Shown piece after piece: positions 1 through 64,000 of a DNA stretch of 64,000 nucleotides. Position 1 is the stretch's first letter, and the number at the start of each line of letters is the position of its first letter. The position numbers were made by a program, and so were the translations under genes. The notes beneath the pieces were generated by a model. It made no database searches and was not told where the DNA came from. It was given only the letters and a program-made list of their open reading frames with translations. The stretch is taken from positions 1-64,000 of the forward strand of contig NZ_JAUTDN010000019.1 of NCBI RefSeq assembly GCF_030646155.1, given 5' to 3'. Source of the DNA: Conexibacter sp. CPCC 205762. Lineage in GTDB: Bacteria > Actinomycetota > Thermoleophilia > Solirubrobacterales > Solirubrobacteraceae.

Positions 1-910
1 CGACCGCTGCGCCGCCGGCCATCGCGGCCGCGCCGCCGGCCGCGGCACCGCCGGCGCCGGAGGCCGCCGTCGAGCCGGCCGCGGCACCGCCGCCGCCGAA
101 GCCGAGCAGCTTCGCCAGCAGCGCCATCGGGCCGAGCGCGGGCGTCAGCGCGGCGAACCGCTCGCGCATCGACTTCAGCTCTCTCTTGTACGCGCGGCAG
201 CCGGCGCAGTCGTGCAGGTGCCGGCGGGCGAGGCCGCTGGCGCGGACGCCGCGGTCATGCGCCTCCATCAGCTCCTCGCGGATCTCGACGCAGGCGGTGT
301 CGCGCGCCTCGGCCGCCTGCGCGAGGCCCATGCGGGCGCGCACGAGCAGCGACTTGACGGCGGGCACGGTCACGTCGAGCGCGGCGGCGAGGTCGGCGTA
401 GGACATGCCCACGATCTCGCGCATCAGCAGCGCCGAGCGCTGCTGCTCGGGCAGCCGTCTGACGTCCTCGACCAGCCGCCGCAGCGACTCGCGCTGCTCG
501 GTCTCCGCGATCGGGTCGACCGACGGCGGCGACAGCCGCTCGAGCACCTCCGGCGGCGGCGGCGCGGGCCGGCGCAGCTCGTCGATGCAGCGGTTGTGCG
601 CGACGCGGTAGAGCCAGGCGCGCAGCGAGACCTCGCGGTCGTTGGCGCGCAGCGCGGCGTAGGCGCGCACGAAGACGTCCTGCAGCGCGTCCTCGGCATC
701 CTGTCTGGAGCCGTGGAGCATCTGCCGGGTGTACGCGAAGAGACGAGCCCGGTAGCGGTCGTGGATCACGCGGAAGGCGTCCTCGTTGCCCTGCCGGAAA
801 AGCTTCACCAGCTGCTCGTCCGACCGCAGCCGCAGGAGTGGGCCGACGGAGGGACGCGCCTTGCCGCTGCGCGTCACACCTGCCGTGGCTGGGATCGAAG
901 AGGCTTCCAT
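1..910 (-). CDS. ECF-family RNA polymerase sigma factor with C-terminal extension (3' end beyond window)
   Basis: The reading frame opens at ATG 910 and runs off the window start with no stop (303 codons seen). Residues about 35-105 are a sigma-70 region 2 (FRQGNEDAFRVIHDRYRAR, then a DAEDALQDVFVRAYAAL core). Residues about 135-185 are region 4 with the helix-turn-helix MSYADLAAALDVTVPAVKSL. After region 4 comes HLHDCAGCRAYK, a His/Cys motif like the zinc-binding part of anti-sigma factors, then an Ala/Gly-rich stretch of low complexity. This makes it an ECF sigma factor of the group whose C-terminal extension replaces or supplements a separate anti-sigma factor. It is divergent from ccdA. 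Family call is firm; targets are unknown. Confidence 0.9.
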   Translation of the reverse strand, partial: MEASSIPATAGVTRSGKARPSVGPLLRLRSDEQLVKLFRQGNEDAFRVIHDRYRARLFAYTRQMLHGSRQDAEDALQDVFVRAYAALRANDREVSLRAWLYRVAHNRCIDELRRPAPPPPEVLERLSPPSVDPIAETEQRESLRRLVEDVRRLPEQQRSALLMREIVGMSYADLAAALDVTVPAVKSLLVRARMGLAQAAEARDTACVEIREELMEAHDRGVRASGLARRHLHDCAGCRAYKRELKSMRERFAALTPALGPMALLAKLLGFGGGGAAAGSTAASGAGGAAAGGAAAMAGGAAV

Positions 911-917
911 GTTCGCT

Positions 918-1015
918 CCTACCCACCAACGGGGCCTGTGGCGCAAAGTTGCTCACAAGCCCCGCCGGATCGGGTTGGTAGGTGGGAAACGTACTCGATC
1001 TCGAAGACGCTTCCC
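918..1015. promoter_or_regulatory. Nested inverted repeats in the sigma-factor/ccdA intergenic region
   Basis: CCTACCCACCAAC (918-930) pairs imperfectly with GTTGGTAGGTGGG (974-986, 11 of 13), enclosing GGGGCCTGTG (931-940) with CACAAGCCCC (954-963, 9 of 10). A third pair is GGGAAACGT (984-992) with ACGCTTCCC (1007-1015). The first two would form a long hairpin in the leader of the sigma-factor mRNA. The GGGAA-type half sites resemble ECF -35 elements, so autoregulation is possible but not shown. Confidence 0.4.
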
Positions 1016-1051
1016 GTCGCTCCCATCGGTTTTTAACTAGCCGCAGGCGCG

Positions 1052-1074
1052 AACTTGTGACAGCAAGACAAGTT
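1052..1074. promoter_or_regulatory. Operator-like dyad AACTTGT-9-ACAAGTT
   Basis: AACTTGT (1052-1058) and ACAAGTT (1068-1074) are a perfect 7-bp inverted repeat with a 9-bp spacer, in the only AT-rich part of the intergenic region and about 90 bp before ccdA. This looks like a protein-binding site. The regulator is not identified. Confidence 0.4.
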
Positions 1075-1161
1075 TTCTCTGACATTCCCGGAAACAGCCG
1101 GTCTGGCGGGGCGACGGCCGGTCGCGGCCGGGGCGCGCGCCCGCAGGTACTCTTGGACGCG

Positions 1162-1911
1162 ATGGTTGATCCCGCCTCCGGAGTCGGCATTCCCCTCGCG
1201 GTGGCGGCCGGCCTCGTCTCGTTCCTGTCGCCGTGCGTGCTGCCGCTCGTGCCCGGCTACATCTCCGCGGTCGCCGGCGTCACGCCCGACCAGGCGCGCG
1301 AGCAGAGAGGCGGGACGCTGCGCGTGCTCGGCCCGAGCCTGCTGTTCGTGCTGAGCTTCTCGACGATCTTCATCCTGCTCGGCCTCGGCGCGACCGCCGT
1401 CGGCGCGACGCTGCAGGACCACCGCGAGCTGCTGGAGAAGATCTCCGCCGCGACGATCATCGTGATGGGCGTCTTCTTCCTGGCGGCGCCGTTCGTGACC
1501 CAGCTCAACCGCGAGTTCCACGTCGGCGGGCTGATGGCGCGCGCCGGCCGCGGCGGACCGGTGATCGCCGGCGCCGCCTTCGCGATCGCCTGGACGCCCT
1601 GCATCGGCCCGACGCTCGGCGCGATCCTGTCGGCGGCGGCGCTGTCGGACTCGGCCGGCCGCGGCGCGCTGCTGCTCGCGTTCTACTCGGCCGGGCTGGC
1701 GATCCCGTTCCTGCTGACCTCGATCGCCTTCGGCCGCATGACGACCGCGTTCGCCTTCGTCAAGCGCCACTACGGCGCGGTCATCGGGATCGGCGGTGTC
1801 GTGCTGATCGCGATGGGGATCCTGATCTGGACCGGCGAGTTCTTCCGCCTCAACGCCGAGGCGCAGAACCTGCTGAACAACCTCGGCCTCGACTTCTGGA
1901 ACAGCGTATGA
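1162..1911 (+). CDS. ccdA: Cytochrome c biogenesis protein CcdA (DsbD-type transmembrane reductase domain)
   Basis: This 249-residue integral membrane protein carries electrons from cytoplasmic thioredoxin across the membrane to extracytoplasmic thiol-disulfide partners for cytochrome c maturation or general thiol repair. The two redox cysteines lie in the family motifs SFLSPCVLPLVPGY (TM1, about residues 18-31) and WTPCIGPTLGAIL (about 143-155). About six hydrophobic segments are present and the length fits CcdA. The frame is open further upstream, but ATG 1162 puts the first membrane helix at the usual distance from the start. No CcsA/ResB genes are adjacent. The stop overlaps the next start (ATGA), so the GH15 gene is probably cotranscribed. 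Confidence 0.9.
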   Translation: MVDPASGVGIPLAVAAGLVSFLSPCVLPLVPGYISAVAGVTPDQAREQRGGTLRVLGPSLLFVLSFSTIFILLGLGATAVGATLQDHRELLEKISAATIIVMGVFFLAAPFVTQLNREFHVGGLMARAGRGGPVIAGAAFAIAWTPCIGPTLGAILSAAALSDSAGRGALLLAFYSAGLAIPFLLTSIAFGRMTTAFAFVKRHYGAVIGIGGVVLIAMGILIWTGEFFRLNAEAQNLLNNLGLDFWNSV

Positions 1912-3878
1912 GCGAAACGCAGGACGGCGCGGGCACGCGCCCGCGCACCACGCGCGCGAGTACTGGTGGACAGAGCACGCCGCGCAGGAGGCCGCGTGCG
2001 AACGCGAGGAGAGAACGGGGCCACGAGCCGGCCAGCTCGCCGTTCCCGCCGATCGGCTACTACGCCTTCCTGTCGGACTGCCACACCGGCGCGCTGGTCG
2101 CGCCCGACGGCACGATCGAGTGGCTGTGCGCGCCGCGCTTCGACTCGCCGAGCGTCTTCGGCTCGCTGCTGGACCGCGGCGCCGGCGCCTTCCGGCTCGG
2201 CCCCTACGGCACGACCGTCCCGGGCGCGCGCCGCTACGAGCCCGGCACCAACATCGTCGAGACGACCTGGATGACGCAGTCGGGCTGGGTCGTCGTGCGC
2301 GACGCGCTCGCGATCGGCCCGTGGGGGCCGCACAACGGCGTCGACGGCACGCGCACGCGCCCGCCGACCGACGACGACGCCGAGCACCTGATCGTCCGCA
2401 CGATCGAGTGCATCCAGGGCAGCGTCCAGATCGAGATGGTCTGCGAGCCGATGTTCGACTACGCGCGCGAGCCGGCCTCGTGGACGACCGTCGGCTCCGG
2501 CTACGACGCCGTCGACGCGCACCACCACACCGGCTCGCTGCGGCTGATGAGCGACCTGCGGATCGGGATCGAGGGCAACCGCGCCCGTGCCCGCCACACG
2601 CTCAAGGAGGGCGAGAAGAGGTACGTCGCGCTGTCGTGGGCGAACGACCTGCACGGCCCGCAGACGGCCGACGAGGCGACCGCGATGCTCGACTACACGT
2701 CGCACTTCTGGCGCGACTGGCTCGACGACGGCCGCTTCCCCGACCATCCCTGGCGGATCTACCTGCAGCGCTCGGCGCTCGTGCTGAAGGGCCTGACGTA
2801 CGCGCCGACCGGCGCGATGGTCGCGGCGCTGACGACCTCGCTGCCGGAGACCCCGGGCGGCGAGCGCAACTGGGACTACCGCTACACGTGGATGCGCGAC
2901 GCGACCTTCACGCTCTGGGGCCTGCACGCGCTCGGCCTCGACTGGGAGGCCGACGACTTCATGCAGTTCGTCGCCGACGTGCCGCGCAACGAGGACGGCT
3001 CGCTGCAGATCATGTACGGCGTCGGCGGCGAGAAGCAGCTGACCGAGTCCGAGCTGGACCACCTCACCGGCTACGAGGGCGCCAAGCCGGTGCGGATCGG
3101 CAACGGCGCCTTCGACCAGCGGCAGAACGACGTCTACGGCGCGGTGCTCGACTCCGTCTACCTGCACACGAAGGTCGGCGGTCACCTGCCGCAGCGGCTG
3201 TGGCCGGTGCTGGAGGCGCAGGTGCGCTGCGCGATCGAGGTCTGGGAGCAGCCCGACCAGGGGATCTGGGAGGCGCGCGGGGCGCCGCAGCACTACGTCT
3301 CCTCGAAGCTGATGTGCTGGGTCGCGCTCGACCGCGGCGCGCGGCTGGCGGAGATCCACGGCGAGCGCGAGCTGGCGGCGCAGTGGCAGCAGGTCGCCGA
3401 GCAGATCCGCGAGGACATCCTCACGCGCGGCGTGCGCGACGGCGTCTTCCGCCAGCACTACGACACCGACGCGCTCGACGCCTCGGTGCTGCTGATCCCG
3501 CTCGTGCGCTTCCTGCCGCCGGACGACGAGCGCGTCTGCGCGACCGTGAAGGCGATCTCGCGCGACCTGACCGACCACGGCTTCGTGCTGCGGTACAAGG
3601 TCGAGGAGACCGACGACGGCCTCAGCGGGGAGGAGGGGACCTTCCTGATCTGCTCCTTCTGGCTCGTCGCCGCGCTGGAGGAGATCGGCGAGCACAGAAA
3701 GGCGAAGGCGCTGCTGGAGCGGCTGCTGGGCCACTCCTCGCCGCTCTACCTCTACGCCGAGGAGCTGGACCCGAAGTCAGGCCGCCAGCTCGGCAACTAC
3801 CCGCAGGCGTTCACCCATCTCGCGCTGATCAACGCGGTCATGCACGTGATCGAGGGCGAGGAAGGCGGCAGGTACTGA
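1908..3878 (+). CDS. Glycoside hydrolase family 15 (glucoamylase/trehalase-like)
   Basis: The 656-residue protein belongs to GH15, enzymes that release glucose from the ends of alpha-glucans or cleave trehalose with inversion. The N-terminal beta-domain begins near residue 45 (IGYYAFLSDCHTGALVAPDG), after an Arg/Thr-rich disordered leader. The (alpha/alpha)6 catalytic barrel follows, with NWDYRYTWMRDA near residue 321. The two catalytic acids are probably the Glu in GIWEARG (about 455) and the Glu in EEGTFLICSFW (about 577). There is no signal peptide, so it is probably cytoplasmic and acts on glycogen, maltodextrin or trehalose. Start ATG 1908 overlaps the ccdA stop. Family is certain; glucoamylase versus trehalase is open. 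Confidence 0.9.
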   Translation: MSETQDGAGTRPRTTRASTGGQSTPRRRPRANARRERGHEPASSPFPPIGYYAFLSDCHTGALVAPDGTIEWLCAPRFDSPSVFGSLLDRGAGAFRLGPYGTTVPGARRYEPGTNIVETTWMTQSGWVVVRDALAIGPWGPHNGVDGTRTRPPTDDDAEHLIVRTIECIQGSVQIEMVCEPMFDYAREPASWTTVGSGYDAVDAHHHTGSLRLMSDLRIGIEGNRARARHTLKEGEKRYVALSWANDLHGPQTADEATAMLDYTSHFWRDWLDDGRFPDHPWRIYLQRSALVLKGLTYAPTGAMVAALTTSLPETPGGERNWDYRYTWMRDATFTLWGLHALGLDWEADDFMQFVADVPRNEDGSLQIMYGVGGEKQLTESELDHLTGYEGAKPVRIGNGAFDQRQNDVYGAVLDSVYLHTKVGGHLPQRLWPVLEAQVRCAIEVWEQPDQGIWEARGAPQHYVSSKLMCWVALDRGARLAEIHGERELAAQWQQVAEQIREDILTRGVRDGVFRQHYDTDALDASVLLIPLVRFLPPDDERVCATVKAISRDLTDHGFVLRYKVEETDDGLSGEEGTFLICSFWLVAALEEIGEHRKAKALLERLLGHSSPLYLYAEELDPKSGRQLGNYPQAFTHLALINAVMHVIEGEEGGRY

Positions 3879-3916
3879 GCTGAGGCTCACTGCACGACGG
3901 TGCTGAGCGCGGCTCC

Positions 3917-4249
3917 TCAGGGGGTGCGCTTGCGCAGCGGGACGGCGATGTCTCGCGGCGGGAGCCACCTGCGCAAGACCGTGCTCACTCGCGCCACGAT
4001 CGCCGTCGCGTGATGCGAGAGCGGGTTCTGAGCAGGGTGCGCGGCTGCGATCCTTGCCAGCTCATCGTCAGAGAGGCGACGCGGACTTCCGTCGTCGCCT
4101 CTATCGATCACGACAGGACTGTGATCGATATCGACACGCCCGGCGTACCACGTCGGAGACGGCGCATCGCCGGCCTTGCCGGCGCGGGCGCGCACCTCGG
4201 CGGGGATCGTGCCGCGCTTGGAAGAGTGGCGCTTGAGTGAAGTGCTCAT
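3917..4249 (-). CDS. Small hypothetical protein
   Basis: A 110-residue frame with no recognised domain. The N-terminus is basic (STSLKRHSSKRGT), the middle is acidic (DRGDDGSPRRLSDDELARIAAAH) and the C-terminus has a short amphipathic stretch. No signal peptide or membrane segment is evident. Base composition is lower in GC than the flanking housekeeping genes, matching the accessory patch that ends in a broken transposase. It lies tail-to-tail with the GH15 gene. The antisense strand is also open here but reads as random Arg-rich sequence, so this strand is preferred. It may not be expressed. Confidence 0.45.
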   Translation of the reverse strand: MSTSLKRHSSKRGTIPAEVRARAGKAGDAPSPTWYAGRVDIDHSPVVIDRGDDGSPRRLSDDELARIAAAHPAQNPLSHHATAIVARVSTVLRRWLPPRDIAVPLRKRTP

Positions 4250-4607
4250 GAGGTCAACGAGAAAGAAGATCTACAAACTGGGATATCTTGCCTGAGTGAA
4301 TGCGCGCACGTCAACCGTGGCAGCATCATGTGCAGCATCGACGCCAAGATGAAGGTCCCGGACATCATCCTGGCTACCGATGGACGCGTATCTGAGTAGG
4401 TCAGCGGGGGACAACGTCGGCTATCAGGGTAGCGCTCTCGTCGTTGCGGCCTGTCCGCTCCGGCTTGTCCCGAGTGCCTCGGCGAGCAGAGAGTGAAGTC
4501 ATGTTCGCCTGTCGATGGCGGAGGCACGATGATCGTGATCTCTTTCGCAGCGCGCAAGACGACAAGAAGTAGATCATCAGGGGAGGACGGAACGGCCGGG
4601 CTCGGAC
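4250..4607. other. Gene-poor, lower-GC spacer in accessory patch
   Basis: About 360 bp with no convincing gene. Both strands carry short frames, but their translations look random and match nothing recognised. The 5' flank of the minus-strand gene ending at 4249 is AT-rich (around 4255-4290) and could hold its promoter. Confidence 0.5.
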
Positions 4608-6383
4608 CTACGAATCAACCGGACCTCTGTCTACGACTTCGCTTCTTGCGAACCCGTCTGCGAGATCACAGAGCAGGTCGGCGACCGTGCCCTTCGTTCG
4701 GCGGACGATCAACCAACGGAACGGTGTCATCCACCGGCGCGTCTTCAGGAGAGCGGTCACCGAGGCCTGGCTGCCACCAGAGGCGGCGTCTGCGGCGAGG
4801 ACGAACAGCCAGTTGCCGTACCAGCGCCAGCGTGTTACGTAGCGTTGCATTCTGAACGGCACGCTGTCGATCACAGTGTCTCGCGGCCGCTCGGGGACGG
4901 GTGTGCCGGGCGCATCCCCGTACAGCGCCTTGAGCGTGTCGCTCGGGGTCGCACGCAGCGTCTCCACGAGGTCGAAGCGGTGCTGTCCGACCAACGTCCC
5001 CAGGTGTCGCCAGGCGGCTCTCGTGAAGACACGACGAAGGAACCGGTGGCTTCGCAGCAACGCGACCCCGAGCAGACCCCAGACGACGACTGACATCAGG
5101 AACAGCGGCCAGAGGATCGTGGACAACGCCGCTGTGCGTTCGTCAACGACGGCAGCGACCTTGGTGTCGCCGCCACCGGTGAAGACGACGCCACCCGCCG
5201 CCGCATACGCGAGCAGTGCCAGGACGACGAGCAGCACGCGCGTGAGTGACAGCAGTCGTGAAGTCAGCGCATGCTGGTCGGGCCGCCCGACGTACGACGC
5301 CAACAAGCCCGGGAGCAGAAGCAGCAGTGCCGGTGCGCTGGTGGGATTGACGGCGATCTTGTGCGCCCAGATCGCACACGCGGCCAGCGCGGCGACGACG
5401 AACGAGGCGACGGCGAACGCCCCGGTCGGAAAGCTGCTCCCGCCGGTGCGCAGTTCCAGTGTTCCCGCCCCGGCGCCTGCAGCGACAGCGTCGGGTCGAT
5501 ACAGATGGACACGCCGGGTCAGGTCGCCTGCGCGCACCGCGTCGGGGTGCTCGTCGTCGGCGAGCCACGCCCGTTCGATCCGCAGCCCCTTCGGGGCAGC
5601 CGCCTCGAAATGGTAAGTGCGGGCCTCGATCCACGGCGCGTCGATCAGGATCGAGTACGGCACCCATCCGAGTCGGAGCGTGAAGTTGGTGTCCGCGACG
5701 ATGATGCCTGCCTCGTACGACAACTTGATGCGCTTGCGAGCACCGGGCACGGCGCGGTACAGCACGACGACGATCGACGCCTCGGCTGCGGTCCGAAACC
5801 ACCAAGCGAACCGAGGGTGCTTTGCCAGCCTTGACCACGTCGCACTGTGTGAGTCGCCATCGAGCGGCTGCAGACACCGTCGTGCCAGCAGCTTGCTGGT
5901 GACGGCATCCGCTTCGGCCACCATGCGAATCGTTCTTTCGATCTCCGGATCGAGGGCGCCGGCGACCTGACGGGCCATCACGACCAGCGTCTCGCCGGTG
6001 ATGCGAGCGTTGTCGGTGCGGCCGATCAGCGAGAGCGCGCGGCCGCTTTCGTCAACGAGATCGAACGCCATGTAGTTCGAGGGCGCCTTCGGCAGGACGA
6101 ACAATGGCGCTCCGAAAAGGCGCTCTCTGCCGATGTCGTGAGGGACGGTGTCGTCGAGCGGTCCCTCCGCGGCGTCCGGATACTCGAAGTCGACGCTCGT
6201 CTGCCAGCGCAGCGCGGTGTCGTCGATTACTTCGACGCTGTCCTTGCGGCGGTCGATCCACTGCACCGGCTTGATCAGCAGCCTGGCGCAGCGCCGCCCG
6301 ATCTTCTCAACGAGCTCGGGTGAGCACCAGGCTTCCGGAGCCTGAGCGGGGGCGGGCGATGTGAACGGATCTTCAGACGCCAT
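4608..6383 (-). CDS. Multi-pass membrane protein of unknown function
   Basis: A 591-residue protein that I do not recognise. Residues 1 to about 300 are soluble and contain a beta-rich stretch (RIKLSYEAGIIVADTNFTLR). The central region has hydrophobic segments at about 315-340 (FAVASFVVAALAACAIWA), 347-362 (ALLLLLPGLLASYVG), 375-400 (RVLLVVLALLAYAAAGGVVF) and 420-445 (ILWPLFLMSVVVWGLLGVALL), followed by a soluble C-terminal domain of about 140 residues. The start ATG 6383 is followed by a Pro/Ala-rich leader. Codon use is less GC-biased than in neighbouring genes and a decayed transposase lies just upstream, so horizontal acquisition is plausible. Confidence 0.7.
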   Translation of the reverse strand: MASEDPFTSPAPAQAPEAWCSPELVEKIGRRCARLLIKPVQWIDRRKDSVEVIDDTALRWQTSVDFEYPDAAEGPLDDTVPHDIGRERLFGAPLFVLPKAPSNYMAFDLVDESGRALSLIGRTDNARITGETLVVMARQVAGALDPEIERTIRMVAEADAVTSKLLARRCLQPLDGDSHSATWSRLAKHPRFAWWFRTAAEASIVVVLYRAVPGARKRIKLSYEAGIIVADTNFTLRLGWVPYSILIDAPWIEARTYHFEAAAPKGLRIERAWLADDEHPDAVRAGDLTRRVHLYRPDAVAAGAGAGTLELRTGGSSFPTGAFAVASFVVAALAACAIWAHKIAVNPTSAPALLLLLPGLLASYVGRPDQHALTSRLLSLTRVLLVVLALLAYAAAGGVVFTGGGDTKVAAVVDERTAALSTILWPLFLMSVVVWGLLGVALLRSHRFLRRVFTRAAWRHLGTLVGQHRFDLVETLRATPSDTLKALYGDAPGTPVPERPRDTVIDSVPFRMQRYVTRWRWYGNWLFVLAADAASGGSQASVTALLKTRRWMTPFRWLIVRRTKGTVADLLCDLADGFARSEVVDRGPVDS

Positions 6384-6558
6384 CGGCTTGACTGGTCGAT
6401 CGATTTCACGGCCATGAGATCCGGAACGAGAGCTGCCCAGTCCCTGCCAACAGCGATCGGCTTACTAAGGGTAGATCGTAAGGCGGACGTACGGTACATC
6501 ACGCGCAGAGGTCGATAGCGCGTCGACTCCCCGGACGCGTGGGATCTAAGCCGAGCGT

Positions 6559-6820
6559 CTAGCTGTAAGTCCTCAGCAGGCTGTTCAGGTGTTTGGCTGG
6601 GGTTTGTCGGCCGATGGCTTGGTGGGATGAAGCGGTGGCGGATCCCGAGCGTGCGGCAGGCGATCGCGTGCGGCGAAGAGCGGTAGGGCGAGCCGTTGTC
6701 GGTGATGAGCCGCTCGACGGTGATGCCATGGCTGCGGTAGAACGCGACAGCCCGTTGCAGGAGCGACCGCAACAGCTCCTCAGTTCCGGGATCGGTGCGG
6801 TGCGAACCCGCCTGCAGCTA
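6559..6820 (-). pseudogene. Remnant of IS481/IS3-type DDE transposase, internally deleted and frameshifted
   Basis: Reading leftward from 6817, the frame gives AVAFYRSHGITVERLITDN followed by GSPYRSSPHAIACRTLGIRH, the part of the integrase core around the second catalytic Asp (TDNG). At about 6620 the frame loses family similarity. A different minus-strand frame then gives HQAIGRQTPAKHLNSLLRTY and a TAG at 6559-6561, which looks like the C-terminal tail of the same transposase family. An internal deletion removed the segment with the catalytic Glu and joined the ends out of frame. The 5' part of the gene is missing, and the homologous sequence abuts the stop codon of the next gene (6818-6820). 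The remnant cannot be active. Confidence 0.75.
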
Positions 6821-7501
6821 GCGCACCCGCGCGCTCAGCACGTCGCCACTGCGGACGTCAGCGCGCTGGCGCGAGGTCAGCCTGAACAAGAGTGTCCGTC
6901 GCTCGCCAGGCGCCAGGTGCGCGAAGGAGCGCGCCGCCAGTAGGCGCGGCGTGCTGCCGCTGGTGCCCGTGCCACCGCCACGCGAGGTGAGGTGCACGAG
7001 CATGCGGCCGCCGCAGGCGCGCGCGGCGCGCTCCGGGCAGGCGAGCCGCACGCGCACCGTGCCGCCGACGCGACGCGGTCTGGCGGCGAGCCGGGCTCTG
7101 CCGGCCGCGTGCGCCGGCGCAGAGTGGGCGATCACGCCCTGGACCATGATCTCGCCGCCGTGCTCGCGCGTGATCGCGACGCGGTCGCCGGCGGGGGCGA
7201 GGAAGGCGCGCAGGGCGCGCTCGTCGGCGGCGGTCGTCGGGTCGTAGATCGTCACCAGCAGCCGCATCGCGCCGTCGGGCGCGCAGCCGATCCCGTAGGC
7301 GCCGAAGTACGGCGAGCCGGGCGCGTTCATGAACGCGGCGAGGCCGGCCTCGGCCGTCGCCAGCTCCTCGTAGGGGTACGGCTGCTGCGCGCAGCTGACG
7401 GTCGTCGCCGGCGCGGCGGCCTCGTCAGCGACGGCGGCGGCCGGCAGCAGGAGGGCGCCGGCGAGCGCGGCGACGGTGGCGGCGAGGGCGGAGCGGCGCA
7501 T
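6818..7501 (-). CDS. Secreted protein of unknown function
   Basis: A 227-residue protein with a signal peptide (MRRSALAATVAALAGALLLP, cleavage near AVADEA), so ATG 7501 was chosen over the longer open frame. Residues about 40-120 form a compact domain with two cysteines (TVSCAQQ and YGIGCAPDG) and LLVTIYDPTTAADERALRAF. Residues 125-227 are a beta-rich, Arg-rich region (RPRRVGGTVRVRLACPERA, LAPGERRTLLFRLTSRQRA) typical of immunoglobulin-like cell-surface tails in this group. No enzyme motif is seen. The stop codon touches the transposase remnant, so the last residues may have been altered by that insertion. Confidence 0.7.
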   Translation of the reverse strand: MRRSALAATVAALAGALLLPAAAVADEAAAPATTVSCAQQPYPYEELATAEAGLAAFMNAPGSPYFGAYGIGCAPDGAMRLLVTIYDPTTAADERALRAFLAPAGDRVAITREHGGEIMVQGVIAHSAPAHAAGRARLAARPRRVGGTVRVRLACPERAARACGGRMLVHLTSRGGGTGTSGSTPRLLAARSFAHLAPGERRTLLFRLTSRQRADVRSGDVLSARVR

Positions 7502-7555
7502 GCGCGCCAGTCTCACCCCCTCCCGAGCGCCCGCACAAGCGCTCGCCACCGGCCG

Positions 7556-7592
7556 TTCACGACAATCGCCGCACGTTGCGGGATATCGTGAA
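7556..7592. promoter_or_regulatory. Hairpin/dyad upstream of the secreted-protein gene
   Basis: TTCACGA (7556-7562) pairs with TCGTGAA (7586-7592), and inside it CCGCA pairs with TGCGG around CGT. It lies 55 bp before the start at 7501 and could be an operator or a transcript hairpin. Confidence 0.4.
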
Positions 7593-7597
7593 TGCGC

Positions 7598-7676
7598 CTG
7601 GACGCAGGGATTTTTGAAGGTCCTGCGTCCAGTGCCGATCACTGGACGCAGCCGCCGTCAGGGGCGCTGCGTCCAG
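7598..7676. repeat. Four alternating copies of the 10-mer CTGGACGCAG
   Basis: CTGGACGCAG occurs at 7598-7607 and 7642-7651, and its reverse complement CTGCGTCCAG at 7623-7632 and 7667-7676. The central pair extends to an 11-bp stem (CTGCGTCCAGT/ACTGGACGCAG) with a 7-nt loop. The cluster fills the gap just after the stop of the aldo/keto reductase gene, so it may act as a terminator. Four near-evenly spaced alternating copies are more than a simple terminator needs. Confidence 0.8.
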
Positions 7677-7682
7677 GGCTGC

Positions 7683-8816
7683 TCAGGCGTGCTTGACGAG
7701 GTCGCGCGCGGGGTCGATCGACCAGCGCGCGGCAAGTGCGGCGAGCGACTCACCGAGCGGCCAGGCGTCGGCCCGCTCCGGGCCCTCGTGCGTGACGGCG
7801 GCGCCCTTCAGCGCCATCGAGCCGGTGTTGTCGCCGATCGCGCGGATCTCCTGCACCTCGGCGGCGGTCAGGCGGATGTCGGCCGGCAGCGCGGCCAGCT
7901 CGGCGCGCTTGTCCTCGACCGGCTTGGCGTCCGCGCCGGCCTCCTGCACGAGCGTCGGCGCGACGCACGCGACCGGCTCGTGCGCCAGGTTCCACTGGCA
8001 GGCGAGCTGCAGCGGCGTGAGCGCGTGGCGGGCGGCGATCGCCTCCATCCGCGCGATCCGCTCCAGCCCGCGCTGGACCCAGCCGTCGGGGCGGAACTTG
8101 CGGTGGTCGCGCTCGCCGAGCGTGCCGGGGTCGCGCAGGTCGCCGCCGAACAGGCCGCCGTAGTCGACGACGCGCGTGATCAGCTTGACGTCGTGCCTGA
8201 CGGCGGCCGGCAGCACCAGCTCGCCGGGCCACGGCTCGAGCGGGTTGAGGATCACCATCGCCCAGTCGATCCGCTCGCCGAAGCGCTCGAAGCAGTCGAT
8301 CAGGTCGAGCGTGAAGCCGTTGGCGGGGCCGGGCGCGACGCCGATCAGATCGGTCAGGCCGGCGTCGCGCAGCGCCGCCATCCCGTTCCAGACGGCCTCG
8401 CTCGTGTAGCCGATGCGGTCGGGGTTGTGCAGCAGCAGCAGGTCGAAGCGGTCGACCCCGCAGCGCTCCAGCGACGCCTCGGTCGCGCGGCGCAGGTAGG
8501 AGGCGTAGTCCCCGGCGCCGCGCAGGCGCGGGTCGGTGAAGCGCGGGAAGCCCTTCGCGCCCTCGCGCTCGCCCTCGTAGAAGTCGTGGCCGACGGCGCC
8601 GACGAGCACGTAGTCGTCGCGCTCCAGCCCGCGCAGCGCGCGGCCGAGCAGGCGGTCGGCGTCGCCGGCGCCGTAGGCGTCGGCGGTCAGGACGGTGCGG
8701 ATCGCGGCGTCGGGCCGCAGCAGCGCCAGCAGCCGCTCGTCGTCGAGCGGCTCGCCGAAGTGCATGAAGCGCCCGCCGCTCCAGGTGCCGACGGCGGTGC
8801 GGGTCGGTTCAGCCAT
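7683..8816 (-). CDS. Aldo/keto reductase family protein, catalytic residues altered
   Basis: A 377-residue TIM-barrel protein of the AKR superfamily, NAD(P)H-dependent carbonyl reductases. Family landmarks are TADAYGAGDADRLLGRAL (res 44-61), a long Arg-rich loop, and VDRFDLLLLHNPDR with the catalytic-type His130. Tyr48 is present. The usual catalytic Asp five residues before Tyr48 is Leu43, and the strand that normally ends in Lys (VIATKVG) reads VLVGAVG, so Lys is absent as well. Two of the four tetrad residues are therefore missing. It could be a non-reducing paralogue or belong to a divergent actinobacterial subgroup with other chemistry. The tail after residue 320 is longer than in most AKRs. 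Confidence 0.85.
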   Translation of the reverse strand: MAEPTRTAVGTWSGGRFMHFGEPLDDERLLALLRPDAAIRTVLTADAYGAGDADRLLGRALRGLERDDYVLVGAVGHDFYEGEREGAKGFPRFTDPRLRGAGDYASYLRRATEASLERCGVDRFDLLLLHNPDRIGYTSEAVWNGMAALRDAGLTDLIGVAPGPANGFTLDLIDCFERFGERIDWAMVILNPLEPWPGELVLPAAVRHDVKLITRVVDYGGLFGGDLRDPGTLGERDHRKFRPDGWVQRGLERIARMEAIAARHALTPLQLACQWNLAHEPVACVAPTLVQEAGADAKPVEDKRAELAALPADIRLTAAEVQEIRAIGDNTGSMALKGAAVTHEGPERADAWPLGESLAALAARWSIDPARDLVKHA

Positions 8817-8829
8817 GCCTCAGACGCTA

Positions 8830-8921
8830 GCGCAGCAGCTGCGAAGCCCGAGCTTCGGCGATCGTGCTCGGCAATTGCCGCCTCAGCGCAAGAGCTGCGA
8901 AGCCCGAGCCTCGGCAATTGT
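8830..8921. repeat. Direct duplication of the 3' end of the downstream epimerase gene
   Basis: Copy 1 (8830-8865) and copy 2 (8886-8921) match at about 31 of 36 positions. Copy 2 is the actual 3' end of the epimerase gene ([12 protein letters not shown] then TGA). Copy 1, just past that stop, can encode the same [12 protein letters not shown] followed by TAG. An 11-mer, CTCGGCAATTG, also recurs between and within the copies. Confidence 0.75.
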
Positions 8922-9911
8922 CGCTCGCAGCGTCTCGCGCACGCCGTATCTCGGCTTCCATCTCAGCTCGCGCTCGGCCTTCGCGACGTCCATCAGCATC
9001 GGCACGCGCAGCGCGTTGAGCCACTGCGCGTCCTCGGGCACGAACGGCAGCCGCGTCGCCGCCTCGGCGGCCAGGTCGACCGCCAGCTCCGGCACCGGGA
9101 TCGTGTACCAGCCGAGGTCGTCGGCGAGGTCGCGCATCGTCAGCGTGCCGTGCGCGGCGAGGTTGTAGACGCCCGGCTTGCCTCTGCCGAGCGTCGCGGC
9201 GCGCAACGCCGCGGCGACGTCGTCGTGGTGCACGAGCTGGAACGAGATGCCGTTGTCCGGGATCACCGGCTTCAGCACCGGCACCGCGTCGAGCAGCTTC
9301 CAGATCGCCGCCGGCATCTTGTCGCCGAGCTGGACGTAGGGGATGTTGCCGATGAACATCAGCGCGTCCGGGCCGGCGACGATGCAGGGACGGAAGACGT
9401 AGACCTCGGTGCCGCTGCCGACGGTCGCCTCCGACAGCGCCCGCTCGACCGCCGCCTTCGCCTTCGAGTAGGCGTGCGCGTCGGTGCCGCGCGGCGGCTG
9501 CTCCTCTCTCAGCAGCGGCGGGTTGTCGTCGTGGAAGCCGTAGGCGGCGACCGAGGAGGTGTAGACGAGCCGTCTGACGCCGGCGCGGACGGCGGCGCCG
9601 AAGACGTTGCGCGAGCCGGTCAGGTTGACCTCGCGGCCGCTCTCGCCCGGCGCGCCCATGATCGCGAAGGCGAGGTGGACGACGACGTCGGCGCCCTCGA
9701 CCAGCGCGGTGACCGCGTCGCGGTCGAGCACGTCGCCGCGCGTGTAGTCGGTCTTCTTCCAGCCCTCGGCGGCGGGATCGACGTCGCGGCGGCCGAACGC
9801 CCGGATCCGCCCGACCTCTCTGCTGCGCTCCAGCGACCGCACGAAGGCGCGCCCGACGTCCCCGGTCGGACCGGTCACGGCGACGGTGAGACCCGCGGCG
9901 GCAGCGGCCAT
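8883..9911 (-). CDS. NAD-dependent epimerase/dehydratase family protein (extended SDR)
   Basis: A 342-residue extended short-chain dehydrogenase. The N-terminal Rossmann motif reads [18 protein letters not shown] (res 10-27). An Asp-rich strand ([21 protein letters not shown]) and the active-site pair (YTSSVAAYG with YSKAK) follow. These proteins act on nucleotide sugars or related diols and ketones; the substrate cannot be told from sequence. The C-terminal half ([19 protein letters not shown]) resembles actinobacterial NAD-dependent epimerases of unassigned function. Start ATG 9911 lies 10 bp after the NUDIX stop on the same strand, so the two genes are probably one transcript. Its 3' end is duplicated downstream. 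Confidence 0.85.
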
Positions 9912-9921
9912 CGTGCGCTCC

Positions 9922-10581
9922 CTACCTCCGGCCGACCTGCTCGTAGCCGGGATCGCCCGGCAGCAGCACGCGCAGCTCGTCTCTGACCGTGACGATGCGC
10001 GGCTCGACCGCCTCGATCACCAGCTCGTAGCTGTACTCCAGCAGCTGGTTGGCGCTGCTGAAGGCGCGCAGCTGCTCGAGGTGCTTGATCGTCGGGAAGA
10101 CGAGCGGCAGCTGCCCGGCCTGGTGGGCGGCGAGCGCCTCGGTCGGCGTCAGCCACTTGAAGTCGACGCACTCCTCGCCGTCGACCCTCGGCTCGGCGTC
10201 GCGCGGCGCGGCCGCGACGAAGAACCAGGTGTCGAAGCGGGTCTTCAGATGGGCCGGCGTGATCCAGCGCGAGAAGGGCGTCAGCAGGTCGTTGTCGAGC
10301 CGCACCCCGGCCTCCTCGGCGACCTCGCGCAGCGCGGCGACGCGGAGCGCGTACTGGAGGTCCTCCGGGTGGTCGATCGGGCCGTCCTCGGGATCGACGG
10401 AGCCGCCGGGGAAGACCCACACGCCGCCCATGAATCTGGCGTTGGGGGTGCGCTGGACGAGCAGCAGCTCGAGCGCTGCGGTGCCGCCGCGCACGACGAT
10501 CACGCTGGCTGCGGTGCGGGGCGGGGTGACCGGACCGGCGTTGACCTCCTCGCCGGGTCCGAGACCGGGGTGCGGCTCCAT
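9922..10581 (-). CDS. NUDIX hydrolase (NUDT19-like, possible CoA/nucleoside diphosphate hydrolase)
   Basis: A 219-residue NUDIX-fold pyrophosphohydrolase. The NUDIX box is split by an insertion: [14 protein letters not shown] supplies the leading glycines and [13 protein letters not shown] the REVxEExG core (about res 75-90), an arrangement seen in NUDT7/NUDT19-type enzymes that hydrolyse acyl-CoA or related diphosphates. A conserved [13 protein letters not shown] strand follows. ATG 10581 was chosen because the longer open frame upstream overlaps the divergent rubredoxin gene and looks random. It probably shares a transcript with the epimerase. The substrate is inferred from subfamily resemblance only. 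Confidence 0.85.
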
Positions 10582-10620
10582 GGGTCGCACCCTACCGAAG
10601 GCGCGGTACCGTGTGAGCCC

Positions 10621-10803
10621 ATGAGCACGACCCAGACCGAGCAGAAGTGGATCTGCGAGTCCTGCGGGTTCATCTACGACCCCCAGGACGGCGACCCCGA
10701 CGGCGGCATCCCGCCCGGAACGGCCTTCGAGGACATCCCGGAGACGTGGTTCTGTCCCGTCTGCGGCGCACGCAAGCGCGACTTCGTCCCGTACGAGGAC
10801 TGA
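10621..10803 (+). CDS. Rubredoxin
   Basis: A 60-residue one-iron electron carrier. The four iron ligands are in CESCGFIYD (res 13 and 16) and CPVCGARK (res 46 and 49), with the family's [18 protein letters not shown] between them. Rubredoxins pass single electrons to partners such as alkane hydroxylases, superoxide reductase or rubrerythrin. None of these genes is adjacent, so the partner is unknown. It is divergent from the NUDIX gene across 39 bp. Length and spacing match the family exactly. Confidence 0.96.
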
Positions 10804-10867
10804 CAGGCCGCCGTCGTCGCGCCGCCGGGCGCTCAAGCTCCGGCGGCGTGCGGCCGACTCCCAGGGC

Positions 10868-11848
10868 ATGTGCACGCGCGTCTTCTGGAACGACAACGGC
10901 GTCGCCATGGTCACCGGGCGCACGCTCGACTGGGAGGTCAGCGACCGCCCGCGACTGTGGGTCACGCCGCGCGGGACCGCGCGCCACGGCGACGCCGGCG
11001 AGGGTTCGCTGGAGTGGGTCTCCCGCTACGGCGCGGTCGCGCTGCAGGGATGGGGGGTGGTGACGCCGGAGGCGCTCAACGAGCGCGGCCTGGCGGTCCA
11101 CACGCTCTACCTCGGCGCCGCCGGCTGGGAGCGGCGCGACGATCGCCCCGCCGTCTCCAACCGCCTCTGGTCGCAGTACGTCGCCGACAACTTCGCGACC
11201 GTCTCCGAGGCGCTCGACGGGCTCGAGCGGGTGCGGATCGTCTCGGTGCCGCTCAACGGCCAGCACGTCGGCGCCCATCTCGCGATCGAGGACCCGTCGG
11301 GGGACGCCGCGATCGTCGAGATCGTCGACGGCCGCGTGACGGTGCGCCGCGGCGCGGAGTACAGAGTGATGACCAACGACCCGCCGTACGAGCAGCAGGT
11401 CGAGAACCTCGGCCGCTACCGCCCGTGGGGCGGCGAGCTGCCGCTGCCGGGTGACATCGTCTCCGAGGAGCGGTTCGTGCGCGCCACGTACTTCCTCTCG
11501 CATCTGCCGAGACCGGCCGACCACGGCGAGGCGGTCGCGGGCGTGCTTGGCGTCGTGCGCAACTGCTCGGTGCCGTTCGGCGCCCCCGACAGCCGCTTCG
11601 ACACCTTCCCGACGTGGTGGTGCTGCGCCCAGGACCTGAGCGAGCGCGTGCTCTACTTCGCCGCCACGCGCGCGCCGAACGTCGTCTGGCTGTCGCTCGA
11701 CGGGCTCGACCTCTCCGCCGGCAGCGGCACGCGCACGCTCGACCCGTCCGATCCGACGCTCGCCGGCGAGCTGGCCGGCGCGCTCGTCGCCGCGCCGCTC
11801 GACTACGGCGTCGCCGCGAGCGCGGAGCCTGCCGGCGCGAACCGCTGA
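10868..11848 (+). CDS. Linear amide C-N hydrolase, choloylglycine hydrolase family (Ntn)
   Basis: A 326-residue N-terminal-nucleophile hydrolase of the bile salt hydrolase/penicillin V acylase family. The protein begins MCTRVFW; removal of Met exposes Cys2 as nucleophile. Other family active-site elements are GRTLDWE (Arg18 and Asp21), TNDPPYEQQ (Asn in the oxyanion region) and a downstream Arg. Members cleave linear amides such as conjugated bile acids, penicillin V or N-acyl homoserine lactones. A soil actinobacterium more likely uses the last kind or a lipid amide. No signal peptide is present, so the enzyme is predicted cytoplasmic. Confidence 0.9.
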   Translation: MCTRVFWNDNGVAMVTGRTLDWEVSDRPRLWVTPRGTARHGDAGEGSLEWVSRYGAVALQGWGVVTPEALNERGLAVHTLYLGAAGWERRDDRPAVSNRLWSQYVADNFATVSEALDGLERVRIVSVPLNGQHVGAHLAIEDPSGDAAIVEIVDGRVTVRRGAEYRVMTNDPPYEQQVENLGRYRPWGGELPLPGDIVSEERFVRATYFLSHLPRPADHGEAVAGVLGVVRNCSVPFGAPDSRFDTFPTWWCCAQDLSERVLYFAATRAPNVVWLSLDGLDLSAGSGTRTLDPSDPTLAGELAGALVAAPLDYGVAASAEPAGANR

Positions 11849-11921
11849 GCGGGACCCGCGCCGCGGCAGCGGGCGATCGGGCCGGCCGCCCGCGGCAGCG
11901 CTCCACTACGCTGTGGGCGGG

Positions 11922-13430
11922 ATGCCCCTCCGACGGATCTACGCGCTCACCTTCGTCGGCGGAGCGGCCTCCCTCGGCGGCGAGATCGCCGCCGCGCGCC
12001 TGATGGCGCCGTGGTTCGGCGACTCGACGCTGATCTGGGCCAACACGATCGGGGTCGTGCTCGTCGCGCTCTCGATCGGCTACTGGCTCGGCGGCAGATT
12101 CGCCGACCGCGACCCGTCGATCCGGCCGCTGGCGCTGATCATCCTCGCCGCCGCTGCCGTCTTCGCCGCGCTGCCGTTCTTCGCGCGGCCGTTCCTGCGC
12201 GTCTCGGTCGACGCGCTCAGCTCCGTCTCGGCCGGCGCCTTCGTCGGCTCGCTGATCGCCGTGCTGGTGCTGCTGGCGGTGCCGATGGTGCTGCTCGGGA
12301 TGATCTCGCCGTTCGTCGTCAAGCTGGCGATCAAGTCGGTCGACGAGGCCGGCAGAATCACCGGCCGCCTCTACGCCGTCTCGACGCTCGGCTCGCTCGC
12401 CGGCACCTTCCTCAGCTCGCTGCTGCTGATCCCCTTCCTCGGCACGCGCCGCACCTTCCTGATCTACGCGCTCGCGCTCGCGCTGGTCGCGACCGCCGCG
12501 CTCGGACGCCGCTTCGCGCCCGCGCCGATCGTGATCGCGATCCTGCTGGCGCTGCCGGTCGGGACCGTCAAGGCGGTCGGCGACGGCAAGGTGATCTGGG
12601 AGAAGGAGACGCTCTACCAGTACGCCGTCGTCATAGAGAAGAGAGACGGCGAGCGGCGGCTGGAGCTGAACGAGGGCCAGGCGGTCCACTCGATCTACGA
12701 GCCGGGCCGCTGGCTGACGGGCAACTACTGGGACGAGTTCCTGACGCTGCCGTTCGCGGCCCGCACGGACGGCAGCCCGCCGAGATCGGTCGCGATCCTC
12801 GGCAACGCCGCCGGCACGGTCGCGCGCCAGTACGGCCACTACTTCCCCGACACGCGCGTCGACGGCGTCGAGATCGACGGCGAGCTGAACAAGCTGGCGC
12901 GCTCGCTCTTCGACCTGAACGAGCGCGACGCGCCCAACGTCCACCTCCACACCGCCGACGGGCGGCCGTGGCTGCGGGCGCAGAGACGCAGATTCGACGC
13001 GATCTTCGTCGACGCCTACCGCCAGCCGTACGTGCCGTTCCACCTCGCGACGAAGGAGTTCTTCGAGGAGGTCCAGGACCACCTCAACCCGGGCGGCGTC
13101 GTGCTCGTCAACATCGGCCACCCGGAGCGGTCGCACGCGCTGGAGGAGGTGCTGACGGCGACGATGGCCGACGTCTTCACGACCGTCGTGCGCGACCCCA
13201 GCCAGCGCGTCAACACGATCGCGATCGCCGGCGACGGGACGATCTCGGCCGACGTGCTGCGCCAGGCGGCGCCGGGTCTGCCGGTCGACCTGCGCCCGGT
13301 CGCGGAGGCGACCGCGGCGCGGCTGGAGCCGCGGCTGCAGGGCGGCAGGGTCTACACCGACGACGTCGCGCCGGTCGAGTGGCTGATCGATTCCTCGATC
13401 GTGCAGGTCGCCGCCTCCGGCGAGCGCTGA
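11922..13430 (+). CDS. Membrane-fused spermidine synthase-like protein
   Basis: The 502-residue protein has an N-terminal half of about seven membrane segments (for example TIGVVLVALSIGYWLGGRFA and LIAVLVLLAVPMVLLGMISP). The C-terminal half is a Rossmann-type spermidine-synthase domain (res about 225-500) with VAILGNAAGTVARQYG, VDGVEIDGELNKLA and FDAIFVDAYRQPYVPFH. In true spermidine synthases the first of these is the GGGxG dcSAM site; here it is GNAAG, so polyamine synthesis is doubtful. ATG 11922 is used, with an in-frame GTG at 11913 as alternative. Fused proteins of this kind are common in actinobacteria and of unknown function. A PadR gene is convergent 4 bp away. Confidence 0.85.
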   Translation: MPLRRIYALTFVGGAASLGGEIAAARLMAPWFGDSTLIWANTIGVVLVALSIGYWLGGRFADRDPSIRPLALIILAAAAVFAALPFFARPFLRVSVDALSSVSAGAFVGSLIAVLVLLAVPMVLLGMISPFVVKLAIKSVDEAGRITGRLYAVSTLGSLAGTFLSSLLLIPFLGTRRTFLIYALALALVATAALGRRFAPAPIVIAILLALPVGTVKAVGDGKVIWEKETLYQYAVVIEKRDGERRLELNEGQAVHSIYEPGRWLTGNYWDEFLTLPFAARTDGSPPRSVAILGNAAGTVARQYGHYFPDTRVDGVEIDGELNKLARSLFDLNERDAPNVHLHTADGRPWLRAQRRRFDAIFVDAYRQPYVPFHLATKEFFEEVQDHLNPGGVVLVNIGHPERSHALEEVLTATMADVFTTVVRDPSQRVNTIAIAGDGTISADVLRQAAPGLPVDLRPVAEATAARLEPRLQGGRVYTDDVAPVEWLIDSSIVQVAASGER

Positions 13431-13434
13431 GCGC

Positions 13435-13842
13435 TCAGCCGTCGCCGTCGAGCGCCGCCAGCGCGGCCGCGACGGCGTGCTCGTGGCCGTCGACCAGCTC
13501 CAGCACCTCGTCGCGCCGGCCGACGCCGATCGCCGCCAGCTGACCCAGCAGCCGCGAGCGGCGGACGGTCTCGTCGAGCTGCTCGGAGACCTCGTCGCGG
13601 AAGAGCGCGGCGCCCGCGGCGGTCGGGCGGTAGCGGACCTTCGGCTGGCGCCCGGAGTCGTCGGCCGGGAGCGGCTCGATCAGCCCGTCGCGCTGGAGGC
13701 TGTTGAGCGCGCTGTAGACGTGCGAGCGGCTGACTCTCGCGAGCTGGTCGAAGCGGCGCTCGTAGCGCTTGCACAGCTCGTATCCGTAGCTCGGGTGCTC
13801 GAGCAGCAGCCCGAGCACCACGAGATCGACCGTCGACCGCAC
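13435..13842 (-). CDS. PadR-family transcriptional regulator
   Basis: A 135-residue winged-helix regulator. The N-terminal DNA-binding domain reads VVLGLLLEHPSYGYELCKRY, then RVSRSHVYSALNSLQRDGLI, the PadR pattern in which the recognition helix precedes a basic wing (PKVRYRPTAAG). The C-terminal helix (res 90-130) is the dimerisation arm. PadR proteins usually repress efflux or detoxification genes and respond to aromatic ligands. No obvious target lies next to it: the convergent neighbour is the spermidine-synthase-like gene and the upstream unit is a secreted Asp-rich protein. Targets are unknown. Confidence 0.88.
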   Translation of the reverse strand: MRSTVDLVVLGLLLEHPSYGYELCKRYERRFDQLARVSRSHVYSALNSLQRDGLIEPLPADDSGRQPKVRYRPTAAGAALFRDEVSEQLDETVRRSRLLGQLAAIGVGRRDEVLELVDGHEHAVAAALAALDGDG

Positions 13843-13930
13843 GCGTTCCCTGCCCCGATGACGCTGCGGCGTGCCTCCGCGACACGCCTGGAAGTCCGTC
13901 CAGGGAACGCTAGTGCACGGACCTGACAGA

Positions 13931-13952
13931 GCGCAAGCGCGCCCGCTTGCGC
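13931..13952 (-). terminator. Hairpin terminator after the Asp/Lys-rich secreted protein gene
   Basis: GCGCAAGCG (13931-13939) pairs with CGCTTGCGC (13944-13952) around a 4-nt loop, 4 bp past the stop of the gene ending at 13957. No T-tract is present, as is usual at this GC content. Confidence 0.6.
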
Positions 13953-13956
13953 GCTC

Positions 13957-14709
13957 CTACCGCGCCGCCACGGTGAACGTGGTCGTCACGTCCGCGTCGC
14001 CGTCGGTCGGCGATGCGGTCAGCTTGTAGCTGCCGGGCTTGAGGCTGCGGGACTTCCACTGCGCGACGGTGAAGGCGTTGGCGCCGCTGTCGCCGTCGAC
14101 GAAGGCGGTGCCGCCTATCGGCGCGGTGCGCGAGCAGCGCTTGCCCTTCTTGCCGCCCTTGGCCTTCGCCTTGCCCTTTGCGGCCTGCTTGCCCTTGGCG
14201 CCCTTCTTGGTCTTGGTCGCGGCGGCGGTGACGCAGCGCTTGCCGCTGGTCGTGCCGGCCTCGGTGCGCGCGAGCGACAGCGCGACCTCGCCGGGCTGGT
14301 CGAGCGTGAAGGTCACGCGGACCTTCGCGGCGCGGCCTCTGCCGGCGACCTTGCCGGTCAGCTTCGTCAGCAGCGGCGCGGCGACCGTGTCGTCGCAGTC
14401 GTCGGCGGTGGCGATCGCGGCGTCGTCGCCGGAGTCGTCGCTCCAGTCGTCGGAGCTGTCGTCGCCGGTGTCGTCGTCGCAGAGCGCGGAGACGTCGCCG
14501 TCGGAGCCGTCGTCGACGACCACGTCGGAGGTGCACTCGATCGTGCCGTCGTCGCTTTCGACGGCCAGCTCGCCGTCGCCGCAGATCGAGTCGTCGTCAG
14601 CAGCGGCGTGAGCGGTGGGGGAGGCCGCGGGGGCGGCGAAGGTGGCGGGCGCCGCGACCAGCAGCAGCGCGAGCGCGGAGAGGAGAGGAAGCAGCAGGCG
14701 TCGGGACAT
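13957..14709 (-). CDS. Secreted protein with Asp-rich and Lys-rich segments
   Basis: A 250-residue protein of unknown function. Residues 1-25 form a signal peptide (LLLPLLSALALLLVAAPATF, cleavage near FAAPAA). Residues 35-108 are extremely acidic (DDDTGDDSSDDWSDDSGDD). Residues 115-160 look like a beta domain (KVRVTFTLDQPGEVALSLAR). Residues 165-190 are a poly-basic run (KTKKGAKGKQAAKGKAKAKG), followed by a second beta strand set (SLKPGSYKLTASPTDGDADV). Six cysteines are spread along the chain. The charge separation suggests calcium or cell-wall polymer binding, which is inference. It is a single-gene unit divergent from the two-component operon. Confidence 0.8.
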   Translation of the reverse strand: MSRRLLLPLLSALALLLVAAPATFAAPAASPTAHAAADDDSICGDGELAVESDDGTIECTSDVVVDDGSDGDVSALCDDDTGDDSSDDWSDDSGDDAAIATADDCDDTVAAPLLTKLTGKVAGRGRAAKVRVTFTLDQPGEVALSLARTEAGTTSGKRCVTAAATKTKKGAKGKQAAKGKAKAKGGKKGKRCSRTAPIGGTAFVDGDSGANAFTVAQWKSRSLKPGSYKLTASPTDGDADVTTTFTVAAR

Positions 14710-14856
14710 GCCCCTCAGATCGACGTGCCAGAACCGCCGCTTGAGTGCACTGGACCATCCTCCTAGACGGCGGTGCGCCGACTAAAGGCTCGCCTTCTCA
14801 GCTTTCTCCCAGGTCGCTCTTAGGGGTTGTTCAGCTTGCGCAGGGATGGTGGCCCG

Positions 14857-15528
14857 ATGCGCATCCTCGTGGTGGACGACGAGCCGGCGGTGCGCAGCTC
14901 GCTCGAACGCGCGCTGCGGATCGACGGCTACGAGGTCGCGCTCGCGGCCGACGGCCAGGAGGCGCTCGACGCGCTCAGCGGCGTCGCGCCCGACGCGGTC
15001 GTGCTCGACCTCGCGATGCCGGAGGTCGGCGGGCTGGAGGTCTGCCGCCGCCTGCGCGCCGCGGGCGACCGCACGCCGGTCCTGATGCTGACCGCGCGCG
15101 ACACCGTCGCCGACCGCGTCAGCGGGCTCGACGCCGGCGCCGACGACTACCTCGTCAAGCCGTTCGCGCTGGAGGAGCTGAGCGCGCGCCTGCGGGCGCT
15201 GCTGCGGCGGACCGGCGCCGACGGGCGCGAGCTGCTGCGCTTCGGCGACCTGCAGCTGGACCCGAGCGCCCACGAGGTCCGTCGCGGCGAGCGCGAGATC
15301 GAGCTGACGCGGACCGAGTTCCTGCTGCTGGAGCTGCTGCTGCGCCACCCGCGCCAGGTGCTCCCGCGCAGCGTCATCTTCGAGCACGTGTGGGGCTACG
15401 ACTTCGGCTCGACGTCGAACTCGCTGGAGGTCTACGTCGGCTACCTGCGGCGCAAGACCGAGGCCGACGGCGAGTCGCGCGTGATCCACACGGTCCGCGG
15501 CGTCGGCTACGTGCTGCGCGAGAGATGA
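14857..15528 (+). CDS. Two-component response regulator, OmpR/PhoB family (MprA-like)
   Basis: A 223-residue regulator. The receiver domain (res 1-115) has the acidic pair in VVDDEP (res 6-9), the phospho-acceptor Asp51 in VVLDLAMPE and the Lys in DYLVKPF. The C-terminal winged helix (res 125-223) ends in the usual [12 protein letters not shown]. The sequence and the partner kinase most resemble MprA/MprB-type envelope-stress systems of actinobacteria. ATG 14857 is preferred over an upstream in-frame TTG at 14827 because it starts directly at the receiver fold. It overlaps the kinase gene by 4 bp (ATGA). Confidence 0.95.
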
Positions 15529-17087
15529 CGCTGCGGCGCCGGCTGGCGCTGGTCGCCGCGGCGGCCGTCGCGGTCTCGATCGCGCTCGCCTCGGGGATCG
15601 TCTACGTCGTCGTGCGCGGCGAGCTGCGCGGCCAGCTCGACAGCGAGCTGCGGCAGGTCGCCGAGCGGCGCAACCTCGACTTCGTGCTGCGGCCGCCGCC
15701 CGGTCTGCCCGGGGCCGGCCAGATGGCGCCGCTGAGAGCGCCGGGCGCGCCGAGAGACGCGCTCGGGCTGCAGACGACCTACGTCGGCGCGGTGCTGGAG
15801 GACGGCACGCGGCTGCGGCCGCCGGGCGCCGCCGGGCAGCCGAGGCTGCCGGTCGACGCCGACACGAAGGCGGTCGCGGCCGGCACTCACGGCGCGTTCC
15901 TCAGCGACGCCGACGTCGACGGCACCGCGGTGCGGATCCTGACCGTCCCGGCGCGGACGGGGATCGCGATCCAGATCGCGCGGCCGCTGACCGACGTCAA
16001 CCGCACGCTCGACCGGCTCGCGCTCGTGCTGCTGCTCGTCAGCGCCGGCGGGATCGCGCTGGCGGCGGGGCTCGGGCGGCTCGTCGCGCGAACCGCGCTG
16101 CGGCCGGTCGGCCAGCTGACGGCGGCGGTCGAGCACGTCGGCGAGACCGGTGACCTGACGCGGCGGATCGACGTGCCCGAGCCCGCGAGCGGCGCCGTCA
16201 GCGGCGGTGTGCGGCGGCTGCTCGACGCCGACGCCAGTCCCGACGGCGACGAGATCGCGCGGCTGGCGCGCTCCTTCAACGCGATGCTGGGAGCGTTGGA
16301 GGCGTCGGTCGGGCGCCAGCGCCAGCTCGTCGCCGACGCCTCGCACGAGCTGCGCACGCCGCTGACGAGCCTGCGCACGAACATCGAGGTGCTGGCGCTG
16401 CCGGCCGGGCTGCCCGAGGACGAGCGGCGGCGGCTGCTCGGCGACGTCGTCGAGCAGCTGGAGGAGCTGAGCGGGCTCGTCGGCGACCTGGTCGAGCTGG
16501 CGCGCGAGCAGGAGCCCTCCGACGCCGTCGAGGACGTGCGGCTCGACCTGTTGGTGGAGGAGGCGGTGACGCGCGCGCGGCGGCGGCCGGGCGCGCCGGT
16601 GTTCGCCGTCAGACTGGCGCCGACGCTCGTGCGCGGGGTGCCGGCGCGGCTGGAGCGGGCGGTCACGAACCTGCTCGACAACGCCGCCAAGTGGAGTCCG
16701 CTCGATGCCGAGGTGACGGTCGCGCTGAGCGACGCCGGCGAGCTGACGGTGCGCGACCGCGGGCCGGGGATCGCGCCGAGCGACCTGCCGCACGTGTTCG
16801 AGCGCTTCTACCGCGCGCCGAGCGCGCGCGGGATGCCGGGCTCGGGCCTCGGGCTGGCGATCGTGCGGCAGGTGGCCGAGCTGCACGGCGGCCGCGCGAG
16901 CGCCGAGGCGGCGGCGGGCGGCGGCGCGCTGATGCGGCTGACGCTGCCGGGCGAGCCGCTGGAGCCCGGCGAGCTCGCTACGCCGAGACCGACCGCAGCG
17001 CCCGCCGCGTCACCGCCGCGGCCGCCCGCTCCGGCGGCCAGTGGTGGCCGAGACGGAGATGGCGGTACGTCCACGAGAGCAGGTTGA
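15525..17087 (+). CDS. Sensor histidine kinase (HAMP-HisKA-HATPase, MprB-like)
   Basis: A 520-residue membrane kinase. TM1 is about res 7-30 ([20 protein letters not shown]), an extracytoplasmic sensor covers 31-160, TM2 is about 165-188, HAMP 188-250, the phospho-acceptor His274 lies in [12 protein letters not shown], and the ATPase domain has the N box ([10 protein letters not shown]), G1 ([10 protein letters not shown]) and G2 ([11 protein letters not shown]). A Pro/Ala-rich tail of about 40 residues follows. Its last 110 bp overlap the 3' end of the convergent TetR gene, an unusually long tail-to-tail overlap. It phosphorylates the regulator encoded just upstream. The signal is unknown. 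Confidence 0.95.
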
Positions 17088-17598
17088 AGAGGACGGTCGC
17101 GGCCTCGGCGACGGTCTCGTCCGGGTCGAGCCTGAGCGAGCCGTCGGCGATCCCGTCCTGGAGCAGCTGCTGGAGCGGGGCGGTGAAGGCGGGCTGGGTC
17201 AGGACGCCGTCGCCGCTGGCCGCGGCCGCGCCGCGCTCGGGCTCGGCGGCGGCGTCCGCTGCCGGGGCGTGGAAGATCTCGTCGCGCTCGGCGGCGTCGA
17301 GCGCGGCCAGCAGCGCGAGGTTCTGCTCGGTCACGCCGCAGAGCGCGGTCAGCGCCAGCGCGAGCCGCGCGCGGCCGTCGCCGGAGGCCGTCAGCGGCGG
17401 CTCCAGCGCACGCCGGTAGTCGCCCTCCAGCAGCGTCCCGAGGGCGCCCAGCACGTGCTCGCGGCGGACGCCGCGGCGGTGCAGCGTCATCCGCGAGACG
17501 CCGAGCGCGCCGGCGAGCCGCTCCATCGTCGCCGCCTCCCAGCCGTCGCGCTCGATCGCGTCGCGGGCGCGCCGCAGCGCCTCCTCGTCGCCGATCAC
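16978..17598 (-). CDS. TetR/AcrR-family regulator
   Basis: A 206-residue regulator with a short N-terminal helix-turn-helix (ATMERLAGALGVSRMTLHRR, about res 24-43) and an all-helical ligand domain containing a Pro/Ala-rich insert around residues 115-130. GTG 17598 is favoured because it overlaps the stop of the ABC ATPase gene (GTGA); TTG 17601 is an alternative. The HTH is slightly atypical (HRRGVRREHV in place of YxHFxxKEEL). It is the second gene of an operon with the ABC ATPase, and the palindrome in front of that operon is the likely operator for autoregulation. Confidence 0.8.
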   Translation of the reverse strand: MIGDEEALRRARDAIERDGWEAATMERLAGALGVSRMTLHRRGVRREHVLGALGTLLEGDYRRALEPPLTASGDGRARLALALTALCGVTEQNLALLAALDAAERDEIFHAPAADAAAEPERGAAAASGDGVLTQPAFTAPLQQLLQDGIADGSLRLDPDETVAEAATVLFNLLSWTYRHLRLGHHWPPERAAAAVTRRALRSVSA

Positions 17599-18404
17599 CA
17601 ATGCGCCTCGGCGCGCGCCAGCCAGCGGCCGCCGACGCGGTCGACGCGGACCGGCGTGTCGAACGTCGCGGTCAGGTTCGCGCCGCTGATCGTCTGCTCG
17701 GCGGCCCCGGCCGCGACGACCGCGCCGTCGCGCAGCAGCAGCGCGTGGGTCGTCGACGGCGCCAGCTCCTCGACGTGGTGGGTGACGGTGACGGTCGCCG
17801 TCTCCGGCTCCTCGCGGGCGATCGTCGCGACCGCCTGCAGCAGCGCCTCGCGGCCGGGCAGGTCGAGGCCGGTGGCGGGCTCGTCGAGCAGCAGCAGCGC
17901 GGGGCGGCGCATCAGCGCCCGCGCCAGCAGCACGCGCTGGCGCTCGCCCTGGCTGCAGGCGTCGTAGGGGCGGTCGGCCAGCTCGCCGCAGCCGAACCGC
18001 GCCAGCAGCCCGCTCGCGCGCTCGCGCTCGTCGTCGCCGAGCGCGCCGGGCCGCAGCGCGATCGTCGCGGTCGCGCCGGTCAGCACGACCTGTTCGGCGG
18101 TCAGCCGCTGGCGGAAGGAGCGGCTCGTTCTCGCCTCGACGAGCCCGATCCGCCCGCGCAGCGCGCGCAGGTCGACGCGGCCGAGCCGCTCGCCGAGCAC
18201 GTCGGCGGTGCCGTCGCTGGGGTGGTGGACGGCGGCGGCGACGTTCATCAGCGTCGTCTTGCCGGCGCCGTTGGCGCCCAGCAGCGCCCAGTGCTCGCCG
18301 GGGTTGACGGTCCAGTGGACGTCGCGCAGCAGGTGGCGCTCACGCTGCTGCTCCGCGTCCCAGCGCCACAGCGAGACGCCGGTGAGGTCGAGAGCTCGTG
18401 TCAT
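17595..18404 (-). CDS. ABC-type ATPase (orphan ATP-binding protein)
   Basis: A 269-residue nucleotide-binding protein with all motifs: Walker A GANGAGKTTLMN (about res 42), signature CSQGERQRVLLARALM (about 150), Walker B ALLLLDEPATGLD (about 172) and the H-loop VTVTHHVEEL. It resembles the YlmA/ModF-like group of ATPases that occur without a permease gene. No membrane component is nearby. The start at 18404 lies 12 bp after the GTTACA/TGTAAC palindrome. It forms an operon with the TetR gene. Substrate is unknown. Confidence 0.9.
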   Translation of the reverse strand: MTRALDLTGVSLWRWDAEQQRERHLLRDVHWTVNPGEHWALLGANGAGKTTLMNVAAAVHHPSDGTADVLGERLGRVDLRALRGRIGLVEARTSRSFRQRLTAEQVVLTGATATIALRPGALGDDERERASGLLARFGCGELADRPYDACSQGERQRVLLARALMRRPALLLLDEPATGLDLPGREALLQAVATIAREEPETATVTVTHHVEELAPSTTHALLLRDGAVVAAGAAEQTISGANLTATFDTPVRVDRVGGRWLARAEAHW

Positions 18405-18416
18405 ACGAGCAACGAT

Positions 18417-18432
18417 GTTACATGGGTGTAAC
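18417..18432. promoter_or_regulatory. Perfect palindromic operator GTTACATGGGTGTAAC
   Basis: GTTACA and TGTAAC form a 6-4-6 inverted repeat 12 bp upstream of the ABC-ATPase start codon. Its place in the promoter region of an operon that encodes a TetR regulator suggests autorepression by that regulator. Confidence 0.65.
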
Positions 18433-18575
18433 AGCAGTTGGCGGCATGCCGCGTCCTTAGCCAGCGCTTATGCAGCGCTGAGCTTTCACTGATGGCCGGA
18501 TGAGTGGATGCAGGGCACGGGGTGGGCTAAGCCGCACGGCCGAACCCGCTCCGTCCAACTTCCCCCAGGAGCCTT

Positions 18576-18603
18576 CGAACGCCCGGTCAACGCCGGGCGT
18601 TCG
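18576..18603 (-). terminator. Strong hairpin terminator after the aminotransferase-fold gene
   Basis: CGAACGCCCGG (18576-18586) and CCGGGCGTTCG (18593-18603) form a perfect 11-bp stem with a 6-nt loop, 4 bp past the stop of the gene ending at 18608. Confidence 0.8.
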
Positions 18604-18607
18604 TGCG

Positions 18608-20188
18608 TCAGGCGGCGTGCTCGACGAGCGAGCCGGATGCTTCCGCGTCGAAGACGCCCGGCTGCTGCGCCTGCGAGCGGGCGGCGGCGCGCGGTGCGGG
18701 CGGGCCGTCCAGCTCGGCGTCGAAGGGGCGGCCGGCGGCGCTGCGGGCGTCGGCGTCGAACGGGCGCCCGCCGCCGGTCGCGCTGCGGGCGGGGCGGCGG
18801 CTCTGCTCGACCCAGCCGTCGCCGTCGTCCCACAGCTCGGCGCGGCGCTCGCGGCCGCGCAGGCCGGGCGTCGGCTCGGCGAGGCGCGCGCCCGCGCGGA
18901 CGCTCGGCGTCGCGATCTGGTCGCCGCCGAGCGGCAGGCCGCCGTTGGCGGTGACCGGCAGCTCGCGCTCGTCGCTGTCGAACGGCTCCGGCTCGGCGGG
19001 CAGCCGGGCCGGGCGCGCGGCCGGGTCGGCGCCCGCGGCCTTCGCCGCCTGCGCGAGCGCGCGGGCGGCGTCTCTCAGCTCGCTCTTGGAGTGCGACGCC
19101 ATCACCGCCAGGCGCAGGCCGGTCTCCGCGGCCGGCACGGCCGGCGGCAGCAGCGGCTGCGCGAAGACGCCGCGGTCGAGCGCCTTCTCGATCGTCCGCA
19201 GCGTCGCGGCGGCGTCGCCGAGCGGCAGCGTGACGATCGGCGTGTGCGGGCTGTGGGCGACGGCGAAGCCGGCCGCGAGCAGCTCGTCGCGCAGCAGCGC
19301 GGCGTTCGCCTGCAGCTTCTCGACCCGTCGCGGCTGCTGCTCCAGCAGCGACAGCGCGGCGAGCGCGCCGGCGACCGCCGGCGGGCCGGGCGCGGTCGAG
19401 TGCAGCAGCGTGCGGGCCGCGCAGGCGAGGTACTTCGCCATCTGCTGGTCGCAGGCGACGTAGGCGCCGTAGGAGCCGAGCGCCTTGCCGAGCGAGCCGA
19501 CGATCGCATCGACGCCGTCCTCGACGCCGGCTTCGGCGACGGCGCCGCGGCCGCCCGGGCCGAGCGTGCCGACGCCGTGCGCCTCGCCGACGACCAGGCG
19601 CACGTCCCAGCGGGCGGCGAGGTCGACCAGCTCGTGCAGCGGCGCGACGTCGCCGTCGCGACCGAAGACGCCGTCGGTGACGATCAGGCTGCCGCGGCCG
19701 TCGGCCTCGCGCAGGCCCCATTCGAGGTGCTCGGCGTCGCCGTGCTCGTAGACGAAGACGTCGGCGCGCGAGAGGCGGCAGCCGTCGATCACGGCGGGGT
19801 GGCTCAGCTCGTCGCAGAAGACGACGTCGCCGGCGCGCGCGAGCGCCGAGACGACGCCGACGTTGGCGAGGTAGCCGGAGCCGAACAGCAGCGCGGCCTG
19901 GCGCTGCTGGAAGGCGGCGAGGCGCTCCTCGAGGCGGCGGTGGATCGTCATCGTGCCCGAGACGGCGCGCGAGCCGCCGGCGCCGACGCCCCAGCGCATC
20001 GCGGCGTCGGCCGCGGCCTCGCGGACGGCGGGATGGTCGGCGAGACCGAGGTAGTTGCTGGAGCACAGCAGCAGGACGGGCTTGCCGTCGAGCACGACCC
20101 GCGGTCCCTGCGGGCCACTGACCATCCGCGTGCGGCGGGCAAGCCCAAGCTGTTCCAGCTCGTCCAGTCGCGCCTCGATCTCGATCAT
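18608..20188 (-). CDS. Alpha-oxoamine synthase-like PLP enzyme (AONS/KBL fold) with long C-terminal tail
   Basis: A 526-residue protein. Residues 1-385 are fold type I PLP domain of the 8-amino-7-oxononanoate synthase/2-amino-3-ketobutyrate ligase family: NYLGLADHPAV, GAGGSRAVSGTM, DELSHPAVIDG and the PLP-binding Lys in GSLGKALGSYGAYV (about res 235). The PLP-ring Asp in the family motif DEAHG is replaced by Gly201 (VGEAHGVGTLG; codon GGC at 19586-19588), while His204 is kept. Residues about 390-526 are a disordered tail with repeated RPFDAD/RPFDAE/VFDAE units, absent from ordinary AONS (about 390 residues). ATG 20188 was chosen because it starts at IEIEARLDEL, the usual N-terminus. No biotin genes are adjacent. 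Confidence 0.85.
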   Translation of the reverse strand: MIEIEARLDELEQLGLARRTRMVSGPQGPRVVLDGKPVLLLCSSNYLGLADHPAVREAAADAAMRWGVGAGGSRAVSGTMTIHRRLEERLAAFQQRQAALLFGSGYLANVGVVSALARAGDVVFCDELSHPAVIDGCRLSRADVFVYEHGDAEHLEWGLREADGRGSLIVTDGVFGRDGDVAPLHELVDLAARWDVRLVVGEAHGVGTLGPGGRGAVAEAGVEDGVDAIVGSLGKALGSYGAYVACDQQMAKYLACAARTLLHSTAPGPPAVAGALAALSLLEQQPRRVEKLQANAALLRDELLAAGFAVAHSPHTPIVTLPLGDAAATLRTIEKALDRGVFAQPLLPPAVPAAETGLRLAVMASHSKSELRDAARALAQAAKAAGADPAARPARLPAEPEPFDSDERELPVTANGGLPLGGDQIATPSVRAGARLAEPTPGLRGRERRAELWDDGDGWVEQSRRPARSATGGGRPFDADARSAAGRPFDAELDGPPAPRAAARSQAQQPGVFDAEASGSLVEHAA

Positions 20189-20225
20189 GGTGAGAGGCAC
20201 GTTATGTGCACCGTCGGACGGCACT

Positions 20226-20246
20226 TTTCCCGCACGTAGCGGGAAA
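20226..20246. promoter_or_regulatory. Dyad TTTCCCGC-ACGTA-GCGGGAAA in divergent promoter region
   Basis: An 8-bp perfect inverted repeat (20226-20233 and 20239-20246) between the start of the PLP enzyme gene (20188) and the divergent gene starting at 20439. It could be an operator or a 5' hairpin. The rest of the 250-bp gap holds no gene. Confidence 0.5.
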
Positions 20247-20438
20247 GTTCGTGACGGGCGCCGCATCCCGAACGGTTGTTCGACACAATTCGACCCTCAG
20301 GCTCGACCTGACCGTGAGGAATCGGCGGTTTTGGCCGGATGTTCGGCCGGCTTGCGCGCCAGGAGCGGCATGCGCCCCTATCGCCGTGAGGGATCGAGTG
20401 GGACCATCGATTTACCTGGAACTGGCAGGAGGTCCGAG

Positions 20439-20963
20439 TTGGCACAGGCCGAGGGAACGGCCGCGCCCGCGGCGCAGGTCATCCCGATACATCGAGCACG
20501 CGAGCGCGACGAGCTGGACTGGGTCCGGCGCTACGACCGTGCCGCGCAGCGGATCGTCGACGGCGAGGTGCTCGCGGCCGCCCGCTTCCTGCGCCCGCGC
20601 GGCTGGCGCGCCTTCGCCTGCGCGCTGACCGGCCGGCCGGCCTCCGTCGCGCGGCGGGCGGCGCGGCGCCCGCGCCGGCTGCGGCTGCCGGAGGCGCTGC
20701 TGGTCGCCGTCACCTCCGATCGCGTGCTGCTGCTGCAGGCGCGCAGCGCGCCCGGCGGCGGCCCGGTGCCGGTCGCGGCCGCGGTGCTCGCGAGCTGGGA
20801 GCGAGCGCGAACCGAGATCACGGTCACGCCCGACGTGCACGGCACGCGGCTGACGCTGCGGCCGCGCGGCGGCGGACGCGTCGAGCTGCTCGGGCCGCCC
20901 GACGCGCTCAGCGCGCGTGTCGTGACGGCGTTGCGGCAGCCGGAGCTGGTTCCGAGCGTCTAA
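20439..20963 (+). CDS. Hypothetical protein, possible PH-like beta domain
   Basis: A 174-residue protein starting at TTG 20439, 7 bp after the clear ribosome-binding site AGGAGG; an upstream in-frame ATG at 20370 lacks one. After a short leader (QVIPIHRARERDELDWVRRY) there is a basic stretch (RRAARRPRRLRLP) and a beta-rich domain: LLVAVTSDRVLLLQAR, ERARTEITVTPDVHGTRLTL, GGGRVELLGP. That strand order resembles small bacterial PH-like domains, but the match is weak. No catalytic or membrane motif is present. A GC-rich hairpin (GGCCGGCGCTGCGCCGGC) follows the stop. Confidence 0.65.
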   Translation: MAQAEGTAAPAAQVIPIHRARERDELDWVRRYDRAAQRIVDGEVLAAARFLRPRGWRAFACALTGRPASVARRAARRPRRLRLPEALLVAVTSDRVLLLQARSAPGGGPVPVAAAVLASWERARTEITVTPDVHGTRLTLRPRGGGRVELLGPPDALSARVVTALRQPELVPSV

Positions 20964-21016
20964 GAGACGCGGCGCGGCCGGCGCTGCGCCGGCTCAGCGC
21001 CGCGCGCCGCGCGCGC

Positions 21017-21811
21017 TCAGCGCCCGCGCCACTGCGGCGGGCGCTTCTCGGCGAAGGCGGCGAGGCCCTCGCGCAGGTCCTCGGACAGGAACGCTTCGCG
21101 GCGGGCGGTGTCGAGGACGGCGGCGGTCTGGTCGTCGAGGTCGCCGGCGGCGGCGCAGACGGCGGCGATCGCGGCCTTGTTGCCGCGCAGCGACAGCGGC
21201 GCGTTGGCGGCGATCTCGACCGCCAGCGCGAGCGACGCGGACTCCAGCTCCTGCGCCGGCACGACCTCGTTGACGAGGCTCCAGCGCTCGGCCGTCTCGG
21301 CGTCGACGCGGCGGCCGGTGAGGAACAGCTCGCGCGTGCGGGCGGCGCCGATCGCGGTCACGAAGCGGTTGATGCCGCCGTGGTTGTAGACGACGCCGAG
21401 CTTCGCCGGCGGCATCCCCAGCTGCACGCCCGCGGCGGCGATCCGCAGGTCGCAGGTGATCGCCAGCTCCAGCCCGCCGCCGATCGCGTAGCCGTTGAGC
21501 GCCGCGACGACCGGATACGGGTAGTCGGCGACGGCCGCCAGCGCGGCCTGGAAGGGATGGCCGTCGCTGTCGTCGTAGCCCTCGCTCTCCAGCGCGCCGA
21601 TGTCGTAGCCGGCGCAGAAGGCGCGGCCCTCGCCGGTCAGCAGCACGCAGCGGGCGTCGATCCGCCCGAGCGTCGCGGCCAGCGCGTCGAGCAGCGGCGC
21701 GTCGAGCGCGCCCCGCTTGGCGGGGTTGGAGATCGTCAGCCGCGCGACGCCGGGCGCCGGCTCGTCGATCAGCAGGCGCCCGCCGGCGGGCTCGTCGTCG
21801 GGGGCGGCCAT
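21017..21811 (-). CDS. Enoyl-CoA hydratase/isomerase family protein
   Basis: A 264-residue crotonase-fold enzyme. Oxyanion-hole elements are GRAFCAGYDIGALE (about res 63-76) and NGYAIGGGLELAITCDLRIA (about 105-124). At the position of the first catalytic Glu of hydratases the sequence has PPAKLGVVYNHGG, so residues differ from standard hydratase chemistry. A decarboxylase or isomerase role is possible. The C-terminal FAEKRPPQWRGR is standard. It ends an operon whose first gene is a biotinyl carrier (8-bp gap), hinting at carboxylated acyl-CoA metabolism. The exact reaction is not assignable. Confidence 0.87.
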   Translation of the reverse strand: MAAPDDEPAGGRLLIDEPAPGVARLTISNPAKRGALDAPLLDALAATLGRIDARCVLLTGEGRAFCAGYDIGALESEGYDDSDGHPFQAALAAVADYPYPVVAALNGYAIGGGLELAITCDLRIAAAGVQLGMPPAKLGVVYNHGGINRFVTAIGAARTRELFLTGRRVDAETAERWSLVNEVVPAQELESASLALAVEIAANAPLSLRGNKAAIAAVCAAAGDLDDQTAAVLDTARREAFLSEDLREGLAAFAEKRPPQWRGR

Positions 21812-21819
21812 CGGAGCGG

Positions 21820-22032
21820 CTACTCCAGCACGATCAGCGTGTCGCCCTCGGAGACCGCCTGGCCCTCGGCGCAGCGGATCTCCTTGACGGTGCCCGGATC
21901 CTCCGCCTCGACGGGCATCTCCATCTTCATCGACTCCAGGATCACGACCGTGTCGCCCTCGTCGATCGTGTCGCCGACCTCGACCTCGACTCTCCAGACG
22001 GTGCCGGTGATGTGAGCCTCGACGTCAGCCAT
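21820..22032 (-). CDS. Stand-alone biotin/lipoyl attachment domain protein (biotin carboxyl carrier)
   Basis: A 70-residue single-domain carrier. The modified Lys is in ILESMKMEMPVEAED, with the MKM motif diagnostic of biotin, flanked by the two beta-hairpins VEVEVGDTIDEGD and EGQAVSEGDTLIVLE. The start at 22032 is preceded by GGAGGTCCCCC. Such small carriers serve actinobacterial acyl-CoA carboxylases in which carrier, carboxylase and carboxyltransferase are separate chains. No biotin carboxylase gene is in the window. The carboxyltransferase at 42.6 kb is a possible partner but lies 20 kb away. Confidence 0.9.
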   Translation of the reverse strand: MADVEAHITGTVWRVEVEVGDTIDEGDTVVILESMKMEMPVEAEDPGTVKEIRCAEGQAVSEGDTLIVLE

Positions 22033-22112
22033 GGGGGACCTCCTGGAAGTGCGCGGATGGGGACGGCGCCGCGGTCCGGCCCGCCGGAGCGGCACAATAG
22101 CCGCCGGAGCCG

Positions 22113-22853
22113 ATGTCCGCCGACGCTTCCCCCCACTCGCAGGAGCCCGCCCCGACGGCCGTCGGGAGCCCGCCCGTCGTGCTGATCGCCGCCTACGAGG
22201 AGGCCGACCGCCTGCCGGCGACGCTCGCCGCGCTGTGGGAGGTCTTCCCGGGGGCGCGGATCGTCGTCGCCGACGACGGCTCCTCCGACGGCACCGCCGA
22301 CGTCGCCGAGGCGCACGGCGCCGAGGTCGCGCGCTCGCCGGTCAACGTCGGCAAGGGCGGCGCGGCGACGCTCGGCGCGCAGCGGCTGCTGGCGCTGGCG
22401 CAGGAGCCGCAGCCGCCGGTCGTGCTGCTGTGCGACGGCGACCTCGCGACCAGCGCGAGCGCGCTGAGGCAGCTTGTCGAGACGGTCCAGCGGGGTGAGG
22501 CGGACCTCGCCGTCGCCGCCTTCGCGCGCCGCGTCGGCGGCGGCTTCGGGCTCGCGGTCGGCTTCGCGCGCTGGGCGATCAGACGCCGCTGCGGGCTGGA
22601 GACGGTCGCGCCGATCTCCGGCCAGCGGGCGCTGCGGGCCGACCTGCTGCCGGCGGTGGTGCCGTTCGCGCCGCGCTTCGGGATGGAGATCGGGATGACG
22701 GTCGACGCCGTCCGCGCCGGCTACCGCGTCGCCGAGGTCGAGCTGCCGCTGACGCACCGCGCGACCGGCAAGACGCTCAAGGGCTTCCTGCACCGCGGCC
22801 GTCAGCTGAAGGACTTCGTCGCGGTCTACCTCGCGCGCGGCCGCGCCGCCTGA
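22113..22853 (+). CDS. Family 2 glycosyltransferase
   Basis: A 246-residue GT-A fold transferase. PPVVLIAAYEEADRLPATL (res 20-38) is the nucleotide-binding start, VVADDGSSDGT (about 50-60) carries the family Asp pair, and LLCDGDLATS (about 105-114) is the DXD-type metal site. MEIGMTVDAVRAGYRVAEVE is the usual acceptor-side motif. No membrane segment is present. It resembles dolichyl-phosphate mannosyltransferase-like GT2 enzymes and probably acts on a lipid-linked acceptor, which is inference. It is divergent from the biotinyl carrier gene. Confidence 0.85.
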   Translation: MSADASPHSQEPAPTAVGSPPVVLIAAYEEADRLPATLAALWEVFPGARIVVADDGSSDGTADVAEAHGAEVARSPVNVGKGGAATLGAQRLLALAQEPQPPVVLLCDGDLATSASALRQLVETVQRGEADLAVAAFARRVGGGFGLAVGFARWAIRRRCGLETVAPISGQRALRADLLPAVVPFAPRFGMEIGMTVDAVRAGYRVAEVELPLTHRATGKTLKGFLHRGRQLKDFVAVYLARGRAA

Positions 22854-22899
22854 GCGCGCCGCCGCGTCGCGCTGTCCGCGCGCCGCGCCACCCGCCGCC

Positions 22900-23754
22900 T
22901 CACCGCTTGCAGCGCTTCAGCGCCCGCGCGTAGAAGCGCAGGTAGTCGGCCATGTGGGCGCGCCAGTAGCCGCCCTCGTGCGCGCCCGGCCAGGTCTTCC
23001 TCGTGACCTGCGCGCCGCCGGCTCTGAGCGCGCTCGCGAAGGCGTCGTCGCCGGCGTGGAAGGGATCGTCGGCGCCGCCGTCGAGCCACAGCGGGATCCC
23101 GCGCCACGGCGACGGATCGGCCTGCGCCGCCGCGATCAGGTCGTGGGCGGCGAAGTCGTCGGCGTCGTCGAAGGCGCCGGCGGCGCTGTCGCCGGCCTGC
23201 TGCCAGATCGCGGCCGAGTGGCCGCCGACGGCGCAGAAGCGGCCGGGGGCGAGGCGGGCGAGGTCGTAGGCGCCGAAGCCGCCCATCGAGATGCCGCCGA
23301 TCGCGATCCGGCGCGGGTCGGCGTGGAGTCGTCTGACGGCAGCCGGGATCGCCTCGTCCAACACGTATCTGGCCCACGCGCCGTCGTCGCGGTCGTGCCA
23401 GTAGGAGGCCTCGCCGCCGTCGGGGAAGACGACCGCGGGCGCGTCGTCGCCGAGTCGCTGCAGTCCCGCGAACAGCTCGTCGGAGAGGTTCGAGTCGGCG
23501 CCGTCGTCGCCGCGGCCGTGCAGGAAGACGAGCAGCGGCCGCCCGCGCGCGCCGCCGGGCGGGACGACGTAGGTCTGCTTCAGGGTCGTGTCGGCGACCG
23601 CCTCGCTGTGCAGCTCGGCGTGGCTGACGGCGAACCCCTGCGGGTCGTAGCCGCGCGCGACGTCGCGCACCGCCTGCAGGCCGAGCACGACGCCGACGAC
23701 GACCACCGCGAGCGCCGCCAGCGCCACCAGGCGCCGGCGGGCGACGGTGCTCAC
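22900..23754 (-). CDS. Membrane-anchored or secreted esterase (alpha/beta hydrolase, esterase D-like)
   Basis: A 284-residue protein with one N-terminal hydrophobic helix (LVALAALAVVVVGVVLGLQA), followed by an extracytoplasmic alpha/beta hydrolase domain. The catalytic triad is readable: Ser in GGISMGGFGAYD, Asp in WLDGGADDPFHAG and His in PGAHEGGYW; the oxyanion site is VFLHGRGDD. It most resembles the esterase D/PHB depolymerase-like group that cleaves small esters. GTG 23754 overlaps the stop of the TetR gene, so it belongs to the TetR transcript and is probably under the same operators. Confidence 0.85.
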   Translation of the reverse strand: MSTVARRRLVALAALAVVVVGVVLGLQAVRDVARGYDPQGFAVSHAELHSEAVADTTLKQTYVVPPGGARGRPLLVFLHGRGDDGADSNLSDELFAGLQRLGDDAPAVVFPDGGEASYWHDRDDGAWARYVLDEAIPAAVRRLHADPRRIAIGGISMGGFGAYDLARLAPGRFCAVGGHSAAIWQQAGDSAAGAFDDADDFAAHDLIAAAQADPSPWRGIPLWLDGGADDPFHAGDDAFASALRAGGAQVTRKTWPGAHEGGYWRAHMADYLRFYARALKRCKR

Positions 23755-24539
23755 GCGCCGGGCGCTGCGTCGGCGAGCGAGGGGGAGGTGGCGTGGAAGA
23801 TGCCGCGGCCGGCCTCGTGCTCGGCGACGAGCGCGGCGATCCCGCGCAGCTGCACGTCGAGCGCGAACTCGAACCGCTCGTCCTCGATCGCGCCGATCCG
23901 CGTCAGGTCGGCGACCATGCTGACGAGCGTCGGGAAGCGCTCGCGCGGCAGCGTCGCGAAGTAGGCGCCGACCTGCTGGTGGTAGAGGTGGGCGTCCTCG
24001 TCGGCGCCGATCCGCTGCTGCTCGATCGCCTCCTCGTAGGCGACCGCGCCGACGAACAGCGAGAGCATGTCGATCGCGTAGGAGGCGATCGGGCCGGGAA
24101 CGCCGCCGGCGCGCATGATCGACAGCAGCCGCTCGGCGCCGGCGAGCCCGTTGGGGCCGGTCGGGACTCTGCCGAGCGTCACGTAGGCGATGTCCCTGTG
24201 GGCGGCGAGCGCTCTGCGGATCGCCCGCAGCGCCTGTTTCAGCGGGGTCTGCCAGTCGTCGGGGTCGGGGCTGGGGAACGCGACCTCGCCGAGAACCCGG
24301 TCGAGCAGCTCGTCGAGCAGCTCCTCCTTGTCCGCGACGTGCTGGTAGAGCGAGGCGGGGCCGGTGTCGAGCCGCTCGGCGATCCGCCGCATCGAGATGC
24401 CCGCGAGGCCCTCTCGGTCGAGGATCTCCAGCGCGGCGTCTATGACGGCTTCGCGCGAGAGCGGCGCCTTCTGCGCGGGGCGTCTGGCTCTGCGGCGCTT
24501 CCAGGGCGGATCGGGGAGCGGTGCGGTTGACACGAACAC
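23751..24539 (-). CDS. TetR-family regulator with C-terminal TetR_C domain
   Basis: A 262-residue regulator. The helix-turn-helix is AGISMRRIAERLDTGPASLYQHVADKEEL (about res 45-73, here split by family convention at GPASLYQHV), followed by a tetracycline-repressor-like ligand domain. GTG 24539 sits inside the leftmost GAACACT element; GTG 24533 is an alternative start. It is divergent from an MFS exporter across a gap containing two identical palindromes, the classic layout of a TetR repressor and its efflux pump. Induction by an exported drug-like compound is inferred. Confidence 0.9.
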   Translation of the reverse strand: MFVSTAPLPDPPWKRRRARRPAQKAPLSREAVIDAALEILDREGLAGISMRRIAERLDTGPASLYQHVADKEELLDELLDRVLGEVAFPSPDPDDWQTPLKQALRAIRRALAAHRDIAYVTLGRVPTGPNGLAGAERLLSIMRAGGVPGPIASYAIDMLSLFVGAVAYEEAIEQQRIGADEDAHLYHQQVGAYFATLPRERFPTLVSMVADLTRIGAIEDERFEFALDVQLRGIAALVAEHEAGRGIFHATSPSLADAAPGA

Positions 24540-24582
24540 TGATTGTACGCTAGAACAGTGTTCGTACTAAAGAACAGTGTTC
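24534..24582. promoter_or_regulatory. Two identical GAACAGTGTTC palindromes plus a GAACACT half site
   Basis: GAACAGTGTTC occurs at 24553-24563 and 24572-24582, centres 19 bp apart, and GAACACT lies at 24534-24540. They span the divergent TetR/MFS promoter region and overlap both 5' ends. Near two-helical-turn spacing would let two dimers bind one DNA face. Confidence 0.8.
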
Positions 24583-24600
24583 GACCGCGAGGCCCCCGCC

Positions 24601-26055
24601 GTGACCACCGAAGCCGCTCTCACCGCTGCCGAAGCACCGCCAGACGCCGACGCCGGCCATCCGAAGCGCTGGTGGATCCTCGTCGTCGTCCTGCTGGTCG
24701 AGTGCATGGACCTGCTCGACGGCACGATCGTCAACGTCGCCGCGCCCTCGATCAGCTCCGAGCTGCACGCCTCCTCGACCGCGCTGCAGTGGATCGTCGG
24801 CGGCTACGCGCTCGCGCTCGCCGTCGGGCTCGTGCTCGGCGGCCGGCTCGGCGACCTCTACGGCCGCCGGCACCTCTTCATCGCCGGCACGATCGGCTTC
24901 ACCGTCTGCTCGCTGCTGTGCGGGATCGCGCCGAGCACCGGCGTGCTGATCGCCTTCCGCCTGCTGCAGGGCCTCGCCGCCGCGATGATGATCCCGCAGG
25001 GCTTCGGCATCATCCGCTCGGCCTTCTCGACCGCGGAGCTGCCGAAGGCGTTCGGCCTCTTCGGCCCCGTCATCGGCCTCTCCGCCGTGCTCGGCCCGAT
25101 CGTCGGCGGCGTGCTCGTCGACGCCGACCTGTTCGGCACCGGCTGGCGGCTGATCTTCCTCGTCAACCTGCCGCTCGGGATCGCAGCCGTCGCCGGCGCG
25201 ATCGCGCTGCTGCCGGAGTCGCGCACGCCCGGCGTGAGCAGACTGGACGGCGTCGGCGCGGTGCTCGTCGCGGCCGCCGTCGGGCTGCTGATCTACCCGC
25301 TGATCCAGGGCCGCGAGCTCGACTGGCCGGCGTGGACGTTCGTGATGATGGCCGCCGGCGGCGTGCTGTTCGCCGTCTTCGGCTGGCACGAGCGCGCGCG
25401 TGAGCGCGCCGGCCGCGACCCGCTCGTCACGACGAGCATCTTCTCCAAGCGCGCCTACGTCAGCGGCGCCTTCGTGCTGCTGCTGTTCTTCGCCGGGATG
25501 ATGGGCCTGATGCTCGTGCTGACGCTCTACCTGCAGCTCGGGCTCGGCTTCAGCGCGATCCACGCCGGCCTCACGCTCGTGCCGCAGTCGCTCGGGATGG
25601 CGGTCGGCGCCGGCCTCGGCGGCGCGCTGCTGGCACCGCGCTTCGGCCGTCACACGCTCCACCTCGGCCTGCTCGTGATGGCGATCGGGATGGTCGCGCT
25701 GCTGCTGGTCGTCAACCACAACGGGCTCGACGTCACGACGTTCCAGCTGGCCGGCCCGCAGCTGGTCGCCGGCCTCGGCATCGGCCTCGTCGTCGCGCCG
25801 CTCTTCAGCCTCGTGCTCGCCGCCGTCGGCGACGAGGAGGTCGGCTCGGCCTCGGGCGTGCTGAACGCGACCCAGCAGCTCGGCGCGGCCGTCGGCATCG
25901 CCGTGATCGGCACCGTCTTCTTCACCGTGCTCGGCGATCGCGGCTTCACCGCCGCCTTCGAGCGGGTCGTCTGGTGGGTGCTGGCGCTGACCGCGGCCGC
26001 CGCCGTGCTCGCGCTGTTCCTGCCGATGGAGCCGCGCGAGGAGGAGGTCCACTGA
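24601..26055 (+). CDS. MFS drug exporter, DHA2 (EmrB/QacA) family
   Basis: A 484-residue transporter with about 14 membrane helices. DHA2 landmarks are LVECMDLLDGTIVNVAAPSI (motif D1 in TM1), LGGRLGDLYGRRHLF (motif A, loop 2-3) and GVLNATQQLGAAVGIAVIGT near the end. It should export cationic or amphipathic compounds by proton antiport. GTG 24601 was chosen because the upstream in-frame GTG 24577 falls inside an operator palindrome. It is probably repressed by the divergent TetR protein; the esterase in the TetR operon may act on the same compound. Confidence 0.92.
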   Translation: MTTEAALTAAEAPPDADAGHPKRWWILVVVLLVECMDLLDGTIVNVAAPSISSELHASSTALQWIVGGYALALAVGLVLGGRLGDLYGRRHLFIAGTIGFTVCSLLCGIAPSTGVLIAFRLLQGLAAAMMIPQGFGIIRSAFSTAELPKAFGLFGPVIGLSAVLGPIVGGVLVDADLFGTGWRLIFLVNLPLGIAAVAGAIALLPESRTPGVSRLDGVGAVLVAAAVGLLIYPLIQGRELDWPAWTFVMMAAGGVLFAVFGWHERARERAGRDPLVTTSIFSKRAYVSGAFVLLLFFAGMMGLMLVLTLYLQLGLGFSAIHAGLTLVPQSLGMAVGAGLGGALLAPRFGRHTLHLGLLVMAIGMVALLLVVNHNGLDVTTFQLAGPQLVAGLGIGLVVAPLFSLVLAAVGDEEVGSASGVLNATQQLGAAVGIAVIGTVFFTVLGDRGFTAAFERVVWWVLALTAAAAVLALFLPMEPREEEVH

Positions 26056-26081
26056 GGCACGCGCGGCGATAGGCTGCTGGC

Positions 26082-26879
26082 ATGGCCGAGGAGCAGCAGA
26101 GACTGTCGAGCATGAAGGCGCAGGTCTACAAGGACTCGCGCGAGAAGGACTACTTCGACAAGTTCCACCAGCGCGCCCGCACGACCGACCCGAACTGGGT
26201 CTACGAGGTCGTGCGGATGCTGACCGTGATGTGGGGGCTGAGCGCCTTCCGCATGCGCGGCTACCACTCCGAGCGGGTGCCGAACGAGGGCGCGGTGATC
26301 CTCGCCCCCAATCACGCCTCGTTCATGGACCACTTCTTCGTCGGCGCCTTCATCCGCCGCCGCGTCCGCTTCATGGCCAAGTCGCAGCTGTTCAAGCCGC
26401 CGGGCCAGTGGGTCTTCTCGCCGGGCGGCGTCTTCCCGGTCCGCCGCGGCGCCTTCGACGAGGACGCGTTCGAGACGACGTACTCGATCCTCGAGCGCAG
26501 AGGCACGCTCGTGATGTACTGCGAGGGCGGCCGCTCGCGCGACGGCAAGGTCAGCGACCGCGCCCGCCCCGGCATCGGGCGGATCGCGCTGCAGTCGGGC
26601 GCGCCGGTCGTGCCGGCCGCGATCTACGGCTCGGTGCGGGTGCGCAACTGGAAGAAGCTGCAGTTCCCGAAGGTGCTGGTGCTGTACGGCGAGCCGATCC
26701 GCTGGGAGGTCGTCGAGAGACCGACGCGCGAGCAGCAGCAGGAGGTCGCCGACGCGATCCTCGTGGAGATCAAGGCGCTCTACGCGGAGCTGGAGCAGCT
26801 GGGGCCCAAGGGCGTCAACGCGAAGGCGAAGTCCGAGCGCCGCGCCGCCGCGGTGCGGACGGTCAAGCCGGCGCTCTGA
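26082..26879 (+). CDS. 1-acyl-sn-glycerol-3-phosphate acyltransferase family protein
   Basis: A 265-residue PlsC-type acyltransferase. The catalytic HX4D motif is in LAPNHASFMDHFFVGAF (about res 78-82) and the acceptor-phosphate motif in MYCEGGRSRDGKVS (about 145). It transfers acyl groups to a glycerophosphate or related acceptor in phospholipid synthesis. No strong transmembrane helix is seen, only a moderately hydrophobic segment around VRMLTVMWGLSAF. It follows the MFS gene by 26 bp and may be read from it, though the functions do not suggest a link. Confidence 0.88.
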   Translation: MAEEQQRLSSMKAQVYKDSREKDYFDKFHQRARTTDPNWVYEVVRMLTVMWGLSAFRMRGYHSERVPNEGAVILAPNHASFMDHFFVGAFIRRRVRFMAKSQLFKPPGQWVFSPGGVFPVRRGAFDEDAFETTYSILERRGTLVMYCEGGRSRDGKVSDRARPGIGRIALQSGAPVVPAAIYGSVRVRNWKKLQFPKVLVLYGEPIRWEVVERPTREQQQEVADAILVEIKALYAELEQLGPKGVNAKAKSERRAAAVRTVKPAL

Positions 26880-26889
26880 AGCACCAGCC

Positions 26890-27786
26890 TCACTCGTAGA
26901 CGGGGTCGAGCGCCTGCCACGCCGGCCCGTCGTGGCCCGGGATCACGAGCGCGCCGGGCGTCTGCTCGAGGAAGCGCTCGATCTCGCGCAGCGAACGGCG
27001 GAAGCGGTGCTCGTCCTCCCACGCCAGCGGCAGATCGCCGTCGAGCGTGCCGCGCGTGTAGAGCGCGTCGCCGGCCAGCAGCGCCTCGCGCTCGCGCAGC
27101 CGCAGCAGCACCGACTGGTGGCCGCGCGTGTGGCCGGGCGTCGACAGCAGCCGCACCGACCCGTCGCCGAACAGGTCGAAGCTCGCGCCGAAGCTGGCGA
27201 ACGAGTCGACCGAGGCGGCCTCGTAGTCGATCGTGCGCCAGTCGAAGGCGTGATCGAACTGGCGCGAGTGGTAGCCCTCGCGCCAGCCGCCCTCGCAGGC
27301 GGCGCTCCACTCGCGCGCGTCGACGACGAAGGTCGCCGCCGGCAGCTGCTCGACCCCGCTGGCGTGGTCGACGTGGAGGTGCGTCATCACGACCGTGCGG
27401 ACGTCGGCAGGCGCGATCCCGCGCCGCTCGAGCTGCTCCGTGACCGCCTGCTCGCGTGTCACTCTGGGGCGGTAGAGCAGCTTCGCGTTGCGGCCCATGT
27501 TCGGCGCCGGCCCGTCGACGAGCGCGGGGTGGAGGCCGGTGTCGACCAGCAGCGGCCCGGCGCTCGGATGCTCGACGAGGAAGGCGGGGACCGGCAGCCA
27601 GATCCAGTCGCCGCGGCCGCCGAGCGTCGCGCCGAGCAGGCCGAGCAACCCGCCGCGGCGGCGTCTGACCCACTCCGGCGGCGCGAGCAGCTCGCCGGTC
27701 AGCAGCGGCGTCAGCCGCACGCTCGCGCCTTCGCGCCCGCCCGGCAGCGCGTGCGTCAGCGGCTTGCACTCGGTCATCACGGCCAT
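26890..27786 (-). CDS. Metallo-beta-lactamase fold hydrolase (lactonase-like)
   Basis: A 298-residue MBL-fold protein with two-metal-site motifs: MTHLHVDHASG (HxHxDH), STPGHTRGH (His), GDALYTRG (bridging Asp) and IPGHDGPAW (last His). The order and spacing resemble AHL lactonases such as AiiA and related hydrolases. ATG 27786 gives MAVMTECKPL; a longer frame to 27813 lacks support. The protein has no signal peptide and is probably cytoplasmic. The substrate could be a lactone, an acyl-glutathione-like thioester or another ester. It is divergent from the SDR-like gene. Confidence 0.85.
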   Translation of the reverse strand: MAVMTECKPLTHALPGGREGASVRLTPLLTGELLAPPEWVRRRRGGLLGLLGATLGGRGDWIWLPVPAFLVEHPSAGPLLVDTGLHPALVDGPAPNMGRNAKLLYRPRVTREQAVTEQLERRGIAPADVRTVVMTHLHVDHASGVEQLPAATFVVDAREWSAACEGGWREGYHSRQFDHAFDWRTIDYEAASVDSFASFGASFDLFGDGSVRLLSTPGHTRGHQSVLLRLREREALLAGDALYTRGTLDGDLPLAWEDEHRFRRSLREIERFLEQTPGALVIPGHDGPAWQALDPVYE

Positions 27787-27827
27787 CTGGCGCGAGCCTA
27801 CCCGCCGACGCACTACTCTCGCGCGGG

Positions 27828-28409
27828 ATGGAGCTGCTTCGTCCCGGCCTGCTCGACGGCTACGTGATCGCGCTCGGCGCCGGCCCGTTCGCGCCGCCGC
27901 TGGCCGCGCTCGGCGCGATCCCCGAGACGCTGCCCGACAGCTGTGCCGAGGACGAGGCCGACGCGCACGCGCGCGCCGCGCTGGTCGCCCACGGCGAGCT
28001 GCACACGCTCGTGCTCGACCTGCGGCCGGCCTTCGGCAGCGGCGGCCACGAGGGGTTGCGGCGGGCGCTCGACGGCGCCTGGGTGACGATCCGCGCCGTC
28101 GCCGTCGCCGCCTGGATCGAGCCGGGCAGGCCGGGCCGCGTGCTGCTGGTCGCGCCGCCGCCGAGCGCCGAGGATCCCGCCGCCGAGGGCCTCCGCGCCG
28201 CCGCCGAGAACGTCGCCCGCACGCTCTCGATCGAGTGGGCGCGCCACGGCGTCACGACGGTCGCGATCACCCCCGGCGCGCGCACCGGCGACGGCGAGCT
28301 GGCGACGCTGGTCGCCTACCTCGCCTCGCCGGCCGGCGACTACTTCTCGGGCGCGCGGCTGTCGCTGGGCGAGTCGGGCGCGGTCGCCGAGACGCCCTCG
28401 GCCGGCTGA
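27828..28409 (+). CDS. Degenerate short-chain dehydrogenase-like protein lacking the cofactor motif
   Basis: A 193-residue protein. The C-terminal half matches the end of an SDR: AAENVARTLSIEWARHGV, TTVAITPGARTGDGEL and LVAYLASPAGDYFSGARLSL, corresponding to helix alpha-5 to the C-terminus of FabG-like enzymes. The N-terminal half lacks the TGxxxGxG cofactor loop and the YxxxK catalytic pair is not evident. It is therefore probably not a functional oxidoreductase; it could be a structural or regulatory relative. Its last 70 bp overlap the 3' end of the convergent cation transporter gene. Confidence 0.7.
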   Translation: MELLRPGLLDGYVIALGAGPFAPPLAALGAIPETLPDSCAEDEADAHARAALVAHGELHTLVLDLRPAFGSGGHEGLRRALDGAWVTIRAVAVAAWIEPGRPGRVLLVAPPPSAEDPAAEGLRAAAENVARTLSIEWARHGVTTVAITPGARTGDGELATLVAYLASPAGDYFSGARLSLGESGAVAETPSAG

Positions 28410-29329
28410 CCGGCGCCGAGCGGGGCGATCTGCAGCGGCCCCTGCTCGTGGTCGAGCTGGAGCGTCGTGTGGTGGAGGCCGAACTGCTCGTCCAGCTCCG
28501 CGGCGAGCGCGAGCCGCAGCTCGTGCAGGTCGAGGCCCTTCTTGGCGACGACGTGGGCCGACAGCGCCGGGAAGCCCGAGGTGACCTCCCAGACGTGCAG
28601 GTCGTGGACCTCGACGACGCCCTCGTGCCTGGCCAGCGTCATCCCGATCTGCTCGGGGTCGAAGCCCTCCGGCGCCGCTTCGAGGAAGACGCGCGCGCTC
28701 GCCTTCACGAGCCCGTAGCCGGCGATGAACATGGAGCCGGCGACGAGCAGCGAGGCGATCGGGTCGGCCCGCTCGAAGCCGGTCAGCAGGATGACCGCGC
28801 CGGCGATCGCGGTCGCGATGAAGGCGTAGAGGTCGGTCAGGATGTGCTGGAAGGAGCCCTCGACGTTGAGGCTCTCGCGGTTGGCGCGCGCCAGCACCCA
28901 GGTCGCGGCGAGGTTGACGAAGATGCCGAGCACGGCGACGGCGAGCACCAGCCCGCCCTCGACCTCGGGCGGGTCGACCAGCCGCCGGATCGCCTCGAAG
29001 GTGATCCAGGAGCCGAGCAGCAGCAGCGTGACGCCGTTGGCCTGCGCGCTGAGGATCTCGACGCGGCCGAAGCCATACGTCATCGATCCTCTCGCCGGCC
29101 GTCTGGCGATCCGCAGCGCCAGCAGCGAGAGCGCGAGCGCGGCCGCGTCGGTCAGCATGTGGGCTGCGTCCGACAGCAGCGCGAGCGACGACGCGATCAC
29201 GCCGACGGTCACCTCGACGCACATGAACGCGAGGATCAGGGTGAGCGCCGTCTTGAGCGCGCGGGCGTCCGTGACGCCGCTTCCGTGCGCATGGCCGTGG
29301 CCGTGCGAATGTCCGTTGTCGTGGGCCAT
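28340..29329 (-). CDS. Cation diffusion facilitator (zinc-type CDF) transporter
   Basis: A 329-residue CDF antiporter exporting Zn2+/Cd2+/Co2+. It begins with a His-rich metal-binding leader (HDNGHSHGHGHAHGSG), then six membrane helices. The transport site has HxxxD in LLSDAAHMLTDAAAL (TM2) and GSFQHILTDLYAF (TM5). The cytoplasmic C-terminal domain has VHDLHVWEVTSGFPALSAHV. The sequence is of the CzcD/ZitB type. ATG 29329 begins the His-rich leader. The tail (SATAPDSPSDSRAPEK) extends past the usual end and overlaps the degenerate SDR gene. Confidence 0.93.
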   Translation of the reverse strand: MAHDNGHSHGHGHAHGSGVTDARALKTALTLILAFMCVEVTVGVIASSLALLSDAAHMLTDAAALALSLLALRIARRPARGSMTYGFGRVEILSAQANGVTLLLLGSWITFEAIRRLVDPPEVEGGLVLAVAVLGIFVNLAATWVLARANRESLNVEGSFQHILTDLYAFIATAIAGAVILLTGFERADPIASLLVAGSMFIAGYGLVKASARVFLEAAPEGFDPEQIGMTLARHEGVVEVHDLHVWEVTSGFPALSAHVVAKKGLDLHELRLALAAELDEQFGLHHTTLQLDHEQGPLQIAPLGAGQPAEGVSATAPDSPSDSRAPEK

Positions 29330-29404
29330 CGGCGCACATCGTACGCGTCCGCGCGTAGCGCACGAGAGCGCGTTCTGCGCCCTCGCCCCGTATCGTTGGG
29401 GTGA

Positions 29405-29926
29405 ATGAACGAGAACCTGCTCCACTGCCTTGTCGAGATTCCGAAAGGCAGCCGAAACAAGTACGAGTGGGACGAAGAGCTGGGCGCGATCAAGTTCGAC
29501 CGCTTCCTCTTCTCCTCCGTGGTCTACCCGACCGACTACGGCTTCGTGCCGGAGACGCTCGGCGAGGACGGCGATCCGCTCGACGCGATGGTGTGCGTCT
29601 CGGAGCCGACCTTCCCGGGTTGCGTCATTCCCGTCAAGCCGATCGCGCTGTTCAAGATGCGCGACGACAAGGGCATCGACGACAAGGTGCTGTGCGTTCC
29701 GCTCGACGATCCAAACTGGAACTGGATGAACGAGCTGGACGACCTCTCGCTGCCGCTGCGCGACGAGATCTCGCACTTCTTCTCGATCTACAAGACGCCC
29801 GAGGGCAAGGTCGTCAAGGTCGACGGCTGGTTCCCGAAGGACGCCGCGATCGAGGTCATCCGCGAGTCGCACGAGCGGTGGAGAAAGCAGCAGGACAAGC
29901 GCGCCAAGGCGCTCGAGAAGGGTTGA
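29405..29926 (+). CDS. ppa: Inorganic pyrophosphatase, family I
   Basis: A 173-residue soluble pyrophosphatase that hydrolyses PPi to two phosphates with Mg2+, driving biosynthetic reactions. The signature EDGDPLDAMV (about res 53-62) holds three metal-binding Asp residues. IPKGSRNKYEW, YPTDYGFVPETL and KVDGWFPKDAA are the other active-site strands. Length is typical for prokaryotic hexameric enzymes. Start ATG 29405; the next gene begins 7 bp after the stop and is probably cotranscribed. Confidence 0.97.
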   Translation: MNENLLHCLVEIPKGSRNKYEWDEELGAIKFDRFLFSSVVYPTDYGFVPETLGEDGDPLDAMVCVSEPTFPGCVIPVKPIALFKMRDDKGIDDKVLCVPLDDPNWNWMNELDDLSLPLRDEISHFFSIYKTPEGKVVKVDGWFPKDAAIEVIRESHERWRKQQDKRAKALEKG

Positions 29927-29933
29927 TCCCCCG

Positions 29934-31031
29934 GTGACGACGGGGAACGACACGCTCGCGGAGCTGCGAGCCCAGTTCCCCGTCGTGCAGCGTCTCGCCT
30001 ACCTGAACGCCGGCACGAACGGGCCGATCGCGACCGCCGCCGCCGACGCGGTGGCAGCGCAGCAGCAGCGCGAGACGGAGGAGGGCCGCGGCGGGATGCC
30101 GTTCTTCCTCGCCTACCAGGAGCAGGCCGACCGGCTCCGCGCCGGCTATGCCGCCTACCTCCACGCGACGCCGGAGGAGGTCGCGCTGACGACCTCGACG
30201 ACCGACGGCGTCAGCCGCATCCTGCTGGCGCTCAACCTCGGCGCCGGCGACGAGATCCTCACCAGCGACGAGGAGCACCCGGGCGTCTACGGGCCGCTCG
30301 TCGCCCAGCGCGCCCGCGGCGTCAGCGTCCGCACGGCGCCGTTCGCCTCGCTCGCGGAGGCGATCGCGCCCGCGACGAAGCTCGTCGTCGCCTCCCACGT
30401 CAGCTGGCGCTCCGGCGCCTACGCGCCGATCGCGGCGCTGGCGGCGGCCGAGCCGCTGCTGCTGCTCGACGGCGCCCAGGGCGTCGGCGCGGTGCCGACC
30501 GACGTGCACGCGCTCGGCGCCGACTTCTACGCCGGCGCCGGCCAGAAGTGGCTCTGCGGCCCGACCGGCACCGGGATGCTGTGGATCCACCCGCGCGTGC
30601 GCGAGCGGCTGGCGGTCCCGAGCCCCGGCTACCTCAACCTCGCCGACGCGGGCGCCGGCCTCGACGCCGTCCCGCGCGAGGACGCGCAGGCGTTCGACAC
30701 GCCGTCGCTCTCCTCGACCGGCATCGTCCACGCCGTCGCGATGCTCGACCTGTTCGCCGCAAGCGGCTGGGACGCGATCCACGCGCGCGCCCACGACCTC
30801 GCCGAGCTGGCGGTCGCGCAGCTGCGCGAGCGCGGCCGCGAGGTGCTCGCGCGCGATCGCACGACGCTCGTCACCTGGCGCGAGGCGGGCGCGCCGGAGC
30901 AGACGGAGAAGCTGCTGGAGGCGGGCGTCGTCGTCCGCCACCTGCCCGACGAGGACGTCCTGCGGGCGTCGTTCGGCGGCTGGAGCAGCGAGCAGGACCT
31001 CGAGCGGCTGCTCGACGCCCTGCCCGCCTGA
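29934..31031 (+). CDS. Class V aminotransferase (cysteine desulfurase/epimerase-like PLP enzyme)
   Basis: A 365-residue fold type I PLP enzyme. Features are YLNAGTNGPI at the N-terminus, TTSTTDGVSRIL (cofactor phosphate), LLLDGAQGVGAVPTD (Asp pairing with the PLP ring) and the Schiff-base Lys in GAGQKWLCGPTGTGML (about res 204). The sequence resembles isopenicillin N epimerase-like and selenocysteine-lyase-like members. A catalytic loop Cys as in SufS is not evident, so sulfur mobilisation is doubtful. GTG start at 29934. Substrate unassigned. Confidence 0.88.
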   Translation: MTTGNDTLAELRAQFPVVQRLAYLNAGTNGPIATAAADAVAAQQQRETEEGRGGMPFFLAYQEQADRLRAGYAAYLHATPEEVALTTSTTDGVSRILLALNLGAGDEILTSDEEHPGVYGPLVAQRARGVSVRTAPFASLAEAIAPATKLVVASHVSWRSGAYAPIAALAAAEPLLLLDGAQGVGAVPTDVHALGADFYAGAGQKWLCGPTGTGMLWIHPRVRERLAVPSPGYLNLADAGAGLDAVPREDAQAFDTPSLSSTGIVHAVAMLDLFAASGWDAIHARAHDLAELAVAQLRERGREVLARDRTTLVTWREAGAPEQTEKLLEAGVVVRHLPDEDVLRASFGGWSSEQDLERLLDALPA

Positions 31032-31060
31032 GCGGGAGACGGCAGCAGCCGATCTCCCGC
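31032..31060. terminator. Bidirectional hairpin between convergent genes
   Basis: GCGGGAGA (31032-31039) and TCTCCCGC (31053-31060) form a perfect 8-bp stem right after the aminotransferase stop and 27 bp past the convergent RCC1 gene's stop. Confidence 0.65.
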
Positions 31061-31087
31061 CGCGGTCGGCGTCCGCCGATCGCGCGC

Positions 31088-33286
31088 TCAGCTCGCCGCG
31101 CGCAGCTTCGCCGTGACGGTCCGCACGAGCCGCTGTCTGTCGACGCGGACGACGATCCGCAGCCTGACGCGCACCGACCTGCCGTCGCCGAGCCGTCGCA
31201 GCGCGCGGGCGGCGGTGCCGGTCGCGCGGACTCGCACCGGCACGACGCCGGCCTTCGAGCGGCTGCCGACGCGCACCTGCAGCAGATGGCGGCGATCGCC
31301 GATCCGGACCGCGACCGTGCGCGCGGCGGCGACCGCGCAGGTGCCGGCTCCGGCGGCGCAGCGCACGCGCGCGACGATCGCCGTGCCATCGCGACCGAGC
31401 CGCGCCCTGGCGACCGCCGCGACCGTCGTCTGCCGCACGTCCGGTCTCCCGCTCGGCGCCGGGGCGGCGACGGGCGGAAGCGGCGCCGGCTGGTCGAGCG
31501 CCGGCGGGTCGACCGCCGGCGGGGTGACGACGGGCGGATCGAGCGGCGGGTCGACCGGCGGCTCCACGGCAACGATCGCGATCGCCGCGACCGCGCTGTC
31601 GTCGCTCGCGTCGCCGTCTCGGTGCCAGGCGGTCGGGAGGCTCTCGAGCGTCGCCTCAAGCCGCCCCGCGCCAGGCGCCCCGGCGCGCACCGGGAGCCGG
31701 CGCTCGACCTGCTCGCCGGGAGCGAGCGGCGCGATCTCCCAGCCGCCGGGACCGTCGTCGGCGAGCGCGAGCCCGCCGATCGCGGCCAGCGTGACGCGCG
31801 CCGGGCCGGCGCGATCGGGGCCGTGGTTGACGATCGTGACGGTCGCGGTCGCCTGCTCGCCGGCGGTCAGCTGCGCGCGGTCGCTCGTGACCGTCAGCGC
31901 GAGGTTCGCGCGCGCCCACGTGACGACGTCGCCGAGCCCGGCGAGCGGCCCCTCGGAGGCCGGCTCGTCGTCGCCGACCTTGATCGTGTCGGCGGTGCCG
32001 AGACGGCCGTCGTCGCCGGTGCCCCAGCAGCGCACGCCGCCGTCGTCGAGCACGGCGCAGGTGTGACCGGAGCCGGGCGTCACGGCGACGGCGGTGCGGC
32101 CGGCGCCGAGCGCGACCGCGGGCGCGCTGGAGGGCAGCTCGTCGTCGCCGAGGTTGGCGACCGTGCCGAGACCCAGCTGACCGTCGTTGTTGCGGCCCCA
32201 GCAGCGCATTTCGCCGTTCTCCAGCAGCGCGCAGACGTGGTAGCGGCCGCTGTTGACCGCGACCGCTCTGCCCCCGAGCGCGACCGCCGGCAGCGAGCCC
32301 GGCGCCTCTCTCGCGCCGCGCGTGACCTTGTCGCCGAGCCCGAGCTGCCCGTAGGCGTTGGAGCCCCAGCAGCGCACGTCGCCGTTCTCGATCAGCGCGC
32401 AGGTGAAGAAGTTGCTGGCGGAGACGGCGGTCGCTCTGGCGCCGCCGAGGTCGACCGGCAGCGGCACCTCACCGGCCTGGTCGCCGATGCGGACGTCGTC
32501 GCCGCTGTTGCGGCCGATGCCGAGCTGGCCGGAGTCGTTGGCGCCCCAGCACCGCACCTCGCCGTCGTCGAGCAGCGCGCAGGCGTGCGTGATGCCGGCC
32601 GAGACGGCGACTGCGGGCCGCGGCAGCGGGACCGGCGGCACGTCGGCCGGCGCCTCGTCGTCGCCGACGTGAGCGGTGCCGCCCTGGCCGGTGGCGCCCT
32701 GCGTGCCGGCGCCGAAGCAGCGGACCGCGCCGTCGGCGGCCATGATCGCGCACGTCACCTGGGTCCCGCTCGAGATCGCGCGCGCGGGACCGCCGAGCAG
32801 CGCGGGCCCGGCTGCGGCGGGCGTCTGCTCGACGCCGAACGTCGCCGCCGCGCTGCCGCGCCCGGTCAGCCCCCACTGGTTGTTGCCGAAGCAGTTGACG
32901 TCGCCGTTCTCCAGCAGCGCGCAGGTCGTCGTGCCGCCGGCCGAGACCGACGCGACGGGGCCGCCGACGTCGACGGCGGGAACCGACGACGGCAGCTCGT
33001 CGTCGCCGAGCGCGGAGGCGCCGCCGGGGCCGAGCCCGAGCGCGCCGGTCGGGCCGGCGGCGGTCGCGTTGGCGCCCCAGCAGCGCAGCGCGCCGCCGCG
33101 CACGATCGCGCAGGTGTGGTTGGTGCCGGCGTCGATCAGGCCGGCGGCGGCGCTGCCGCTGCCCGATCCGCCGCTGCTCGCGGGAGCGCTGGAGCTCTCC
33201 GCGAGCGCGCCGGCCGGTGCAGCGAGCGCCGTGGCCGCGCAGGCGAGGACGAGGGCGCCGAGACGGCGGCCCGAGATGCGATGCAC
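31088..33286 (-). CDS. Secreted RCC1-repeat (beta-propeller) protein with CARDB-like domain
   Basis: A 732-residue exported protein. After a signal peptide (LGALVLACAATALAAPAGAL) come about seven RCC1 repeats (res 45-430), each with the pattern CALLENGDVRCWGxNxxGQLG, which fold into a seven-bladed propeller. Paired cysteines in each blade probably form disulfides outside the cell. Residues about 435-560 contain a CARDB-like adhesion domain (TVTIVNHGPDRAGPARVTLA). A Pro-rich linker (PPVDPPLDPPVVTPP) and a basic beta tail follow. It is the second gene of an operon behind the RTX-type gene (15-bp gap) and probably acts at the cell surface. Confidence 0.88.
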   Translation of the reverse strand: MHRISGRRLGALVLACAATALAAPAGALAESSSAPASSGGSGSGSAAAGLIDAGTNHTCAIVRGGALRCWGANATAAGPTGALGLGPGGASALGDDELPSSVPAVDVGGPVASVSAGGTTTCALLENGDVNCFGNNQWGLTGRGSAAATFGVEQTPAAAGPALLGGPARAISSGTQVTCAIMAADGAVRCFGAGTQGATGQGGTAHVGDDEAPADVPPVPLPRPAVAVSAGITHACALLDDGEVRCWGANDSGQLGIGRNSGDDVRIGDQAGEVPLPVDLGGARATAVSASNFFTCALIENGDVRCWGSNAYGQLGLGDKVTRGAREAPGSLPAVALGGRAVAVNSGRYHVCALLENGEMRCWGRNNDGQLGLGTVANLGDDELPSSAPAVALGAGRTAVAVTPGSGHTCAVLDDGGVRCWGTGDDGRLGTADTIKVGDDEPASEGPLAGLGDVVTWARANLALTVTSDRAQLTAGEQATATVTIVNHGPDRAGPARVTLAAIGGLALADDGPGGWEIAPLAPGEQVERRLPVRAGAPGAGRLEATLESLPTAWHRDGDASDDSAVAAIAIVAVEPPVDPPLDPPVVTPPAVDPPALDQPAPLPPVAAPAPSGRPDVRQTTVAAVARARLGRDGTAIVARVRCAAGAGTCAVAAARTVAVRIGDRRHLLQVRVGSRSKAGVVPVRVRATGTAARALRRLGDGRSVRVRLRIVVRVDRQRLVRTVTAKLRAAS

Positions 33287-33301
33287 TGGCTTCTCCTGGT
33301 T

Positions 33302-35143
33302 CTAGTTGGGGGCGTGCACGCGCTGATCGGCGGGCAGCCCGCGGCGGTCTCGGCCGAAGACCTTCTGCTTCAGCTCGGGACGGTCGCTGTTGTCGGTTCT
33401 GCTGACGAGCTGGCAGAGCGCGCCGGGAAAGGCGGTCGCCGAGCCGTTGCCGCCGTACGGGTCGGTGAACCAGCGCGTCGGTCCGTCTGCGTTCTCGACG
33501 GTGCTGTCGCGCACGAAGAACTCGCGCCAGTCGCCCTTGTAGGGCGAGCGCAGGTCGTCCCACGGGAAGGGGGCGAGCTGGCCGAGCAGCGTCGCGTCGT
33601 CGCACGGGTAGCCCTGGAAGCGGTCGCCGTTCTCCTCGACCTCCCAGCAGGCGTCGACGGTGCGGCCGATGCGGCCGCCCTCGCCGGGGTAGGCGTAGCG
33701 GCTCGGGTTCCAGATCGCGAAGTCGGCGTCGAAGGCGGCGATGCGGCGGCCGCCGCTGTCGCGCAGCTCGTTCTGCGACCGCCATGTCTCGTAGACGGCG
33801 CCGAAGGTCGAGCTGCGGCCGGCTCTCACGAGCAGGTCGTCGACGACGCACTGGCGGTCGGGGATCGAGCGGCCGCCTGCGCCTCCCGGGTAGGGGTGGG
33901 CGGTGCCGGCGGAGAGCAGCGGACGGGTGGCGGCGCTGCCGCAGGCGCGCTGATACTCGTTGGGGTTGCCGAAGCGGGCGAGCGTCTGCGTGATCAGCTC
34001 GGTGCCGTCGGTGCAGCGGACGGCGTAGATCAGCTCGTGGACGTTGTTGCCGATCGCGTCGGCGGAGTGGCTGCCCTGGTGGAGCTTGAAGAGGACGTCG
34101 CAGGTCACCGACCTGCCGTCGGCGTCCTTGATCGGCGTCCCGCCGACGTCGTCGAGCCGGACGTTGTTCTGGTAGTCGATCTTGTTGCCGACGTGGTCCT
34201 CGCGGCGCGTGGCGACGCCGGGGTTGGCGGTTGCGTACGCCTCCAGCGACTCGTTGACGACGCCGAACGGCAGGCCGGCGTAGGCACGTCGCCCCTCGGC
34301 GGCGAGGTGGCCGGAGACCCAGTCGAACAGCTCCGAGCCGCGCGGGTCGCGGCCGTGCTCGTGGCCGAAGGAGCAGCGCAGACCGGTCGCCGGGTCGATC
34401 ACGGTCGGCGGGTGCCAGGTCGGGTAGCGCTTGCCGTCGGCGCCGATCACGGCGAAGCGGTCGTGGACGGCTCTCGGGCAGGAGTCCTGCGCGGCCGGCG
34501 TCCAGTCGGCCGCGGCAGCGGCGCGCGGCACGTCAGGCAGCGGCGCGGGAAGCCCGTCGTCGGCGGGCTCGGGCTCAGGTTCGCCGGGCGTGCCGGGAAG
34601 GCCGTCGCCGGGCGGATCGGCCGGTCCGGCATCCGGCGGGGCAGGGCCGGCCGGCGGCGCGGACGGCTGCTGCGCGGCCGGCGGCGCGGGCGTGCTCGGC
34701 CCCCTGCCGCTGACGCGGATCGTCTCGCAGTTGCGCACGACCGCTCGATCGGCGGCGTCGACCAGGCAGAGGTCGCGGCCGCGGCCGCCGTCGACGACGA
34801 GGTCGCGGCGCCCATCCCGGGCATCGAGCACGTCGTTTCCGGCGCCGCCGCGGAGACGATCGCGCCCGCCGCCGCCGACAAGCCGGTCGTTCCCGGCGCC
34901 GCCCCAGAGCTGGTCGTTCCCCGGTCCGCCCCAGAGCCGGTCGTCGCCGGCGCCGCCCCAGACGCGGTCGTCGCCTCCGCGCGCGCGGAGGCGGTCGTCG
35001 CCGGCGCCGAGCCGCACGACGTCGGCCCGCTCGGTGACGCGGGGGCGGCCGTCGGCAGGCGACGTGCTCGCCAGCGGCGAGAGCAGCAGCAGCGCGCAGG
35101 GAAGAGCGGCGCGCCGGGCGGCGCGAAACGCGGGGTGGAGCAT
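33302..35143 (-). CDS. Secreted RTX-repeat protein with conserved His/Cys-rich C-terminal domain
   Basis: A 613-residue exported protein. Signal peptide (res 1-28); then RTX-type calcium-binding nonapeptides at about 40-110 (GAGDDRLRA, GAGDDRLWG, GPGNDQLWG, GAGNDRLVG). A Pro-rich linker covers about 148-205. Residues about 220-600 form a domain with many His, Cys and acidic residues, such as LRCSFGHEHGRDP, LHQGSHSADAIGNNVHELIY and TLARFGNPNEYQRACG. I do not recognise this domain as an enzyme; the HEHG and HxxxHSxD motifs could bind metal. It heads the operon with the RCC1 gene, and an iron-box-like palindrome lies 49 bp before the start. Confidence 0.8.
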   Translation of the reverse strand: MLHPAFRAARRAALPCALLLLSPLASTSPADGRPRVTERADVVRLGAGDDRLRARGGDDRVWGGAGDDRLWGGPGNDQLWGGAGNDRLVGGGGRDRLRGGAGNDVLDARDGRRDLVVDGGRGRDLCLVDAADRAVVRNCETIRVSGRGPSTPAPPAAQQPSAPPAGPAPPDAGPADPPGDGLPGTPGEPEPEPADDGLPAPLPDVPRAAAAADWTPAAQDSCPRAVHDRFAVIGADGKRYPTWHPPTVIDPATGLRCSFGHEHGRDPRGSELFDWVSGHLAAEGRRAYAGLPFGVVNESLEAYATANPGVATRREDHVGNKIDYQNNVRLDDVGGTPIKDADGRSVTCDVLFKLHQGSHSADAIGNNVHELIYAVRCTDGTELITQTLARFGNPNEYQRACGSAATRPLLSAGTAHPYPGGAGGRSIPDRQCVVDDLLVRAGRSSTFGAVYETWRSQNELRDSGGRRIAAFDADFAIWNPSRYAYPGEGGRIGRTVDACWEVEENGDRFQGYPCDDATLLGQLAPFPWDDLRSPYKGDWREFFVRDSTVENADGPTRWFTDPYGGNGSATAFPGALCQLVSRTDNSDRPELKQKVFGRDRRGLPADQRVHAPN

Positions 35144-35191
35144 CGGACGGCCTCGGGAGAGCAGGGGCGGCCACGCGGGCCGCCGAGGGGA

Positions 35192-35227
35192 GCAGACAGT
35201 TATTAGGTTACCCTAACAACTGTCTGC
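35192..35227. promoter_or_regulatory. 36-bp near-perfect dyad with IdeR/DtxR-like core
   Basis: GCAGACAGTT (35192-35201) and AACTGTCTGC (35218-35227) are perfect inverted arms. Between them lies TTAGGTTACCCTAAC, which matches the 5' 8 bases of the IdeR/DtxR iron-box consensus (TTAGGTTAGGCTAACCTAA) and 13 of 19 positions overall (35203-35221). It lies just upstream of the RTX gene and 22 bp past the stop of the SDR gene, so it could also serve as that gene's terminator. Confidence 0.6.
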
Positions 35228-35249
35228 AAGGCTCCCAGACCGCCTGCCT

Positions 35250-36077
35250 TCAGCCGGTCATCCCGCCGAAGAGGCCGCCGGTCACGTGCAGCGTCTGCCC
35301 GTGGACGTAGTTGGACCACGGCGAGCAGAGGAAGAAGATGCCGCCGGCAGCCTCCTCCGGCTTCGCCGGGCGGCCGAGCGGGATCAGCATCTGCGACATG
35401 CCGCGCAGCTGGTCGGGGATGCCGAGCTGCACCTCCTCGCCGTCGATCGTCATCTTGTTGGCGTCGTCCTTGGAGGCCGTCAGGCGCGTGTCGATGAAGC
35501 CGAACGCGACCGCGTTGCAGTTGATCTTGAACTGGCCCCACTCCTTCGCCAGCGTCTTCGTGAGGCCGACGACGGCCGACTTCGCGGCCGAGTAGTTGGC
35601 CTGGCCGGCGTTGCCGAACGTGCCCGAGGTGGAGGAGACGTTGACGATCTTGCGGAAGTACTCGACGCCCTGCTCGCGCTCGGCCTTGGCCGGCTCGCGC
35701 AGGTGCGGCGCGGCGGCGCGCACGACTCTGAACGGGACCGTGACGTGGATGTCGATCATCCGCTGCCACCAGTCGTCGGTCAGCTTGTGGACCGGCCCGT
35801 CGAGCGTGTAGCCGGCGTTGTTGACGATGATGTCGAGTCTGCCCCAGGCGTCGATCGCCGTCTGGACCAGTCTGTCGGGCGCGTCGCCCTTCGTCAGGTC
35901 CCCGGCGAAGACGGTCGTCTCGCCCGCGATCTCCGAGGCCGTCTGCTGCGCGACGTCACCGTCGAGGTCGTTGATCAGCACCTTCGCGCCCTGCTCGGAG
36001 AGCAGCTCCGCGGTCGCGCGCCCGATCCCGCGCGCGCTGCCGGTGACGATCGCGACCTTGCCGTCGAGAACTCCCAT
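35250..36077 (-). CDS. Short-chain dehydrogenase/reductase (FabG-like)
   Basis: A 275-residue classical SDR: cofactor loop VTGSARGIGRATAE (res 12-25), NNAG (about 87) and the catalytic Ser-Tyr-Lys in NVSSTSGTFGNAGQANYSAAKSA. An Asp at the end of strand 2 (LINDLDGD) suggests NAD preference. A 12-residue insert before the catalytic Ser (REPAKAEREQGVEYF) is longer than in FabG and typical of actinobacterial beta-oxidation SDRs that act on 3-hydroxyacyl-CoAs. ATG 36077 is used because AAGGAG lies 6 bp before it; ATG 36083 would be too close to that site. Confidence 0.92.
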   Translation of the reverse strand: MGVLDGKVAIVTGSARGIGRATAELLSEQGAKVLINDLDGDVAQQTASEIAGETTVFAGDLTKGDAPDRLVQTAIDAWGRLDIIVNNAGYTLDGPVHKLTDDWWQRMIDIHVTVPFRVVRAAAPHLREPAKAEREQGVEYFRKIVNVSSTSGTFGNAGQANYSAAKSAVVGLTKTLAKEWGQFKINCNAVAFGFIDTRLTASKDDANKMTIDGEEVQLGIPDQLRGMSQMLIPLGRPAKPEEAAGGIFFLCSPWSNYVHGQTLHVTGGLFGGMTG

Positions 36078-36194
36078 GCACATCTCCTTGGTGTCACATG
36101 TGGGTGGTGCAAGCTGCTGCGGCGGCGGACTCTATGTTCGCGGCAACGTCTGCCGCGCCAGTTCGCCGGCCTGGTAAACGTTGTCTCGAAGCGC

Positions 36195-36261
36195 CTGTTT
36201 GCTGCGAGGACAAACGCTTTGATCTGGGTAACGTTTCCTGAAATAATCTGTTTGCTTTGAT
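36195..36261 (+). promoter_or_regulatory. Promoter region with repeated CTGTTTGCT and GCTTTGAT elements
   Basis: CTGTTTGCT occurs at 36195-36203 and 36248-36256, GCTTTGAT at 36216-36223 and 36254-36261, and an inverted CAAACG at 36211-36216. A possible TTGATC (36219) and TAATCT (36244) pair with 19-bp spacing would start transcription close to ATG 36260, giving a nearly leaderless mRNA. Repeats overlapping the start suggest autoregulation, as AbiEi antitoxins do. Confidence 0.45.
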
Positions 36262-37318
36262 GGCGAACGCAGAATCTGAGGAAACGCTGCTGCTTGAGGC
36301 CGCAGTCGAGCGGTTGCGAGAGATGCTGCCCGACAGCTGGCGCGTTGCGGTCGAAGGATCGCCCGTCCGCAGCGTCGTCCTCACCGCACCCAATGGCGTC
36401 TTCGCCTCGTTCGCGATCGACGTCCGGGCCGCGCTCGCGCCGCGCGACGTGCCGTTGATGCTGACCACACTCGGTCGTTCGATCCGCGACTTCGCGAGAC
36501 ACGTCCCCGCGCTCGTCATCGCCCCCTGGATCAGCCCCCGCACGCAGCAGCTGCTCGACGTCGAGCAGATCAGTTACGTCGATCTCACCGGCAACGCGCG
36601 CGTCCAGCTCGACTCCCCACCGCTCTTCCTCTCCTCGGTCGGTGCCGGCAGAGACCCGCGGCCCGCGAGCCGCGGCTCCGCGCGCGTACGCGGACCGAAG
36701 TCGGGACGGCTGTTCCGCACGTTGGTGGAGGTCCCCGCGCCGCTCGGCGTGCGCGAGCTGGCGGCGCACGCCGACCTCGCGCCCGGATACGTCTCGCGGA
36801 TGCTCGACACGCTCGATCGCGAAGCGCTGGTGACGCGGTCTCCGCGGGGGGCGGTCGTTGCCGTCGACGTGCCCGGACTGCTGCGGCGCTGGGCCGAGAA
36901 TTACGACGTGCTGAGAGCCAATCGCGCACAGCGGTTCGTCGCGCCGCGCGGGCTGGCGGAGACGCAAGAACTGCTCGCGGAACGCGTGGGCGACGAGGCC
37001 GCGATCACGGGGTCGTTTGCTGCAATCCGACTGGTGCGCGTCTCCGCTCCCGCGCTGCTGCTCGTCTACTGCGACGATGGCGCCGAGGTGGCGGGGCGTC
37101 TGGACCTGCTGGCTGTCGACGAAGGCGCCGACGTCGCGTTGCTGACGCCGTTCGACGATGTCGTGTGGAGGAACACCGAGCGGCGGGACGGGCTGCGTTT
37201 CGTCGCGCCTGCCCAGGTCGCGGTCGACTGCCTGACGGGCACCGGACGAATGCCCTCGGAAGGGGAGGCAATCCTGTCCTGGATCGCCTCTGGACAGGCG
37301 GGCGACGCGACGACATGA
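36260..37318 (+). CDS. AbiEi-like winged-helix antitoxin/transcriptional regulator
   Basis: A 352-residue protein in three parts. Residues 20-130 form an alpha/beta domain containing HVPALVIAPWISPRTQQLLD and ISYVDLTGNARVQLD. Residues about 150-200 form a winged helix (LGVRELAAHADLAPGYVSRM, then LDREALVTRSPRG). Residues 205-345 are a C-terminal domain. This layout occurs in proteins annotated as type IV AbiEi antitoxins, which bind repeats in their own promoter and oppose the nucleotidyltransferase toxin encoded downstream. The next gene overlaps by ATGA and is a nucleotidyltransferase, as expected. GC is a little lower than in the neighbours. Assignment rests on layout and partner, not on an alignment. 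Confidence 0.7.
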   Translation: MANAESEETLLLEAAVERLREMLPDSWRVAVEGSPVRSVVLTAPNGVFASFAIDVRAALAPRDVPLMLTTLGRSIRDFARHVPALVIAPWISPRTQQLLDVEQISYVDLTGNARVQLDSPPLFLSSVGAGRDPRPASRGSARVRGPKSGRLFRTLVEVPAPLGVRELAAHADLAPGYVSRMLDTLDREALVTRSPRGAVVAVDVPGLLRRWAENYDVLRANRAQRFVAPRGLAETQELLAERVGDEAAITGSFAAIRLVRVSAPALLLVYCDDGAEVAGRLDLLAVDEGADVALLTPFDDVVWRNTERRDGLRFVAPAQVAVDCLTGTGRMPSEGEAILSWIASGQAGDATT

Positions 37319-38166
37319 GCGCGAGCTCGCTCGATCCGCTTTACGTCGAGGCGCGACGGGCGCTGCTGGACGCGCTCGACGGGCTTGCGTCACATCTCCC
37401 CGCGATCGTGGTCGTCGGGGCGCAGGCGATCTACCTGCACACGGGCAGCGGGCTGCGCGGGATCGCGCCCTTCACCTCCGATGGCGATCTCGTGCTGGCT
37501 CCCGCGCTGCTCGGCGATGCCCCCGCGCTGGAGGCCGCTATGAGAGGAGCGGGCTTCCGGCTGCGCGAGGTCGATGGCCATGTCGAGCCGGGCATTTGGC
37601 TGCGATCGAGCCGCGTCGAGGGCGAGCGGGTCGACATACCGGTTGATCTCATCGTCCCTGACGACGCGGCGCCGGCAGGCGGTCGCCGCGGCGCTCGCCT
37701 TGGTGTCCACGGCAGACGTGCCGCCCGCCGCATTCCCGGGCTCGAGGCGGCGCTGTTCGATCACACGCCGATGCGGGTCGAGGCACTCGATCCCGCGGAC
37801 GCGCGCGTTCGCACGGTCGCGGTCGCCGGTCCTGCGGCACTGCTCGTCGCGAAGGTGCACAAGCTCGCGGACCGCGCGTCGAACGAGCGCAACGACCGGC
37901 TGCGGGACAAGGACGCCGTGGATGTGTTGCGGCTGGTGCTTGGGACCAAGCCGGCCGAGGTTGCCGCGACCTTGCACACGCTCGGCACACACCCGGTGGC
38001 GGGAGCATCGGTCCAGTCCGGGATCGGCCGACTCGAGATGCTCTTCGGCCGCCGCGGTGCCGCCGGCGTCGAGATGGCGGTGCGAGGGGCGCGGTTGACG
38101 ATGCCGAGCGCGCGTGTCGAGACGCTCTGCGTCGCGTACTTCGGCACGCTGCTGGCCGCACTGTAG
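37315..38166 (+). CDS. Nucleotidyltransferase-fold protein, AbiEii-like toxin candidate
   Basis: A 283-residue protein of the DNA polymerase beta-like nucleotidyltransferase superfamily. The core reads AIVVVGAQAIYLHTGSG, then FTSDGDLVLAP, giving the helix-turn plus D-x-D metal site (SDGDLVL, about res 58-64). A third acidic strand follows in VDIPVDLIVPD (about 105). Later helices include ALLVAKVHKLADRASNERND and RLRDKDAVDVLRLVLG, the conserved Lys-rich stretch of AbiEii/MNT-like proteins. Such toxins transfer nucleotides to tRNA or other targets and cause abortive infection when unneutralised. It is translationally coupled to its presumed antitoxin. Confidence 0.72.
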   Translation: MSASSLDPLYVEARRALLDALDGLASHLPAIVVVGAQAIYLHTGSGLRGIAPFTSDGDLVLAPALLGDAPALEAAMRGAGFRLREVDGHVEPGIWLRSSRVEGERVDIPVDLIVPDDAAPAGGRRGARLGVHGRRAARRIPGLEAALFDHTPMRVEALDPADARVRTVAVAGPAALLVAKVHKLADRASNERNDRLRDKDAVDVLRLVLGTKPAEVAATLHTLGTHPVAGASVQSGIGRLEMLFGRRGAAGVEMAVRGARLTMPSARVETLCVAYFGTLLAAL

Positions 38167-38174
38167 ACGACCGC

Positions 38175-39338
38175 TCACAGCCCCAGCGTCTTGCCGAGGA
38201 TCTCCTTCATCACCTCGTCGGTGCCGCCGCCGATCGGGCCGAGGCGGAGGTCGCGGACGGCGCACTCGATCAGCGGCTCGGCCTCGACGCCCGCGTCGTA
38301 GTGGAGCTGGAGGCAGCGGTCGGCGGCGTCGTAGGCGGCTCGCTGGGTCGCCAGCTTCGCCATCGTGACCTCTCTGACGCAGTCGGCGCCGGCGAGGTGA
38401 AGGCGCAGCGCGTGGTAGGTCAGCGCGCGGCCTACCTCCAGCACGGTCGCGACCTCGGCGAGCTGGTGGCGGGCGCGCTGCGAGGGGCGGCGCGGGCGCG
38501 TGCGCAGGAGCTCCGCGGTCCGCTCCAGCACCAGCTCGACGGCGCCGAGCGCGCCGAGCGACATCATCAGCCGCTCCCAGGCGAAGTTGACCATGATCAG
38601 CTTGAAGCCGCCGTGCAGCTCGCCGAGCAGGTTCTCGCGCGGCACGAAGACGTCGTCGAAGCCGATCTCGGCGGTGTCGGAGGCGTGCCAGCCGAGCTTC
38701 TCGATCGGCGCCGAGGTGACGCCCTCGCCGCGCTCGATCACGAGGAAGGAGATGCCGCCGTGGCCGCCCTCGGCGGTCGTCTTGACCGCCGTCACGATGA
38801 AGTCGGCGCGCATCCCGTTGGTGATGAAGAGCTTGGAGCCGTTGACGAGGAAGCCGCCGTCGACCTCCTCCGCGCGCGTCCGCAGCGCGGCGACGTCGGA
38901 GCCGGCGCCGGGCTCGGTGATGCCGAGCGCGGCGATCTTGTCGCCGCGGATGCCGGGGACGAGGAAGCGCTCGTGCTGGTCGGGCGTGCCGAACTTCCAG
39001 ACCGGCGGCAGCGCGATCCCGGCGTGCGCGCCGATGCCGGCGCCGAGGCCGCCGGAGCCGCTGCGCGCCAGCTCCTCGGCGAAGACCGCGGCGCCGACGG
39101 GGTCCTCGCCGCCGCCGAGCGACGCCGGGAACTTCAGCCCGACGTAGCCGCGCTCGCAGCAGGCGCGCAGCGCGCTGTCGGGGAACGAGCGCTCCTCCTC
39201 CCAGGCTGCCGCGTGCGGCGCCAGCTCAGCCTCGACCCACGCGCGGATCTCCGCCCGCAGCGCGACGTGACGCGCCTCCAGCGGCGGCAGCGGACGAGCG
39301 CCCGCCGCCGTCGCGGCGAGCCAGCCCGTCACCGGCAT
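38175..39338 (-). CDS. Acyl-CoA dehydrogenase
   Basis: A 387-residue flavoenzyme that introduces a trans-2 double bond into acyl-CoA and passes electrons to ETF. Domain order is N-terminal helices, then the beta domain with ALGITEPGAGSDVAALRTRA (FAD contact) and LFITNGMRADFIV, then the C-terminal helical bundle. The usual MCAD Glu near the end (YEGT) is replaced by IGGGTDEVM. The likely base is the Glu in NFAWERLMMSLG, as in LCAD/isovaleryl-CoA dehydrogenases. It is the last gene of an operon with a cupin and a second paralogue. Confidence 0.93.
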   Translation of the reverse strand: MPVTGWLAATAAGARPLPPLEARHVALRAEIRAWVEAELAPHAAAWEEERSFPDSALRACCERGYVGLKFPASLGGGEDPVGAAVFAEELARSGSGGLGAGIGAHAGIALPPVWKFGTPDQHERFLVPGIRGDKIAALGITEPGAGSDVAALRTRAEEVDGGFLVNGSKLFITNGMRADFIVTAVKTTAEGGHGGISFLVIERGEGVTSAPIEKLGWHASDTAEIGFDDVFVPRENLLGELHGGFKLIMVNFAWERLMMSLGALGAVELVLERTAELLRTRPRRPSQRARHQLAEVATVLEVGRALTYHALRLHLAGADCVREVTMAKLATQRAAYDAADRCLQLHYDAGVEAEPLIECAVRDLRLGPIGGGTDEVMKEILGKTLGL

Positions 39339-39396
39339 CTCCCGCCGGCGCCGGCCCCGCCCCGCGCCGTCGTGGAGATGCCTGAGGCGGAGCCCC

Positions 39397-39798
39397 TCAC
39401 CGCCGCGTCTCGCTGCCGTCGTCCTCGACCTTGACGCCGTCGCGCGCGACGTAGCCGTCCTTGCCGCCGACGCAGACGTAGACCGCGTCGCCCTCGCCGA
39501 CGTTTCTCAGCCGCCGCACCGTGTGCGGCGCGACCCGCGCGAGGCCGCCCGGCCCCAGCTCGTGGGTCGTGCCGTCGCCGAAGCTGATCGCGATCCGCCC
39601 GCTGTGGACGAAGTACGTCTCCTCCTGGTGCTCGTGGTAGTGGTTGTTGGTGTCGTAGCCCGGCGGCAGCACGATCGCGTTGATGCCGAAGGCGGTGACG
39701 CCGAGCGGCGAGCGGATCTTGCGGAAGCCCCAGCCCTCGCCGAGCGCGTCGAGGCTGCCGACCGAGTAGCCGTCGGTGGAGACGATCTGATCGCTCAT
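39397..39798 (-). CDS. Cupin-domain protein
   Basis: A 133-residue single cupin barrel. The metal motif is NNHYHEHQEETYFVHSG (motif 1, His/His/Glu) and motif 2 is GGLARVAPHTVRRL, with one more His. A metal centre is therefore likely, though activity cannot be assigned. Similar small cupins are dioxygenases, isomerases or sensors. It sits between two acyl-CoA dehydrogenase genes (12 bp after the upstream one), so it probably acts in, or senses, the same catabolic pathway. Confidence 0.85.
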   Translation of the reverse strand: MSDQIVSTDGYSVGSLDALGEGWGFRKIRSPLGVTAFGINAIVLPPGYDTNNHYHEHQEETYFVHSGRIAISFGDGTTHELGPGGLARVAPHTVRRLRNVGEGDAVYVCVGGKDGYVARDGVKVEDDGSETRR

Positions 39799-39810
39799 CA
39801 GCGGAACCCC

Positions 39811-41001
<1,191 letters not shown>

Positions 41002-41037
41002 GCGACGTCTCCTCGGGTGCGCGGTGGCAAAGTGAGC

Positions 41038-41053
41038 AGTAGGACTTCCTACT
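41038..41053. promoter_or_regulatory. Palindromic operator AGTAGGACTTCCTACT
   Basis: A perfect 7-2-7 inverted repeat just upstream of the acyl-CoA dehydrogenase start (41001). A related sequence at 41792-41811 precedes the rightward operon, which suggests one regulator for both arms. Confidence 0.7.
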
Positions 41054-41085
41054 TTCGATCCTTCCGCACCGCGCCCGGAAACGCA

Positions 41086-41119
41086 AGCGGCCCAGTCGTC
41101 ATGGGACGACCGGGCCGCT
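41086..41119 (-). terminator. Strong hairpin terminator
   Basis: AGCGGCCC (41086-41093) pairs with GGGCCGCT (41112-41119), and GTCGTC (41095-41100) with GACGAC (41105-41110). It lies 23 bp past the stop of the secreted-protein gene ending at 41143 and insulates the dehydrogenase promoter. Confidence 0.75.
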
Positions 41120-41142
41120 GAAGGCTGCCTGTCAGCGCGCGC

Positions 41143-41592
41143 TCAGCGCACGACGAAGCGGCGGATCTTCGAGTAGACGTTGCAGTTCCGCACCTCGCAG
41201 TTGATGTGGTACGCCTGCCAGTAGTAGGTGCCCGGACGCTGCATGAACCAGGTGTCGAACGTGTACGCCGGCGGCTTGTACGAGTAGTTGTGGTTCTTGC
41301 CGCGCTTCATGTTCGTGAAGGTGCCGAATCTCGTCTGCTTCAGTCTGCCGCGGTTGTCGCGCGCCTTCGAGCTGGAGATCGTCAGCCAGACTCTGCCGTT
41401 GTAGGCCTTGCCGACGTCGCGCGCCTTGAAGAGCGGCTGCGTGCCTCTCGCGAGGACCTTGCCGTTGCCGGGGGCGAGCAGCTTCGGGCCGACGTCGGCG
41501 CTGGCGGCGCCGGCCGTGGCGGTGAGCGCGAGCGATGCGGTGACGAGCGCGAGCGCAGCGCGGCGCGGGCGCACGAGAGTACGTGCCTCCAA
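41143..41592 (-). CDS. Small secreted protein of unknown function
   Basis: A 149-residue protein with a signal peptide (LALVTASLALTATAGAASA). The mature domain is beta-rich with many aromatic and basic residues (LLAPGNGKVLARGTQPLFKA, YSYKPPAYTFDTWFMQRPG, TYYWQAYHINCEVRNCNVYS). The pattern resembles a fibronectin/Ig-like surface domain in which a sentence such as PGTYYWQAYHI is the G-strand region. Two cysteines near the end could pair. No catalytic motif is visible. It stands alone between the two arms of the acyl-CoA block. Confidence 0.75.
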   Translation of the reverse strand: MEARTLVRPRRAALALVTASLALTATAGAASADVGPKLLAPGNGKVLARGTQPLFKARDVGKAYNGRVWLTISSSKARDNRGRLKQTRFGTFTNMKRGKNHNYSYKPPAYTFDTWFMQRPGTYYWQAYHINCEVRNCNVYSKIRRFVVR

Positions 41593-41791
41593 GGAGACCT
41601 CCTGGTGAGTCGAGGGTGGGACGAGAAAGAGCCGTTCCCGCGCGCCAAAGGTGGAAAACCCTCGCTGTCCGCGCGCCCGCGCGGCACTGCCCGCCGCCGC
41701 AACTCGGCAACCCGCGGCGTGATGCGTCGCGCCGCCGCGCCGCGTCTCGCGACCTCGCGCTTGACGCTCCGCCCCGCACCCGCAAGAGTTG

Positions 41792-41811
41792 GAAGTGAAA
41801 CGTCCTACTTC
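41792..41811. promoter_or_regulatory. Operator-like element related to 41038-41053
   Basis: GAAGTGAAACGTCCTACTTC; its complement reads AGTAGGACGTTTCACTT, matching about 12 of 17 positions of the perfect palindrome upstream of the leftward operon. It is 18 bp before the hydratase GTG. The remainder of the 236-bp gap from 41593 holds no gene. Confidence 0.5.
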
Positions 41812-41828
41812 TCACAGGAAAGGGCCGC

Positions 41829-42611
41829 GTGGACTACACGACCCTCCGCTGCGACGTCGCCGACGGCGTCGCGACGATCGCGCTCGACCAGCCGGACTCA
41901 CGCAACGCCCTCTCCGACGAGCTGCTCGACGACCTGCTCGCGGCCTTCGCCGCCGCCCGCGACGACGACGCCGTCCGCTGCGTCGTCCTGACCTCGACGC
42001 ACGACAGAGTCTTCTCCGCCGGCGGCAACCTCGGCGGCTTCGCGGCCGAGCTTCCGCTCGCCCACAAGCATGCCGCGATCGACCGCTTCCCGCGCCTCTT
42101 CACGCTGATCGGGCAGCTCGGCAAGCCGACGATCTGCGCCGCCAACGGCCACGTGCTGGCCGGCGCGCTCGGGCTCGCGCTCGCCTGCGACCTGATCGTC
42201 GCGAAGGAGGGCGTCACGTTCGGGACGCCCGAGATCAACGTCGGCGTCTTCCCGTTCATGATCATGGCGCTGATCTACCGCAACGTCGGCCGCAAGAAGA
42301 CGAACGAGCTGCTGCTGCTGGGCGAGCGGATCGACGCGCACGAGGCGGAGCGGATCGGGATCGTCAACACGGTCGTGCCGGCCGATGAGTACGACGCCGC
42401 CGTCGCAGACTGGGCCGGCAGACTGGCGAGAAAGTCGCCGCTGCTGATGAAGCTCGGCAAGGACGCGATGTTCCGCCAGCAGGACATGGCCTTCGCGGAG
42501 GCGCTCGACTTCCTGCGCGCGCAGCTCGCGCTCGCCTTCGCGACCGACGACATCCAGGAGGGCGTCAGAGCCTTCTTCGAGAGACGGGAGCCGCAGTGGA
42601 CCGGTCGGTGA
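41829..42611 (+). CDS. Enoyl-CoA hydratase/isomerase family protein
   Basis: A 260-residue crotonase-fold enzyme, first gene of the rightward catabolic operon. Oxyanion-hole motifs are DRVFSAGGNLGGFA (about res 60-73) and NGHVLAGALGLALACDLIVA (about 102-121). The catalytic Glu position of hydratases is present in FGTPEINVGVFP. The C-terminal FFERREPQWTGR is standard. The GTG start is preceded by GGAAAGG. It probably hydrates the unsaturated acyl-CoA made by the divergent dehydrogenases. Coupling to the carboxyltransferase suggests a 3-methylcrotonyl-CoA or geranyl-CoA type sequence, which is inference. Confidence 0.93.
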   Translation: MDYTTLRCDVADGVATIALDQPDSRNALSDELLDDLLAAFAAARDDDAVRCVVLTSTHDRVFSAGGNLGGFAAELPLAHKHAAIDRFPRLFTLIGQLGKPTICAANGHVLAGALGLALACDLIVAKEGVTFGTPEINVGVFPFMIMALIYRNVGRKKTNELLLLGERIDAHEAERIGIVNTVVPADEYDAAVADWAGRLARKSPLLMKLGKDAMFRQQDMAFAEALDFLRAQLALAFATDDIQEGVRAFFERREPQWTGR

Positions 42612-44173
42612 CCAATCCGCCGAGCATCCTCCGGCCGCTGGTCGAGGAGCTGCACGCGCGCCGCGCCAGAGCGGCCCTCGGCGGCGGCGAGGAGAAGATC
42701 GCCAGGCAGCACGAGCAGGGCAAGCTGACCGCGCGCGAGCGGCTGGCGCTCCTGATCGACGCGGGCACGTTCACGGAGCTCGGCATCAACGCCGGCATCC
42801 ACTACTCGGTCCGCGGGCTGGACGGCAAGGAGGCGCCGGCCGACGGCGTCATCACCGGCTACGGCAAGGTCGACGGCCGCCTGGTCGCCGTCTGCGCCTA
42901 CGACTTCACCGTGATGGCCGGCTCGATGGGGATGAGCGGTGAGATCAAGGTGACGCGCCTGCGCGAGCTGGCGCTGAGCAAGCGGATCCCGTTCGTGTGG
43001 CTGCTCGACTCGGCCGGCGCGCGGATCCAGGAGGCGGTCGGCTCGCTGTTCGCCGGCTCCGGCCACCTCTTCCGCGAAGAGGTCGTGATGAGCGGCGTGA
43101 TCCCGCAGGTCGCGGCGCTGATGGGGCCGTGCGCCGCCGGCACCGCCTACATCCCCGGCCTCGCCGACTTCGTGCCGATGGTCAAGGGCCGCGGCTCGAT
43201 GGCGCTCGCCGGCCCGCACCTCGTGCGCGCGGCGGTGGGGGAGGACGTGACGCAGGAGGAGCTGGGCGGCTCGCGCGTGCACTGCCGCAAGTCGGGCGTG
43301 GGCGACCTCGAGGTCGCCGACGACGAGGAGTGCGTCCTGCGGATCAAGCAGTACCTCTCCTACATGCCGCAGCACTGCGAGGCGCCCGTCCCGCGGCGGG
43401 AGGTCTCCGACCCGGTCGACCGGATGGACGACGAGCTGCTCGACGTGCTGCCGGAGTCCAACCGCAAGCCGTACGACATGTACGAGGTGATCCGGCGGAT
43501 CGTCGACGACGGCGAGTGGTTCGACATGAAGCCGCAGTGGGCGAAGACGATCATCACCTGCTTCGCGCGCTTCGGCGGGCGGCCGGTCGGGATCGTCGCC
43601 AACCAGCCCAAGCAGCTCGGCGGCATCCTCGACATCGACTCGGCCGACAAGGCCGCGCGCTTCGTCAACCTCTGCAACGCGTACGGGATCCCGCTGCTGT
43701 TCCTGCAGGACGTGCCGGGCTTCATGGTCGGCACGAAGGTCGAGGCGGCCGGCATCATCCGCCACGGCGCGAAGATGCTCTACGCGGTCGCCAACGCGAC
43801 CGTGCCGAAGATCACCGTCGTCGTCCGCAAGGCCTACGGCGCCGGCTACTACGTGATGAACGGCAAGGCCTACGAGCCGGACCTGATCGTCGCCTGGCCG
43901 AGCGCCGAGATCAGCGTGATGGGGGCCGAGGGCGCGGTCGAGATCGTGATGCGCAGAGCGGTCGAGGCGGCCGACGATCCGGCCGCCAAGAGAGCCGAGC
44001 TGGTCGCCGCCTACCGCAGAATCATCGACGTCTACATCGCCGCCAAGAACGGCATGATCGACGACGTGATCGACCCGCGCGAGACGCGCCCGGTGATCGT
44101 CAGAGCGCTGGAGATGGCCGAGGGCAAGCGCGTCGAGCGGCCCTGGAAACGACATGGAGTGGTGCCGGTATGA
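42608..44173 (+). CDS. Acyl-CoA carboxylase carboxyltransferase (beta) subunit
   Basis: A 521-residue biotin-dependent carboxyltransferase of the PccB/MccB family that moves CO2 from carboxybiotin to an acyl-CoA. The N-terminal crotonase-like lobe has PFVWLLDSAGARIQEAVGSL and VMSGVIPQVAALMGPCAAGT. The C-terminal lobe has FLQDVPGFMVGTKVEAAGII and RKAYGAGYYVMNGKAYEPDL, the two oxyanion glycine sites. GTG 42608 overlaps the hydratase stop (GTGA); GTG 42596 is an alternative. No biotin carboxylase subunit gene is in the window; the nearest biotin carrier is at 21.8 kb. Substrate range is open: the active-site loops read more like methylcrotonyl- than propionyl-CoA carboxylase. Confidence 0.93.
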   Translation: MTNPPSILRPLVEELHARRARAALGGGEEKIARQHEQGKLTARERLALLIDAGTFTELGINAGIHYSVRGLDGKEAPADGVITGYGKVDGRLVAVCAYDFTVMAGSMGMSGEIKVTRLRELALSKRIPFVWLLDSAGARIQEAVGSLFAGSGHLFREEVVMSGVIPQVAALMGPCAAGTAYIPGLADFVPMVKGRGSMALAGPHLVRAAVGEDVTQEELGGSRVHCRKSGVGDLEVADDEECVLRIKQYLSYMPQHCEAPVPRREVSDPVDRMDDELLDVLPESNRKPYDMYEVIRRIVDDGEWFDMKPQWAKTIITCFARFGGRPVGIVANQPKQLGGILDIDSADKAARFVNLCNAYGIPLLFLQDVPGFMVGTKVEAAGIIRHGAKMLYAVANATVPKITVVVRKAYGAGYYVMNGKAYEPDLIVAWPSAEISVMGAEGAVEIVMRRAVEAADDPAAKRAELVAAYRRIIDVYIAAKNGMIDDVIDPRETRPVIVRALEMAEGKRVERPWKRHGVVPV

Positions 44174-45060
44174 GCCTCGCAGACCCCGTCATCGTCACCT
44201 GCTCGATCTCCGGCGCGATCGCCAATCGAGACCAGTGCGCGGCGATCCCCTACACGCCGGCCGAGTACGCCGCCGAGGCGCGGCGGGCGGTCGACGAGGG
44301 CGCCTCGATGATCCACATCCACGCGCGCACGCCTGACGGCACGCCGTCGTACGAGATCGAGGACTTCCGCGCGATCACCGACGCGATCCTCGCCGAGGTC
44401 GGCGACGTCGTGGTCAACTTCTCGACCGGCGCGCTCGGCGTCTCGTTGGAGAAGCGGATCGCCTACCTGCGCGCGCTGAAGCCCGACGTCGCGGCGCTGA
44501 ACATGGGCTCGATGAACTACGCGAAGTACTCGAGGAGACGCAGAGACTTCGTCTTCCACACCGTCTTCGAGAACAGCTTCGAGTCGATCATCACGCTGCT
44601 GAAGGCGATGAACGAGGAGGGGATCAAGCCCGAGCACGAGTGCTTCGACACCGGCCACATCGCCAACCTCGACCCGCTGATCGACATGGGGATCCTCAGA
44701 CAGCCGCTGCAGATCTCGTGCGTGATGGGCGTCACCGGCGGCATCCGCCCGAGCGCGCGCAACCTCGCGCACATGGCCGAGAACGTGCCCGGCGGACCCG
44801 ACGGCGAGAACGAGTGGGGCGTGATCGGCATCTCGCGCGACCAGTGGATGCTGATCGCGACGGCGCTGACGCTGGGCGGCAACGTCCGCGCCGGCCTGGA
44901 GGACAACTTCTACCTGCCGGACGGCACGATGGCGCGCTCCAACGGCGACCTGATCGCGCAGGCGGTGCGGATGGCGCGCGACGTCGGCCGGCGCGTGGCG
45001 ACGGTCGAGGAGACGCGGGCGATGCTCGGGGTCCCCAAGCGCGAGCGGGCGACGGCATGA
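44170..45060 (+). CDS. Beta-keto acid cleavage enzyme (BKACE, DUF849)
   Basis: A 296-residue TIM-barrel enzyme of the DUF849 family. Family members condense a beta-keto acid with acetyl-CoA and split it to acetoacetate and a new acyl-CoA; the prototype is Kce of lysine fermentation. The Zn ligands are readable in MIHIHARTPDG (two His near res 47-49) and in AGLEDNFYLPDG (Glu). The start VIVTCSISGA and the HECFDTGHIANL segment are typical. It overlaps both neighbours (ATGA), so it is translationally coupled to the carboxyltransferase and the CoA-transferase. The keto-acid substrate is unknown. Confidence 0.93.
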   Translation: MSLADPVIVTCSISGAIANRDQCAAIPYTPAEYAAEARRAVDEGASMIHIHARTPDGTPSYEIEDFRAITDAILAEVGDVVVNFSTGALGVSLEKRIAYLRALKPDVAALNMGSMNYAKYSRRRRDFVFHTVFENSFESIITLLKAMNEEGIKPEHECFDTGHIANLDPLIDMGILRQPLQISCVMGVTGGIRPSARNLAHMAENVPGGPDGENEWGVIGISRDQWMLIATALTLGGNVRAGLEDNFYLPDGTMARSNGDLIAQAVRMARDVGRRVATVEETRAMLGVPKRERATA

Positions 45061-46301
45061 GCGGGCCGCTGACGGGGCTCAGAGTCCTCGACCTCTCGCG
45101 GTTGCTGCCGGGGCCGTTCTGCTCGCTGCTGCTGGCCGACCTCGGCGCCGACGTGCTGAAGGTCGAGGACACCGGCATGGGCGACTACGTGCGCTGGTCG
45201 CCGCCGTACGTCGAGGGCGTCGAGGACTCCGCCAGATCTGCGCTCTTCCTCGCGCTCAACCGCAACAAGCGCTCGCTCCGGCTCGACCTCAAGTCCGACG
45301 AGGGTAAGGCGGTGCTGCTGCGGCTCGTGCGCGAATACGACGTGCTGCTGGAGTCGTTCCGCCCCGGCGTGCTCGACCGCCTCGGCGTCGGCTACGAACG
45401 GCTCAAGCAGGAGAATCCGGGGATCGTGTACTGCGCCATCAGCGGCTACGGGCAGGACGGTCCGTACCGGGATCGCGCCGGCCACGACATGAACTACCTC
45501 GGCCTCGGCGGGATGCTGGCGCTGACCGGCGCGGCCGGCGGCCCGCCGGTCCAGAACGCCGGCCAGGTCGCCGACGTCGGCGGCGGCGCGCTGATGGCGG
45601 CGGTCGGGATCCTCGCCGCGCTGCGCGAGCGCGAGCAGTCGGGTGAGGGCCAGCTCGTCGACGTCTCGATGACCGACGGCGCGCTGTCGTGGCTGGCGAT
45701 GCTCGCCGCTCAGCAGCTCAACGACCCGGCCGGCAGACCGCTGCGCCGCGGCGAGCTGCCGTTGAGCGGCTCGCTGCTCTGCTACCGCCCGTACGCCTGC
45801 GCCGACGGCTGGGTGACGCTCGGCGCGCTGGAGCCGAAATTCTGGCTGGCATGGTGCCGCGGCGTCGGTCGCGAGGACCTCGTCGAGCGCCAGTTCGATC
45901 CGCCCGGCAGCGAGGCGCACGCGCAGGTCGAGGCGATCTTCGCCGCCCGCACGCGCGACCAGTGGGGCGAGTTCGCGGCCGCGCACGACTGCTGCATGGA
46001 GCCGCTGCTGGAGCTGGACGAGGCGCTCGAATCCGATCTGGTGCGCGCGCGTGAGATGGTGGTCGAGCTGGACCAGCCGGGCGCGACCGAGCCGGTCCGC
46101 CTGCTGGGGCTGCCGATCAAGCTCAGCCGCACGCCGGGCGACCCGGCGCGCGCGCCGGGCCCGGCGCTCGGCGGCGACACCGACGCGGTGCTGGAGGCGG
46201 CCGGCTACGGCGCCGAGGAGATCGCGGCGCTGAAGCAGGCCGGCGTGGTCGCGGGCCCGCCCGTCTCGTCGAGCGGCGCACAGGGGTCGTTCCTTGGCTG
46301 A
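45057..46301 (+). CDS. CaiB/BaiF-type (family III) CoA-transferase
   Basis: A 414-residue CoA-transferase that moves CoA between carboxylic acids through an acyl-Asp intermediate. The N-terminal LRVLDLSRLLPGPFCSLLLA and LKVEDTGMGDYVR are family hallmarks, LNRNKRSLRLDLKS follows, and the catalytic Asp is in RAGHDMNYLGLGG (about res 143). The C-terminal part has DTDAVLEAAGYGAEEIAAL. It probably activates the free acid that enters the pathway using an acyl-CoA product as donor. It overlaps the upstream gene by 4 bp and the MerR gene by 8 bp. Confidence 0.94.
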   Translation: MSGPLTGLRVLDLSRLLPGPFCSLLLADLGADVLKVEDTGMGDYVRWSPPYVEGVEDSARSALFLALNRNKRSLRLDLKSDEGKAVLLRLVREYDVLLESFRPGVLDRLGVGYERLKQENPGIVYCAISGYGQDGPYRDRAGHDMNYLGLGGMLALTGAAGGPPVQNAGQVADVGGGALMAAVGILAALREREQSGEGQLVDVSMTDGALSWLAMLAAQQLNDPAGRPLRRGELPLSGSLLCYRPYACADGWVTLGALEPKFWLAWCRGVGREDLVERQFDPPGSEAHAQVEAIFAARTRDQWGEFAAAHDCCMEPLLELDEALESDLVRAREMVVELDQPGATEPVRLLGLPIKLSRTPGDPARAPGPALGGDTDAVLEAAGYGAEEIAALKQAGVVAGPPVSSSGAQGSFLG

Positions 46302-47058
46302 GGCGGCGCCCAGCCCGCGCGAGCCCGCCGCGCCCGGCTCCCCTCGCGAGGAGGGGCTGCTGAAGATGTCGCAGCTGGCCGAGCGCTCCGGCGTCTCGGC
46401 CGGCACGATCAAGCACTACCTGCGCGAGGGGCTGCTCGGCGACCAGGAGGGCGTCGTGCGCACGAGCCGCAACATGGCCTACTACCCGCCCGACTTCGTC
46501 GATCGGATCAGGCTGATCAAGCGGCTGCAGGAAGAGCGCTTCATGCCGCTGAGAGTGATCCGCGACGCGCTGCGCGACGATCCCGAGCGGCTGGAGGCGC
46601 TGGTCGAGCTGGAGGACCGCATCCTCGAGCGCGCGGTCGCGGCCGGCGATCGCACGCGCACCTCGCGCAGCGCGGTGCAGGAGCGCTACGACGTGCCGCG
46701 CAACGTGCTGGCGCGGATGGAGCAGATCGGCGTGCTGACGCCGACCGGCCGCGGCTACGACGCCGACGACGTGCAGATCATCGAGGCGATCTCGCGCTTC
46801 CGCGCCGGCGGCTTCGAGGAGGCGATCGGCTTCACCGTCTACGACACGATCCGCTACCGCGAGGCGCTCCAGCCGCTGGTCGAGGAGGAGGTCGGCACGC
46901 TGCTGCACCGCCTCGCCGCCCGCGTCGACCCCGACCGCGCCGTCGAGATCGTCCAATCCGGCACCGAGCCGCTGCGCGAGCTGATCGGCGCGATCCACTC
47001 GAAGCTGCTGATCGAGGAGCTGCAGCGCCAGCGCGACGATCGCCGCCGCGAGCCGTGA
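46294..47058 (+). CDS. MerR-family transcriptional regulator
   Basis: A 254-residue regulator. The winged helix-turn-helix is near the N-terminus: LKMSQLAERSGVSAGTIKHY, then LREGLLGDQEGVVRTSRNMA (about res 23-62), followed by a basic wing and helix (FVDRIRLIKRLQEERFMPLR). After that comes a second region that may sense a ligand (res 125-240), with no metal cysteines. The start is TTG 46294, inside the CoA-transferase gene. As last gene of the catabolic operon it may control it, although the palindromic operators found there are of a kind more often bound by TetR proteins. Confidence 0.88.
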   Translation: MAEAAPSPREPAAPGSPREEGLLKMSQLAERSGVSAGTIKHYLREGLLGDQEGVVRTSRNMAYYPPDFVDRIRLIKRLQEERFMPLRVIRDALRDDPERLEALVELEDRILERAVAAGDRTRTSRSAVQERYDVPRNVLARMEQIGVLTPTGRGYDADDVQIIEAISRFRAGGFEEAIGFTVYDTIRYREALQPLVEEEVGTLLHRLAARVDPDRAVEIVQSGTEPLRELIGAIHSKLLIEELQRQRDDRRREP

Positions 47059-47059
47059 C

Positions 47060-48052
47060 TCACCAGCGGGCGGTGTGCCGCTCCATCACGCCGTAGCCGC
47101 TGGCGAGTCGGGCGCCGCCTGGGAGGGTGCCGTCGAAGGTGCCGAACGGCTGGCGGTAGGAGCTGCGCACGAGCAGCAGGTTCTCGTTGCGCTCGCGCGT
47201 CGCCTCGGCGGCGAAGCGGAGGTCGCCGCCGTCGCCGGTCGTGACGGCGGAGAGGTCGTCGGCGAAGCGCGCCGGCGCCGCCTCCTGCGGGACGCCGTCG
47301 AGCCAGACGGTGCGCTCGCTGGCGTGCGCGGGGTCGTTGATCCCCTCGACCAGGTTCCAGGCGGCGGCGCGGCCGTCGGCGGTCGTGCCGACCCCGGCCG
47401 ACCAGCGCCAGGCGGTGCTGCGGGCGTGGTAGCCGGCGCTGTCGTCGACGACGGCGCAGGCGTCGAGCGCGTGCGCGACGCCGTCGAGCACGACGGTGCC
47501 GTGCGCGCGCACGCCGCCCTGCTTGCGCGTCCAGGCATAGGCGGCGCCGTGCGGGCAGATCGTCTCGACGCCGTCGACCTCGTCGAGCAGCAGGTCGATC
47601 GCGACGCCGTCGTCGTCGACGCGCACGACGCCGGGCCGGTCGAGCCCGAGCGTGACGCCGCCCTTCGAGAGCCGCGTGCGCTCGCGCAGCCGGCCCTCGC
47701 AGGCGCGGCTCCAGACGGCCCAGAACGACTGGTGCGCGAGCCCGACCCGCACCGCCCCGACGCACAGCATCAGCTGCTCGCCGAAGACGCCGACGTAGCG
47801 CCACTGCTTCAGCGGCCGCGTCCCGCGCAGCGGCGCCATCCGCGCCGGCGGCAGCGCCAGCGCGTCCAGCGGCGCCGGCCGCATCGCGCCGTAGCGGCCG
47901 CGGTAGGGGCCGAACGGGCCTGGGGGCAGCAGCACGCCCGCTGTCGCGTCGCGCGCCGTGTCAGGCGCGCCGGCGCTCGCGTCGCCCGCGGACGTCGCCG
48001 GTTCGGAGATCCCGCCCGGAACGACTTCTGGATCGTCGGTCGATGACGCCAT
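47060..48052 (-). CDS. DUF2804 family protein
   Basis: A 330-residue protein of the DUF2804 family, which is widespread in actinobacteria and also occurs in eukaryotes, and whose function is unknown. The family's characteristic N-terminal sequence is RPLKQWRYVGVFGEQLMLCV followed by GLAHQSFWAVWSR. The rest is a beta-rich fold with GWRWS-type strands (YHARSTAWRWSAGVGTTADG) and a final GERNENLLLVRSSYRQPFG-like segment; related proteins look like lipocalin/AttH-type carriers. An Ala/Pro-rich leader of about 45 residues precedes it. It is convergent with MerR (1-bp gap) and divergent from the TetR gene. Confidence 0.85.
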   Translation of the reverse strand: MASSTDDPEVVPGGISEPATSAGDASAGAPDTARDATAGVLLPPGPFGPYRGRYGAMRPAPLDALALPPARMAPLRGTRPLKQWRYVGVFGEQLMLCVGAVRVGLAHQSFWAVWSRACEGRLRERTRLSKGGVTLGLDRPGVVRVDDDGVAIDLLLDEVDGVETICPHGAAYAWTRKQGGVRAHGTVVLDGVAHALDACAVVDDSAGYHARSTAWRWSAGVGTTADGRAAAWNLVEGINDPAHASERTVWLDGVPQEAAPARFADDLSAVTTGDGGDLRFAAEATRERNENLLLVRSSYRQPFGTFDGTLPGGARLASGYGVMERHTARW

Positions 48053-48080
48053 GCGGCTGCGGTATCCTCATCTCTCCGGG

Positions 48081-48098
48081 ATTGACTGACCAGTCAAT
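48081..48098. promoter_or_regulatory. Perfect palindromic TetR-type operator ATTGACTGACCAGTCAAT
   Basis: An 8-2-8 perfect inverted repeat between the divergent DUF2804 and TetR genes, 29 bp from the DUF2804 start. It most likely binds the TetR protein encoded at 48213 and would control both directions. Confidence 0.8.
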
Positions 48099-48126
48099 CT
48101 GTTCCGTCTTGGAGGATCACCACACC

Positions 48127-48213
48127 GTGCGCGCCGCGGCGATCCAGCTGAACTCTACTGACGATCGCGACCGCAGCCCCGCAGTCGCGGGCTCGTGCGA
48201 GGCGGGCGTCTGA
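48127..48213 (+). pseudogene. 28-codon leader ORF resembling the N-terminus of a nitrilase
   Basis: GTG 48127, after a GGAGG site at 48111-48115, opens MRAAAIQLNSTDDRDRSPAV and stops at TGA 48211-48213. The first 15 residues match the usual start of carbon-nitrogen hydrolases (xxAAIQLNSTxDxxxN). The rest of that enzyme is missing. The stop overlaps the TetR start (TGATG). It may be the remnant of a deleted gene that now serves as a translated leader for TetR. Confidence 0.6.
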
Positions 48214-48827
48214 TGGCCCGCGCCCAGCCGGCCGTCGACAAGCGGCGCCTGATCCTCGACGCGGCCGTGCGCGTCTTCGCGCGCCAGGGCTTCCACACCT
48301 GCCGCGTCTCCGACATCGCCGACGAGGCGAGAGTCGCCTACGGCCTCGTCTACCACTACTTCAAGAGCAAGGACGAGATCCTCGACACGCTCTTCCTCGA
48401 GCGCTGGGACGTGCTCCTGAGGGCGATCGCGGAGGTCGACACGCAGGAGATCCCGGCGAGGCAGAAGCTCTACGCGATAGCGGGCTTCATCGTCGACTCC
48501 TACCGCCACGACCCCGACCTGATGAAGGTCATCATCGTCGAGGTGACGCGCGCCGCCAACACCTTCGGCCGTACGCACCTGCCGCAGATCCGCCAGGCGT
48601 ACGAGCAGATCGCGGCGATCGTCGACCGCGCTCAGAGAGACGGCAGCTTCCGCGACACGGTCACTCCGGACTTCGCCGCGTTGGCCTTCTATGGCGCCGT
48701 CGAGCAGGTTCTGACAGGCTGGATCTTCTCGTTGCTGCCGGTCGGTGATCGGGAATACGAGGATGCCAAGACCCTCATCGTCGAAACGATCTGCGGTGGC
48801 CTGGAACGCGTCGAGGGTGCGCAGTAG
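48213..48827 (+). CDS. TetR-family regulator (FadR/KstR-like)
   Basis: A 204-residue regulator. The DNA-binding domain is LDAAVRVFARQGFHTCRVSD, then IADEARVAYGLVYHYFKSKDEIL, a canonical TetR helix-turn-helix. The ligand domain (res 60-204) resembles those of TetR regulators of fatty acid metabolism (RTHLPQIRQAYEQIAAIVDRA). The perfect palindrome 115 bp upstream is the likely operator. The adjacent acyl-CoA catabolic block suggests an acyl-CoA ligand, by inference. ATG 48213 overlaps the stop of a 28-codon leader ORF and may be reached by re-initiation. Confidence 0.9.
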   Translation: MARAQPAVDKRRLILDAAVRVFARQGFHTCRVSDIADEARVAYGLVYHYFKSKDEILDTLFLERWDVLLRAIAEVDTQEIPARQKLYAIAGFIVDSYRHDPDLMKVIIVEVTRAANTFGRTHLPQIRQAYEQIAAIVDRAQRDGSFRDTVTPDFAALAFYGAVEQVLTGWIFSLLPVGDREYEDAKTLIVETICGGLERVEGAQ

Positions 48828-48847
48828 CCGCCGGGAGAGCTGATTGA

Positions 48848-48997
48848 ATGCCCGAACTGATGAAGGAAAGCGATCTCGTCAAGCGACTGATCTGGTCCGG
48901 CCTGCTGGCCGGCATCGGCGCGCTCGCCAGCATCGCGACCCAGCGGCTCGCGACGTTCGTCTGGCTGCGCGCCTTCGGCGAGGAGCCGCCGGAGTGA
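48848..48997 (+). CDS. Small membrane protein (DUF4235-like)
   Basis: A 49-residue protein with one hydrophobic helix (RLIWSGLLAGIGALASIATQ), an acidic N-terminus (MPELMKESDLVK) and tail (FGEEPPE). It is the first of four overlapping small-membrane-protein genes; the following gene starts in its stop (GTGA). Clusters of DUF4235-like, DUF1469 and DUF3618 genes are common in actinobacteria and thought to be envelope- or stress-related. The DUF4235 label is tentative because the protein is short. Confidence 0.7.
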   Translation: MPELMKESDLVKRLIWSGLLAGIGALASIATQRLATFVWLRAFGEEPPE

Positions 48998-49221
48998 GCG
49001 CAAGCGACCCCGGCGTGCCGCTCGGCGGCGCGCGCGAGGAGGCTGCGGCTGACGCCGAGCCGACCGTGAGCGTGCCGCTCGGCGCGCCCGCCGGCCCCGC
49101 TGCCGCCGCGCAGCCCCTCGCCATCCCTGGCCTGCCCCTCGACAGACCCGAGCTGCACATCGGCGCCGCCTTCGTCGGCGGCCTCGTGCTCGCGCGGGTC
49201 CTCAAGCGCCTTGCCGGCTGA
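48994..49221 (+). CDS. Small Pro/Ala-rich protein with C-terminal hydrophobic helix
   Basis: A 75-residue protein with a low-complexity Ala/Pro/Glu N-terminus containing two SVPLG/GVPLGG repeats, then LHIGAAFVGGLVLARVLKRL, a single membrane segment with a basic end. The GTG start overlaps the preceding stop and its 3' end overlaps the next gene by 11 bp. No family is recognised. Position inside the small-membrane-protein operon supports it as a real gene. Confidence 0.65.
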   Translation: MSASDPGVPLGGAREEAAADAEPTVSVPLGAPAGPAAAAQPLAIPGLPLDRPELHIGAAFVGGLVLARVLKRLAG

Positions 49222-49648
49222 AGATCCGACACCCAAGAACATCGCGCAGGCGATCACCGAGGTCTCCGAGAAGGCCTCGCTGCTGGTGCGCGAGGAGATC
49301 GAGCTGGCGAAGGCCGAGATCAGCGCCAGAGTGACGAAGCTCGTCAAGGGCGCGATCGTCGGGATCGCCGCCGGCATCTTCATCGTCGTCGGCCTGCTCT
49401 ACCTCATAGAGTCGGCCGCCTGGGGCATCTGGGATCTCAGCGGCTGGGGCGACAACTACTGGTTCGGCTTCCTCGTCGTCGCGCTGCTGCTGTTCCTGCT
49501 CGGCGGTCTCGCCGGCGCGCTCGCCTACAAGGCGGTCAAGGCCGGTTCGCCGCCGTCGCCTGAGATGGCGATCGAAGAGGCGAAGAAGATCAAGGAGACG
49601 GTGCAGTCGTCAGGTGACGACACCCCGTCCGTCAGAGGGGTGTCCTGA
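49211..49648 (+). CDS. Phage holin superfamily III/DUF1469 membrane protein
   Basis: A 145-residue protein with an amphipathic N-terminal helix (ASLLVREEIELAKAEISARV) and two strong membrane helices (AIVGIAAGIFIVVGLLYLIE and GFLVVALLLFLLGGLAGALA), followed by a charged tail. This is the DUF1469 (Phage_holin_3_6) pattern. Despite the name these are chromosomal proteins, not lysis proteins. The TTG start at 49211 lies within the preceding gene. The stop overlaps the DUF3618 start (TGATG). It may form part of an envelope-stress complex. Confidence 0.85.
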   Translation: MPAEDPTPKNIAQAITEVSEKASLLVREEIELAKAEISARVTKLVKGAIVGIAAGIFIVVGLLYLIESAAWGIWDLSGWGDNYWFGFLVVALLLFLLGGLAGALAYKAVKAGSPPSPEMAIEEAKKIKETVQSSGDDTPSVRGVS

Positions 49649-49902
49649 TGGCCGCGCGCACGCCGGAAGAGATCCGCGCCTCGATCGAGGCCAACCGCAA
49701 GGACCTCGGCGCCTCGCTGGAGCTGCTGCGAGGTCACGTCGAGGAGCTGACCGACTGGCGCAAGCAGCTGGCCGGCAAGCAGACGGAGGCGATCATCGCC
49801 GCGGCCGCCGTCGGCTTCGTGCTCGGCGGCGGGATCGCCGCCGTCAGCGGCATCGTCACGCTGCGGCGGGTTCGCAACCGTCGCAAGCGCCGCCGCTGGT
49901 AG
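49648..49902 (+). CDS. DUF3618 family membrane protein
   Basis: An 84-residue protein with the DUF3618 start RTPEEIRASIEANRKDLGASL, a short amphipathic region and one membrane helix (AIIAAAAVGFVLGGGIAAVS), then a very basic tail (RRVRNRRKRRRW). DUF3618 usually follows DUF1469 in actinobacteria, as here. It ends the operon; a hairpin follows the stop. Confidence 0.85.
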   Translation: MAARTPEEIRASIEANRKDLGASLELLRGHVEELTDWRKQLAGKQTEAIIAAAAVGFVLGGGIAAVSGIVTLRRVRNRRKRRRW

Positions 49903-49916
49903 CGAGTAGCACGCCA

Positions 49917-49942
49917 ACGGCGGCGCCCGAGCGCGCCGCCGT
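49917..49942 (+). terminator. Hairpin terminator of the small-membrane-protein operon
   Basis: ACGGCGGCGC (49917-49926) and GCGCCGCCGT (49933-49942) form a perfect 10-bp stem with a 6-nt loop, 14 bp after the DUF3618 stop. Confidence 0.8.
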
Positions 49943-50069
49943 CATGCGTTGCTCAAGCTGTCATGAAGGGCTTGCGCCGCCGCGAGGCGTGGCGCTTGCT
50001 CGGCGCCGCCGTCGCCGAGGCTGAGCGCCCCATTCGCCGACGACGGCGGCTGCCGAGGTGGTGTCGCGC

Positions 50070-50333
50070 TCAGCGGATCGCGGCGCGCACGCCCGGCGGC
50101 ACCGACTGATGCTCGGCGACGGCGGCTGCACGCTGCGAGCCGCGCACGAAGCGCGTGCGGGCGCGCGCGCTGCGCACCTCTGGGATCTCGTTCGCGAGCG
50201 AAGCGCGCGCCGTCAGGCGCAGGCTGCGATCGCAGTTGTCGGCTCGGCCGGCCGCGGCCGCGACGGCCACGACGAGCGCCGAGACGGCGATCCAGACAAG
50301 TCCGACGATCCCGATGAGCTGGAACAAAGCCAT
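50070..50333 (-). CDS. Small membrane protein of unknown function
   Basis: An 87-residue protein with one N-terminal helix (IGIVGLVWIAVSALVVAVAA) and a basic tail (SLRLTARASLANEIPEVRSA). ATG 50333 follows a purine-rich GGGGA; the frame is open further upstream to 50474, but that part overlaps non-coding-looking sequence. No family is recognised. The 225 bp between this gene and the DegV gene hold no gene. Confidence 0.5.
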   Translation of the reverse strand: MALFQLIGIVGLVWIAVSALVVAVAAAAGRADNCDRSLRLTARASLANEIPEVRSARARTRFVRGSQRAAAVAEHQSVPPGVRAAIR

Positions 50334-50558
50334 TCCCCGGTCTCCCTGTGTCTCCGGTTCTCCCGACAGACGTGCCATGGCACCCCTGCCGGGACGCCTG
50401 TACGGACTCCCACGATCATCACTCCCCGATTCAAACCTTTGAGAAACGCAGAGGTTCCGCATAGGTTTGCGCAAGGTCTGGTTCGCGCAGCCGGAAGCTG
50501 GTGCAATCGCTCGGACAGCGGCGTTTCGACGCGCCGGAGGCGGGTAACCGCTGCGGCT

Positions 50559-51416
50559 TCAAGAGAGGTGGCGCAGCGGCAGTCCGCCGGCGCCCAGCAG
50601 ACCGGGTCCGACGTGCGTCCCGATCACCGGGCCGACCTCGGAGACGAAGACCGGGTCGGTGCCGAATATCTCGCGCCCGCGCTCGACCATCCGCGCGCAC
50701 GCCTCGGGTGCCTGGATGTGCTGGATCACCCAGCCGTCGGCGCCCTCGTCCTTGCGCGAGCGCAGGTAGTCGACCAGCCGCTCGAAGGCGCGGCCGGAGG
50801 TGCGCACCCGCTCGACCGGCGTGATCTCCGCCTCCAGCGTCAGGATCGGCTTGATCTTCAGCGCCGAGCCGAGCCACGCCTGCGCCGTGCCGATGCGGCC
50901 GCCGCGGCGCAGGTACTCGAGCGTGTCGATCGCGAACCACATCTTCAGCGCCGCGCGGGCCTCGCGCGCGTGCGCGAGCACCTCGGCCGCGCCGATCCCG
51001 CGCGCCGCCGCGGCATGCGCGGCGAGCACGACGAGCCCCTCGCCGCCGCAGGCGCTGACGGAGTCGAGCACGTGCACGCGCTCGGCCCGCTCACCGAGCG
51101 TCTCGCGCGCCTGCTGGGCGGCGCCGACCGTCCCGGAGATCCCGCCCGCGAGGTGGATCGAGACGATCTCGCGGCCCGCGTCGAGCAGCGGCTCCCAGAC
51201 GGCGAGGAAGTCGCCGATCGACGGCTGCGAGGTCGTCGGCAGGGAGGGGGCGCCGGCGAGGTGGCGGTAGTAGCCGTCGAAGTCGGGCAGCTGCGACTCG
51301 CGGTCCTCGCGCCCGTCCCAGTGGACGTAGAGGCTGACCTCGTGGATGCCACGCGCGGCGACCAGCTGTCGCGGCAGGTAATGACAGGTGTCGGTGACGA
51401 TCGCGACGGGCGCCAT
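50559..51416 (-). CDS. DegV family fatty-acid-binding protein
   Basis: A 285-residue DegV protein; family members bind a fatty acid in a cleft between two domains and, in Firmicutes, supply host fatty acids to fatty acid kinase. Family elements: VAIVTDTCHYLPRQLV at the N-terminus, PTTSQPSIGDFLAVW, SIHLAGGISGTVGAAQQ (carboxylate-binding region) and LEYLRRGGRIGTAQAWLGSALKIKPIL. ATG 51416 is used. No FakA gene is in the window. It stands alone and is divergent from the thioredoxin-fold gene. Confidence 0.93.
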   Translation of the reverse strand: MAPVAIVTDTCHYLPRQLVAARGIHEVSLYVHWDGREDRESQLPDFDGYYRHLAGAPSLPTTSQPSIGDFLAVWEPLLDAGREIVSIHLAGGISGTVGAAQQARETLGERAERVHVLDSVSACGGEGLVVLAAHAAAARGIGAAEVLAHAREARAALKMWFAIDTLEYLRRGGRIGTAQAWLGSALKIKPILTLEAEITPVERVRTSGRAFERLVDYLRSRKDEGADGWVIQHIQAPEACARMVERGREIFGTDPVFVSEVGPVIGTHVGPGLLGAGGLPLRHLS

Positions 51417-51474
51417 GGCGGCGCACCCTAGTCGATCGCAGCGCGGCAGCGTGCGGTTCGTCACAATTCCGCAC

Positions 51475-51756
51475 ATGAGCGCGCAGGGCAGGGCGACGCT
51501 GCACCGTTGCAGGACCCCGACCGACTGGCTCTGCCCGTGCGGTCGCGTCGCGCGGGCGCTGCGCCGCGCCGGCGTCGACCACGACGAGCTGCGGGTGCCG
51601 CAGCGGCGCGCCGCGCGCGCCGAGGTGAAGGCGCTCAGCGGCCAGACGCGCGTGCCGCTGCTGCTGATCGACGGCGAGGCGATCTGCGACTCGCGCCGGA
51701 TCGTCGAGCACCTGCGCTGGCGCGCCGCCGGCACATCCTCGCTTCAGGAACGGTGA
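51475..51756 (+). CDS. Glutaredoxin/GST N-terminal-domain-like protein with CPCG motif
   Basis: A 93-residue thioredoxin-fold protein. The active site reads WLCPCGRVARALRRAG (Cys near res 19 and 21), the cis-Pro loop is QTRVPLLLIDGEAICDSRRI, and IVEHLRWRA closes the domain, a GST_N_3/glutaredoxin pattern. CPC is not the usual CPxC, since the cysteines are one residue apart, so dithiol chemistry is uncertain. Its ATG 51475 follows the divergent DegV promoter. The next gene starts 14 bp downstream. Confidence 0.75.
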   Translation: MSAQGRATLHRCRTPTDWLCPCGRVARALRRAGVDHDELRVPQRRAARAEVKALSGQTRVPLLLIDGEAICDSRRIVEHLRWRAAGTSSLQER

Positions 51757-51770
51757 CTACAGTGCCGCGC

Positions 51771-53483
51771 ATGTTCGTCCGAGCACTCACCGTGACAGCC
51801 GTCGCGGCCGCCGTCGGCGCGCCTGCCGCCGCCGCCAGAGACCCGATCGTGCCGCTGTCCGACGTCCACCGCGGCATGACGTGCACCGCCCGCACGGTCG
51901 TGCAGGGGACGACGATCACCGACTTCGGCGTCGAGGTCCTCGACGTCGTCGACGACGTCGACGGCAGCGGGCCGAGAATCCTCGTGCGCGTCAGCGGCGA
52001 CGCGGTCGCCGGCAGCGGCATCGCCTCCGGCTTCTCCGGCTCGCCGGTCTACTGCGCCCGCCCCGACGGCTCGATCGGCAACGCCGGCGCCGTCTCGGCG
52101 ACGGTCGGCCAGTACGGCAACGACGTCGGCCTGGTGACGCCGATCGAGTCGATGCTGAAGCTGCCGCTGAAGCCGCCGTCAGGCGCGCGCACGCTGTCGA
52201 GGGCGGCCGCCGCGAGCGTCAGAGCGGTCGACTCGCCGCTGACGATCGGCGGCCTCTCGCCGGCGCTGGGGAAGCTCGTCGAGCGCTCCGCGCGCGCCGC
52301 CGGGCGGACGATCGTCGCCACACCGGCCGGGCCGCTGGGGACGTTCGCGCCGCAGCCGCTGGTGCCGGGCGCCTCGATGGGCGCCGCCTACGCGACCGGC
52401 GCGCTGGCGCTGAGCGCGATCGGCACCGTCACCTACCGCGACGGCGACACGATCTGGGGCTTCGGCCACCAGTTCGACGGCGTCGGCCGGCGCGCGCTGC
52501 CGCTCCAGGACGCCTACGTCTACACGGTCGTCGACAACCCGCTCGACACGAGCGAGTCGACCTCCTACAAGCTCGCCTCGCCCGGTCACACGCTCGGCGT
52601 GCTGTCCAACGACGCCGCCTCGGCGGTCGTCGGCGGCATCGGCGCCAGAGCGCCGACGACCCCGGTCACCGTCAACGTGCGCGACAAAGACCGCAAGACG
52701 AAGCTGACGCAGACGACGCTCGTCGCGGACGAGTCGGCCGTCGGCGACCCGCTCGGCCACGGACTGCTGCCGACGGTCGCGCCGATCTCGCTGATGCAGG
52801 CGATCACGAAGGCGTTCGAGGGCGCGCCCGCGCGCGAGACCGGCTCGCTCTGCCTGACCGTGCGCGTGCGCGGCGTCAAGAAGCCGCTGCGCTTCTGCGA
52901 CCGCTACGTCGTCAACGGCTCCGACACCAGCGGCGTGCCGGCGCTGGCGACCGCGATGGGCAACGACGTCACGAACGCGCTCGGCGCGATCGACGGCGCC
53001 CGCTACGCGGCCCTGCACGTCGACAGCGTGAGAGCCGACGTGACAATCGAGCGCGGCCTGCGGCTGGCGACGATCCGCTCGCTGAGCGGTCCGGCGACCG
53101 TCAAGCGCGGTCAGCGCGTGCGGCTGCGGATGCAGGTGCGCGAGGACCGCGGCCCCATGAAGACGATCCCGCTGACGCTGACGATCCCGCGCGACGCGAA
53201 GCTCGGCCAGCAGATGCTGACGCTGTCGGGCACGGCGCTGGACCAGGGCGGCAGCGACGGCGACACGATCACGATCGTGCTCGACGCCGGCGGGGGCGAG
53301 AGCGCGGGCAGCTCCGGCGGCGCGCAGACGTTCGCGCAGGTGAAGACCGGCTTCGGCTCCGCCCAGCGCTGGGACGGCGTCAAGGCGAAGCTCGGCAAGC
53401 TGCGCTGGAGAGCGACGCGGGATCCGCAGATGCGGATCGACGGGCGCGGCCAGCTGGCGCTGCGCGTCGTCAGAGGCGGCTGA
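51771..53483 (+). CDS. Secreted SpoIVB/S55-type peptidase domain protein
   Basis: A 570-residue exported protein. Signal peptide (res 1-22), then an S55-like core: VHRGMTCTARTVVQGTTITD (32-51), FGVEVLDVVDD and SGIASGFSGSPVYC with Ser89 in the SGSP motif of SpoIVB proteases, then VTPIESML. The partner His is probably in IWGFGHQFDGVGRRALPL (about res 227-244). The order Ser motif, TPIE, FGHxF matches a family of non-sporulation S55 proteins found in several phyla. Residues about 420-550 are a beta-rich C-terminal region. Substrate unknown. It is convergent with the Fe-S genes. Confidence 0.8.
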   Translation: MFVRALTVTAVAAAVGAPAAAARDPIVPLSDVHRGMTCTARTVVQGTTITDFGVEVLDVVDDVDGSGPRILVRVSGDAVAGSGIASGFSGSPVYCARPDGSIGNAGAVSATVGQYGNDVGLVTPIESMLKLPLKPPSGARTLSRAAAASVRAVDSPLTIGGLSPALGKLVERSARAAGRTIVATPAGPLGTFAPQPLVPGASMGAAYATGALALSAIGTVTYRDGDTIWGFGHQFDGVGRRALPLQDAYVYTVVDNPLDTSESTSYKLASPGHTLGVLSNDAASAVVGGIGARAPTTPVTVNVRDKDRKTKLTQTTLVADESAVGDPLGHGLLPTVAPISLMQAITKAFEGAPARETGSLCLTVRVRGVKKPLRFCDRYVVNGSDTSGVPALATAMGNDVTNALGAIDGARYAALHVDSVRADVTIERGLRLATIRSLSGPATVKRGQRVRLRMQVREDRGPMKTIPLTLTIPRDAKLGQQMLTLSGTALDQGGSDGDTITIVLDAGGGESAGSSGGAQTFAQVKTGFGSAQRWDGVKAKLGKLRWRATRDPQMRIDGRGQLALRVVRGG

Positions 53484-53500
53484 GCGGCGGGCGGCGGGCG

Positions 53501-53531
53501 GCGGCGCGGCGGACTCCCCGCCGCGCGCCGC
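53501..53531. terminator. GC-rich hairpin between convergent genes
   Basis: GCGGCGCGGCGG (53501-53512) pairs with CCGCCGCGCGCCGC (53518-53531, one 2-nt bulge) between the S55 and glutaredoxin stops. A GCGGGCG-type repeat run precedes it. Confidence 0.6.
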
Positions 53532-53545
53532 CACCGCGCGAAGGC

Positions 53546-53941
53546 TCAGCTGAGGCGGTTCTCGATCGACAGCGGCGCGGAGCCGCCGGCCTCGGCGGCC
53601 GGCTCCGGCTGCGCGGCCGGCTCGACGCCGAGCAGCTCGGCCAGCTCGCCGCTCTCGTACATCTCGGCGACGATGTCGGCGCCGCCGACCAGCTCGCCTC
53701 TGACGAACAGCTGCGGGATCGTCGGCCACTGCGACAGCGCCGACAGCTCCTGGCGGATGCGCGGGTCGGGCAGGATGTCGACGGCCGCGAACGGCGCGTC
53801 GAGCGACTGCAGCGCCGCCGCGGTGCGCGCCGAGAAGCCGCACATCGGCTGCTCCGGCGTGCCCTTCATGAACAGGATGACCGGGTTCTCGGCGATCGCC
53901 TCGCTGATCGCGTCCCGGAGCGGGTTGGTCTCTTCGCTCAC
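53546..53941 (-). CDS. grxD: Monothiol glutaredoxin (Grx4/GrxD type)
   Basis: A 131-residue monothiol glutaredoxin. The core motif is ILFMKGTPEQPMCGFSARTA with the CGFS active site (Cys34), WPTIPQLFVRGELVGGADIV is the glutathione-binding region, and a Pro/Ala-rich tail of about 25 residues is unusual. CGFS glutaredoxins bind a [2Fe-2S] cluster between two subunits or with BolA and hand it to targets such as ErpA/IscA. The BolA gene is directly upstream on the same strand (10-bp gap) and the ErpA-like gene is divergent next door, so the three form an iron-sulfur trafficking locus. Confidence 0.94.
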   Translation of the reverse strand: MSEETNPLRDAISEAIAENPVILFMKGTPEQPMCGFSARTAAALQSLDAPFAAVDILPDPRIRQELSALSQWPTIPQLFVRGELVGGADIVAEMYESGELAELLGVEPAAQPEPAAEAGGSAPLSIENRLS

Positions 53942-53951
53942 GATGAAGTCC

Positions 53952-54185
53952 TCACTTGGCGGCCGCGGCCACCTTCGTCTGCAGGGAGAGGGCGTGGATC
54001 GAGCCGCCCAGTTCGCCGGCGAACACGTCCATGACGAGCCGGTGCTGCGCGATCCGGCTCAGCCCTTCGAACTGCGGGGCGGCGACGACGGCGGCGAAAT
54101 GCTGCCCGTCGTCGCCCGAGACCTGCGCGGACGCGCCCGGCAGTGCGGCCTCGATCCGCTGCTTCAGCTCTTCGCTCGTCGCCAT
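53952..54185 (-). CDS. BolA family protein
   Basis: A 77-residue BolA protein with the class II KH-like fold. The conserved pattern is SEELKQRIEAALPGASAQVS, then HFAAVVAAPQFEGLSRIAQH and the invariant His in GGSIHALSLQTKV. BolA proteins partner with CGFS glutaredoxins in [2Fe-2S] handling. It is the first gene of a two-gene operon with that glutaredoxin. ATG 54185. Confidence 0.94.
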   Translation of the reverse strand: MATSEELKQRIEAALPGASAQVSGDDGQHFAAVVAAPQFEGLSRIAQHRLVMDVFAGELGGSIHALSLQTKVAAAAK

Positions 54186-54270
54186 GAGCCCTAGAGTAGC
54201 GATGCTCGCCGCCGCCCCGAGGGGTCGCTACACTGAATGAAGTGTTGGGTCCGAACGCGACGGAGACGCA

Positions 54271-54624
54271 ATGATCACGCTCACCGACAAAGGCGCAGAG
54301 AAGGTCCACGAGTTTCTCGACTCGCAGAGATCGGAGATCGACACGGCCGGCCTGCGCGTCGGCGTCCGTGGCGGCGGCTGCTCGGGCTTCCAGTACGCGC
54401 TCGCCTTCGACCAGCAGCGCGACGGCGACATCGTCTTCGAGGACAGAGGCATCCGCCTGCTCGTCGACAAGCCGAGCCTGCCGTACGTCCAGGGCTCGGT
54501 GATCGACTACGTCGACGAGCTGCAGGGCGCTGGCTTCAAGGTCGACAACCCGAACGTGATCGCGGCCTGCGGCTGCGGCTCCTCCTTCCGCGTGGCGGAA
54601 GAGGAAGAGGTCTCGGCCGTCTGA
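54271..54624 (+). CDS. erpA: Iron-sulfur cluster insertion protein, ErpA/IscA family
   Basis: A 117-residue A-type carrier that delivers Fe-S clusters to apoproteins. The three ligand cysteines are in RGGGCSGFQYALAF (about res 37) and ACGCGSSF (about 99 and 101). The family's QGSVIDYVDEL precedes the last pair. ATG 54271. It is divergent from bolA across 85 bp and the two promoters may be coordinately regulated. ErpA versus IscA or SufA cannot be decided from sequence alone; no suf genes are in view. Confidence 0.93.
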   Translation: MITLTDKGAEKVHEFLDSQRSEIDTAGLRVGVRGGGCSGFQYALAFDQQRDGDIVFEDRGIRLLVDKPSLPYVQGSVIDYVDELQGAGFKVDNPNVIAACGCGSSFRVAEEEEVSAV

Positions 54625-54707
54625 GCCCCGGGCCTCGTGTGAGAGGTCTGTAAAGGTTCGGCTACCCCCAGCCGATCCACCCGGGGAACGCGATAGCATC
54701 CCGCTCG

Positions 54708-57035
54708 ATGCGCATAGCCCTGGTCTCACCGTATTCGTGGACCTATCCGGGCGGCGTCACTCGGCACATCGAGGCCCTCGCCGAGTCTTTTCTGAGCGAT
54801 GGCCATGACGTGCGCGTGCTGGCGCCCTTCGATCCCGACGATCGCCGGACGCGGTTCCTGCACAGAGGCGCTGCCCCTCAGCAGCGGCCCATGCCGGATT
54901 ACCTGATCCCGCTTGGCGGCACGATCGGCTTCAACGCCAACGGCGCCGTCTCGAACCTGATGGCGACGCCGTCGGGCCTGATCAAGATGCGCACGGAGCT
55001 GCGCACCGGCGGCTATGACGTCGTCCACCTGCACGAGCCGGTCGCGCCGAGACTGTGCTGGGACGCCTGCGTCAGCGCCGACGCGCCGCTGGTCGGGACC
55101 TTCCACGCCTACTCGACCAACCGCTTCTCGAACAACGTCGCGAACGTGCTCGGGGCGCGGCGGATGCTCAACCACCTGCACGTGCGTGTCGCCGTCTCCG
55201 AGGCCGCCGCCTGGACGGCGCAGCGCTTCTTCGGCGGCCGCTACCGGATCATCCCCAACGGCGTCGCCGTGCCCGACCTGGGCGCGCCGAAGCAGCCGGG
55301 GGAGAAGCTGCGCGTCGCCTTCGTCGGCCAGGCGGTCGAGCGCAAGGGCCTGCCCGTGCTGCTGCGCGCCTTCGAGGCGCTGCGCGAGCACATCCCGGTC
55401 GAGCTGACGGTCGTCGGCGCCAACCGCGAGGAGGTCGAGCCGCTGCTGCTCGACGATCGCGACATCACGATCCTCGGCCGCGTCGACGACGACGAGAAGC
55501 GCCGCGTGCTGGAGCGCGCCGACGTGCTGTGCGCGCCGTCGCTCGGCGGCGAGAGCTTCGGGATGGTGCTGACGGAGGCGTTCGCCGCCGGCACGCCGGT
55601 CGTCGCCTCAGACATCGCCGGCTACAGAGACGTCGTGCGCGACGGGCTCGACGGCGTGCTCGTCCCGCGCGGCGATGCGACCGCGCTCGCCGAGACGCTG
55701 CGCGACCTCTGGCTCGACCCGGCCCGCCGCGCCGCGATGGGCGTCGCCGCCGCCGCGCACGCGCAGCGGTTCGCCTGGCCGCGCGTCTCGCAGGAGGTGC
55801 TGGGCGCCTACCAGGACGCGATCGAGACCCCTTCGCCGCGCACGACCGCCGAGCGGATCGGCGTGAAGCTCGGCACGGTCCCCGCGGACCTGCAGCCGAA
55901 GCTGAAGGCGAGACGGCTGCCGAGCATCGAGCCGCCGCCGGTCGCAGGCGCGCGCCGCCCGGCGCTGGCGCTGGCGCGCAAGGTCGTGATGGCGCTGATG
56001 GCGGTCGCCGTCGTCGTCGGCGCGGTGCTGGCGTTCCAGCGCATCGGCGTCGACAAGGTCGGCACCGCGCTGCTGGACTCGAGCCCGCCGTGGGTGCTCG
56101 CCGGCCTCGGCATCATGTGCGCCTCGATGGCGGTCCGCGCGGTCGCCTGGGAGGCGATCCTGAAGGCCGCGCTGCCGGATGCGCGCGTCCGCCTGCGCGA
56201 CGCGATGCAGGGCACCTTCATCGGCGTGCTGATGTCGGCGACGCTGCCGGCCCGCCTCGGCGAGCCCTCGCGCGCGCTGATCGTCGCGCGCCGCACCGGC
56301 CGCCCGCGCGAGCACTTTCCGATCGTGCTCGGCACGATCGTCTCGCAGACGCTCTTGAACATCCTCGCGCTGGTGCTGCTGGGGATCGCGACGCTGTCGT
56401 CGGTCGACGTCTTCAGCGGCCATCAGAACGCGCTCCTGGTCGCGACGATCGCGCCGCTGGTGCTGCTCGCGATCGTGCTGATCGCGCCGCCGCTGCTGAG
56501 CGCCGGCAAGCACTCCCGCTTCGCGAGACTGCGCGAGCTGACCGGCAGAGCGCGGCGCGCGCTCGGCCGCGTGCGCGACGGCCTCACCGTCTTCCGGCAG
56601 CCGAAGCTCGGTGCGGTCGCGCTGTTCGCGCAGCTCGGCGCCTGGGTGCTGCAGTGGCTCTCCTGCTACGTGCTGCTCGTCGCCTTCGGGCTCGACGACC
56701 AGGCCGGCCTCGGCGCCGCCGCCGCGGTCCTGTTCGCCGTCAACGTGACGGCCGTGCTTCCGGCGACGCCGTCGAACCTCGGCATCTTCCAGGCCGCCTG
56801 CATCTTCGTGCTGAGCAGCGGCTACGGCGTCTCGCACGCCGACGCGCTCGGCTACGGCATCGTGCTGCAGGCGGTCGAGGTCGCGACGGCGGTGCTGATG
56901 GGCATGCCCGCGCTGCTGAAGGAGGGCGTCTCGTGGAAGGACGTCCGCCTGCGCGCGATGCAGACCTCGCCGGTCAAGCTGCACCCGCATCCGCGCCAGC
57001 GCCACGGCACCGCCCAGGGCGGCGCGGAGGCCTAG
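54708..57035 (+). CDS. GT4 glycosyltransferase fused to a flippase-like (LPG synthase TM) membrane domain
   Basis: A 775-residue fusion. Residues 1-375 are a GT-B glycosyltransferase of the PimA/GT4 type: MRIALVSPYSWTYPGGVTRH, the sugar-nucleotide motif SLGGESFGMVLTEAFAAGTP and IAGYRDVV. A linker follows at about 375-425. Residues 425-745 are an integral membrane UPF0104 (lysylphosphatidylglycerol synthetase TM) domain with about eight helices, including TLPARLGEPSRALIVARRTG and LPATPSNLGIFQAACIFVLS. GT4 mannosyltransferases and such flippase-like proteins are usually separate. The fusion suggests coupled glycosylation and membrane handling of a glycolipid, which is inference. Confidence 0.9.
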   Translation: MRIALVSPYSWTYPGGVTRHIEALAESFLSDGHDVRVLAPFDPDDRRTRFLHRGAAPQQRPMPDYLIPLGGTIGFNANGAVSNLMATPSGLIKMRTELRTGGYDVVHLHEPVAPRLCWDACVSADAPLVGTFHAYSTNRFSNNVANVLGARRMLNHLHVRVAVSEAAAWTAQRFFGGRYRIIPNGVAVPDLGAPKQPGEKLRVAFVGQAVERKGLPVLLRAFEALREHIPVELTVVGANREEVEPLLLDDRDITILGRVDDDEKRRVLERADVLCAPSLGGESFGMVLTEAFAAGTPVVASDIAGYRDVVRDGLDGVLVPRGDATALAETLRDLWLDPARRAAMGVAAAAHAQRFAWPRVSQEVLGAYQDAIETPSPRTTAERIGVKLGTVPADLQPKLKARRLPSIEPPPVAGARRPALALARKVVMALMAVAVVVGAVLAFQRIGVDKVGTALLDSSPPWVLAGLGIMCASMAVRAVAWEAILKAALPDARVRLRDAMQGTFIGVLMSATLPARLGEPSRALIVARRTGRPREHFPIVLGTIVSQTLLNILALVLLGIATLSSVDVFSGHQNALLVATIAPLVLLAIVLIAPPLLSAGKHSRFARLRELTGRARRALGRVRDGLTVFRQPKLGAVALFAQLGAWVLQWLSCYVLLVAFGLDDQAGLGAAAAVLFAVNVTAVLPATPSNLGIFQAACIFVLSSGYGVSHADALGYGIVLQAVEVATAVLMGMPALLKEGVSWKDVRLRAMQTSPVKLHPHPRQRHGTAQGGAEA

Positions 57036-57041
57036 AACGAG

Positions 57042-57076
57042 CGACGGCCGCCCCGCGCGCAGCGGGACGGCCGTCG
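57042..57076. terminator. Bidirectional hairpin between the GT4 fusion and metH
   Basis: CGACGGCCG (57042-57050) pairs with CGGCCGTCG (57068-57076), with an inner CCCGC/GCGGG stem, between the two convergent stops. Confidence 0.8.
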
Positions 57077-57101
57077 GAAGCTGCGGTGGCGGGCCGGCGG
57101 C

Positions 57102-60100
57102 TCAGCCGGCCGGCGTCGCGTCGGGCGTGACCTCGGCCTCGATCGAGCCCTCGCGCGGATCGCCGTCGAGCGCGCCGACGTCGAGCAGGCTCGGGTCCTT
57201 GTCGCTGCCGGCGATGATCTCGTCAGGCGCCTTGTCCTTCGGCAGGAAGCCGCTTCTCATGCCGAAGTAGACGGCCTGCGGGTGGTGCGCGACGATCGCG
57301 ACCGTCGACTGCTCCGGCTCGACGGCGAAGCCGCCCGAGAGGCGCATGCCGATCGACTCGGCGTCGAGCAGGTCGAACACCTTGACGTGCTCGGACTGGT
57401 CCGGGCAGGCGGGGTAGCCCCACGAGTAGCGGCGGCCCTGGTCGAGGTCGATGCCGAGCTCGCTGCGCGCTCTCGCATGGACCCACTCGGCCATCGCCTC
57501 GGCCGTCTGCACGCCGAGGCCGTGGACGAACAGCTGCTCGGCGAACTCGCCGTCGGCCTCGAGTCTCGCCATCAGCTCGGTGACCTCGTCGCCGGCGGTG
57601 ACGACCTGCAGCGCACAGACGTCCCGCTCGTCGCTGGAGAGCGGGCGGTAGAGGTCGGCGAGGCAGATGCGGTCGTGCTTGGGCTGACGCGGGAAGACGA
57701 GCCGGTGCAGCTCTCTGTCGTGGTCCTCGGGGTCGAAGACGATCAGCTCGTTGCCCTCGCTGTTGCAGGGGAAGAAGCCGAGCTTCGCGCGCGGGCGCAG
57801 ATAGGTCTGCTCTCTCCACATCCGCTCCAGCCGCGGGATGAAGTTGTCCCGCAGCAGCTCCGTCCAGGCGTCGCCCTTGACGCCGCGGCCGCCCCAGTGG
57901 AGCTTGAAGAGGACGTGCGTGTCGATGTGGTGCCAGACCTCGTCCAGCGGCACGTCGAGCTCGCGCACGCCCCACCACGGCGCCGTCGGCACCGGCAGGT
58001 CGGTGCGGGCGGCCGAACGGACCGAGTCGTCGGTGACGGGCGGCGCGTCGTCGACCACGACGACCTTCTCGCGCAGTCTCTTCGCTGCCGCCTGCGTCAG
58101 CGAGACCAGCTCGGCGCGCTTCTCGGCGTCGACGATCTGGTCCATCTTCGCGAGCCCCTCGAAGGCGTCCTTGCAGAAGAAGACGCCCGGCGCGTAGACC
58201 TCGTCGGAGGCTCTGCCGTGCGGGTAGAGCGCGCGCAGGCCGAAGTCTCTGTTGATCGCGGCGCCGCCGATCAGGACCGGGTAGTCGAGCTTGCGCTCGT
58301 GCAGCTCCTGGACGGCCAGCGGCATCTGCTTCGAGGTCGAGACGAGCAGCGCGGAGAGGCCGATCGCGTCGGCTCTGTGCTCCTGCGCGGCGTCGAGGAT
58401 CGTCGAGACCGGGACCTGCTTGCCGAGGTCGACGACCGTGTAGCCGTTGTTCGTCAGGATCGTGTTGACGAGCGACTTGCCGATGTCGTGGACGTCGCCG
58501 AAGACGGTCGCGAGCACGACCGTGCCCTTCGTGTAGCCCTCGAGCCGGTCGAGGTAGTTCTCCAGCCGTGCGACGGCCTTCTTCATCACCTCGGCCGACT
58601 GCAGCACGAACGGCAGGATCAGCTCGCCGGCGCCGAACTTGTCGCCGACCTCCTTCATCGCCGGCAGCAGCACGTCGTTGAGCGTCGGGACGGCGCCGAT
58701 CTTGTCGACCGACTTGTCGATCCAGTCCTCGACGCCCTCCTTCTTGCGGCGCAGGACGTGGAAGTGAAGCGCCTCCTCGGGCTCCATCCCGGCGGTCGGG
58801 TCGGCGGTCTCGTCCTCGGCCGTCTCGCCCTTCTCCTCGAAGTGCTCGATGAACCGCTGGGTCGCGTCGTCGCGGCGGTTGAAGACGAGGTCGTCGGCGA
58901 GGTCGCGCTCGTTCTGCGGGATCTCCGAGTACGGCGTGACGTCCTTCGGGTGGACCATCGCGAGGTCGAGGCCGGCCTCGACGCAGTGATGCATGAAGAC
59001 CGAGTTGAGCACCTCGCGGGCCGCTCTGCCGAAGCCGAAGGAGACGTTCGAGACGCCGAGCGAGGTGAGCACGCCGGGCAGCTCGGCCTTGATCGCGCGG
59101 ATGCCCTCGATCGTCTCGACGGCCGAGTCCTTGAACTCGTCGGCGCCGGTCGCGAGCGTGAAGGTGAGCGCGTCGAAGATCAGCAGCTCGGCCGGCAGCC
59201 CGTGCTCCTCGACGATGTAGCCGTGCAGCCGCTTGGCGACGTCGAGCTTGCGCTGACGCGTCTTCGCCATCGACTCCTCGTCGATCGTGAGGGCGAGCAG
59301 CGCGGCACCGTGCTCGCGGCAGAGCGGCGTGACGAGGTCGAGCTTGTCGCGGCCGGCCTCGAGGTTGACGGAGTTGACGATCGCGCGGCCAGGGATCTGC
59401 TCCAGCGCGGCCTGCATCACGTCGGGCTCGGTCGAGTCGATCTGGATCGGCGCCGGCAGCGACAGCGAGATGCGCTTGACCAGCTCGCTCATCTGCTCGG
59501 CCTCATCCTGACGCTCGGTCAGCGCGACGCAGACGTCGAGCACGTGCGCGCCCAGCTCGACCTGGTTCTCGGCGATCGCCAGCAGGCCGTCGTAGTCGTC
59601 GGCGAGCAGCAGCTCCTTCGCCTTGCGCGAGCCCTGCGAGTTGACGCGCTCGCCGACGATCGTCGGGCGCGGCTCCTGGCCCAGCAGCGTCGCCGCGATC
59701 ATCGAGGAGACGTGCGCCGGGCGCGGGGCGGGGCGGGCGGCGGGGGCAGGCAGGTCGGCGACGGCGTCGGCGATCGCTCTGATGTGGGCCGGCGTCGTGC
59801 CGCAGCAGCCGCCGACGATGCTGATCCCGTAGCGCTCGACGAACTCGCGCAGCGACGCCGCCAGCGGCTCCGGCTTCTCGGGGAAGATCGTCTCGCCGTC
59901 GGGGCCCTGCAGCGGCAGGCCGGCGTTCGGGATGCAGTGGACCGGCACCGGCGAGTGCTCGCCGAGGAAGCGGATCGCGTCGCGCATGTCCTCGGGGCCG
60001 GTCGAGCAGTTGAGGCCGATCGCCTGCACGTCGAGCGCGGTCAGCGTCGTCAGGACCGCGTCGATGTCGGTGCCGAGCAGCATCTTGCCGCCGTTGGGCA

Positions 60101-60674
60101 GCAGCGAGACGGAGACCTGGATCGGGAGCTGCTTGCCGGTCGCCTTGAACGCCTCGCGCGCGCCGAAGATCGACGCCTTCACCTCGAGGATGTCCTGCGC
60201 CGTCTCGATCATCAGCAGGTCGGCGCCGCCCTGGATCAGGCCGGTCGCCTGCTCGCTGAAGACCTCGACGAGGCTGCGGAAGGAGATGTTGCCGAGCGTC
60301 GGGTCGTCGGAGGCGGGGAGGAAGCCGGTCGGGCCGATCGAGCCGGCGACGAAGCGCGTCTCGCCGGCCGCCTTGCGGGCGATCTCGGCGCCTCTGCGGT
60401 TGATCTCAAGCGTGTGCTCGCCGAGGCCCCACTCCTCGAGCTTGAGACGAGAGGCCTGGAAGGTGTCGGTCTCGACGACCTGGGCGCCGGCGTCGAGCAT
60501 CGACGCGTGCACGCCCTCGATCACGTCCGGACGGTTGAGGATCAGCGCCTCGTGGCACTTGCCCTGGAGTCCGCCGTAGTCCTCGGCGGTCAGCTCGAAC
60601 TGCTCGAGCGTGGCGCCCATGCCGCCGTCGAAGACGACGACGCGGCTGCGAATGGCGTCGAGGTAGTCACGCAT
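57102..60674 (-). CDS. metH: Cobalamin-dependent methionine synthase
   Basis: A 1190-residue modular enzyme that methylates homocysteine from 5-methyl-tetrahydrofolate via methylcobalamin. Module 1 (res 1-310) binds homocysteine with Zn through GLNCSTGP and GGCCGTTP. Module 2 (about 325-600) is the folate TIM barrel ([15 protein letters not shown] and a DSTEP segment). Module 3 (about 625-860) binds B12: cap helices, then [14 protein letters not shown] with the axial His near res 727. Module 4 (about 880-1180) is the SAM reactivation domain ([15 protein letters not shown]). ATG 60674 begins at the first module. No cobalamin riboswitch fits upstream. Confidence 0.97.
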
Positions 60675-60698
60675 GGTCCGATCCTACCAGCGCCCGCG

Positions 60699-60728
60699 CC
60701 AACCTTGACACGACCGTGCCAAGGTTGG
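60699..60728. promoter_or_regulatory. Dyad CCAACCTTG-12-CAAGGTTGG in the metH promoter region
   Basis: A perfect 9-bp inverted repeat 25 bp upstream of the metH start. On the minus strand TAGGAT at 60683-60688 is a possible -10 element 8 bp before the ATG, so the transcript may be leaderless with the dyad at -35. It resembles a repressor operator. Confidence 0.55.
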
Positions 60729-60743
60729 TCGTCCTCCGAACGA

Positions 60744-60796
60744 CGAAAGCCCGCCCGCTCCGGTCGCGGGGAGACCGGAGCTGCGGCGGGCTTTCG
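60744..60796 (-). terminator. Large hairpin terminator of the glutamine synthetase gene
   Basis: CGAAAGCCCGCC (60744-60755) pairs with GGCGGGCTTTCG (60785-60796), and GCTCCGGTC (60757-60765) with GACCGGAGC (60773-60781). Together they make a 21-bp stem with a small bulge, 40 bp past the stop at 60836. Confidence 0.9.
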
Positions 60797-60835
60797 CACG
60801 ACTCGCGCGGACGGGCGCGAGAAGCTGGGCGAGTC

Positions 60836-62989
<2,154 letters not shown>

Positions 62990-63574
62990 AGACGGGTGTT
63001 GTTCCTTTCCATCGTCCGTGCCGGGCAGGCTTTCTCCGGCTCGGCGCCGCTGATCGGTACGGCGAGGGGACGGTGGCTCGTGATTTCCGTGCGGAGCGAG
63101 CGTACGAAGGTTCCGCGGGATCGACACTATCCGCATGTCCAAAGGAACGCGGTTCCCGTTCGCCTCGTGACGCCGAGGTGACAACGCGCGCCGAGCCGGG
63201 GCCATGCGAGCGCGGTCTCCTCGCGCGTGACTATAAGGGCCGGGAACCCCCGTCGCCACGGATGCTCCGGGAAGCGGCGCGTGGACGGACCCGTCGTCGC
63301 GCCCCGGCCGGCCGTGGCGAAAGCCCGCAAGCGATCTTTCTCCAGATGTCCAAAGCGCCGTTTGGCGCGCTTGCGCAGACTGCTCGTACCGTCATCTCGC
63401 GCGCTGCCGTCTCGGCCCGGCGGCGTGCGGGCAGCAGTGCGAAAACTCGGCTCCGGCATCGTAATGACGGGCGGTGCCGGTCCGTGCAGCGCGAGGGCCC
63501 GTGGCGCGCGAGCGTCGCGGGCCCTTGTGTGCGGTGCGGCTGCGGTGCGGCTGCGGTCGGCTCAGGCCGGCGCG
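62990..63574. other. Non-coding region upstream of glnN
   Basis: About 585 bp with no convincing gene on either strand. The 10-mer ATGTCCAAAG occurs twice as a direct repeat (63135-63144 and 63346-63355). A CTATAAGG-type AT-rich site near 63230 and hairpins such as GCGCCGTTTGGCGC near 63356 are visible. A long regulated leader or a small RNA is possible but not shown. Confidence 0.45.
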
Positions 63575-64000
63575 TCAGCGGCCGGCTGCGGCTTCGTCGC
63601 CGCCGGCGGGCACGCGGACCACCTGGCCGTCGGCATCCACGCGCGCCTGCGCGGGCGCGCGGCCGATCGTGACGTCGAAGGTGCCCTGCGCCTGCTGGTC
63701 GTCGCTCTGGACGACCTTCGCGCGGCCGCCGAGGCTGCCGGCGAGGCGCCAGCGGATTCTGTATCTGCCGGCCGAGATCGCCGACACCTGCCAGCTGAGC
63801 GTCGCCGTCTTGCCCGGCTCCAGCGGGCCGTACGCCCACGTGTCGGAGTAGGCGGTCATGCCGGGGCCCTGGTCGACGATCCAGACCGGGCGCGAGCGCG
63901 AGGCGAGGCCGGTGCTCTCGTCCAGGCGCGAGAATGCCTGCGCCTGGTCGCCGTCGCCGGCCATCTCGACCGTCGCGGCGAGGTTCGGGATCCGCTTCCC
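63575..64000 (-). CDS. Surface or secreted protein, C-terminal part (5' end beyond window)
   Basis: The frame is open through the window edge; 141 codons to the stop at 63575-63577 are visible. It contains a beta-sandwich stretch: WAYGPLEPGKTATLSWQVSA, GRYRIRWRLAGSLGGRAKVV and QGTFDVTIGRAPAQARVDAD. The first visible residues (GKRIPNLAATVEM) suggest the strands of an upstream domain. A GC-rich Ala/Gly tail ends it. This resembles the C-terminal extracellular domain of actinobacterial membrane or lipoproteins with quinoprotein- or DUF-type repeats; identity cannot be settled from the part seen. Confidence 0.7.
   Translation of the reverse strand, partial: GKRIPNLAATVEMAGDGDQAQAFSRLDESTGLASRSRPVWIVDQGPGMTAYSDTWAYGPLEPGKTATLSWQVSAISAGRYRIRWRLAGSLGGRAKVVQSDDQQAQGTFDVTIGRAPAQARVDADGQVVRVPAGGDEAAAGR

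What the first reader, a model, noticed from the sequence alone, without database searches (positions are those of the whole stretch)
18608..20188. AONS-like enzyme without the PLP-ring aspartate
The DEAHG motif that holds the pyridine nitrogen of PLP reads GEAHG (Gly201, codon GGC at 19586-19588), while the Schiff-base Lys and the stacking His are intact. Loss of this Asp normally cripples alpha-oxoamine synthases, so the protein may have a different reaction, or be inactive, or the base may be a sequencing change.
Basis: partly seen in the sequence, partly recalled or inferred. Interest (0 to 1): 0.5.

Follow-up and report, generated by a model that had tools for sequence, protein, structure and literature searches.

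The report
Orphaned biotin enzyme losing its catalysis
This soil bacterium kept one gene (bioF) of a dismantled biotin-making operon, and the kept protein has lost a key catalytic residue; related bacteria show the same stranding followed by loss of enzyme residues several times over, which suggests that the protein now does another job.

Summary
In detail: residue 201 is Gly (codon GGC, minus strand 19588-19586); the 110 other aligned BioF rows with a letter there all have Asp. It is not an isolated oddity. The gene is a bioF left behind after bioB and bioD disappeared on both sides; the genome has no bioB, bioD or bioA over cut-off but has a BioY biotin importer. Such orphan bioFs arose several times in this order (a single clade is rejected, p-AU 0.0004). 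They depart at the same otherwise invariant active-site positions, while all 89 non-orphan rows readable at six catalytic residues keep all six. Of this protein's 17 departures, 16 recur in other orphan lineages; only D201G is private. Four other orphans and one half-dismantled case lost the Schiff-base lysine, and the one close pair of these is under purifying selection. Most likely it is a retained BioF-derived protein that no longer makes KAPA, is probably catalytically dead here, and is kept for an unknown role that needs the fold. Plain decay of this copy, and an error at this base, are not excluded.

The parts
18608..20188 (-). orphan bioF, 526 aa; AOS core about residues 1-390, then a long tail
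   Evidence: ORF; best NCBIfam family TIGR00858 bioF 382.6 bits, below its cut-off 426.45; AlphaFold core well predicted, residues 396-526 under pLDDT 50
19586..19588 (-). codon 201, GGC (Gly) in place of the PLP-ring aspartate (E. coli D204)
18611..19018 (-). C-terminal tail, residues 391-526, ending FDAEASGSLVEHAA
   Evidence: predicted disordered; end motif common in BioFs of the order
20199..20218 (-). promoter-like element TCCGA-N9-TANNNT inherited from the bioB leader
   Evidence: found before 19 of 20 orphan-type bioFs tested; 57 bases 20189-20245 are 89% identical to the bioB leader of C. arvalis
20226..20246 (.). inverted repeat TTTCCCGC-N5-GCGGGAAA upstream of bioF
   Evidence: sequence; a similar repeat precedes bioB in C. 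arvalis
20189..21016 (.). interval where relatives hold bioB; no bioB remnant found
   Evidence: tblastn with E up to 1 found none in 18300-21100
18405..18607 (.). interval where relatives hold bioD; no bioD remnant found
   Evidence: synteny; tblastn
21017..21811 (-). crotonase (enoyl-CoA hydratase family), conserved neighbour upstream
   Evidence: PF00378; synteny
21820..22095 (-). small biotin/lipoyl carrier protein with ESMKM motif, conserved neighbour
   Evidence: PF00364; translation
17595..18404 (-). ABC transporter ATPase, conserved neighbour downstream
   Evidence: PF00005; synteny

Best explanation
The gene is the bioF of a former bioB-bioF-bioD operon. In this lineage bioB and bioD are gone from either side of it (shown by synteny), and biotin is probably imported by BioY (inferred from gene content). 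No longer needed to make KAPA from a pimeloyl thioester and alanine, the protein changed at positions of the amino-acid and PLP site (N47S, S179G, R349L, T352A, R359G in E. coli numbering) and lost D204, which holds the pyridine nitrogen. It keeps the AOS fold, the Schiff-base lysine and a conserved C-terminal end. Most likely it no longer catalyses the AONS reaction and has little or no PLP chemistry left, but it is kept behind the old bioB leader for another role that needs the fold and perhaps the tail, such as a structural or regulatory partner (inferred). Other orphan BioFs of the order went the same way, some losing the lysine itself.
For: Synteny with bioB and bioD missing; no bioB, bioD or bioA over cut-off in the genome, BioY present. 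Orphans depart at a median of 18 of 119 operon-invariant sites against 1 in operonic rows, seen again in 36 fresh rows. 16 sites recur in at least 3 of 4 lineages, simulated mean 2.2, maximum 9. 16 of this protein's 17 departures recur elsewhere, P 1e-6. Lys lost in L157, L158, L159, L165 and in L086; L159-L165 omega 0.13 against 0.23 for their crotonase. Solirubrobacter orphans: median omega 0.15, lowest of 11 genes of the locus. G000-G004 omega 0.30, below all 10 neighbours. Old bioB leader at the bioF start. Fold intact in the model.
Against: On the G000 tip alone the private nonsynonymous to synonymous count is 22.5 to 21.5, more than in bioF of three relatives (p 0.0025) though not more than in G000's own pooled neighbours (p 0.37): this copy may be decaying. 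Lys235, His130, His204 and Arg359 are kept. 11 of 20 orphans keep all six catalytic residues, so a changed but active enzyme is possible for those. 63 of 221 genomes of the order have no close bioF at all, so the gene can be lost. No partner or activity is known.
Confidence: 0.58

Rival explanations
1. Plain decay: with the operon gone, bioF of this genome is a relic under relaxed selection, and D201G is one missense step on the way to a pseudogene.
For: Raised nonsynonymous share on the G000 tip compared with bioF of G003, G004 and G005; loss of a catalytic residue kept in all 110 other rows; 63 of 221 genomes of the order have no close bioF.
Against: Open frame of 526 aa with the conserved C-terminal end; 16 of 17 departures fall in the set that other orphans also change, and 70 of 119 invariant sites never depart in 20 orphans; G004 tip 8 to 25, like the operonic G003 7 to 22.
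Confidence: 0.24
2. A changed alpha-oxoamine synthase that uses another amino acid or acyl thioester, still by PLP chemistry in spite of the missing aspartate.
For: Lys, both His and R361 equivalents kept; six Solirubrobacter-type orphans share one new pocket and keep all six catalytic residues under strong purifying selection; segment around residues 343-364 resembles serine palmitoyltransferase 3a2b.
Against: The aspartate is said to hold the protonated pyridine nitrogen that alpha-proton abstraction needs (PMC6148460); R349 equivalent, which holds the substrate carboxylate in SPT, is lost too; Lys-less orphans cannot work so.
Confidence: 0.13
3. The base at 19587 is a sequencing or assembly error and the protein has Asp; the gene is still a stranded bioF with a changed pocket.
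For: D201G is the only one of 17 departures not seen in another orphan lineage; one base separates GAC from GGC; no reads are available.
Against: Departures seen in one lineage only are common, 20 of 42 sites; most compared neighbour genes of G000 carry few private changes (2 to 9.5 nonsynonymous in five of six; g16 has 20.3), so the assembly does not look error-prone.
Confidence: 0.05

Closest known systems
8-amino-7-oxononanoate synthase BioF (TIGR00858; E. coli BioF, PDB 1BS0)
   Same: Orthologue of the operonic bioF at the same chromosomal place; same fold, Lys, His residues
   Different: No bioB, bioD or bioA; lacks D204, R349, N47 and S179 equivalents; below the curated cut-off (382.6 of 426.45), although some second-type BioFs beside bioB are below it too
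Chlamydia BioF_1 (PMC3459881, passages)
   Same: A BioF-like protein kept in species without biotin synthesis, with fewer BioF active-site residues
   Different: There a separate gene beside priA, with the catalytic lysine conserved; here the operon's own bioF, stranded in place, several times
SPTLC1/LCB1, non-catalytic subunit of eukaryotic serine palmitoyltransferase (PMC6148460, passages)
   Same: AOS-family protein without the residues for PLP chemistry, kept for a structural role
   Different: A heterodimer subunit; no partner is known here, and this copy still has its lysine
M. tuberculosis BioF2 (Rv0032; PMC12910592, passages)
   Same: Annotated BioF that does not complement a bioF mutant
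   Different: Has an extra N-terminal domain and is most similar to serine palmitoyltransferases; bioF1 and bioA are present in that genome

Membership tests
BioF / AONS (TIGR00858) | curated score cut-off 426.45 bits | tested here: not met
   382.6 bits; C. arvalis operonic copy 453; but second-type BioFs beside bioB in Solirubrobacter also score 384-409, so the cut-off alone does not decide
BioF / AONS (TIGR00858) | catalytic residues H133, D204, H207, K236, R349, R361 | tested here: not met
   HGHKLR: D204 and R349 lost, four kept
BioF / AONS (TIGR00858) | rest of the KAPA-to-biotin pathway in the genome | tested here: not met
   no bioA, bioB, bioD over cut-off; genome 90.9% complete
BioF / AONS (TIGR00858) | KAPA synthase activity | not testable with these tools
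   needs an assay
alpha-oxoamine synthase superfamily, PLP fold type I | fold and sequence family | tested here: met
   PF00155 183 bits; Foldseek target TM 0.9 to ThAOS, SPT, KBL, BioF
alpha-oxoamine synthase superfamily, PLP fold type I | Schiff-base lysine and pyridine-nitrogen aspartate | tested here: not met
   Lys235 present, aspartate absent
LCB1-type non-catalytic AOS subunit | loss of the PLP lysine | tested here: not met
   Lys235 kept in this protein; lost in L157, L158, L159, L165, L086
LCB1-type non-catalytic AOS subunit | a catalytic AOS partner | tested here: inconclusive
   an SPT-like AOS with DEAHG lies about 62 kb away on the same contig; interaction untested

The most novel reading that the evidence does not exclude
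BioF of this order has a second, non-catalytic role, for example as a partner or regulator acting through its fold and its conserved C-terminal end. When the rest of the operon is lost, selection keeps the protein for that role and lets the catalytic site go, so that BioF pseudoenzymes have arisen several times independently; the window's Gly201 protein is one of them.
Probability: 0.33. Interest if true: 0.8.

Novelty: new variant of a known kind. Interest (0 to 1): 0.6.

Why it matters
It offers a natural series, from working BioF through stranded copies with a changed pocket to copies without the PLP aspartate or lysine, within one bacterial order and largely at one chromosomal place. That makes it testable how an enzyme can lose catalysis and still be kept. 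It also warns that 'bioF present' does not mean biotin synthesis when auxotrophy is predicted from genomes.

Tried and rejected
Rejected: one odd residue in an otherwise working BioF (16 other departures); one ancient orphan paralogue (one clade rejected; same chromosomal place); remnants of bioB or bioD in the gaps (none in 18300-21100 at E up to 1); the C-terminal end as a motif shared with other proteins (the 12 'non-BioF' hits lie at the bioF places of their loci). Not settled: what the other role is, and whether this particular copy is kept or decaying.

Weak points of my tests. Orphans were defined by the absence of bioB and bioD from the fetched flank; L112 has no upstream flank and L046 only 392 bases downstream. 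L086 (bioD kept) was set apart, counted as operonic and as orphan. In one search I had wrongly paired L021 with L047; L021 has its own bioB and bioD. In the second sample 24 of 60 loci repeated earlier rows and were dropped; its rank test (p 7e-5) left out L154 (12 departures, upstream flank 5 bases too short for my rule) and counted L212 as orphan (8 departures, bioA beside it, no bioB or bioD in the flank, canonical pocket); elsewhere L212 is with the non-orphans. The site-overlap null treats all 119 sites as equally free; 6 of 31 between-lineage pairs have p over 0.05. Recurrent sites lie near the six catalytic residues only a little more than expected (9 of 23 against 24 of 119, p 0.016). 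The promoter pattern was written after looking at orphan leaders, so its orphan count is not independent; in the bioB control the L036 row had a wrong slice and L020 and L050 appear to be one genome, leaving 14 of 18 (printed 16 of 20). Omega is a simple Nei-Gojobori count in very GC-rich DNA. The residue equivalences R349 = SPT Arg378 and R361 = Arg390 are inferred from spacing; roles of N47 and S179 are recalled. Most orphans come from draft or metagenome assemblies.

Full report
The observation. The gene at 18608-20188 (minus strand, 526 aa) reads GEAHG where BioF-type enzymes read DEAHG; codon 201 is GGC. Aligned to E. coli BioF, G201 is D204. In the related serine palmitoyltransferase (SPT) the equivalent Asp231 hydrogen-bonds the protonated pyridine nitrogen of PLP, said to be required for alpha-proton abstraction (PMC6148460, passages). 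Over both samples 110 rows have Asp, the window has Gly and one row has a gap. That the change cripples 5-aminolevulinate synthase is recalled; I saw only the title of that paper (Gong 1998) in a reference list.

What the gene is. The best NCBIfam family is bioF at 382.6 bits, below the curated 426.45. The nearest named relatives are Conexibacter. In the window and G004 the same neighbours stand around bioF, but bioB and bioD are missing; in G001 the crotonase-glycosyltransferase block lies the other way round, and bioF is followed by the same ABC ATPase; in G002 bioF lies at a contig end and bioD is missing after it. Whole-genome searches find no bioB, bioD or bioA over cut-off in G000, G001, G002 and G004; G000, G001 and G004 have the biotin importer BioY. 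G000 is 90.9% complete and G002 77%, so genes elsewhere could be missed.

How the locus was cut. The 57 bases before the ATG (20189-20245) are 89% identical to the leader of bioB in C. arvalis, so what looks like the old bioB leader now touches the bioF start codon. In G001 a ribosome-binding site and first codons like those of bioB still stand before bioF, and G004 has yet another junction: separate deletions, or one followed by further loss. An element TCCG[AG]-N9-14-TANNNT lies within 100 bases upstream of 19 of 20 bioFs tested (19 orphans and L086; the miss is L086; shuffles mean 0.12, maximum 2), before bioB in 14 of 18 usable operonic loci, and before none of the 20 operonic bioF rows (19 genomes). 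A deletion of bioB behind its promoter would give this without selection; that the element is kept suggests the gene is still expressed.

Other orphans. The window and 75 deduplicated rows fell into 14 orphans and 61 operonic rows, with L086 (bioD kept, bioB gone from the locus) apart. The genomes of 12 orphans of both samples have no bioB over cut-off (G000, G001, G002, G004, G017, G066, G067, G161, G185, G190, G232, G177); 9 of these 12 have BioY, the exceptions being G002, G190 and G232. Nine further genomes (G018, G061-G065, G068, G189, and G069 with L086) have a bioB elsewhere, and of these only G062 has BioY. G018, G061-G065 and G069 also have a second BioF. On trees without the pocket columns the label needs at least 4 changes (first sample) or 5 (both samples), of which starred branches force 3, and one clade is rejected (p-AU 0.00035 and 0.00045). 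Loss of the whole gene happens too: 63 of 221 genomes of the order had no match at E 1e-80.

The shared pattern. At 119 sites at least 97% conserved in operonic rows, orphans depart at a median of 18 (7 to 21) and operonic rows at a median of 1 (maximum 10, the distant second-type copy L118; p 1.6e-9). In the second sample L157, L165, L158, L159, L155 and L154 depart at 23, 21, 20, 19, 17 and 12 sites, L212 (bioA beside it) at 8, and 29 operonic rows at a median of 2, maximum 12. Sixteen sites depart in at least 3 of 4 lineages (simulated mean 2.2, maximum 9 in 20000 draws). Of the window's 17 departures 16 lie among the 48 sites that depart in 18 orphans outside its own lineage; only D201G does not; 70 of the 119 sites depart in none of 20 orphans. 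Of six catalytic residues (H133, D204, H207, K236, R349, R361) 9 of 20 orphans have lost at least one (10 of 21 with L086) and none of the 89 other rows readable at all six. The lysine is Gly in L159 and L165, Ser in L157, Thr in L158 and Met in L086; the tree needs at least 3 changes for this.

Kept or decaying. The two Lys-to-Gly copies have omega 0.13 (pS 0.24, pN 0.035) against 0.23 for their crotonase, and the 12 reading frames checked have no stops in the aligned part. Other Lys-less pairs are too far apart (pS 0.44 to 0.58) for a like statement. The Solirubrobacter-type orphans have a median omega of 0.15 over 15 pairs, the lowest of 11 genes of that locus. Between G000 and G004 omega is 0.30, below all 10 neighbours (0.32 to 0.62). 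On the G000 tip alone, private nonsynonymous to synonymous changes are 22.5 to 21.5 (G004 8 to 25, G003 7 to 22, G005 4 to 19), more than in the other three genomes pooled (p 0.0025) but not more than in six neighbour genes of G000 pooled (p 0.37). So 'kept' is well supported for some orphan clades; for this copy decay remains a real rival.

Structure and tail. AlphaFold gives an intact AOS core for the window protein, with residues 396-526 under pLDDT 50, and mean 93.5 for the core of L159. Foldseek's best solved structures are ThAOS, SPT, KBL and BioF. The tail often ends in FDxE...AA: 86 of 109 complete C-termini end in AA (18 of 20 orphans, 68 of 89 others), and 49 of 109 have [FY]Dx[EHD] in the last 30 residues; the five second-type copies L118, L119, L169, L204 and L212 lack both. 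The Lys-less copies keep it. Degron or docking site are guesses.

Mechanism. Shown by sequence: stranding of bioF, repeated change of the same positions, loss of Asp here and of Lys elsewhere, purifying selection in two orphan groups. Inferred: that the AONS reaction is lost, that PLP chemistry is weak or absent in this copy, and that a role other than KAPA synthesis keeps the protein. A new substrate pair is more likely for the Solirubrobacter-type orphans, which keep all six catalytic residues and share one new pocket, than for this protein.

What is in print. My searches (only the listed part of each was seen) brought up no account of stranded, Lys-less or Asp-less bioFs in these bacteria; subscription papers are mostly not held. 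The nearest precedent is Chlamydia BioF_1, kept in species without biotin synthesis and predicted to have another reaction (PMC3459881, passages). M. tuberculosis BioF2 does not complement a bioF mutant (PMC12910592, passages). Changing one pocket residue of ThAOS widens its substrates (PMC11906848, passages).

Noticed in passing
18611-19018; tails listed: Long low-complexity C-terminal tail with FD-x-E...AA end, kept in operonic, orphan and Lys-less BioFs of the order and absent from second-type BioFs; function unknown.
   Followed up: partly
20226-20246: Perfect 8-base inverted repeat TTTCCCGC-N5-GCGGGAAA just upstream of the bioB-type promoter element, with a similar repeat before bioB in C. 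arvalis: perhaps an operator of the biotin locus.
   Followed up: no
21017-22095: A 91-aa biotin/lipoyl carrier protein and a crotonase stay next to bioF in operonic and most orphan loci examined.
   Followed up: partly
L105:18177-19496 (same contig as the window, beyond its end): The only other close AOS of the genome; best NCBIfam family is serine palmitoyltransferase (390 bits, cut-off 640), with DEAHG intact.
   Followed up: partly
L060:8001-9290: Orphan bioF that keeps Lys but has lost both histidines and R361 equivalents (H133G, H207D, R361H).
   Followed up: partly
L159, L165 (genomes G190, G232): Genomes with a Lys-less bioF and neither bioB nor BioY over cut-off; how they obtain biotin is unexplained (93% and 86% complete).
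   Followed up: no
20346-20963: Open reading frame on the plus strand between crotonase and bioF, no Pfam match, with a similar protein at the same place in G004.
   Followed up: partly
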